A DNA stretch of 30,736 nt from a virus. The position numbers were made by a program, and so were the translations under genes. This document shows, one piece after another, positions 1-30,736 of the stretch. How positions within the stretch are numbered: position 1 is the first letter of the stretch; each line of letters starts with the position of its first letter. The notes beneath the pieces were generated by a model that searched no databases, was not told the origin of the DNA, and saw only the letters and a program-made list of their open reading frames with translations. Where the stretch lies: positions 1 through 30,736 of the IMG/VR virus record IMGVR_UViG_3300046703_000037. One strand, written 5' to 3'.

Positions 1-117
1 GGATGTAACACTCTCCTGGCCCTTGCCGGGGATAGTGCGGAACTTCTGAAACGTACTGCGGCGTTCCTTCGCGGAGAGGAACTACCGCCTCTAGATCATT
101 GTCTCCGCGAACAATAG
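1..117 (+). CDS. Possible 3' end of an upstream gene (partial)
   Basis: Frame 1 is open from the first base to a TAG at 115-117 and encodes about 38 residues of balanced composition (leucine, alanine, glutamate, arginine). The other two plus frames stop early. The start lies outside the window, so nothing can be said about function. A 34-nt gap with a short inverted repeat (CCAGC/GCTGG near 120-133) separates it from the next gene. This could be chance reading. Confidence 0.35.
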   Translation, partial: GCNTLLALAGDSAELLKRTAAFLRGEELPPLDHCLREQ

Positions 118-151
118 TGCCAGCAAATGCTGGACACTGGAGAGCAGAAAC

Positions 152-832
152 ATGAACGAGAACAATTTGGTCAAGAGGCTGAGTTATCTGAGCACGGGGG
201 ACGGCTTCCGGGTGTGCAAACCCCTCGATATCCTCGCCGACGTGAAGGACGCTACGGGTTTGGTCCTCACGGCCGGGACGGTGCCTGCGATTGTGGCCCT
301 GGACACGAACTTCTACGGTCTGTCGGTCGTGGCGAACCAGACTCATCTGGCCCGCTTCGCCTGGACGGTCCCCCAGGACTATGACGGTTCCGCCGACGAG
401 TTGCGGATTCGGGTCGCCTGCAACATGGCCGGGGCCAATGCTGCGGATCAGGCTGCGTCTGTGATTACGCCTCTGATCTATCGGAAGCGTCCCGTGCCCA
501 GCGTCATTCTGGACGGCCTGACCGCCTTCCCTGCGGGTCTTGCCCTGTCGGCGGATCTCGGGGCTCCGGCCACGGCCGCGGGTGTGATCCCCCTTCTGGG
601 GGCCAACCTCCTGACGAAGTGGGTCGAGATCAACGCGGATATGTGGACGGACTTCACTCGCCGGGTCTCGAATCGGTCCCTGTCGGCGACGGCTGACGCC
701 TCGATTCAGGCCGGTGATGCCCTGAGTGTCGTTCTGACGACCGCGGCTCACACGACGGACGCGATCTCCGTCTACGGCGTTGAGATCTGGTATCGCTCGA
801 ACCTCGCGTTCACGGACGTTCGCAGTCGGTAA
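152..832 (+). CDS. Putative virion protein (possible head decoration protein)
   Basis: 226 residues. ATG at 152 follows a GGAGAG ribosome-binding site. The protein is rich in Ala, Val, Thr and Leu with little predicted helix, as expected of a beta-rich structural subunit. It has no signal peptide or catalytic motif. The C-terminal third carries alternating hydrophobic strands (GDALSVVLTTAAHTTDAI) ending in VEIWYRS. Two things support a structural role: it lies directly upstream of a tail-nozzle gene, and it is followed by an intrinsic terminator, an arrangement often seen after highly expressed capsid genes. I do not recognise the family. A head decoration or minor capsid role is inference. 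Confidence 0.6.
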   Translation: MNENNLVKRLSYLSTGDGFRVCKPLDILADVKDATGLVLTAGTVPAIVALDTNFYGLSVVANQTHLARFAWTVPQDYDGSADELRIRVACNMAGANAADQAASVITPLIYRKRPVPSVILDGLTAFPAGLALSADLGAPATAAGVIPLLGANLLTKWVEINADMWTDFTRRVSNRSLSATADASIQAGDALSVVLTTAAHTTDAISVYGVEIWYRSNLAFTDVRSR

Positions 833-851
833 TCTCCTGCTTAGTGGAACC

Positions 852-884
852 TGGGCCCGTCCATTTCTCGGGCGGGCCCATTTT
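852..884 (+). terminator. Intrinsic terminator after the putative head gene
   Basis: An 8-bp perfect GC-rich stem, TGGGCCCG (852-859) with CGGGCCCA (873-880), is followed at once by TTTT. It lies in the 68-nt gap between two co-directional virion genes and just before the ribosome-binding site of the next one. Partial read-through would set a high head-gene to tail-gene ratio. Function is inferred from the structure. Confidence 0.65.
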
Positions 885-900
885 CTTGCGTAGGAAAATC

Positions 901-3285
901 ATGCCTGACAAGAAACCAGTCGATTTCAGTTTCCCCGCCAAGGGACTTGACGAGAATTGGGCCTACAAGTCCCAACCCGAGGGCACGTCTCCGGACTGCC
1001 TCAACGTGCGGCCCTATGACGTGATCGCCGCCCGCCTTCGCGGGGGTTCACGGCCCGGTCTGTCCAAGTACGTCGCTGGGGCGATCAACGGCTCGAACCC
1101 GATCCAACGGATGGGCCTCGTGATGAAGTCCATCGTCGGAGGTTCTTCCTCTGTGACTGATCCTTTCACCCAGGCAAACGGCCAACTTGCCGGGACGAAT
1201 TGGACACAGTTTGAGGACGCTGGTGCTACCTACGCGACAAGTGCGACGTTTCCGATTGTAGCCACGAATCAAATTGTGGTTTCGCAACTAAATACGCCGG
1301 GGGGTCGTTCGGTTGGGGCCTTGCATAAGACGGCCGCGGTCACAGGATCGTCATTCACTCTGTCCGCTAAAATCACTCTTGTCGCGAGTAACGCGAATCC
1401 CTCAGCTTCTCAGTTTGGCCTCATAGTCTCGGCCGCTTCGGGGACACTCCCCGTTGCCAATACAGTGTTAGAGACCAACGAAGCATTGATCTACATGACC
1501 CATTCGTTCGGGGTCTACACCCTTGCCTACCTGATCGGAGGCGGGGCTTTCGGATTACAAACCATGACTCCTGGGTCAGGTGATTACCTTGATCCGGCGT
1601 GGTGGACTACCCCTCGAACCTTATCTCTCACTTCCTCGGATGGAGGGGCGACTTGCGTTTTGTCGATAGCAGGCACCCCCCTTCTAACCGGGGCCTTACC
1701 GGGTGCTCCCATCACAGACGCCAATCCTGGATTCAGGATTTATAAGGACAATGTTGCCGGGAACACCGTTACCGTAGATGACTGGACCCTGGCCAATACG
1801 AACTCTCTTTCCAATCGAAAACCAACTATCGTGGTTGTCTCAGGTGGAAGTGTTTACACGGGTGATAAGACTTCGGGAATCGCCATTGCGACTTCGGGCA
1901 CGAGTGTCCTCTCCACTCTCGTCGAAAAGGTCCACATGACGGACTCCATCGGAAAGATGTATCTCGTCGATGGCACGGCCTACAAGAAGTTGGACAATGC
2001 GACCAATACGGTGAGCACCTGGACAGCCACAGCACCGGGGGCCCTTCCAGTGAGCGGGTCGAACACCTGTCGGCTGATCGCCTCCTACCGGGGGCGGATC
2101 GTGCTGTCGGGTCTCGTGGACGATCCCCAGAACTGGTTCATGTCCGCGGCCGGAGATCCTCTCGATTGGGATTATGGGGCCACGGTCTCGGCCGTCATGG
2201 CTGTCGCAGGGAACAATACAGTCGCAGGGAAATGTCCCGATATTGTCACCTGTCTCGCCCCGCTGGGAGACGACATCATGGTGATCGGGGGCGATCATAC
2301 GATCTGGCTCATGCGAGGCGACCCCGCGGACGGCGGCAGGATCGACAATCTAAGCCAGCAGATGGGTATCCTGGGACAGGATTCCTACTGTGTGGACCCG
2401 GACGGGACGTTCTACTTCTTCGGCAACGGTGTCCTGTGGAGCATGTCGAAGCCCCAGCCCTACGCGAAGCAAGAGCCCAAACCGATGAGTCGGGGACGCC
2501 TAGATAAGACCCTCAACGCGATTGACTACAGCCAGAACACCGTGAAACTTCTCTGGGACGAGACCTTCCACGGCATTCACATCTATATCGTACCGAGTGC
2601 GTCAGGGGCCACGACCCACTACTGGTGGGATGCCCGGACGGACGGATTCTGGAAGGATCAGTACCCCACGACCCACGGGCCGGTCTCGGTGATGATCTTC
2701 GACGCGGACGCCGCCAGTGATCGCACCGTCCTTCTCGGGGGCTGGGACAGTTATATCCGGCAGACCGATGCCTCGTCCCTCACGGATGATGGCACCACGA
2801 TCCTCAGCCGGGTGAAGTTTGGGCCGATCACCCCTGGTGGGGTCCATCACAACTGCAAACTGAATCGGGTCGTCACGAGGACCGATCCCGCGACCGATCC
2901 GTTCCTGCTCAGGGTCTACGCGGCGAACTCGCCAGATCAGGTGGTTCTGGCGACGACTCCCGCCTGGGCGACGACGGTAGACGCCGTGACACCCTACGCC
3001 ATGCCCCGGATCACGGGGAACTCGCTTCTGTTCGAGTTGATAAACGATTCATTCTCCACGGCCTGGGTGACGGGTCACGTCTACGCAGTTGGCGATCAGG
3101 TGGTCGCCTCGGATGGCCTGCCTTACATCTCTCTGACCGCTCACACAAGTACCACAGGCGGGGCCCATCCCACTCCTCCTGGGAATGTGACGGACTGGGT
3201 AGTTTCCACATTTCGACGCTGGGCAATCGAAGGGATTTCTGCTATACTGGATGTAACAGGCCGAACGCGGCACGGGAGACTCTAG
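901..3285 (+). CDS. Tail nozzle / stabilisation-like protein with inserted adhesion-type domains
   Basis: 794 residues. ATG at 901 follows AGGAAAATC; an earlier in-frame start at 844 lies across the terminator and is unlikely. The N-terminus (FPAKGLDENWAYKSQPEG, then PDCLNVRP) and the middle (MVIGGDHTIWLMRGDP, FYFFGNGVLW) look like the beta-propeller-type tail proteins of podoviruses (P22 gp10 / T7 gp12-like). Residues about 85-300 look like an insertion: starting DPFTQANGQLAGTNW, the segment resembles a jelly-roll or lectin-like domain, and its DNA is visibly more AT-rich. A second module near residues 718-771 (WVTGHVYAVGDQV, then a YISLTAHT segment and a Trp) resembles a chitin/cellulose-binding CBM5/12 fold. 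The final about 23 residues return to the nozzle-like sequence. Role: connecting tail to head and probably contacting host surface glycans. Family placement is by pattern only. Confidence 0.65.
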   Translation: MPDKKPVDFSFPAKGLDENWAYKSQPEGTSPDCLNVRPYDVIAARLRGGSRPGLSKYVAGAINGSNPIQRMGLVMKSIVGGSSSVTDPFTQANGQLAGTNWTQFEDAGATYATSATFPIVATNQIVVSQLNTPGGRSVGALHKTAAVTGSSFTLSAKITLVASNANPSASQFGLIVSAASGTLPVANTVLETNEALIYMTHSFGVYTLAYLIGGGAFGLQTMTPGSGDYLDPAWWTTPRTLSLTSSDGGATCVLSIAGTPLLTGALPGAPITDANPGFRIYKDNVAGNTVTVDDWTLANTNSLSNRKPTIVVVSGGSVYTGDKTSGIAIATSGTSVLSTLVEKVHMTDSIGKMYLVDGTAYKKLDNATNTVSTWTATAPGALPVSGSNTCRLIASYRGRIVLSGLVDDPQNWFMSAAGDPLDWDYGATVSAVMAVAGNNTVAGKCPDIVTCLAPLGDDIMVIGGDHTIWLMRGDPADGGRIDNLSQQMGILGQDSYCVDPDGTFYFFGNGVLWSMSKPQPYAKQEPKPMSRGRLDKTLNAIDYSQNTVKLLWDETFHGIHIYIVPSASGATTHYWWDARTDGFWKDQYPTTHGPVSVMIFDADAASDRTVLLGGWDSYIRQTDASSLTDDGTTILSRVKFGPITPGGVHHNCKLNRVVTRTDPATDPFLLRVYAANSPDQVVLATTPAWATTVDAVTPYAMPRITGNSLLFELINDSFSTAWVTGHVYAVGDQVVASDGLPYISLTAHTSTTGGAHPTPPGNVTDWVVSTFRRWAIEGISAILDVTGRTRHGRL
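1852..1860 (+). repeat. Dispersed 9-mer GTTTACACG, copy 1
   Basis: Exact copy in the nozzle-like gene, same orientation as transcription, read as Val-Tyr-Thr. The preceding base is T. Confidence 0.6.
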
Positions 3286-3716
3286 TGCCCCTGATCGGTG
3301 CATCCAGAAATGACCGTTACCCCGGCGAGGATGTACGTCTTCGCAGGGGACTCGCTCATGCGATTTTCGTGCCCTTCGTCGGGGCGACCCAGAACGTGGA
3401 TCTGGGAACCTTCTCCCTGACGACGACGGGTATCCTCACAGCGAGTCAGTTGGTTTCCACGATTGCATCCGGGACGGCTCCCCTGGTCGTTACGTCTACG
3501 ACGGTGGTGTCGCACCTGAACGCTGACACGGTGGATGGTGTCCATGCGTCCTCTTTCGTCCCCTATCTCGGGGCGACCGGGGACGTGGACATCGGTGGAT
3601 ATCGTTTCTCCTGCAAGGAATTGAACATTCTTTCACAAAACCTTCTCCCGGCGATCCCGATCCTGGGGGACATCATCCGTCTCACGACGGATGGACACTT
3701 GTACATGGGAGTCTAA
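3285..3716 (+). CDS. Short tail-fibre protein with repeated fibre modules
   Basis: 143 residues. GTG at 3285 overlaps the stop of the nozzle gene (TAGTG), so it is probably translationally coupled. It contains two copies of a module common in phage fibres: FVPFVGATQNVDLG near residue 28 and FVPYLGATGDVDIGG near residue 91. Between them lies HLNADTVDGVHASSF, the NAD-x-(V/L)DG motif typical of fibre and tail-collar repeats. No catalytic residues are seen. It is followed 1 nt later by another fibre gene. Probable trimeric beta-structured adhesin component; the receptor is unknown. Confidence 0.65.
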   Translation: MPLIGASRNDRYPGEDVRLRRGLAHAIFVPFVGATQNVDLGTFSLTTTGILTASQLVSTIASGTAPLVVTSTTVVSHLNADTVDGVHASSFVPYLGATGDVDIGGYRFSCKELNILSQNLLPAIPILGDIIRLTTDGHLYMGV

Positions 3717-3717
3717 C

Positions 3718-4173
3718 ATGCCGGTTGCCTGGAAAAAGATGCTCCTTGAGGGGGACGCCGCGAGCGTCTTCACGCAGTTGACGGACGTGCCTGCCGCCTA
3801 TACCGGCAAGAGTCTTGATCTGGTCCGCGTGAACGTCGGGGAAACCGCCTTGGAGTTTGTCTCGGCCGGTGGGTTCACGGATGATAAGAAGGTAATGACA
3901 AGTGCGGCCGACACGACTCCTGGCTACCTCGGCCACAAGATTCTGGTCGATACGGACTATTTCACTCAGGCAATCGGGACTCCGGCCGGGGATGAACAAG
4001 TCACGATCACCCTGTCCATCGCTCATCTGGTGAACTTCGGGGGCTATCAGGCCCAGAACGTCGTGCTCCACACAGTCGCTGATGCCGCGGCTCTCGCAGC
4101 TTTGACGGCCGCGGTCGGTAAAATTGCATGGCAGACTGATACCCTCCACCCCTATGTTTGCACGAGCGTCTAA
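3718..4173 (+). CDS. Tail-fibre-associated protein
   Basis: 151 residues from ATG 3718; an in-frame ATG at 3691 would overlap the previous gene deeply and is less likely. The start MPVAWKKMLLEGD is nearly the same as that of the next gene (MPTTWKQLAFSDD), so the two share an attachment module. The middle (DVPAAYTGKSLDLVRVNVGETALEFV) resembles repeats found along fibre shafts. The C-terminal half (AQNVVLHTVADAAALAALTA) is Ala-rich and probably a small globular tip. It lies within the fibre cluster. Function is inferred from position and modules. Confidence 0.6.
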   Translation: MPVAWKKMLLEGDAASVFTQLTDVPAAYTGKSLDLVRVNVGETALEFVSAGGFTDDKKVMTSAADTTPGYLGHKILVDTDYFTQAIGTPAGDEQVTITLSIAHLVNFGGYQAQNVVLHTVADAAALAALTAAVGKIAWQTDTLHPYVCTSV

Positions 4174-4175
4174 CT

Positions 4176-4904
4176 ATGCCGACAACTTGGAAACAACTGG
4201 CATTTTCTGACGACATTGTACCCTACACTGGGGCTGTTGCCAATGTCGATCTCGGGGCTCACACGCTAACCGGCGATCAACTGATTTCTACTCACGTCAC
4301 TGGAGTAGTTGCCCCTCTTGTGGTTACTTCAATAGCCCGCGTGGCCAATCTGAACGCTGACATGGTGGACGGAGAACATTCCGCCAGTTTTCTAGTGACA
4401 TCGGCCGGTCTGAATGGTTCTCCTGTAATGGCTGGAACTACATTGGTCGTTACTAGTGGACAAGTGATCTCCGCTACACCCGCGGGCCCTCTCACTGTCC
4501 AATCAGCAGGAACTGCCTACACTCTGACCAATTCTTCTCAGTTGTTGACTTTCGGAACGACGAGTCCGAGTTTGACGATCTCAGCAGCAGGGACGTATCT
4601 CATCCGGTCTCACGTTCAGACCAATCTGGTCGGGGCCACAATGGCGGCGAACCGGAATATTACTTTTGTTATTCATCGGACGAATAATACGCCGTGGGAC
4701 GTGTCCCCAAAAGCCCAAGTAATCAAGACTGACATCACTAGCTTGAAGGCTTACACTCTGCCGATAGGAGCAATCCCTGAGTTCGTTTACACGACGGCCA
4801 ACACCAACGACGTTCTTGAGATCTGGGGATTCATCGACACGGTGCCAACGGCGGGCAGTATTTCAATCGTGGATGCACAGATCATTGCAGTTCGACTGTA
4901 CTAG
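4176..4904 (+). CDS. Tail fibre / receptor-binding protein with C-terminal jelly-roll-like domain
   Basis: 242 residues from ATG 4176; a TTG at 4158 is in frame but inside the previous gene. The N-terminal 75 residues carry the same modules as the two preceding genes: MPTTWKQLAFSDD, then IVPYTGAVANVDLG, then NLNADMVDGEHSASF. From about residue 110 to the end it is a Thr/Ser/Ile-rich all-beta region (GTYLIRSHVQTNL ... DVLEIWGFIDTVP ... IIAVRLY) with the look of a C1q/TNF-like trimeric knob. Its DNA is more AT-rich than its neighbours, which fits a recently exchanged host-range tip. Most likely this is the receptor-binding tip. This is inference from modular layout. Confidence 0.6.
   Translation: MPTTWKQLAFSDDIVPYTGAVANVDLGAHTLTGDQLISTHVTGVVAPLVVTSIARVANLNADMVDGEHSASFLVTSAGLNGSPVMAGTTLVVTSGQVISATPAGPLTVQSAGTAYTLTNSSQLLTFGTTSPSLTISAAGTYLIRSHVQTNLVGATMAANRNITFVIHRTNNTPWDVSPKAQVIKTDITSLKAYTLPIGAIPEFVYTTANTNDVLEIWGFIDTVPTAGSISIVDAQIIAVRLY
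4785..4793 (+). repeat. Dispersed 9-mer GTTTACACG, copy 2
   Basis: Exact copy in the AT-richer fibre gene, co-directional, read as Val-Tyr-Thr. The preceding base is C. Confidence 0.6.
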
Positions 4905-4913
4905 GAGATAGAG

Positions 4914-5675
4914 ATGCCTTCTGGGACTTATAATTCCATCGCTGAGGCCAATGCCGCTAGTTTCGGGAACGCCTCGGGATTCACAGGATCGACTCCGGCC
5001 GCGGGGAACCCCTACCTCCAGAGCCAGATGAATCAGCAAGCTCCGCAGTCGCCCAATATGTCGGGTCTGTTTCCGGGGGCCTCGGGTGGGTTGCAGAACA
5101 TTATGCAGCAACTCCAGTCTTCGCAGAACGCCGCAAATGTTGCAAATCAACAGCGGTACAAGGATATCCTCGGGATGTATAGCAACCTCGGAAAATCTGG
5201 GGAGGCGAGAATCGCCGAGAAGGAGACCCAGGCCCAGGCTGCAAACACTCAAAACCTCACGTCTCGGGGCTTAGGAAATACGACCGTGACTTCTTCCACG
5301 AATCGTGGAATTGCGAGCGATGCTGAGTTCTCCCGGCAGGCCCTCGGGGAACAGGTCGCTCAACTCCAGGGCGGCGTGATGGAGCGAGCCACTCAGCAGG
5401 GCCCGAACCTGTCGATGTACGCGAACCTGATCCAGCAGGCGATGGCCGGTCAGACCGCGGGCCGTCAGCGGACTATCTCCGGAGGCCAGGGCGGGACGTA
5501 CAACGCGAGCGATGTCTACCGCAGCCTCTCGGGCGGGAGCAGCGGGTACGGCGGCTCCCAGGCGAACAACGTGGCTCAGTTCTTCCCGGCCGGATCGTTC
5601 GGATCGCCCCTCGGCCAGCAACTAGCCAACACGCCCTCTCAGCAGTATGATGACTACGATTGGAGTGATGAGTAA
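4914..5675 (+). CDS. Internal virion / ejection-type protein 1
   Basis: 253 residues from ATG 4914 after TAGGAGATAGAG. It is very rich in Gln, Asn, Ser, Gly and Ala. Residues about 55-160 are predicted helical with repeated QQ and NA pairs (GGLQNIMQQLQSSQNAANVAN). The C-terminus is Gly/Ser-rich and ends in a strongly acidic YDDYDWSDE. Its stop overlaps the next start (TAATG). Position as the first of three consecutive genes after the fibres, with this composition, matches small ejection proteins such as P22 gp7 or T7 gp14 by analogy. No family was recognised directly. Confidence 0.55.
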   Translation: MPSGTYNSIAEANAASFGNASGFTGSTPAAGNPYLQSQMNQQAPQSPNMSGLFPGASGGLQNIMQQLQSSQNAANVANQQRYKDILGMYSNLGKSGEARIAEKETQAQAANTQNLTSRGLGNTTVTSSTNRGIASDAEFSRQALGEQVAQLQGGVMERATQQGPNLSMYANLIQQAMAGQTAGRQRTISGGQGGTYNASDVYRSLSGGSSGYGGSQANNVAQFFPAGSFGSPLGQQLANTPSQQYDDYDWSDE

Positions 5676-6673
5676 TGCCGATCAATATTGACTATTCTCC
5701 GGTTGGGGCTCTCACGTCCGCGGCTGCGATGGCGGGCCAAGGCGAAGGTCAGAGACAGTCCTTTGCCCAGGACATGCAACTCCTCGATCTTACTCAGCGG
5801 CAGAACGAAGCCCAGATGAGGCAGTCGGCCCAGAACCGTGCCTTCGATCTCCAGGAGGCGATGGCGAGTCGTCAACTTGCCGCCCAAACCCGCACACCCG
5901 CGGCCGATCATATCGCCGAGCGGGCGGATCTCGCACGGTCTGATCGGGCTGCGAAGCAGAAGCAGTTCAAGGGGCAGTTGGACACGATGCTCTCTACCGG
6001 GACCATTGACCCGACTCAGTATCAGAAGGGTCTCATGGCCCTTATGACCGGGAACGAGACCCTGATGACCCACGTCCTGGCGAACCCCAAGGCGACGGTT
6101 GAGAAGCCGAATATCTCGAATGCCGCGGAGTTGGACGTGATTCGGGAACCATTCCGTGAGAAGCGTCGGATCTTGGAGAGTTCGCTGACGAGTCTGAACA
6201 CGAACCTCGCAAAGTTCGGGTCCATCCCCGAGATGGCCGAGCCGATCAAGACGCAGAAAGATGGTATCCAGAAGCAGATCGACGATCAATTCGCCCAGGA
6301 GACTGCGGCGATAGACCAGTGGCGGAAACAGGGTCGTGGACAGGCCGCAGCCCAGGCCACTCCAGGTGAAGGCTCTCTCACGGACGCCTCGGGGCGAACG
6401 ACTTCGATCTCCTCGGACACCGGGGCCCTTCCCGGCACCGGCCGGATGACGACTCAGGCCACGATCAGCCCCTCCATGCGGGCGATCCTCGATCAGGCTA
6501 GGGGAATGGCCGGTGCGAACGCTGGGAAGATCGGCGGCGACCAGATGACAACCACGACGATTGGCGAGGGCCAGCCCGCGACCGAGGATGTCGTGCGGGC
6601 GATCCTTCAAGAGACGGGCGGGGACAAGGTGAAGACCCGACAACTTCTTCGGGCGAGAGGATACACATTGTAA
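5675..6673 (+). CDS. Internal virion / ejection-type protein 2
   Basis: 332 residues; ATG 5675 overlaps the previous stop (TAATG). It is mainly helical: an N-terminal Gln-rich region (QRQSFAQDMQLLDLTQRQNE), a charged coiled-coil-like segment at about residues 140-225 (REKRRILESSLTSLN ... QKQIDDQFAQE), and a Gly/Thr-rich linker. The end (VVRAILQETGGDKVKTRQLLRARG) is a compact helical tail. There is no signal peptide or membrane span. It is coupled to the giant 1858-residue gene by another TAATG. It is most likely the middle-sized of the three ejected proteins. Function is inferred from order and composition. Confidence 0.55.
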   Translation: MPINIDYSPVGALTSAAAMAGQGEGQRQSFAQDMQLLDLTQRQNEAQMRQSAQNRAFDLQEAMASRQLAAQTRTPAADHIAERADLARSDRAAKQKQFKGQLDTMLSTGTIDPTQYQKGLMALMTGNETLMTHVLANPKATVEKPNISNAAELDVIREPFREKRRILESSLTSLNTNLAKFGSIPEMAEPIKTQKDGIQKQIDDQFAQETAAIDQWRKQGRGQAAAQATPGEGSLTDASGRTTSISSDTGALPGTGRMTTQATISPSMRAILDQARGMAGANAGKIGGDQMTTTTIGEGQPATEDVVRAILQETGGDKVKTRQLLRARGYTL

Positions 6674-9600
6674 TGAGCGACATCGTTGATAGGGTCTTCG
6701 AGACCCTCCCGGCCACGGCCGGAGACATCGTGGACAGGGTTGCCGCTGGTTCTTCTGGCGATCTTGTCGATCAACTCTCTCCTCCTGTTACTCACGAGGA
6801 CGCAATGCAGGCCGCGGGCTCCGAGGTTCTCCGGCAGAATGTTCTCCGGCGATCCAAGCAGTTGCCCGATCTCAATTCTGATGAGTCTGGTGCGATCCTC
6901 GATGCCTTCAAGAGACTCGGCGGGCAACAGCCTGACAAACTCCGTCAGCAACTCGCCGAGGAAACGGCTCACCGGACTCAACTAGCCCGTGGCGTCCTCG
7001 GGGATGCCGGGGCTGGGGCCTTTGAGGCTGTCACCAGCTACGTCCCCGCGATGGCTGGACTCATCGACCCTCAGAGCGGTCTCCGTCTCAAGCAGGGACA
7101 GGAGATTGTTGCGAATGCCGATCCCACGAGCATCATGGGTCAGTTCGCAGGCTTCGGTGTCGGCCTGGGTAAGTTCGCGTTGACTGGTCCCCTCGCCCCG
7201 ATTCTCGCCGGAGTCGAGGGAGCCGGTGAACAGAGGATGACTATCGCCAAGGCTCGGGAGAAGGGCGAGGATATCGGGGGCACTTCCGAGGTTCTGGAGA
7301 CCACGGCCCGTGGCGTCGTGGACGGCGTTCTCACAAAGATGTTTATGAAGGCCGGGGACAAGGCTTCCAACGTGGTCCGGTCCCTGATCCAGCCCTCAGT
7401 GAAGGAAGCCCTGGCCGCGAGTGGCCTGGACACGGCCCGAAAGCTGGCCTGGACCTGGGCGATGGACTCCCTCAAGGTGGGGGCCCTGTCCGAGGGGCAG
7501 TACCTCGCCGATATCGGCCTGGGACACCTTGCGGACCCCAGCATCGTGCCCACCAAGGCCGAGGCCCTCCGTGCCGCCGCCTTCGGTATCGTCTTGCCCT
7601 CCGTCATGGGGGCCGTTCACGGAGTCGGAGGCCGACTTCTCGGCCGGGAGGCTCCTCCTACCCCCGTTTACACGCCCGAAGAGGCTGGTCGAACCATTCC
7701 TGGCACCGAGAACCTCCCGATACCCCCTCTTGTGAGATCCGGAGGGCCCCTGGCGACCGTTCCGGGCGAGGCTCCACGGCCCGGCTATCTAGTCACACCC
7801 CCTCCGACGCCCGGAGAGGCCCCAATCTATTCCGGCGAGCCTGGACCGCCTACGCCGCGTGTCCTGACCCCCTTCCCGCCCGAGGGGTCGATCAAGTATC
7901 CTCAGATCATAGAACTCATCCAGAACGCCCCGGCCCGTGGAGTGGCTCCTGATCCGACAGATCACCCGATGGGTCGGGAGCCTGCCATTGTGACAGGCCA
8001 GAATGTTCCTGATCTCGGGGGCACCGGGACAAGTCCCGAGAAGGTCTATGTCAGTAAGGCCCTACCTCAGACCTTGGAGATCGAAGGCAAGCCGGTGGAC
8101 GTTCATCGCTTTGTGGCCCTCCACGAGACTACCGAACGGAGTCTCCGAGAGGCCGGGGAGTCCGATGACGCTGCCCATGCTGGAGCAACGGCTGCGGAGC
8201 ACGATGCTGTTCGCCGGGCCGGGGTTGATCCCGTGGCCTACGAGAAGGCCCTGGAGCCTTACGAGCGGACGGCCCGAACGGAGTCCCTGGAAGCGGCTCC
8301 CGAGGATCTGGACAAGGTGCCCTATCAGAAACCAGCACCGGCGATCCCCAGGCCGAAGACTGTCGTGACCCAGGAACGGGAGATCGAACAGTATCCCGAG
8401 GGAGCTACTCATGCTACTCCTCACCTGACCTACGACATTTCCCACCTGCAATCCCCGGCTGCTGCCGCGGGCGGTGTGCCCCTGGACACCAAGGGCGAGA
8501 ATCTGTGGGTTCGCCCCGCGGCCGGGAAGAGTAACGCGAAGCGTCAGCTTCTCGTGCAGTTCTCTACCGATCTCATCAACGCGGATCGTCCCCGATCTTC
8601 GGCTGATGACTATTACGACAAACTTTATGCCAACCGCGATGGCTACTCTCGGCCGAAAGACTTCTGGGAGCTTCCTCAGTGGATCGGGGTCGCAGCCAAG
8701 AATCTTCCGAATGCCGATGTCTACGTGGTGCGGAACCTCGCTGAGGCCCAGAAGTTCCTGGCCGAGGCTGGGTATGGGCATGTCGCCATGTCGGCCCTGG
8801 ACGTGAATACGAAGTTGGCCCAGGCCCTCATCACTGGTTACAAGGGCAAGGTCGTGGTCGGCGGCTACACGGACATGACTCCGTTCAAGGGCCAGTCGAA
8901 CGTTACGGTCTACAAGGCCATGCCTGAGTGGATCAAGGCGATGGGCAAGGACTTCACGGAAGGCACGGACTACCGGCACTTCCGCGGCACCGAGGTCGTC
9001 CCCAGATTGTCCCTCTCCGAGGGTTGCCTGCATAATTGTTTCTTTTGCGGTGTGGAGAACAAGGGCAAGGCCCCCCGCGAGATCGACCGGCAGACTGTCG
9101 ATCAGCAGATCGCCTCGTTCAAGGATCTCAAGGCCAAACTCGTCTACGTAAACGATAAGACCTTCGGACAGGCCAGCAACCATCAGGATCTCAAGGAGAT
9201 CTATAAGAGGATGAAGGCCGAGAACCCCGAGTTCCAGGGCTTCATCATCCAGACTTCCGCGGCCCAGATGGCAAAGATGACTCCGGAGTTCCTCCAGGAA
9301 GCCGGTGTGAAGTACGTCGAGATGGGTGTTGAATCCTACAACGACTCGATCCTCAAGTCGGTGCGGAAACCTGCCAATGAGAAGATGATTGACGCCGCCG
9401 TGGAGAAGATCCGGGCGTCCGGTGCCAAGTTCATCCCCAACATTATGATTGGTCTCCCTGGCGAGACGCCGGAGACCTACAGCCGAACGCTGGACTTCCT
9501 CGATCACAACCGCGATCTCATCTCGCACGTCAATGCGTACAATACGGCCCTCTACGCCGGGTCGGATCTGGCAAAGCAGGTCGGTGGAGCCAAGTCCGCG

Positions 9601-12249
9601 GGGGACGCCGACGAGAACGTGACCCAGAAGTCTTGGCAGGCCGATCCCGCTGTCGATCAGTCCTTCCACGACGCCGTGATGAAGTTCGGGTCCGACTCGC
9701 TGGACACATCGGCCCATGAGCCGGGGAAGAGTAGCCTGGAGGGCTACGCCGGGAAAGCATTCTCTGGTGGGAATCTCGGTGGTTCTAATCCTGAGATGCT
9801 TGCAGACGCCCTGCGAGCGGTGGGTGGGGCCGACGTAATCGCGGCCGGGAAACAGGCCATAGATACGGTCCGGAGTGCGGCCGAAGATCTCCAGCGAACT
9901 TTCTCTCCGGGTTCCCGAGGAACTGCTGCCAAACAGACCGTGGCCGAGATGCGGCAGGAGAACTCCCGAGCAGCCCGATCCGCGGATATCCGGTATCGAG
10001 CTTACGACCAAGTCCGCCGAGCCTTCGATGTTTACACGCGACTTCATGGGCAGATCGCCGCGGATGACTTCATGGATCGGATCAACCGGGGCGAGAAGCA
10101 GAGCGACCCGGAACTCCAGTCTATCGCGGATACGATGGACATGGAGCGTCGGGATAAGGTCAAACAGATGGAAGCCCTTGGCACCGGAGCCACAGAAAAG
10201 TTCGATGAAAACTGGTTCGGCCGTCAGTGGGCCAATTCGGATCAGGCTCGATTGTTCTTCCGATCCAGGAAGCCTCTCACCGGGTCGAAGTCCTTCTTGA
10301 AGGGCAGGACATTAGAATCGGTAGCGGAGGGCCGGGCCGCGGGTCTGGAACTAGTCACCGATAACCCCGTCGAGATGCACATTATGAAGATGGGGGAGAT
10401 GGACAAGTACATCGCCGGAGTGAGTGTCATCAAGTCCCTGGAAACAAACGGGGCCGCTAAACGGGTCGTCTCTGGAGACGCCGTGCCTCCGGGTTGGCAG
10501 AGGATTCACGATCAGATCGGTCTCTACAAGGCCAAGAACCCGGTCACGGGTGAGATCGAACGAGGCTCGTATTACGCTCCCGAGGAAGTCGCCACACTCA
10601 TCAATAACCATCTTTCTCCTGGACTTCGTGGGAAGGCATGGTTCAAGACCTACCTGGGGGCCGCGAACTGGCTGAATCAGTTCCAACTCGGAATGAGCGG
10701 ATTCCATTTGGCCTTTACTTCGGGTGATGCCATTGTTTCTAAACTCGCTCTCTCCCTACGTCAGTTGACCAAGGGCGACGTGAGCGGGGCCGTTACGAGT
10801 CTCCTGGGCGTTCCCTTCGCCCCGATCACGAATGCAATCCGTGGACACACGGGTCTCACGGAATGGTTTCACCGAGGCTCTCAGGGGGCCGAGGTTCAAC
10901 AGATCATCAGCATCCTGGAGGATGCTGGGGCTCGTGTGCAATCCGATCCGTTCTATCGCACCCATGTCACGGACAAGATAATGAAGTCCTGGCGGCAGGG
11001 GAACATTCTCGGCTCACTTGGTCGGGCTCTCCTTCTACCCGTGGAACTGCCCACCCGGTTCATCATGGACGTGGTGGTGCCTCGCCAGAAGTTAGGCGTT
11101 GCGATGGATATCGTCCGGATGGAGATGAGAACTAATCCCGGTATCTCCCGAGACGCCCTCGTCGCCAAGGCTCGTTCCGCCTGGGACTCGGCCGACAACC
11201 GGATGGGCCAGTTGGTCTACGACAATTTGTTCTGGAATCACATGACCAAGGACATCGCAATGGCGACGGTCCGATCCGTGGGCTGGAACCTCGGCACCTT
11301 CCGCGAGGTTATCGGCGGTGGGTTCGATCTCCTCCGGGCTCCGATGGATCTGATCCACGGCAAGCCGGTTGAACTCACAAACCGAGCGGCCTACATCCTG
11401 GCCCTGCCCATGATCCATGCGGCGGCAGGATCGTTCCTTCAGTACGTCTTCACCGGCCAGGGGCCCCAGACTATCCGGGATGCGTTCTTCCCCCAGACCG
11501 GAAGCAAGGATGAGAAGGGCCGTCCCCAGCGAACTTCTCTTCCGACTTACTGCAAGGACATCTATCACTTCGGGTCCGAGCCGCTCAAGACCCTGGAGAA
11601 CAAAGTTCACCCTATGATCCAGTTGGTCCATGAGATGCTCATCAATAAAGACTTCTACGGCGTGAAGATTGCCAATGAAGACGATCCGATGATGCAGAAA
11701 CTAATCGACGAGGCGAAGCATGTACTCGGTGCGATGGAGCCTCTCTCCAGTCGAAACCTTCGTCGGGGTCTCGCACAGGGGCAGACCCCCGAGGTAGCAG
11801 CCCGATCCTTCTTGGGGATCACCCCTGCTCCCTCGGCCTTGAATGAGAGTGATGCTGAGCGAGTCGCATCGGACATCATCCAAGAGAAGATCCCGGCCGG
11901 AGCCCGGACCTCGGAGGCGGCGGCAAAGTCTCAGTTCAAGAGAGACATCGCCCGCCAACTTAGAAGTGGGAACACGAAGGCTCTGTCCGACGCTATCGGA
12001 CAGCAGAAGATTTCCACGAATGATGCCTCAGAGATCATTCAGGGAAGTCACGACCAACCCCTGGAGGGACAGTTGAAACATTTGAGTGCCTCCGAGGCTC
12101 TAAAGGTCTGGGCGGTCGCAAATCCGGATGAGAAGAAACTGATGAAGCGGCACATGATTGAGAAACTGTTCGGGGCGAGCGACAGTCTCGCTCCCGCGGA
12201 GTTCAATGCTCTGGCCGCTCAATACCGTTTACAGGGAGTGTTCCGATGA
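6673..12249 (+). CDS. Giant internal virion / polyvalent-type protein with embedded radical SAM domain
   Basis: 1858 residues; ATG 6673 overlaps the previous stop. Layout: residues 1-330 Ala/Gly-rich with amphipathic stretches (IMGQFAGFGVGLGKFALTG). Residues 330-440 form a Pro-rich linker. At 484-488 there is an HETTE motif followed by AHAGATAAEHD, a possible metal site. Residues about 700-780 look Rossmann-like (KVVVGGYTDMTPF). Residues about 780-1000 are a radical SAM core: C785, C789 and C792 form CX3CX2C, then KYVEMGVESYNDSILKSVRK and FIPNIMIGLPGETPETYSRT. From about 1100 to the end is a helical region with membrane-active-looking segments (YILALPMIHAAAGSFLQYVF), like large ejected proteins. 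Radical SAM enzymes use a 4Fe-4S cluster and S-adenosylmethionine to make a 5'-deoxyadenosyl radical. Substrate unknown. Fusion to an ejected protein suggests delivery to the host cell. The radical SAM call is strong; ejection is inferred. Confidence 0.85.
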   Translation: MSDIVDRVFETLPATAGDIVDRVAAGSSGDLVDQLSPPVTHEDAMQAAGSEVLRQNVLRRSKQLPDLNSDESGAILDAFKRLGGQQPDKLRQQLAEETAHRTQLARGVLGDAGAGAFEAVTSYVPAMAGLIDPQSGLRLKQGQEIVANADPTSIMGQFAGFGVGLGKFALTGPLAPILAGVEGAGEQRMTIAKAREKGEDIGGTSEVLETTARGVVDGVLTKMFMKAGDKASNVVRSLIQPSVKEALAASGLDTARKLAWTWAMDSLKVGALSEGQYLADIGLGHLADPSIVPTKAEALRAAAFGIVLPSVMGAVHGVGGRLLGREAPPTPVYTPEEAGRTIPGTENLPIPPLVRSGGPLATVPGEAPRPGYLVTPPPTPGEAPIYSGEPGPPTPRVLTPFPPEGSIKYPQIIELIQNAPARGVAPDPTDHPMGREPAIVTGQNVPDLGGTGTSPEKVYVSKALPQTLEIEGKPVDVHRFVALHETTERSLREAGESDDAAHAGATAAEHDAVRRAGVDPVAYEKALEPYERTARTESLEAAPEDLDKVPYQKPAPAIPRPKTVVTQEREIEQYPEGATHATPHLTYDISHLQSPAAAAGGVPLDTKGENLWVRPAAGKSNAKRQLLVQFSTDLINADRPRSSADDYYDKLYANRDGYSRPKDFWELPQWIGVAAKNLPNADVYVVRNLAEAQKFLAEAGYGHVAMSALDVNTKLAQALITGYKGKVVVGGYTDMTPFKGQSNVTVYKAMPEWIKAMGKDFTEGTDYRHFRGTEVVPRLSLSEGCLHNCFFCGVENKGKAPREIDRQTVDQQIASFKDLKAKLVYVNDKTFGQASNHQDLKEIYKRMKAENPEFQGFIIQTSAAQMAKMTPEFLQEAGVKYVEMGVESYNDSILKSVRKPANEKMIDAAVEKIRASGAKFIPNIMIGLPGETPETYSRTLDFLDHNRDLISHVNAYNTALYAGSDLAKQVGGAKSAGDADENVTQKSWQADPAVDQSFHDAVMKFGSDSLDTSAHEPGKSSLEGYAGKAFSGGNLGGSNPEMLADALRAVGGADVIAAGKQAIDTVRSAAEDLQRTFSPGSRGTAAKQTVAEMRQENSRAARSADIRYRAYDQVRRAFDVYTRLHGQIAADDFMDRINRGEKQSDPELQSIADTMDMERRDKVKQMEALGTGATEKFDENWFGRQWANSDQARLFFRSRKPLTGSKSFLKGRTLESVAEGRAAGLELVTDNPVEMHIMKMGEMDKYIAGVSVIKSLETNGAAKRVVSGDAVPPGWQRIHDQIGLYKAKNPVTGEIERGSYYAPEEVATLINNHLSPGLRGKAWFKTYLGAANWLNQFQLGMSGFHLAFTSGDAIVSKLALSLRQLTKGDVSGAVTSLLGVPFAPITNAIRGHTGLTEWFHRGSQGAEVQQIISILEDAGARVQSDPFYRTHVTDKIMKSWRQGNILGSLGRALLLPVELPTRFIMDVVVPRQKLGVAMDIVRMEMRTNPGISRDALVAKARSAWDSADNRMGQLVYDNLFWNHMTKDIAMATVRSVGWNLGTFREVIGGGFDLLRAPMDLIHGKPVELTNRAAYILALPMIHAAAGSFLQYVFTGQGPQTIRDAFFPQTGSKDEKGRPQRTSLPTYCKDIYHFGSEPLKTLENKVHPMIQLVHEMLINKDFYGVKIANEDDPMMQKLIDEAKHVLGAMEPLSSRNLRRGLAQGQTPEVAARSFLGITPAPSALNESDAERVASDIIQEKIPAGARTSEAAAKSQFKRDIARQLRSGNTKALSDAIGQQKISTNDASEIIQGSHDQPLEGQLKHLSASEALKVWAVANPDEKKLMKRHMIEKLFGASDSLAPAEFNALAAQYRLQGVFR
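7666..7674 (+). repeat. Dispersed 9-mer GTTTACACG, copy 3
   Basis: Exact copy in the giant virion gene, in the Pro-rich linker, read as Val-Tyr-Thr. The preceding base is C. Confidence 0.6.
10030..10038 (+). repeat. Dispersed 9-mer GTTTACACG, copy 4
   Basis: Exact copy in the giant virion gene downstream of the radical SAM part, read as Val-Tyr-Thr. The preceding base is T. A one-mismatch copy (GTTTACAGG) follows at 12227-12235. Confidence 0.6.
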
Positions 12250-12515
12250 CCCCAGCACAGCATCAAGAGACAATGGACGTGGCCGAGGTAATGGTCAATC
12301 GGTACTTTGACCATTACCTAACGGATGTATTCCCTCAACAGATGGAACTACTCCTCAAGACCCACAACGCGGACGAGGGGGCCCACAAGGGAACGATCAG
12401 GAAAATCCACCGGGGCGGGTGGATGATCGCGGGAGTATCCGCTTTTATCGCAGCGGCCGGAGCGGTGGGGGCGGTGGTATATTACATTGTGTCGATTCTG
12501 CCTCATTCTCATTGA
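12246..12515 (+). CDS. Small membrane protein, possible holin
   Basis: 89 residues; ATG 12246 overlaps the giant gene's stop (ATGA), with GGGAG upstream. The first 55 residues are soluble and charged (DVAEVMVNRYFDHYLTDVFPQQ). One strong transmembrane segment spans about residues 57-83 (WMIAGVSAFIAAAGAVGAVVYYIV), followed by a five-residue tail containing two His. It is the last gene of the virion operon, a common place for lysis genes, and its size suits a single-span holin. A membrane-anchored accessory protein is equally possible. Its 3' end overlaps the convergent gene by 71 nt. Confidence 0.5.
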   Translation: MTPAQHQETMDVAEVMVNRYFDHYLTDVFPQQMELLLKTHNADEGAHKGTIRKIHRGGWMIAGVSAFIAAAGAVGAVVYYIVSILPHSH

Positions 12516-12786
12516 ACGGGACGGTCTGCTGCCAAACGAAGCCCCACGGTGCTTGTGGGGCTTCGGCCCCTCGGCCTAGCCGGATCAAGTCCAGGTAGCT
12601 TTCTACGACCCTCCAGGCATCCACGATTAGATTCACCGGGATCAGGCGGGTCTCGCCCATCATATCCCACTGAATCGGGATCTGCTTCTCCGCGGCCGTC
12701 TTGAGCCATGCCCAGGTGAAGGTCGAGCGAGCATCAGGACCGATGGAGAGAAAGGGTTCGTCGTGATAGATCTGGAGTCGTTCCAT
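12445..12786 (-). CDS. Hypothetical protein, last gene of the minus-strand unit
   Basis: 113 residues. ATG at 12786 overlaps the upstream stop (TAATG), which favours this start over longer in-frame ones. The first 95 residues look like a small soluble alpha/beta protein (FTWAWLKTAAEKQIPIQWDMMGE, then LIVDAWRVVESYLDLIRLG). The last about 25 residues, including a run of prolines, are read from the strand opposite the end of the convergent gene and may be a by-product of the missing stop. No family recognised. Confidence 0.55.
   Translation of the reverse strand: MERLQIYHDEPFLSIGPDARSTFTWAWLKTAAEKQIPIQWDMMGETRLIPVNLIVDAWRVVESYLDLIRLGRGAEAPQAPWGFVWQQTVPFNENEAESTQCNIPPPPPLRPLR
12537..12565. terminator. 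Hairpin at the convergence of the two transcription units
   Basis: An 11-bp perfect stem (CGAAGCCCCAC with GTGGGGCTTCG) around a 7-nt loop lies 22 nt past the stop of the last plus-strand gene. Neither strand has a T run after it, so it would act as a weak or factor-assisted bidirectional terminator, or protect 3' ends. It lies inside the coding region of the minus-strand gene. Confidence 0.45.
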
Positions 12787-13154
12787 TAGAGCTTCTGCCT
12801 TTGTCTCTCGGCGTCTCGGCGGGCGTCGTAGACGGCGGGATGGTCGCCCTGGTAGATTGAGTACGTGACTCCCGCGAGGGGCGTGCCCACCCAGGACTCC
12901 CATGGGATGCGGTCTATGAGACGGGCCCTGTAGTTGTGATAGATTTCGCTGGGGATCACGGCGACGAGGAACTTTGTGCCGTGCTTGGCGGTGATGCTGA
13001 GAACCCAACCCGATTCGGACCCCGAGATCTCCTCGAACCCGCCCATCACTTCCACCGTGCCGGTTAGAGTCGCCCTCTTCACGGCCGGTGGAAGTGATGT
13101 CGTTCGAGCGACCAGATCTATCAGATCTAGCCGGTCGCGGAGTTTACCCTGCAT
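12786..13154 (-). CDS. Hypothetical protein
   Basis: 122 residues from ATG 13154, which overlaps the end of the upstream lipoprotein gene by 11 nt; a TTG at 13187 is the other option. The sequence begins MQGKLRDRLDLIDLVART and continues with a probable beta-barrel-like part (LTGTVEVMGGFEEI, then GWVLSITAKHGTKFLVAVIP). The C-terminus is charged and helical (DARRDAERQRQKL). No signal peptide or catalytic motif. It is coupled by TAATG to the next gene. Function unknown. Confidence 0.55.
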   Translation of the reverse strand: MQGKLRDRLDLIDLVARTTSLPPAVKRATLTGTVEVMGGFEEISGSESGWVLSITAKHGTKFLVAVIPSEIYHNYRARLIDRIPWESWVGTPLAGVTYSIYQGDHPAVYDARRDAERQRQKL

Positions 13155-14049
13155 TTGGAGGCCCCACGGGATTGATCTGATCGACAACTACGGGGGCAGG
13201 AGGCGGGACAACCGGGACAACGGGGGAAGTAGTCGAACTTGCAACCACCGACACAGATGTAGGTGTGGTCGGGGAGACGACGGGGGTACTTGTGGTCATT
13301 GTTCGCCATTCGGAGACAACCTTTCCGGCGAGGGACGAGGCCCCCGCTTCAATCCCAGGAATCGCAGCCTGGATATGGGTCGCCGCGGTCGAAGCCAGCG
13401 ACTTGACCCAGGTCCAGATTCCGGTCACGACACTCCAGATTAGGGAGAAGATCGGACCCAGGACGGGGAAGATCAGGGGCAGGACCAGAAGAACTCCCGC
13501 ACCGATCAGAGCGATGAGACCCCAATCCTTGAGTCTCGTGATGATAGATCCGGTGATCGTGCCCCCGGTCTCGGTGCCGACAACCTGGGTCTCCTCACCC
13601 TTGCCCACCTTGAACGAGCCGTCCTTGTGCATCGAGATGGTGGGGGTGTCGCCTGCGGAGATCGTGGCGGGTTTCTTCGCAGCCTCGGTGATAACCTCAC
13701 CCGCACTCACGCCGAAGGGAGACATGACCCGAAGGGCCTTGACCTCGTTGAAGTAGTGGATGCCTTGGCCCTTGAACAGTTTGAGGGTCCGAGCGTAGGC
13801 GATCTGAGCACCCGCAGGAATGCTGGAGTTCGCCTCATGCGTCTTCGCCCCGTCCAGGGCATTGCTCTGGAGGGCGGGATGATCGGGCGTCGGAATCGGG
13901 ACCGGAGACACAAAGACGGGAGTCTCTGTTCTCTCCTCGTAGCTCTGCGGCGTCACGTCCTGATTTTCGACGCGGTTGCCATAGGAGAAGCAGCCACTAC
14001 CGAGGACCAGCGTAGCCGTTACACCGAGGATCAGGGCGAACTTTCTCAT
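13144..14049 (-). CDS. Putative lipoprotein with long hydrophobic segment and Thr/Val/Pro-rich tail
   Basis: 301 residues. ATG 14049 has an excellent GGAGGAAGAG site; a longer reading from 14160 lacks one. The start MRKFALILGVTATLVLGSGC is a lipoprotein-type signal with Cys at residue 20. After a Pro-rich stretch, a middle domain (AYARTLKLFKGQGIHYFNEV, DTPTISMHKDGSFKVGKGEE) is followed at about residues 170-215 by a 40-residue hydrophobic stretch (GLIALIGAGVLLVLPLIFP) long enough for two spans. The last 70 residues are low-complexity Ser/Thr/Val/Pro. It sits downstream of a consensus promoter and a small membrane protein. It may act at the cell envelope (superinfection, lysis or adsorption control); this is inference. 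Confidence 0.6.
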   Translation of the reverse strand: MRKFALILGVTATLVLGSGCFSYGNRVENQDVTPQSYEERTETPVFVSPVPIPTPDHPALQSNALDGAKTHEANSSIPAGAQIAYARTLKLFKGQGIHYFNEVKALRVMSPFGVSAGEVITEAAKKPATISAGDTPTISMHKDGSFKVGKGEETQVVGTETGGTITGSIITRLKDWGLIALIGAGVLLVLPLIFPVLGPIFSLIWSVVTGIWTWVKSLASTAATHIQAAIPGIEAGASSLAGKVVSEWRTMTTSTPVVSPTTPTSVSVVASSTTSPVVPVVPPPAPVVVDQINPVGPPNAG

Positions 14050-14167
14050 GTCTCTTCCTCCGAATCTCAAGGACGCAACCAAGGACAAAGCTGCTGACAA
14101 AGGCATAAAGGCCCCCACCGATTGCGAATCCAAAGCCGAGGCCGATGCCTGTAAGCACACTCTCCAT
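13997..14167 (-). CDS. Small membrane protein (56 aa)
   Basis: Begins MESVLTGIGLGFGFAIGGGL at ATG 14167, with GAGGTT upstream, and ends at TAG 13997-13999. One Gly-rich transmembrane segment (about residues 4-33) is followed by a basic tail (EIRRKRHEKVRPDPR). It overlaps the first 53 nt of the lipoprotein gene in another frame. The ATG lies within the -10 box of a consensus promoter, so only transcripts starting further upstream can carry its start codon. It could be a holin-like or spanin-like partner of the flanking lipoproteins. Function is not established. Confidence 0.55.
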   Translation of the reverse strand: MESVLTGIGLGFGFAIGGGLYAFVSSFVLGCVLEIRRKRHEKVRPDPRCNGYAGPR

Positions 14168-14194
14168 TATAACCTCATTTCTCTAGGCTGTCAA
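14166..14194 (-). promoter_or_regulatory. Consensus sigma70 promoter (TTGACA-N17-TATAAT)
   Basis: On the minus strand TTGACA (14189-14194) is followed after exactly 17 nt by TATAAT (14166-14171), a full match to the sigma70 consensus. It overlaps the last codons of the metallopeptidase-like gene. The predicted start, near 14158-14160, lies just inside the 56-aa ORF, leaving a leader of about 110 nt for the lipoprotein gene at 14049. Confidence 0.75.
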
Positions 14195-14831
14195 TGAACT
14201 GGTCGAACTCCTGTTGAAACGACCCGAGGTCGATTTCTCCACTATCGAATAGAAGAACTCTATGAGACTGGAGGAGGAAGTGGAAGACTCCCCATGCCTC
14301 GGCGTAGCAACTAAAGATCTCGTCATTGGGTCCGGACATCTGGCCGAAGGTCGCCAGGGGAATGAGTCGATCTGTCTTCTTCATTGCGTGTAAACGATCC
14401 CGGAAAGGCTGGTCGGAATCTCGCTCGAAGTTCATGGCGAGACCTTCGTTGAACCAGAACTTTTCTCGCCAGAGGCCCCCGAGGTATGCCAACTGATGAG
14501 CGAACTCGTGGGATAGAACTCGGTCCGAACGGCCCGTTACCACGATGATTCTATTGTGGTTCGCACTGTAGTATCCCTGCATCCAGGAAGCATTGACGTG
14601 CTCCACCCGCTGGGCGTACTCCTCCAGATCTTTGTACGAGGGGAGGACCGTGCAGGGTTTCTCCCGCCAGGAAATCTTCGCCTCGGGGAACATGGCGAAG
14701 AACCTGGGCGTCTCTTGCTTGAATAGGGCCCTGATTGACAGGGCCTCGTTCGAGTCCGGGGCCTGCACGGTGATCGGTCCCACCGTGCAGCCCCCCAAGA
14801 GGAAGACCAAATTGAGAAGCAACCGTCTCAT
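14175..14831 (-). CDS. Putative lipoprotein with gluzincin metallopeptidase motif
   Basis: 218 residues. ATG 14831 overlaps the upstream stop (ATGA), and this start gives a clean signal peptide: MRRLLLNLVFLLGGC with lipobox LGGC and Cys14. The zinc motif HEFAH is at residues 108-112, followed by WFNEGLA with Glu129 as likely third ligand, the arrangement of gluzincin (peptidase MA-like / DUF1570-type) proteins. The C-terminal 70 residues are helical. If active, it would hydrolyse peptides in the periplasm or at the outer membrane. It lies between a metallophosphoesterase and a membrane/lipoprotein pair. The motif is seen directly; activity and substrate are inferred. It does not resemble a phage lysozyme or amidase. 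Confidence 0.7.
   Translation of the reverse strand: MRRLLLNLVFLLGGCTVGPITVQAPDSNEALSIRALFKQETPRFFAMFPEAKISWREKPCTVLPSYKDLEEYAQRVEHVNASWMQGYYSANHNRIIVVTGRSDRVLSHEFAHQLAYLGGLWREKFWFNEGLAMNFERDSDQPFRDRLHAMKKTDRLIPLATFGQMSGPNDEIFSCYAEAWGVFHFLLQSHRVLLFDSGEIDLGSFQQEFDQFIDSLEK
14387..14395 (-). repeat. Dispersed 9-mer GTTTACACG, copy 5
   Basis: Exact copy on the coding strand of the metallopeptidase-like gene. Here the frame is CGT TTA CAC G, giving Arg-Leu-His and using TTA for leucine, a codon seldom seen in this window. Confidence 0.6.
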
Positions 14832-15718
14832 ACGCGACCCCACATCTCACGGGTGTCCGGATGAATCTGGACGAAGGCGGCACCGAGGGTCGTCGGCTCG
14901 TAACCCTTCTGTTCACCGTAGGAGATCACGCCTTGGGCGTAGGTCTTGAGGTACGAGCCCGAGACTACACCGATCTTTGTCGTGTTCCTGATCTTGAGAC
15001 AGTCTGAGTCGGCGACCAAGGGGGTGAGCCGACAGCCCATCTGATCGTGAACATGGCCCATGAAGAAGATATCGGCGTCGAAGTTCCGCATGAAGCTGAC
15101 AAGCCGATTGATCTTCCCGCCCTTCGTCTGAGCGGCCCCGGCTCCGTGGTGACACCAGACCCGGAAGGTCTCAGAACCCGCGTGACATTGTTTAGAAATC
15201 GAGTGGTCCATCAGGTAGGGCAAGGCCCCGAACTTATTACCAACATCCCACCCTCGTACCTGTTGAAACACGAGATCCATGAAGCACGAGTATCCCAAGT
15301 TTGCCACGCCCAACTCAGAACAGAGCCAGCCGTGGAGATCTTCCTGCTGCTGACGCCTCATGTATTGCTTCTCATGGTTCCCGACGATCAGACCCAGACA
15401 CTTGTGTTTGATCGGGGCGAAGATATCCCGAACGGCCTCGTAGGTCTTCTTGCCCAGGCGACCGAGATCAGCGACCTTCACCCGGTCGGCCACGGCATCA
15501 GGATCGAATCTCTTCGCGTCCCCGAAGCCGATGAACTCGCCGTAGTCCCCGCCGCCGATCCAGAAATGAAACGGATCATTCAGGATATCGTCGCGGGTCT
15601 TCAAGACCTCCTTCTCCGCACAGGCTTTGGCAAACCAGTGGATGTCAGAGAAGTAGGAGATCTTGAAGATATCCTTCCGACTCCCGTGCCAGATGAATCT
15701 TTTTCCTGCGGCTTCCAT
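14828..15718 (-). CDS. Calcineurin-like metallophosphoesterase
   Basis: 296 residues; ATG 15718 overlaps the upstream stop (TAATG). Conserved metal-binding blocks appear in order: SDIHW near residue 24 (D-x-H), GGGDYGEF near 54 (GD), GNHEKQY near 118 (GNHE), HHGAG near 190 and GHVHDQ near 222 (GH-x-H). These define the binuclear metallophosphatase superfamily, which cleaves phosphomono- or diesters. No capping or nuclease-specific domain is visible, so the substrate (nucleotide, nucleic acid, 2',3'-cyclic phosphate or protein) cannot be told. No signal peptide, so cytoplasmic. Its operon neighbour is a nucleotide-metabolism fusion, which makes a nucleotide substrate reasonable. Confidence 0.8.
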   Translation of the reverse strand: MEAAGKRFIWHGSRKDIFKISYFSDIHWFAKACAEKEVLKTRDDILNDPFHFWIGGGDYGEFIGFGDAKRFDPDAVADRVKVADLGRLGKKTYEAVRDIFAPIKHKCLGLIVGNHEKQYMRRQQQEDLHGWLCSELGVANLGYSCFMDLVFQQVRGWDVGNKFGALPYLMDHSISKQCHAGSETFRVWCHHGAGAAQTKGGKINRLVSFMRNFDADIFFMGHVHDQMGCRLTPLVADSDCLKIRNTTKIGVVSGSYLKTYAQGVISYGEQKGYEPTTLGAAFVQIHPDTREMWGRV

Positions 15719-17046
15719 TAGATGTTCTCCATGAAGCCCTGGTAGTAGTGAACGATAGTCTTCAAGGCCATCTCGAAATCAGGTTCGATGATGCAGAACT
15801 TCCGACAGAAGAGATGGTTATTGAACTGAGCCAGTGTGGTGCAGAGAACAACTGGCTTGTCCATCCCTATAGCCGCAGCACCCATCTCCATCAGGGAGCC
15901 GATAGACTGGCGGGGCGGCATGTAGGGGAAGTGAGCCAGGACGATATCGCAGTCTTGCACGTCGCCCTTATCTCGGGTGCCCATCTCGGGGGACGCCAGA
16001 ACGCCGTTGTAGAGCAGTCCATCGCCAGAGATCTTCGACGTGTCCTTGCCCCGGAGCGGGTCTAAGGTCTCGATTCCGTGGGCCGCGAGGTAGACCGTGG
16101 CGGCATCACGCCAGAGAGAATCAACCGGCTGGCCGGTGATCGGACCGCAGAGATAGACCTTGAACGGCTTCTTCACATGCAGCACTTCGTTTCGACTCTC
16201 GACACCAATAGGCTCGTCGGAGTGAATGCCTGCGAGAGGGGAGCCGGGCAGGAACTCATTCATCCAGGTCGGGGCCGGGGTGAAGGGATTGTCGATAATT
16301 CCGAAGACGGTCGCACTCGGACCCGAGGCCACGTCCACGCCCATAACCTCATAGGCGGCGACTGCCTTGAGTTCCTCGAGATCGAGATCGTGTTCCACGA
16401 TGCGGATCGGCTCCTGCTCCTCAGCAAAGAACCGCGTGAGATTATCGGAGATCCTGACCACCGCGGCTGGATCGAGATAATCGACCGGACTCAGAACCTT
16501 CACCGGATCGGTACAGCCGATCTCGGGCCGTCCCTTCGCGGGGAAGACCGCGGGCCCCTGAGCCGTCTGCACAACGATGTCCTTGGGCTGGATGTACATA
16601 TACCTGTCTATGGTGCCATCCGGGCGAACCTGGCGAGTCCCGATGGGGAACATTGGTGTCTTGTGGGGGCCGTCCACGCCCACTTCACTGAGATAATGAG
16701 GCATGTCGTCCAGGGTCGGAGGAAGACGACCGGCCTTGATCTCTTCCTCGAAATGGGCCAGGGCCATGCCGCCAAAGAGGATCGCCGCAACGTGATCCTC
16801 GCTCGTGTCGCCGAGCTTGAACTTCTCGACGTGCCGCTGGATCGAGGCGATTGTGGAACTAAAGGGCAGCCCCTTCTCCCAATTCCGTGCGGGGTAGGGA
16901 TGCGGCAGACGGTCCTCGCAGGCGAACCGGAGCCACTCACCCAGCCGATTCATCGCGTGAGGGGAGATCAGTTGAAGGGCTGGCTTCTTGCCCCCATCCC
17001 GAACTGCCCCACTCTCGAACGTTCTCATCTCGTCGTGTGCTTGCAC
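15718..17046 (-). CDS. dATP/dGTP diphosphohydrolase-like N-domain fused to deoxyribosyltransferase-like C-domain
   Basis: 442 residues from GTG 17046, with AGGAG 7 nt upstream. Residues about 25-130 (ISPHAMNRLGEWLRFACED, NWEKGLPFSSTIASIQRHVE, EDHVAAILFGGMALAHFEEE) match my recollection of the DUF5664 / dATP-dGTP diphosphohydrolase N-terminal family, a MazG-like all-helical fold. Residues about 294-442 begin KVYLCGPITGQPVDSLWRDA and continue CDIVLAHFPY and GSLMEMGAAAIGMDKPVVL, the pattern of the DUF4406 / nucleoside 2-deoxyribosyltransferase superfamily. The middle 150 residues are unassigned. It probably acts on the dNTP pool during replication. Diphosphohydrolases of this type occur in phages that replace adenine by diaminopurine, but no purZ is in the window. 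Confidence 0.65.
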   Translation of the reverse strand: MQAHDEMRTFESGAVRDGGKKPALQLISPHAMNRLGEWLRFACEDRLPHPYPARNWEKGLPFSSTIASIQRHVEKFKLGDTSEDHVAAILFGGMALAHFEEEIKAGRLPPTLDDMPHYLSEVGVDGPHKTPMFPIGTRQVRPDGTIDRYMYIQPKDIVVQTAQGPAVFPAKGRPEIGCTDPVKVLSPVDYLDPAAVVRISDNLTRFFAEEQEPIRIVEHDLDLEELKAVAAYEVMGVDVASGPSATVFGIIDNPFTPAPTWMNEFLPGSPLAGIHSDEPIGVESRNEVLHVKKPFKVYLCGPITGQPVDSLWRDAATVYLAAHGIETLDPLRGKDTSKISGDGLLYNGVLASPEMGTRDKGDVQDCDIVLAHFPYMPPRQSIGSLMEMGAAAIGMDKPVVLCTTLAQFNNHLFCRKFCIIEPDFEMALKTIVHYYQGFMENI

Positions 17047-17149
17047 TATCTATCTCCTGTGTAAACGCTCGATCCCAATTCTCGTACCACTTCTTCCGAT
17101 TGAACGGCCGGGCTCTAGAGCCCTTACCGTAGTCTGTTTGTCCGCTCAT
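16937..17149 (-). CDS. Small overlapping protein (70 aa)
   Basis: ATG 17149 overlaps the primase-helicase stop (TAATG) and follows GAGGAGATA, one of the better ribosome-binding sites in the region. The product begins MSGQTDYGKGSRARPFNRKK, is basic and aromatic at first (WYENWDRAF), then Ser/Glu/Gly-rich. It overlaps the next gene by 110 nt in another frame. Without it there would be a 100-nt gap, unusual in this arm. The N-terminal half is convincing as a gene; the overlapping C-terminal part less so. Function unknown. Confidence 0.5.
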   Translation of the reverse strand: MSGQTDYGKGSRARPFNRKKWYENWDRAFTQEIDSASTRRDENVREWGSSGWGQEASPSTDLPSRDESAG

Positions 17150-19392
17150 TATCTCCTCAGAAGGTAACGCTCCGCGGCCTCCTCGGTTAGAGTCACACCC
17201 ACGAAGCAGCGAGTTTGTTTCTTGTTGAACGGCACTCGGTCGGCCCGGCACCCAGGGTACATCATAAGAAATCGCTGGGAGAAGCGAAGATGCGTCCCAG
17301 CCATCGCTCCCTGATCCTTGCACCAGTGGGCGTAAGCATCATAGAGCATATTACTCGGGATGAAGTTCTTCCCATCGAAGGCACAGTTCTCATCGGCGAA
17401 CTCGGTTATGGGCGACGACTGTTTCCGGAAGTCTTCAATGACTGGTATAGAAGACGTAGGACTTGTAAAACCTCTTGCACGAAGGCGGCGAAGTCCGTCA
17501 AGAGCCCAGACCGCGATGCCGGGGGCCTCGGCAACGATTCGTTCCTTGAGGGTAATGTCTTCTCTTCCGGCAAATGACTCGCCGAAATGTAGAAGAAGAA
17601 GGCGACGATCAAGGGCACGTTCATGGTCCGGTAGGTCGGGCATTGCGTTGACTGAGATAGTGAATCGACAGCTAAGTTTGTAATCAGACAAGAACTCTTT
17701 ATTCTTCCGATTGATTCCAACTCCGTCTCGCCCGGAGATCTCCTTGAGAACCTGGAGAGCCTTCGCTGGATCTCCTCGACGTGTGATATGTGCGTCAGAA
17801 AGGATCGCGGACAGCTTTCCGCACAGTGGTTGCAGCCCAAAGTCACCCACCAAAGAGTCGAAGGAGGTACTGGCGACCTGACTACTACCGAGAACTGCTC
17901 GGAGAGCTTCCAACACCGTCCCCTTGCCTGCTCCAGGTCGTCCCACAAAGAACATGAGTTTTTCATAGCTTGTGTCCGCGACCATATTATACCCGAACCA
18001 CTCCTGGAGAAGCAAGACTTTTTCCTGGTCGTTAGGGAATATTTCTTGCAGAAACTTCCTCCAGGTCGGGGCCTCCGCAGTCGGACTCCACGGATAGGGC
18101 AGGGCATTGAGCGAGAAGTAGAGGGGTGACAAGTTCAAGCCACGCGAGGTATCCCGCACGTTCACCAAGCAGTTGTTGAAGTTCACCAAGTCCTGGGGGC
18201 ACGGATGCTCCTCCTCGTCTAACCAGCAGGGGGCGTGTGCAGTCACCGGGCACGTCATGGTCAGGGCATCCACGATGTTGTTTACACGATGAGCGTCGGC
18301 ATCGTAGGGTGCGACCGTGACCTCGCCTGTGGTGGATGTTTTCTTGAAGGTCTTGTGATTCAGGAAGGTATAGAGGTCGCCCCGGATCATGGTCTTCGGG
18401 TCGATCTCGGCGTACTTCGTTCCATCGAACCGATACCAAGTTCCGGCCTGGGTACGTAGAACTGGAAGATCAGCGAGCCAATGTCGCTCGTGGAGCCATC
18501 GGTCTGCAAGGTCGATGGGGGCGATGCTCTCAAGGAGTTCTCCTGAGCTTGTAGACACTCCATTATTCGTAATCGCCGCTCGGAGATCGTCCGAAGTAAG
18601 TCCCGCCCGGACCCAGGCCCGGAGATCTTTGATCGTCTCGGGCGGCATGAGCTTCGTGAGAGTTTTCGCTTTCGGCTTGAGTGTCTCGAAGGTCTTTTCC
18701 ATTCCGAGACGGCCTGCTCCGGCATCGTTCTCGCCGAGTACAACGACATCTCGCCCGGAAAGGAGAGAAGATAGTACGGTAAGCCCACTTGCGGCTGAGG
18801 GTTTCCCGACAGCGACGAAGCCAAGGTCGTAAGCCGCCGCAACGTCGGACTGTCCTTCCACCACCAGCACTGGGAGCGAGGAGGCACACAGCACGTTCCC
18901 CGATGAACACACATCCCCGCTTTCCTTACGGATGTGCAAGTACCCAGATTCTCCAAGAGGTTGTATTGCTCCCTCGGCTTTTCGTCCACAGATGACGGCT
19001 TGAGGATCGGCTGGGTCTTCCGACGAGACAAGACACCAGTCATGCTTCCCGCAGATCGGGCACGGATAGTCTTCCGAGGTTCGTATCCAGTTTTGCGACC
19101 CTGGCACGTAAGTCTTGCCCGTTGGCTTCCAAGTCCCGGAAACGGCATAAGTAAGTCCTCTTTTGCTCCCCGGCATGGAGAGCTTCTTGCCATCCTTGAA
19201 TCGACGAACAAGGCCCACGATCCGACCCTCGCCATCTCGCTCGGGGAAGACCCAGCAAGCTTCGCCGGGTATCCAGCCGATTCCAAGAGTAGTGAGGGAA
19301 CGAGCGGTCACGCCCAGGTCTTGGGCGAGATCGGAGACCATCGCGGGCCATACGTTAGACTGATAGGCAACCAGGTCGTCGGAGAGATTCAC
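17149..19392 (-). CDS. Primase-helicase (zinc site, Toprim, SF3/D5-type helicase)
   Basis: 747 residues from GTG 19392 after GGGAGAATTGA. A cysteine cluster beginning CPICGKHDWC at residue 111, with another Cys near 134, is a likely primase zinc site. A Toprim domain follows: VLVVEGQSD (Glu179) and VVVLGENDAG (Asp223). The C-terminal half is a D5-like superfamily 3 helicase: Walker A GRPGAGKGT at 484-492, Walker B-like LSAILSDAH about 50 residues later, and arginine-finger region ERALDRRLLLL. The combination primes and unwinds DNA at the fork, as in P4 alpha-type and D5-type proteins. It works with the family A polymerase and the putative SSB in this arm. A tRNA-like gene lies 18 nt upstream of its start. 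Confidence 0.85.
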   Translation of the reverse strand: MNLSDDLVAYQSNVWPAMVSDLAQDLGVTARSLTTLGIGWIPGEACWVFPERDGEGRIVGLVRRFKDGKKLSMPGSKRGLTYAVSGTWKPTGKTYVPGSQNWIRTSEDYPCPICGKHDWCLVSSEDPADPQAVICGRKAEGAIQPLGESGYLHIRKESGDVCSSGNVLCASSLPVLVVEGQSDVAAAYDLGFVAVGKPSAASGLTVLSSLLSGRDVVVLGENDAGAGRLGMEKTFETLKPKAKTLTKLMPPETIKDLRAWVRAGLTSDDLRAAITNNGVSTSSGELLESIAPIDLADRWLHERHWLADLPVLRTQAGTWYRFDGTKYAEIDPKTMIRGDLYTFLNHKTFKKTSTTGEVTVAPYDADAHRVNNIVDALTMTCPVTAHAPCWLDEEEHPCPQDLVNFNNCLVNVRDTSRGLNLSPLYFSLNALPYPWSPTAEAPTWRKFLQEIFPNDQEKVLLLQEWFGYNMVADTSYEKLMFFVGRPGAGKGTVLEALRAVLGSSQVASTSFDSLVGDFGLQPLCGKLSAILSDAHITRRGDPAKALQVLKEISGRDGVGINRKNKEFLSDYKLSCRFTISVNAMPDLPDHERALDRRLLLLHFGESFAGREDITLKERIVAEAPGIAVWALDGLRRLRARGFTSPTSSIPVIEDFRKQSSPITEFADENCAFDGKNFIPSNMLYDAYAHWCKDQGAMAGTHLRFSQRFLMMYPGCRADRVPFNKKQTRCFVGVTLTEEAAERYLLRR
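18280..18288 (+). repeat. Dispersed 9-mer GTTTACACG, copy 6 (reversed orientation)
   Basis: Exact copy in the primase-helicase gene, and the only exact copy facing against transcription. The coding strand reads CGT GTA AAC (Arg-Val-Asn). A one-mismatch copy (GTTTACACA on the minus strand) lies at 17058-17066, immediately before the ribosome-binding site of the 442-residue gene. Confidence 0.55.
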
Positions 19393-19410
19393 TCAATTCT
19401 CCCAAGGAAC

Positions 19411-19484
19411 TACCCCGGCCTGGGCTCGAACCAGGATTTTGCCGCTTTGTATCGCGGTGCCTCTACCATTTGGGCTACCGGGGA
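19411..19484 (-). tRNA. tRNA-like gene with irregular anticodon arm
   Basis: The 74-nt sequence folds as a tRNA. The acceptor stem has six Watson-Crick pairs and a T-T first pair (TCCCCGG with CCGGGGT). T8 is present. The D arm is GCC/GGC around a loop containing GG. The T arm is perfect: CCTGG/CCAGG with loop TTCGAGC. CCA is not encoded. The anticodon arm is irregular: only CCGC/GCGG pairs, around GATACAAA, so a normal 5-bp stem with 7-nt loop cannot form. Taking the T as U33 gives anticodon ACA. It may be a decayed tRNA, a structural mimic, or carry a one-base sequencing error. Confidence 0.6.
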
Positions 19485-19524
19485 TGGTGCAATCCTGTAG
19501 CAGACCGTAAACGCTGCTCCCAGG

Positions 19525-19713
19525 TTACGCCTCGGCGAGACAGGGACGGCCCCGGAGGCGAATGGTCGCCCCGTTCTCGACCAACACCCGGCGAATCACG
19601 CCGACGCTGTGGCCGACATTGTTCGAGATCTCCTTGAGGCCGATGTCCTTGGCGTACTGCGACACGATGCTCCGACGCTGATTTTCCGTCACGACTTTCT
19701 TCGCACGAGCCAT
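19525..19713 (-). CDS. Small helix-turn-helix DNA-binding protein
   Basis: 62 residues from ATG 19713 with AGGAG upstream; an in-frame ATG at 19758 lies across a leader hairpin and is less likely. Sequence: basic start MARAKKVVTENQRRSI, then a helix-turn-helix of the resolvase/transposase-HTH type (YAKDIGLKEISNNVGHSV, then VIRRVLVENGATIRLRGRP). It has no catalytic domain. It is alone between a terminator and the tRNA-like gene, a usual setting for a regulator. It is a candidate reader of the dispersed GTTTACACG motif only because it is the one simple HTH protein in the window. That link is speculative. Confidence 0.65.
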   Translation of the reverse strand: MARAKKVVTENQRRSIVSQYAKDIGLKEISNNVGHSVGVIRRVLVENGATIRLRGRPCLAEA

Positions 19714-19756
19714 TTCACAATCTCCTGAATGCGGGGCACAAGGCCCCTTGGTTTCC

Positions 19757-19810
19757 AAAATAGGATCGGGATGGTCTCGATTGCCTTAGCTCTCTAGCCA
19801 TTCCCGATCC
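19757..19810 (-). terminator. Probable intrinsic terminator with long hairpin
   Basis: Read on the minus strand, GGATCGGGAATGG pairs with CCATCCCGATCC (one bulged A) across a loop of about 23 nt, followed by TATTTT. It lies 52 nt after the stop of the putative SSB gene and should end most of that transcript. The arms repeat GATCGG, which occurs again nearby at 19856-19861 and as CCGATC at 19812-19817, so an operator role is also possible. A second small hairpin (GGGGC/GCCCC) lies between it and the HTH start. Confidence 0.55.
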
Positions 19811-19861
19811 ACCGATCACAATGCCGAGCCCTCAGATATCGGGGCTAAGGGAAGGGATCGG

Positions 19862-20731
19862 CTAGAACTTCGCAGTCCGATTCATCACGGCATCGACCAC
19901 GATTCGCCAGTCGGCCGACGTGAACGCTTCCTCGGCCTTGCCGATCTTGGAGCCCTCTTCGACCCACACGGTCGCCAGGACTTCATCCGTGACTGCCTTC
20001 GTCGTCCCATTCACCGCTGCCCAGGCCAGTTCCTTCGTCAGGACTTCCACCGGGGGTGTAGAGGGGGCAGGCGGCACGATCACAGGTGCCCCAACAGGCG
20101 GCGGCGTGGCCATCGAGGGGGCAGGAGGCAAGGCCGCGGGTGCTTCGGCCGGGGGCACCACGGGGCCAGCGGTAGGGAGGCCCTTCTTTCCCGCCTTCGG
20201 GGGAGTCGCGGGCTTGCCCGACTTCTTCGTGGGGGCCGTCGCCGGGATCGGGGGTGTCGCCGCAGAGCCAAGAATGCCGCCGAACTTCGCGGTGAGACCC
20301 TTGAGCTTTTCGGTGTCGTACTTGGGCAATGTCTTCACCGGGTTGGCGTCGGCCGTGTCGATCCACTGGATCTTGAGGGAGGTAGTTCCATTATACTCGG
20401 AATCCTCCACCCTGAACAGGAAAATCGTCTCGCCATATTTGCCCTCGGCGAGGCTCTCGAAGGTTCGACCGTCCCAGCCGAAGACCTTCTTGACCTGTTT
20501 GGCGTTCAGGAGTTCATCCCACTTCTCATCTTTCTTCGTGTAGAGCACGAGGTAGGCCGTCATGGTCTGGTCGTACTCACCCCACGGGATGTACGTGCCC
20601 GCGTCCTCGTCGTAGTATTCGAGGGCCTGCACATTGAGGACGAGTTGGGGATAACCCTTCTTCGTCTCGCTGACGCCCCAATCCAGGGCCTTACCTCGGA
20701 AAGTTCCTGGCCTGTCAATCGCTTGCGTCAT
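19862..20731 (-). CDS. Putative single-stranded DNA-binding protein with Pro/Ala-rich linker
   Basis: 289 residues from ATG 20731; an AGGAG lies 12 nt upstream. Residues 1-150 form a beta-rich domain (FRGKALDWGVSETKKGYPQLVL, then WDELLNAKQVKKVFGW and ETIFLFRVEDSEYNG) resembling phage DUF669-type ssDNA-binding proteins. Residues about 155-235 are a low-complexity Pro/Ala/Lys linker. The last 50 residues form a small helical domain (KELAWAAVNGTTKAV ... DWRIVVDAVMN). Its position in the recombination/replication cluster fits an SSB partner for the Sak4-like ATPase. The tail is not the usual acidic SSB tip. The function assignment is tentative. Confidence 0.45.
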   Translation of the reverse strand: MTQAIDRPGTFRGKALDWGVSETKKGYPQLVLNVQALEYYDEDAGTYIPWGEYDQTMTAYLVLYTKKDEKWDELLNAKQVKKVFGWDGRTFESLAEGKYGETIFLFRVEDSEYNGTTSLKIQWIDTADANPVKTLPKYDTEKLKGLTAKFGGILGSAATPPIPATAPTKKSGKPATPPKAGKKGLPTAGPVVPPAEAPAALPPAPSMATPPPVGAPVIVPPAPSTPPVEVLTKELAWAAVNGTTKAVTDEVLATVWVEEGSKIGKAEEAFTSADWRIVVDAVMNRTAKF

Positions 20732-20761
20732 TGTTCGCTTACTCCTCGCCCCTCGGGGCTG

Positions 20762-20821
20762 TTAGCCGATCTGTTCTTCGATCAGGATGATGTAGTCGTT
20801 GATGTCGTATTCTTCGTTCAT
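20762..20821 (-). CDS. Possible 19-residue acidic peptide
   Basis: ATG 20821 lies 1 nt after the GroES-like stop, and the ORF ends at TAA 20762-20764. The product, MNEEYDINDYIILIEEQIG, is acidic and amphipathic. No ribosome-binding site of its own is seen, so it would depend on coupling. Just after it a GC-rich hairpin (GCCCC/GGGGC) precedes the putative SSB ribosome-binding site, so a leader-peptide role is possible. It may also be chance. Confidence 0.3.
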   Translation of the reverse strand: MNEEYDINDYIILIEEQIG

Positions 20822-20822
20822 G

Positions 20823-21146
20823 TTAGTTCACGACTGCGGGTTCGATAATCCCCCAGATGTCCTGAGCATTGCAGATAAAGACCACGACATCGACATCCGT
20901 GAACATGGGATACGGCTGGGCCTTCCCATGATGGTCCCGACTCTGAGCGACCATCACCTTGTCACCGGGCGAAAGAGCAGGCCGATCCCGCAGTCCACTC
21001 TCCATCTTGTTGCCCAGGCCGACGTTCCGGACGGTGCCGGTAATCATAACATCGGCAAAGTTCTCGGGCAGAGCCAAGCCGCCCTTCGTCTTGTCTTTCT
21101 TCACGTCAGGGATGACCGTCACGAGACCACCTAGCGGCTGAAACAT
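20823..21146 (-). CDS. GroES-like co-chaperonin (Cpn10)
   Basis: 107 residues. ATG 21146 has a full AGGAGG 8 nt upstream and overlaps the upstream stop (TAATG). The sequence follows Cpn10 from end to end: FQPLGGLVTVIPDV, mobile-loop region KKDKTKGGLALPE (residues 16-28, with L24-A25-L26 in place of the GroEL-binding Ile-Val-Leu), ITGTVRNVGLG, SPGDKVMVAQ, and a final strand (VVVFICNAQDIWGIIE). GroES caps GroEL. Phage versions such as T4 gp31 redirect the host chamber to fold capsid proteins. No GroEL gene is in the window, so it would work with host GroEL. Length matches the family (about 95-110). The match is by pattern, but it is consistent along the whole chain. Confidence 0.8.
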   Translation of the reverse strand: MFQPLGGLVTVIPDVKKDKTKGGLALPENFADVMITGTVRNVGLGNKMESGLRDRPALSPGDKVMVAQSRDHHGKAQPYPMFTDVDVVVFICNAQDIWGIIEPAVVN

Positions 21147-21292
21147 TATGCTAACCTCCTGAGTCTGTGTTCCCCACACTTCGGGCACGGAACACCCGTA
21201 GCCGCTGGGTGGGGCCGATGTCTGATACTAAGGCACACTCGACCCTCGAAGCCACAGTTACGACACTGAACTTTAGGATTCAATTTCTTCAT
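21146..21292 (-). CDS. 48-residue zinc-ribbon protein
   Basis: ATG 21292 follows AAGGA and overlaps the upstream stop (ATGA). The TAA overlaps the GroES start, so three genes are chained. The sequence starts MKKLNPKVQCRNCGFEGRVC and later has PCPKCGEH. Two CxxC knuckles about 25 residues apart form a classic zinc ribbon, and the tail is basic. It could bind nucleic acid or protein; the partner is unknown. Confidence 0.7.
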   Translation of the reverse strand: MKKLNPKVQCRNCGFEGRVCLSIRHRPHPAATGVPCPKCGEHRLRRLA

Positions 21293-21414
21293 TCCTCAGT
21301 CCTTGTCACGTAGAGGACCACGCACGCTATCCAAGACACGATTCCGGCCGACATACACCCTCGTACTTGGCACATGCACGAGAGTATAAAGAAGACGGCT
21401 GGAAGGAACTTCAC
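21289..21414 (-). CDS. 41-residue membrane peptide
   Basis: GTG 21414 overlaps the stop of the ATPase gene (GTGA), and the TGA at 21289-21291 overlaps the zinc-ribbon start (ATGA). The product begins MKFLPAVFFILSCMCQ, like a signal or lipoprotein peptide, and has a second hydrophobic stretch (AGIVSWIACVVLYV). Overlap at both ends supports real translation. No family recognised. Confidence 0.5.
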   Translation of the reverse strand: MKFLPAVFFILSCMCQVRGCMSAGIVSWIACVVLYVTRTEE

Positions 21415-22337
21415 TCCGGATACTCTTCGGGGAAGAGGATACGCCAGAGAGAATCGTCCTCCGGCTTGTCAAACGAGATCACCGGATTTTTCATGGTCCG
21501 GGTCTTGGCGAAGAAGGACGGGTCCGAGGGCATGGCGAAGATCGCCCTGGTCGTCGCCCCTACGGCCTTGCCCGCAAACTGCTTGCCGGTCTTCTCGTCA
21601 GTCCGAGCCCCATAGACGCTTCGCTCCAGATAGTCCACCTTGAGAATGTGGTCGGCCCACTCGCAGAAGTAACCACGAGTCGTAAAGGTCTGCTTGGAAT
21701 CAGGCCCAGGAGCGTAGAGTTTCGGGCCGTCCTGGAGATAGTTCGCCCCGGCTGCGTTGGCAATCACCTGGGGACACTTCTGGCAGAGGACGATCACGTT
21801 CTTGCCCTGTCGCACGAGGCCGTCCAGGTCTTGGAAGATCAGTCGCATGGCATCGAAAATGTGCTGGTAGCCCTTGCCATAGCCGAAGCCTTCGATATTC
21901 GTGACCTTCGCCCCCTTCTCGTGGGGCACATTCTCAATCACATGCTGCATGGCGAGGAGTTCCAGAGCCGTGCCGGTGTCGATCACGACACTCTTCGCAT
22001 CGGTGAAGAGGCCGGGTTGGTGGAGGGCGTCCCGCACGTCCTGGAAGGTCTCGATCTCAGGAATGTGCCGGATAGGCTGGCCGGTCCTCGGATCACGAAC
22101 CATGCGACCGCCGTCGTCCAGGCCGATGAAGACGGGGAGCGGGGCCATCGAGACGAGTGTGGTCTTGCCGTCGCCCGAACCGCCATAGATACCGATCTTC
22201 TGGCCCTCGCCTGCCCCGTCCCAGACCTTGATCCCGAACGTCTTGATCGGATGAGTCTTGATCGTCGGCGGCGGGACCGTTATCTTGGCGGGCATCTTCG
22301 ATCTCGGTGGGGGAGGCGGGGGTAACTTCGGGGCCAT
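21411..22337 (-). CDS. RecA-fold ATPase, Sak4-like recombination protein (AAA_24 type)
   Basis: 308 residues from ATG 22337 with GGAG 8 nt upstream. Longer in-frame readings extend into the neighbouring gene and are rejected. A Pro-rich N-terminus (residues 2-30) is followed by the RecA core: Walker A GGSGDGKTT with Lys58, SVVIDTG Walker B with Asp120, and NVIVLCQK beta strand 4. The ending PEDDSLWRILFPEEYPE is acidic. Phage Sak4 proteins are RecA-like ATPases that promote single-strand annealing, usually beside an SSB and a nuclease, as here (putative SSB downstream, PD-(D/E)XK nuclease upstream). Assignment rests on motifs and context. Confidence 0.75.
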   Translation of the reverse strand: MAPKLPPPPPPRSKMPAKITVPPPTIKTHPIKTFGIKVWDGAGEGQKIGIYGGSGDGKTTLVSMAPLPVFIGLDDGGRMVRDPRTGQPIRHIPEIETFQDVRDALHQPGLFTDAKSVVIDTGTALELLAMQHVIENVPHEKGAKVTNIEGFGYGKGYQHIFDAMRLIFQDLDGLVRQGKNVIVLCQKCPQVIANAAGANYLQDGPKLYAPGPDSKQTFTTRGYFCEWADHILKVDYLERSVYGARTDEKTGKQFAGKAVGATTRAIFAMPSDPSFFAKTRTMKNPVISFDKPEDDSLWRILFPEEYPE

Positions 22338-22389
22338 TGGTCTACTCCAGTAGGGTAAGAGGTCGTTGATTCCTTGCTCGAAAATCGGA

Positions 22390-22659
22390 TCAGGAGGGCT
22401 TGTATTCCGGCACGTCGCCATTACTCGCCACCTTCCCGTCCTCGTAGGGGACTGCCAGCCGACGATAAAGTTCCTGCTTCGCACACTCCAGGGCACCTAT
22501 CGCGGCGTTAAGTTTCTCGTAGCACAGGCCACATCTCGCAACACCCGCCACGATCCGGGTGAGGGTGTAATTCAACTCGCCAGAGCAAGTGATATGCTCC
22601 ACGAGCCTCTTGATGTCGGGATCGAGAATCTGGCGGTCGGCCTGTTTGATATAGGGCAT
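22390..22659 (-). CDS. Conserved phage protein (DUF6899-like)
   Basis: 89 residues from ATG 22659, which lies 1 nt past the nuclease stop. The sequence opens MPYIKQADRQILDPDIKRLV and has GELNYTLTRIV, two Cys in RCGLCYEK, and LECAKQELYRRLAVPYEDGK near the end followed by NGDVPEY. This pattern, including the MPYIK start and the NGDV end, is that of a small helical protein found in many phages and known as DUF6899. Biochemical function is not established. It is flanked by recombination genes. A 52-nt gap to the next start holds only that gene's ribosome-binding site. Confidence 0.65.
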   Translation of the reverse strand: MPYIKQADRQILDPDIKRLVEHITCSGELNYTLTRIVAGVARCGLCYEKLNAAIGALECAKQELYRRLAVPYEDGKVASNGDVPEYKPS

Positions 22660-22660
22660 G

Positions 22661-23893
22661 TTACTCGCCGACTCCTTCCTCAGTCTGCTGGACCACTTCG
22701 GCCCGGAGCCTCTTGAACTCCGGAGGCGTCTGACCATTGAACACGTCCACGTTGTTGTAGCAGAGCGAGCAATAGGCACACTTGAACGTAGCCTCACATT
22801 GCTGCTCATTTTCCCACCAAAAACCCGTCCTCTCCATCTCGGACATATTCCGCTGGAGAGCCCAGACCTGATATTGGAAGGCCAGGAGTTCCTGATCGGT
22901 GAAGGCGACTTCCTTCCGGGCGAAGTAGAACTCCGGCCGGGCCGTCATGTCCTGGAGGAGTCGGGTACCGAACATGCCGGGCGTCTCGCGGAGGGCAAAG
23001 GTGCCCTCCTTCTTGCCCGGCTCAATCTCGGCCGCGATTCCATCCACAAGGCACTGCCCGCCTGTAACCAGGGGCATCGCATTATGGGAAGGGGCCGTAT
23101 ACTGAACTTCAAACTTCTGTCCGCAGTAATCGCCGGTCTTCACGAACTCCGCGGATTCGGCCTGGGTGAGCTTTGACGGCTTGATCCCCGGCTTGTGGAA
23201 GACATCGTGGAGGAGGCCGGAGATTGCACGGGGATCAAGACCCTTATCTCCGATAGATTGAAGGTCGCGGCCCGCATTGATATAGAACTTACTCTGAGTG
23301 TCCTTGCGGAGCCGGAGCCAGTAGGTCGATCCCGAGTCGATGGACTTCGACGTGGACTTGTGTTCCTGGATCAGAAGACAGCCGTTTGCTTTGCTCCGTA
23401 TCACCCGGTCGATCTGGCCGACACGGCGATAGTTCGGAGTGGGTCGGCCAGTCTCGGGATTGACCAGGGGCAGATCGAATTGAAGCTCGGTCGCCACGGT
23501 CTCATACTCGCTTGAGGCCAGCGGGTAGAGCCAGTGATAGACCGCCAGGGCAGCGGCGATAGTTTCCCGCTCCACGGCCCACTCTGTCGGATCGGCCCAA
23601 TCTGGGACCGTCGTGTAAACATCGGTCGCCAGTTCAACCGCGATCTCCAAGCGATTCTCTTCCGTTATTCGCACAGGAGGGGCATTCCCTCCGGGTCCAC
23701 AGTCCGAGGAAATCGTGTTGAGGGGAGCGGCAAGCACCTGGAGCCCCTTATGCCATGCCGTCCCGAACCGGAGGGGCTGCGGCTCTTGGGCCACGCGGAG
23801 GCCCTCGACGTAGGCGATTCGATACCGTATGGGACATGCCTTGAAGGAAGAGATGGATGACGCTGATACATGGCCTACCTTGTTTTCGCTCAT
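22661..23893 (-). CDS. PD-(D/E)XK nuclease (Cas4/RecB-like) with cysteine cluster
   Basis: 410 residues from ATG 23893. N-terminal SASSISSFKACPIRYRIAYVE, then FGTAWHKG (His motif), GQIDRVI with Asp162, and LLIQEHKSTS with Glu177 and Lys179, form the PD-(D/E)XK active site. QSKFYINAGR follows as the QxxxY helix. Near the C-terminus Cys366, Cys372, Cys375 and Cys378, with a Cys in the FKACP motif, could hold a 4Fe-4S cluster as in Cas4 and AddB. Such nucleases resect DNA ends for recombination. The gene is followed by DUF6899 and the Sak4-like ATPase, consistent with a phage recombination module. No CRISPR array or Cas1 is present, so an adaptation role is unlikely. Confidence 0.8.
   Translation of the reverse strand: MSENKVGHVSASSISSFKACPIRYRIAYVEGLRVAQEPQPLRFGTAWHKGLQVLAAPLNTISSDCGPGGNAPPVRITEENRLEIAVELATDVYTTVPDWADPTEWAVERETIAAALAVYHWLYPLASSEYETVATELQFDLPLVNPETGRPTPNYRRVGQIDRVIRSKANGCLLIQEHKSTSKSIDSGSTYWLRLRKDTQSKFYINAGRDLQSIGDKGLDPRAISGLLHDVFHKPGIKPSKLTQAESAEFVKTGDYCGQKFEVQYTAPSHNAMPLVTGGQCLVDGIAAEIEPGKKEGTFALRETPGMFGTRLLQDMTARPEFYFARKEVAFTDQELLAFQYQVWALQRNMSEMERTGFWWENEQQCEATFKCAYCSLCYNNVDVFNGQTPPEFKRLRAEVVQQTEEGVGE
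23612..23620 (-). repeat. Dispersed 9-mer GTTTACACG, copy 7
   Basis: Exact copy on the coding strand of the PD-(D/E)XK nuclease gene, read as Val-Tyr-Thr. The preceding base is T. It ends a gap of about 5.3 kb without an exact copy, the longest in the window. Confidence 0.6.
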
Positions 23894-23917
23894 GGTTCTA
23901 GTCTACCTCAAAAGTTC

Positions 23918-24340
23918 CTAATCGTCAAGGTGGATTCCGGAATGATTTCCGGAACATTCCAACTTTATTAGGGCGTCCTTCACATCCTGCACGGAGCAGG
24001 CCACGATGTAGATGCCGTTGTTTTCCTCAATCCGATGTTGCCAACTGACCTGATGCTCAGTCTGCTTTTCACCAGGGGCCTTACATTCGATCCCGAGGAA
24101 GGTTCCGTTCGGGGTGCAACAGGTGAGGTCGGGCCAGCCCTTGGGGATTCCGCAACTCATTGGGATTCCCATCTTCTTGAGTAGCCCAGCATCGGTGACG
24201 GCCAGGAGAGCACCCCGGCAAATCAGCCATCGGATGATCTCTCGCTGAATCCCTGCCTCGGGTTTCTTCCTCTTGTGCCGAGGGGCGGGCCGAAGCTCGG
24301 GACCGAACATTAGTTCCATAAGATCGTCGTTACTATCCAC
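23918..24340 (-). CDS. VRR-NUC domain nuclease
   Basis: 140 residues. GTG 24340 has GGAGG 7 nt upstream and overlaps the RMF-like gene by 8 nt. Longer in-frame starts would run through that gene. Core sequence: EAGIQREIIRWLICRGALLA, then GIPKGWPDLTCC (Asp of the PD motif), FLGIECKAPGEKQTEHQ (E-x-K), and a final helix with VQDVKDALIKL. This is the VRR-NUC fold, a stand-alone PD-(D/E)XK nuclease often acting on branched DNA. In phage replication modules it probably resolves junctions or flaps. The window also holds an endonuclease VII-type protein, so two junction nucleases may be present. Confidence 0.8.
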   Translation of the reverse strand: MDSNDDLMELMFGPELRPAPRHKRKKPEAGIQREIIRWLICRGALLAVTDAGLLKKMGIPMSCGIPKGWPDLTCCTPNGTFLGIECKAPGEKQTEHQVSWQHRIEENNGIYIVACSVQDVKDALIKLECSGNHSGIHLDD

Positions 24341-24554
24341 GGGAGAACCTCCGGTCGTATTGAGAGTACCAACCTGCGAGCCAGTTATGCCACTCATCAG
24401 TATCGAGGACGTAGGGGCAATCGACGGGACTCTCGCCCCGGCGAAAGGCATCCGAACCCTCGTAAGCTTGGCCGTAGAGGCGTCCCACTTTCATCGCCAG
24501 CTTACTATTTATCATCCGTTGGCGAAGAACGCGGGCAGCGAAGGGTCCGATCAT
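24333..24554 (-). CDS. Ribosome modulation factor-like protein
   Basis: 73 residues; ATG 24554 overlaps the upstream stop (ATGA). The C-terminal part, YGQAYEGSD, then DCPYVLDTDEWHNWLAGW, matches the RMF signature: a G-x2-A-x2-G-like helix, Cys-Pro-Tyr, then W-x2-GW. E. coli RMF (55 residues) binds the 30S subunit and drives ribosome dimerisation. Related short proteins occur in phages and plasmids (RMF/CrpP family). The about 25-residue basic N-terminal extension (VLRQRMINSKLAMK) is extra. It could silence or tune host ribosomes; this is inferred. It is placed among DNA nucleases with no other translation gene nearby. Confidence 0.6.
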   Translation of the reverse strand: MIGPFAARVLRQRMINSKLAMKVGRLYGQAYEGSDAFRRGESPVDCPYVLDTDEWHNWLAGWYSQYDRRFSRG

Positions 24555-24826
24555 AGATGCACCCAAGGATTCCAGGTTCGGAGGCCCCGGCTAGTCCAGG
24601 AGCCATCGAGCCTACCGATAAGGGTCTCAAGTTCATCCAACGTGAGCGGTGGGACATTCGTGACATATTGGCTCTGTGTGTCTCGGAGTTGAAACCGCTG
24701 TCGGATCATGGGATGATCGGAGGGATGAACGGTAGAGGTCTCAGCCGCCCGGCCCCAATAGCGAAGGGCGGCGACCACCTGGATCATCTCGCGGGTCGTG
24801 AGCTTATGAGCCTTGGGCTTCGCCAC
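24551..24826 (-). CDS. Hypothetical protein
   Basis: 91 residues from GTG 24826 with GGAGG 6 nt upstream. It starts VAKPKAHKLTTREMIQVVAA (first residue read as Met) and is basic in its first 30 residues. The middle is hydrophilic (STVHPSDHPMIRQRFQLRD), followed by TLDELETLIGRLDGSW. It overlaps the previous gene by 23 nt and the RMF-like gene by 4 nt. No motif or family recognised; a small helical protein. Confidence 0.6.
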   Translation of the reverse strand: MAKPKAHKLTTREMIQVVAALRYWGRAAETSTVHPSDHPMIRQRFQLRDTQSQYVTNVPPLTLDELETLIGRLDGSWTSRGLRTWNPWVHL

Positions 24827-25091
24827 GGGCGTCCTCCACGAGCAGGCCGATCAATCCGAACCAGGGCTCGATCTCAGCATCAGGCCCCCTCCTCATGGCG
24901 AAGCCCATGAGATAACCCAGGCCGTAGTCGTCCAGAGCCTCGGCCATGAGAAGCTGGTCTCGCTTCGGTTTCGTCCTGAATTGTTCGTCCTGGGCTCCAT
25001 GAACATAGCCCGAACAAAATCGGGGCGACCACTTCTGGTGAGCGATCCGAAGAACGCCGAATAGTTTTTCTTGCTCAGCCGGTGACATCAT
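24804..25091 (-). CDS. Hypothetical protein
   Basis: 95 residues. ATG 25091 overlaps the polymerase stop (ATGA) and has AAGG upstream; a second ATG follows directly. The sequence begins MMSPAEQEKLFGVLRIAHQK. It has a Gly-rich aromatic stretch (DDYGLGYLMGFAMRRG) and an acidic end. No membrane segment long enough to span, no catalytic motif. Coupling to the DNA polymerase suggests co-expression only. Confidence 0.6.
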   Translation of the reverse strand: MMSPAEQEKLFGVLRIAHQKWSPRFCSGYVHGAQDEQFRTKPKRDQLLMAEALDDYGLGYLMGFAMRRGPDAEIEPWFGLIGLLVEDARGEAQGS

Positions 25092-27109
25092 TCGTACCTT
25101 TCACTTATAGATGCTTCCACGTTCAAGGGCCAATCTGGTGCCCAGGTCGGCCGTCGTCTGAGTTCTTCTTCAATGGTCTTCAAGGCATCGGAAGCCCGCG
25201 ATTCGAGAACTGGTGCAACCACTGAATCGTAGACATGGTGCCCGATTCGCACTCCTCGGGCTTCGATCCGGAGAATGGCTTCCGCGAGTACGTCACGGGA
25301 CATGGCCTGGACGACGTTCTCGGTGAGTGTTCCGCCCCAGAGCTTGCCCCAATGCCATCGGATGTTTTCATCGGCAGAGATAGCGGCATGTGGATAGAAC
25401 AATGCTCGGCCAGACGGCAATGTAACGACTGTCTTCCCGGCCTCACGGGACAGCGTGAGACCCCGCAAGGTCTGGGTCTGGCCGTACTTGGTAGTATATC
25501 GGAACGCATTTTCTAAATCTCTCCAAAGTTTCGGAATCATGTAATACTTCTTCCGGTAGGTATCGACGAACCTCTTGCAAAAGTTCCAGTCGATCTCGCC
25601 CGACTCGACTTTCGATTCAAGCTCGGGGTACGTAAGCATGTACTCCAAGGCCCTATCCGCACCCATGCCGTAACCCATGCCCAGAATGCCCACCTTACCA
25701 ATGGCTCGTCGCCCAGCATAGAGCTTAGCAACCGGGGCAGGATCATTACTCCTTGGCTTACGACATGGGGCGGATAGAACCTCGGTGGCGAATGCAGAGT
25801 AAACATCCTCATCGCGTGTAAACGCAGCGAGTAGATCGGCCTGCCCAGACAGCCAAGCCGTACCGCGAGCTTCGATCTGAGCCGAATCGGCCAAGATAAA
25901 GACCGAGCCGGTGGGGGCAATGAGGCAATGCTTCATCTCGCAAGCCAATCCTCCTCCACGAGTCGGGAGGTTGCAAGTGTTGATTCCCTCGCCGCCACTC
26001 CACCGGCCAGTATGGGCTCCGTAATAGTTGAGAGGGTTAGGGAGGCGTCCTCCGGCAGCGGTCGCCTGGGCGACCATTGAACCTAGCCGCCCTATATGCA
26101 ACGGCCAGGACTTGACAGCCTGACGAGCCTTTATCAATGCCCTAACCCTCGGATTGCGATGTATTCTAAGGCCCTTGAGAGCCTCGTCATCCTTCGCCAG
26201 GGCGACAATCATCTTCTTCTTGCCCTGCTTCATCGGGATTGTCTCTCCCGTCTCGGCCAGGGCTGCTTCCAGGAGGGCGACGAAGGACTTGTTCTTACTG
26301 ATCTCGACCTTTGTCCAGGTGCCGCAGTCCTTATCGACCTGGACCTGCATCAGCCCGGCGATCCGTTCGGCTTCCTTGAAGTCGAAGGCCATCTCGGGCT
26401 CCCAATACAATCTAAAGGTATGCCGGGCCAGAGGCAACTCGACCTCGGGACGGGTCATGCGGGGGAGGAGGAGGCAGAATAAATCGGCTTCTCTCTCGGC
26501 ATCATTGTTCGCGTACTGTGAGTAGGCCAGCCGCTCGTCCTCGGTCATGGTCGCCCACTTCTTGCCTTTGAACTGCATCGTGTCCCCTTTGGCAGGGACA
26601 TCGTACTTCTCACAAAGATACTTGAGACTGTGAGAGTCTCTCGCATCGAGATGAGCGGATAGATTCTTGACATCGACGACGAAAGGCGGAACAATCCCGT
26701 GCTTTCGGACAAGGATTGTACCGTCGAAGCGGACATTCTGAATGACGATTGTCGCTCGTTCCAGGTTCGGCCCGTACTTGCTTTGGAGCCATGCGATCTG
26801 TTCCTTGACACCCGGCCAGAAGTGGGACTGCCGAGGGGCGAAGGGTAGATCGCCGTCGATCATCAGGCAAGCTACCCCTTGCTCCTCAAAACGTTTGTCT
26901 TCGATATACTCGACCGTGGAGAGCCCCTTCTTATCGTTCTTTCCCTTTAGATGATAGTCCACGGAAAAGAACGTCTCCCAATCCAGCACGACGATATTGG
27001 TCGGCCAGCCAATAGCCCGCAGGACGGCCAGTGCCCCCTTGGGCGAAGGGGACACAAAGGGGACACTGGCCGGAGCCGGAATCGAAGGTGGGGGAGGAAA
27101 CAGGGTCAT
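25088..27109 (-). CDS. Family A DNA polymerase with 3'-5' exonuclease (Leu at the 762 position)
   Basis: 673 residues from ATG 27109; an in-frame reading from 27184 overlaps the previous gene. The proofreading domain is complete: LDWETF (Asp43, Glu45), NVRFDGT, and YANNDAER. Polymerase motif A is DSAQIEAR (Asp408). Motif B is RAIGKVGILGMGYG with Lys472, Leu476 and Tyr480, so the residue matching E. coli Pol I Phe762 is Leu. Motif C reads HHVYDSVV with Asp628, giving Y-D-S where Pol I has H-D-E. There is no 5'-3' exonuclease domain. It is the replicative polymerase of the phage, acting with the primase-helicase. Leu762-type polymerases are a recognised virioplankton class, associated in published work with slower or temperate lifestyles. 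Confidence 0.9.
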   Translation of the reverse strand: MTLFPPPPSIPAPASVPFVSPSPKGALAVLRAIGWPTNIVVLDWETFFSVDYHLKGKNDKKGLSTVEYIEDKRFEEQGVACLMIDGDLPFAPRQSHFWPGVKEQIAWLQSKYGPNLERATIVIQNVRFDGTILVRKHGIVPPFVVDVKNLSAHLDARDSHSLKYLCEKYDVPAKGDTMQFKGKKWATMTEDERLAYSQYANNDAEREADLFCLLLPRMTRPEVELPLARHTFRLYWEPEMAFDFKEAERIAGLMQVQVDKDCGTWTKVEISKNKSFVALLEAALAETGETIPMKQGKKKMIVALAKDDEALKGLRIHRNPRVRALIKARQAVKSWPLHIGRLGSMVAQATAAGGRLPNPLNYYGAHTGRWSGGEGINTCNLPTRGGGLACEMKHCLIAPTGSVFILADSAQIEARGTAWLSGQADLLAAFTRDEDVYSAFATEVLSAPCRKPRSNDPAPVAKLYAGRRAIGKVGILGMGYGMGADRALEYMLTYPELESKVESGEIDWNFCKRFVDTYRKKYYMIPKLWRDLENAFRYTTKYGQTQTLRGLTLSREAGKTVVTLPSGRALFYPHAAISADENIRWHWGKLWGGTLTENVVQAMSRDVLAEAILRIEARGVRIGHHVYDSVVAPVLESRASDALKTIEEELRRRPTWAPDWPLNVEASISERYE
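25815..25823 (-). repeat. Dispersed 9-mer GTTTACACG, copy 8
   Basis: Exact copy on the coding strand of the polymerase gene near motif A. The frame is GCG TTT ACA CGC (Ala-Phe-Thr-Arg), different from the Val-Tyr-Thr copies. Confidence 0.6.
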
Positions 27110-27110
27110 G

Positions 27111-27350
27111 TTAGTAATCACCGAACTCGACAGGGAAGTTGGCGTCCTTCCAGGCACGTTTCTGACGTTCCAGCTTGGCGACAAGATTTGGGTCGGCCCA
27201 ACCCATCGCCTTGCACACGGTACAGTTGGCCTGCTGGTCAGGCGTCAGAATGCAGCCGTGCATCGCACAGAACACGGCGACGGCCCCCAGGACGCACAGG
27301 GCGACCCAAGACACAAGGATGAAGTTTCGGACCCATGTGCGTACAACCAT
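27111..27350 (-). CDS. Small membrane protein
   Basis: 79 residues; ATG 27350 overlaps the upstream stop (TAATG). An N-terminal transmembrane segment at about residues 9-32 (FILVSWVALCVLGAVAVFCA) is followed by a soluble tail with a CTVC pair (TPDQQANCTVCKAMGW) and a charged helix (LVAKLERQKRAWKD). The topology is probably N-in with a small domain outside or a membrane-anchored CxxC. It lies directly before the polymerase, 1 nt apart. No family recognised. Confidence 0.6.
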   Translation of the reverse strand: MVVRTWVRNFILVSWVALCVLGAVAVFCAMHGCILTPDQQANCTVCKAMGWADPNLVAKLERQKRAWKDANFPVEFGDY

Positions 27351-27739
27351 TAGAGTAGCTCCAACTCCCAGCCGCAGCCTGGGTCGCCCACGAGGCGATA
27401 GCCCGTATTGCCACTGAGGACTGAGACCTTCTCCGCGAAGGTAATGTGGGTGTCGATGTCTTTGGGGACTGCCCCATTCCAGAGCATTGTGATTGCCCGG
27501 AGGAGCTTGGAATAGATTACGGCGGTGCGAGTCGGATGATCCGCCCGGCCGTCGGCCCGGCCCTGTGGCACCCGCCAGTTGTCGGGCGTCGGCTCCAGGA
27601 GGTCCAGGAGCATCGAGAACTTCTGACGGTCCTGGGGGTTCGCAGAGCCCTGGATCACGGCCGAACAGAGAGCCCGGATGCGTTCCTTGATCTTGAAATG
27701 CTTCGGTTCGGCCGGTAGTGTCGGGGCTGGATTCGTCAT
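27350..27739 (-). CDS. Hypothetical protein
   Basis: 129 residues from ATG 27739 with GAGG 6 nt upstream; a start at 27772 is less well placed. Mostly helical and soluble: KERIRALCSAVIQGSANPQD, then a Pro/Arg-rich middle (NWRVPQGRADGRADHPTRT), then YSKLLRAITMLWNG and a C-terminal strand region ending GCGWELELL. It is the first gene after two promoter-like elements and heads the run leading to the polymerase. Function unknown. Confidence 0.6.
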   Translation of the reverse strand: MTNPAPTLPAEPKHFKIKERIRALCSAVIQGSANPQDRQKFSMLLDLLEPTPDNWRVPQGRADGRADHPTRTAVIYSKLLRAITMLWNGAVPKDIDTHITFAEKVSVLSGNTGYRLVGDPGCGWELELL

Positions 27740-27781
27740 GTGTTCCTCAAATAGAGACCCGGAAACTCGCAATCACGGGGA

Positions 27782-27846
27782 GTTATACGCCGTGGCGAGC
27801 CCCAGGTCAGACCATTCCATTGTATCCGGAATCACCCCAGCGTCAA
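27782..27846 (-). promoter_or_regulatory. Two promoter-like elements upstream of the polymerase gene run
   Basis: The 103-nt gap between two minus-strand genes holds TTGACG-N16-TACAAT (27841-27846 and 27819-27824) and, further downstream, CTGACC-N17-TATAAC (27805-27810 and 27782-27787). The first is the better match. Both point towards the 129-aa gene and the polymerase. The -35 of the first overlaps the stop region of the upstream gene. Confidence 0.55.
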
Positions 27847-28115
27847 GAGTAATTCCGGTGTTTCTCGCAGTAAAAGAATGCCGGGTCGCCGGAGTCCCGG
27901 TAGTCGCGGACCAGCCGACAGCCGCAGTCGGCGACAGCCACGTTCTCTTTGTCCTCGCCCTCCAGCCACAGGTCGGGCAGAGTCTCCTCGTCAGACGTGA
28001 CGGGATGCTCCTCCAGGAAGACCACGAGTTCCTCCCAGATTTCGGCGTCCCAACTGCCGGTCGTAGCGTTCCACTCGCGGAGGTCACGGGCGATGTCGAT
28101 GAGTTCACGCGACAT
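27843..28115 (-). CDS. Hypothetical acidic protein with Cys/His residues
   Basis: 90 residues; ATG 28115 overlaps the upstream stop (TAATG). It is acidic through the middle (EIWEELVVFLEEHPVTSDEE). The end carries DCGCRLVRDYRDSG and FFYCEKHRNYS, so C-x-C with a later C-x2-H could bind zinc. Last gene before the promoter gap. No family recognised. Confidence 0.6.
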   Translation of the reverse strand: MSRELIDIARDLREWNATTGSWDAEIWEELVVFLEEHPVTSDEETLPDLWLEGEDKENVAVADCGCRLVRDYRDSGDPAFFYCEKHRNYS

Positions 28116-28321
28116 TAGTATACCTCCGTCAAATTGGCTTGGGCGATCTCAAGCTCATGCTCCATGTCCTTGACGGCCGTGCCTTCGGAAGAATCATCCT
28201 CTTGGATTTCGTTCTCGCCCTTGGCGTTGTCGAAATCCAGGAGGGTGACTTCCGCGAGAGGATCGTCGCAGAGAACGTGCTGCAGGCACCCGCCTTCGAT
28301 CACAATCACGATCTTACTCAT
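28115..28321 (-). CDS. Small acidic hypothetical protein
   Basis: 68 residues. ATG 28321 has GGAGG upstream and lies 8 nt inside the endonuclease gene's end. It begins [20 protein letters not shown] with a short beta region, then a strongly acidic tail ([11 protein letters not shown]) and a final helix ([14 protein letters not shown]). It resembles small phage proteins with the IVIEGG start, but no function is known. An acidic decoy or binding protein is one possibility. Confidence 0.6.
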
Positions 28322-28778
28322 CTGATTTCCTCCGTAGGTATTGTTTTGCGGCCTCAAGCACCTTGAGATTGTCTCGAAAGTATCCCAGGCCGCTGTTACA
28401 GGCTCCACAAAGAAGGCCCCTGACACGGCCAGTTGTATGGTCGTGGTCCACCTGGGCTACTAGGGTCTTCGGACCCTGCCTTCTCGGAAATAAGACTATC
28501 CGGCAGATTGCACATCGACCTCGCTGTTTCTCTAGAATAGCGTTATACTCCACTAGTTCCAGGCCGTAGCGAGAACGAAGGTCGGACTCGTATTCCCTTT
28601 GTCGGTAGTGGTGGAGTCTCTTGAGCCGGAGCAGTTTGCGTCTTATCCCCATACCTGGGAACTTCGACGCGGCGAGCCGACAGGATTTACAGATTCCTTC
28701 TCGTCGATCTCGGTTAGTCGGGTGCCGATAGAAGTTCTCAGCACTTTTCTGCTTGCGACATACACGACAGGTCTTCAT
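28314..28778 (-). CDS. Recombination endonuclease VII-type HNH nuclease
   Basis: 154 residues. ATG 28778 overlaps the SprT-like stop (ATGA); a longer in-frame reading to 28868 overlaps that gene and is rejected. The N-terminus has a zinc knuckle pair ([10 protein letters not shown], then GICKSCR). The C-terminal domain has [19 protein letters not shown], then [23 protein letters not shown] and GYFRDN. This is the endonuclease VII / HNH pattern (T4 gp49 type), with DHDH as the catalytic core and CxxC pairs holding zinc. T4 gp49 cuts four-way junctions before packaging. Tight coupling to neighbours argues for a resident gene and not a homing endonuclease. Confidence 0.8.
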
Positions 28779-29344
28779 TTTTTGTCCACGGAGAACGCCG
28801 CCCCACACACGCAGGTCGGAAGTCCTACTTCTATCCACTTGGAGGTTGTACGAGCGATATATCCGCATTCGTCACAGACCAACTTTATCATGCGAGTTGT
28901 CTGCTTCTTCACCGAAGGGTCGGTGAGATTCAAGGCCGAGTGAGGGTATTCACCGAGTTGCTCACAGATAGCGTGTAAACGATGCTGGAGTTCATCGTTC
29001 GGTTCGGTCGCAGTCGCCTTGCCCTGGAGACCAAGGGCTTTCATCCCATCCTTGAAAGGCTTCTTGTGCCCGGCCCCATCGGGCAGGCAGGCATGGACAA
29101 GCTCGTGGACCACGATTCCAGCCACTTCCTCACCGTCGTCCTTCACGGGCGAGATGAAGATGTTTCGGGCTCCATCAGCAGCCGCCGAGGAGTGCCAGCA
29201 CTCTCCAACTCGTTTGCGGATGGACCTCGACGGCCAGGAGCAGGAGATTCGCACGGCAGGAATCTCCAAACTAACGCCGTCAAACATAGACCGCAGGGCT
29301 TCCACCAGGGCGACCAACCATTCTTCTCTCGTTGCGTAGTTCAT
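28775..29344 (-). CDS. SprT-like zinc metalloprotease
   Basis: 189 residues; ATG 29344 overlaps the upstream stop (ATGA). HELVHACLP puts the HExxH motif at residues 80-84, and [10 protein letters not shown] supplies a third His, as in SprT/Spartan-like domains. The C-terminal third has a zinc ribbon ([16 protein letters not shown], then PTCVCGAAF). The family cleaves DNA-protein crosslinks in cells; phage members are little studied. No signal peptide, so cytoplasmic, unlike the other HExxH protein in the window. It sits upstream of the endonuclease VII-type gene in the DNA metabolism arm. Confidence 0.8.
28972..28980 (-). repeat. Dispersed 9-mer GTTTACACG, copy 9
   Basis: Exact copy on the coding strand of the SprT-like gene. 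The frame is CGT TTA CAC G (Arg-Leu-His), again using the seldom-used TTA codon. The preceding base is C. Confidence 0.6.
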
Positions 29345-29517
29345 TCGGGTTCCTCATTCAAGATTCTAATCACACACTCAGGGCAGTAGTAAGTCTCAAA
29401 TGCGGGACCATCTAGGTCTGCGAATGCACCCGGATAGTCGGTGTACAGAGAACACCCGCAGCCCTTACACGGGGGCAACTGGCAGGCAGGCTTAGATGGA
29501 ACACGTTCAAGTTTCAT
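29341..29517 (-). CDS. Small cysteine-rich (zinc-ribbon-like) protein
   Basis: 58 residues from ATG 29517 with GAGGGG upstream. Cysteines occur as CQLPPCKGCGC and YYCPECV, enough for one zinc site. The middle (YTDYPGAFADLDGPAFETYY) is acidic and aromatic. It is coupled by ATGA to the SprT-like gene. The 84-nt stretch before it (29518-29601) shows only weak short inverted repeats and no clear gene. Confidence 0.6.
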   Translation of the reverse strand: MKLERVPSKPACQLPPCKGCGCSLYTDYPGAFADLDGPAFETYYCPECVIRILNEEPE

Positions 29518-29601
29518 AATGCCCCTCAAGGGAATTACACCCTCGACTCGGCTGAGGAGAAGGAGGAACCTCGGCCACTCGCACTAGCAGGGCCGTGCAA
29601 T

Positions 29602-29817
29602 CTAGAACTGCCGGGGCAACGTCGTATTGCCCAGCAGACTCGACATACCGCCATCGGCATGATCGAACGTCTCAAACGGATAGAGGGTGCCCGACAGGCC
29701 ACGCTCCATGACCCGCAGACCTTGACCCGGCCAGTCCTTGACATACTTCTGGGCGAGGTCCAGGGCAGCGAAGGTGTCGATTGCGGTGTCGCCTCTGACT
29801 ACCACGTACTTGTTCAT
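29602..29817 (-). CDS. Small hypothetical protein
   Basis: 71 residues from ATG 29817, chosen because AGGAG lies 9 nt upstream. An in-frame ATG at 29898 has no ribosome-binding site and would fall almost at the predicted transcription start. The sequence begins MNKYVVVRGDTAIDTFAALD and looks like a small alpha/beta protein (AQKYVKDWPGQGLRVMERG). It is probably the first gene of the transcript starting near 29.9 kb. Function unknown. Confidence 0.6.
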   Translation of the reverse strand: MNKYVVVRGDTAIDTFAALDLAQKYVKDWPGQGLRVMERGLSGTLYPFETFDHADGGMSSLLGNTTLPRQF

Positions 29818-29904
29818 TCTGACTCTCCTGTGTAATGCTCGGACGAAGGAGGTCAAGCCCTCAATCTGTCCGATCAGGTTTTCCGTTGCTCTGTTCATAC
29901 TGGA

Positions 29905-29933
29905 ACTATACGACACGATCCGAGTGAAAGCAA
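29905..29933 (-). promoter_or_regulatory. Promoter-like element TTGCTT-N17-TATAGT
   Basis: On the minus strand TTGCTT (29928-29933) and TATAGT (29905-29910) are 17 nt apart, in one of the few real gaps of this arm (29818-29934). Predicted transcription starts near 29897-29899, giving a leader of about 80 nt before ATG 29817. Confidence 0.5.
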
Positions 29934-29934
29934 A

Positions 29935-30066
29935 TCAATTCCAAAAAAGAGTTATCCCAGCCGCGATGAAGAGAAGATGCAGGACCAGGACCAGGACAAA
30001 CGTGGTCGTGTCCTTGTGAACACCCTGCTGCGGCACGTAGCGAATCGGCGTGAGATACCATCTCAT
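29935..30066 (-). CDS. 43-residue membrane protein
   Basis: ATG 30066 overlaps the upstream stop (ATGA) and has AAGGAG 7 nt upstream. Residues 1-21 are basic and polar (MRWYLTPIRYVPQQGVHKD); residues 22-42 are a single transmembrane segment (TFVLVLVLHLLFIAAGITLF). Last gene before the 29.9-kb promoter gap. Function unknown. Confidence 0.65.
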   Translation of the reverse strand: MRWYLTPIRYVPQQGVHKDTTTFVLVLVLHLLFIAAGITLFWN

Positions 30067-30365
30067 GTCTTGATCTCCTTCGGCCATGCGATGTCGATCA
30101 CAGCCTGGGGGGCGTTGGGTATGAGGCGACGGGGGATTTCCCAACCTCGCCCCGCCCATGCTTCGGCCGTAACCTCATCCTGGGCACGTCCCCCACGATT
30201 CTCTGGGAGGGGTACTGGTGCCCAGTAGTCCTTGCCCCTCTGCGGGCAGTTGACATCATTAGAGCCCACTTCCCAAGCTTCTCCATCTTGGGCGACCAAG
30301 ATGCAACCCCGAAGGCCAAACGAGTTTGTATTCCGCGAGATGTCCGCGAGTCTGAAACGCTTCAT
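30063..30365 (-). CDS. Hypothetical protein
   Basis: 100 residues from ATG 30365 with AGGAGG 8 nt upstream. Starts MKRFRLADISRNTNSFGLRG. A beta-rich first half (GCILVAQDGEAWEVGSND) is followed by a loop-rich region with Pro, Arg and Gly and a C-terminal IPNAPQAVIDIAW. No motif recognised. Coupled to both neighbours. Confidence 0.6.
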   Translation of the reverse strand: MKRFRLADISRNTNSFGLRGCILVAQDGEAWEVGSNDVNCPQRGKDYWAPVPLPENRGGRAQDEVTAEAWAGRGWEIPRRLIPNAPQAVIDIAWPKEIKT

Positions 30366-30366
30366 C

Positions 30367-30717
30367 TTAGTTCCTCCTCACTTGGAGTTGGAGATAGACC
30401 TCTTTGTGATTCAATGTCGCGGGGACACAACCCCCGGCCACGAATGACGCCAAAGACTCCTCTGTCAAGGCCAGACAGACAATCGGCCGCAGAGACGGAC
30501 CCTCGGGTGCCCCGTTCGACAGAGCCGCCTGCCCTTGGGCGTCGTAAAGAACCTCTGTGACACCTGCCCGCCCCTCCTTGAGGTCTTCGGGCGGCGTAAT
30601 CTTCGGCCCCGGAATCGCAGGAGGCCCCGAGACCTTCTTCGGCTGGAAAGCGAATCCGCACTTGCAAACGAGGGTGCGAACCCCCACGCCAGTCGAACAT
30701 TGTGGGCACGTTTTCAT
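30367..30717 (-). CDS. Zinc-ribbon protein
   Basis: 116 residues from ATG 30717. The N-terminus MKTCPQCSTGVGVRTLVCKC with two CxC/CxxC knuckles is a zinc ribbon (residues 4-20). A Pro-rich linker (SGPPAIPGPKITPPED) leads to a C-terminal beta-rich domain ending VYLQLQVRRN. The upstream AGGAGG is further away than usual (about 13 nt). This is the first minus-strand gene visible; the operon probably continues to the right. Confidence 0.6.
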   Translation of the reverse strand: MKTCPQCSTGVGVRTLVCKCGFAFQPKKVSGPPAIPGPKITPPEDLKEGRAGVTEVLYDAQGQAALSNGAPEGPSLRPIVCLALTEESLASFVAGGCVPATLNHKEVYLQLQVRRN

Positions 30718-30736
30718 CGGAATGGGAGTCCCTCCT

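Follow-up and report, generated by a model that had tools for sequence, protein, structure and literature searches.

Why would a phage carry a radical-SAM enzyme inside a giant protein of the type that is ejected into the host, and what would that enzyme do? The question is raised by the virus record IMGVR_UViG_3300046703_000037, which is 30,736 bases long and is probably a fragment of a genome; we analyzed the entire record and call it the window. Its protein of interest is a giant polyvalent-type protein of 1858 aa, encoded by an open frame at 6673..12249 (+). An earlier note, made from the sequence alone, had proposed that a radical-SAM enzyme is embedded in this protein, that the gene is the third of three ejection-type genes, and that the protein fits the polyvalent-protein concept.

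The radical-SAM fold is borne out both by the Pfam profile and by a confident structure model. Residues 780–943 (9010..9501, +) match the Radical_SAM core (PF04055) with an E-value of 2.9e-17, and a DNA-level match covers the same 9010–9501. The window protein scores 63.8 bits where the cut-off is 29.5, which is more than double, and therefore the assignment is not a chance one. The CX3CX2C motif for the 4Fe-4S cluster and SAM is at residues 785–792 (9025..9048, +), with Cys785, Cys789 and Cys792 exactly where the earlier note had put them, and it is invariant in all 38 aligned copies. The GVES and IMIGLPGETPET blocks are also present as described, at residues 885–888 and 924–935. Radical-SAM is the only Pfam domain in the window giant, and the 1858-aa protein has no match in PHROGs.

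Structure prediction had been suggested as a check, so we note that AlphaFold2, given residues 601–1023 and 37 homologues, reached a pLDDT of 92.4 and a pTM of 0.90. The predicted module of about 410 aa (residues 601–1014; 8473..9714, +) has an N-terminal Rossmann-type domain followed by a radical-SAM barrel, and the fold of the barrel in the model matches many solved members of the superfamily. The realigned PDB matches extend over the two domains, with AprD4 at Z 22.7 over 359 residues, and further MgmA (21.6), CysS (20.8), MiaB (20.0) and OxsB (19.2). On the predicted model, the closest folds are those of AprD4, MgmA, CysS and MiaB. The Rossmann-type part, residues about 622–760 by the secondary structure of the model (8536..8952, +), aligns to AprD4, OxsB, TsrM and CysS. 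The suspicion that a B12-type domain stands in front of the barrel holds at the level of the predicted fold, but not at the level of profiles, as the B12-binding family PF02310 has no match in the window protein (E 1) or in the other giants (E 0.01). AprD4 is itself a member of the class-B radical-SAM group that functions without bound cobalamin.

The module resembles the class-B enzymes (AprD4, MgmA, CysS, OxsB, TsrM) in having a Rossmann domain and then a barrel, which align over both, but it is only 11–17% identical to them, scores under every NCBIfam cut-off and is here embedded in a virion-type protein. The best NCBIfam subfamily was the PhpK family TIGR04479, with 65 bits against 600, and judged by these sequence scores the module is outside every curated radical-SAM subfamily. 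We consider it very improbable that the module modifies tRNA or other RNA in the way of MiaB or Elp3. MiaB does align over both domains, and RimO and Elp3 score by sequence, but the scores are far under the NCBIfam cut-offs. In addition, the 38 aligned copies have no conserved cysteine outside CX3CX2C. The three extra cysteines that hold the second cluster of MiaB and RimO are absent, so that cluster is missing, which argues against membership in the methylthiotransferases.

The earlier note had also raised the objection that the fusion might be a sequencing chimera. This objection fails. Between the window and a related locus, L005, collinearity extends from either side of the module through the surrounding genes, and the insertion recurs in 35 other contigs, so we rule out an assembly chimera. 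The two giants are collinear, with 46–64% identity outside the radical-SAM core (58% over residues 1–329, 46% over 418–771 and 64% over 1040–1858). The last of these stretches is the C-terminal virion-type region (9790..12249, +), which also matches the C-termini of L027 and L031 with an E-value of about 1e-10. Neither the N-terminal nor the C-terminal region of the window giant has a match in phage records. In the L005 giant (L005:8093-12457) the barrel has been lost in-frame and an eroded Rossmann part is kept, while the scaffold remains collinear with the window.

Scans of viral contigs and ORF analysis found the module inside ORFs of 1386–4599 aa in 35 viral contigs besides the window, which include about 30 distinct ones, and so other, uncultured phages with the same fusion, which the earlier note had proposed to look for, do exist. 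PF04055 matches all 25 of the other module-bearing giants that were scanned. In 12 further loci, 11 of them viral and one on a Neptuniibacter MAG contig, the module forms a stand-alone gene, roughly 380–560 aa long. At one of these loci another radical-SAM gene of smaller size (PF04055, Fer4_12) lies just downstream of the module (L046:11552-12079). The copies of the module in the other giant ORFs are 34–54% identical, and the ORFs that host them are otherwise mostly unrelated; the giants are mosaics that mostly share little outside the module. Together with the loss of the barrel in L005, this tells us that the module behaves as a shuffled cassette, whose loss the scaffold can tolerate.

In a tree rooted with a distantly related sequence from a Mesorhizobium plasmid (29% identity, and a very long branch), most stand-alone genes fall outside the fused group, but L040 and L041 nest inside it with modest support, which takes at least two changes of state. 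The idea that fused and stand-alone modules are two separate lineages is thus unsupported. We also asked whether the module could be a dead structural remnant, as the eroded, barrel-less copy in the close relative L005 might suggest. This is a very slim chance, given that none of 38 copies departs from the three cysteines or the SAM-domain motifs and that dN/dS of the module is 0.04–0.20 in the three close pairs for which it was computable, indicating purifying selection.

The family does not look like an ordinary cellular enzyme. When 84,980 genomes were scanned with a pattern, the one clear member was that on the Neptuniibacter MAG contig, which carries phage-like genes, and a profile search covering 274 genomes from Neptuniibacter's class added no further member. 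There were no family members in 50,697 phage records either, where we saw only weak matches to distant radical-SAM proteins. The family seems to be confined to phages.

The case that the giant travels in the virion begins with its neighbors. Upstream on the same strand are a tail-nozzle-like gene of 813 aa (844..3285, +), a first ejection-type gene of 253 aa (4914..5675, +) and a second, Gln-rich ejection-type gene of 332 aa (5675..6673, +). Each has a counterpart in the same position in L005 (46% identity, 56% over 149 aa and 27%, respectively) and in another related locus, L002 (hhalign probabilities of 100, 98 and 98). The order of the three genes before the giant is kept in both, and the giant's place as third, behind two ejection-type genes, is supported. 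The virion role of these upstream genes is judged from where they lie and how long they are, as is the nozzle-like name, with weak support from PHROGs at other loci, and the nozzle-like gene of the window has no matches in phage records. The T7-type portal family PF12236 had no match anywhere; it was silent even in the controls, so this result is uninformative.

Elsewhere in the window, a single gene at 15721–17046 (-) encodes a fusion of two parts, a dATP/dGTP diphosphohydrolase N-terminal domain (PF18909) and a nucleoside 2-deoxyribosyltransferase (PF05014). PF18909 is found in 16 of the 38 related records, and a link to nucleotide or base modification is possible. A connection to Z-genomes through PurZ was rejected, as PurZ was found in no virus record. 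There is also a tRNA at 19411–19484 (-), which ARAGORN reports as 'tRNA-???' (anticodon undetermined) and for which the Rfam tRNA match is just above threshold.

The second part of the case is the kind of protein this is. Phage polyvalent proteins sit near virion genes, zincin-like peptidases likely process them, and the LPD38 domain is restricted to the phage type (Iyer et al. 2017, PMC5512222). Giants related to ours bear ART-PolyVal, LPD38 and LPD22, along with GNAT, NUDIX, DnaJ-type, DUF7178 and other domains, and 24 of 30 have an HExxH motif. From the ART-PolyVal, LPD38, LPD22 and HExxH of these relatives we conclude that the giants are phage polyvalent proteins, in agreement with the earlier note; several disparate domains per chain (ART, GNAT, NUDIX, DUF7178, LPD38) occur across the family. 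The window giant itself has no Pfam polyvalent domain, and its motif is HETTE instead of HExxH. The region around it (residues 484–523; 8122..8241, +) has no Pfam match and, by the motif, is possibly a degenerate zincin. At L045:12664-13269, an MPTase-PolyVal zincin (PF18818, E 5.6e-9) has a small gene of its own, close to the stand-alone genes for the radical-SAM module and DUF7178. The giants are like the catalogued phage polyvalent proteins in size, in their many domains and in lying near virion genes, but the text of the paper that catalogs 131 domains of such proteins does not contain 'radical', 'Fe-S' or 'glycosylase' (PMC5512222).

Another close comparison is the N4 virion RNA polymerase gp50, a giant ejected enzyme that is encoded with two smaller ejection proteins and is proposed to cross a channel of roughly 35 angstrom as beads on a string (PMC12633501). 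The window giant shares with gp50 the two smaller ejection-type genes, an arrangement as separate globular beads and, if HETTE marks a degenerate zincin, a zincin-like motif. It differs in that the N4 enzyme is an RNA polymerase and that ejection in N4 is experimental, while for the window giant we infer it. The 2025 N4 paper does mention 'radical SAM', but only in reference to an HExxH motif (PMC12633501).

Taking gene order, the polyvalent domains of relatives and the N4 precedent by analogy, we believe that the giant is probably packaged in the virion and delivered into bacteria as infection begins. The reading in which it is no injected effector but a late product that works inside the cell that makes it, for example on phage DNA before packaging, we judge to be quite unlikely. 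It draws on the 12 loci that encode the enzyme as a separate gene among non-virion genes, which do tell us that injection is not required for the enzyme to function. However, it leaves aside the giant's placement behind ejection-type genes, the LPD38, ART-PolyVal and LPD22 of its relatives, and a fusion that has been kept in about 30 distinct giants.

What an injected radical-SAM enzyme would act on is best approached through DUF7178 (PF23802, phrog_3842; SIO1 gp9), the sole partner that recurs both fused to the module and near the stand-alone gene. In twelve records a single open frame holds both the module and a DUF7178 match, which in 10 of these exceeds the Pfam cut-off. It also lies near 8 of the 12 stand-alone modules on the same strand, within 2.1 kb in L040, L041, L042, L044, L045, L046 and L048 and at 3.2 kb in L092. 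Overall, DUF7178 is present in 21 of 40 records (counting L005, which has lost the module) versus 2 of 25 unrelated viral records (Fisher p 0.0004), a comparison to be taken as a guide only, as the control set is small and unmatched. It was not found in 17 of the 38 radical-SAM records besides the window, many of which are fragments, nor within the 30.7-kb window fragment. In each of the two syntenic relatives, the record contains a DUF7178 copy of its own, separate from the giant (G001 for L002 and G004 for L005).

DUF7178 is also found without the module, in cultured phages, in marine podoviruses, where the same domain stands alone, and in L005. In the control records of L072 and L079 it lies inside 1459-aa open frames (G056:37100-37681 and G061:35340-35921), and it may be common in large phage proteins that have no radical-SAM module. 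Pfam and PHROGs give no function for it, and we found no paper on it. The copies described here are fused to the module or lie near it, and we predict an HhH-GPD glycosylase fold for the domain. The AlphaFold2 model of DUF7178 is all-helical (pLDDT 87.5), and the realigned matches listed are HhH-GPD glycosylase structures or their homologues. The best among these is the M. jannaschii 8-oxoguanine glycosylase, with Z 11.8 over 168 of 200 residues; helical models can reach such a Z by chance, and for a mostly helical model any Z under 13 calls for caution. A Foldseek search alone was weak (E 0.57). Lys109 and Asp129 are invariant, with a spacing that we take to be about that of the HhH-GPD catalytic pair. 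On the model, DUF7178 likely has the fold of an HhH-GPD DNA glycosylase.

Near four of the stand-alone modules there is another conserved gene, of about 95 aa (L041:6824-7102, L044:7568-7867, L045:11474-11749 and L048:4076-4342). One member shows a weak resemblance to S-adenosylmethionine lyases (E 0.003).

The earlier note had left the substrate open among RNA, protein, a cofactor and phage DNA. The association with a domain of predicted glycosylase fold favors a nucleic-acid base instead, and taken alone this choice of substrate is tentative, at clearly less than an even chance. A different reading, in which the injected module would act on a protein or small molecule, in the manner of MgmA, RimO or AprD4, and DUF7178 is an independent passenger, seems unlikely to us. 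The closest folds, AprD4 and MgmA, fit it, as do PhpK as the best sequence family, the ART and GNAT domains of the giants, which act on proteins, and the finding of DUF7178 alone. Against the passenger idea, no other partner recurs in both the fused and the stand-alone setting.

The explanation that we favor as a whole, with slightly better than even confidence, is that an ejected polyvalent protein delivers an active class-B radical-SAM enzyme which, together with DUF7178, modifies nucleic-acid bases early in infection. The virion would contain the giant and deliver it to the host either along with the DNA or before it, and after passing the tail channel the module would probably gain or regain its 4Fe-4S cluster in the host cytoplasm. 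It would then cleave SAM in order to alter, early in infection, a target that is most likely a nucleic-acid base, in the DNA of host or phage or in an RNA. The DUF7178 partner, fused or encoded nearby in many relatives and modeled with an HhH-DNA-glycosylase fold, would act together with the module, and the zincin-like protease domain of relatives may cut the domains apart. A more specific version, in which the two are a pair that modifies or replaces bases on DNA in the first minutes of infection, is doubtful in our estimate. If it is true, radical-based nucleic-acid modification would be delivered as a protein, which would mark incoming phage DNA before phage gene expression or attack host DNA.

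Radical-SAM genes are already known as ordinary phage genes, and our search of the open-access literature turned up none built into an ejection protein. It is new that polyvalent, probably ejected proteins carry this further catalytic class, from a radical-SAM family seemingly confined to phages. Also new are DUF7178 as a recurrent partner of the module and the cassette's parallel existence as a stand-alone phage gene. An Fe-S radical enzyme thus joins the proteins that phages probably inject, as a recurrent, conserved and apparently phage-restricted family and not as a single odd fusion. DUF7178, a domain of cultured podoviruses, gains a likely fold from its model and a chemical partner. The finding raises the questions of how a 4Fe-4S enzyme would pass through a tail channel of roughly 35 angstrom, and of what requires radical chemistry before the onset of phage transcription.
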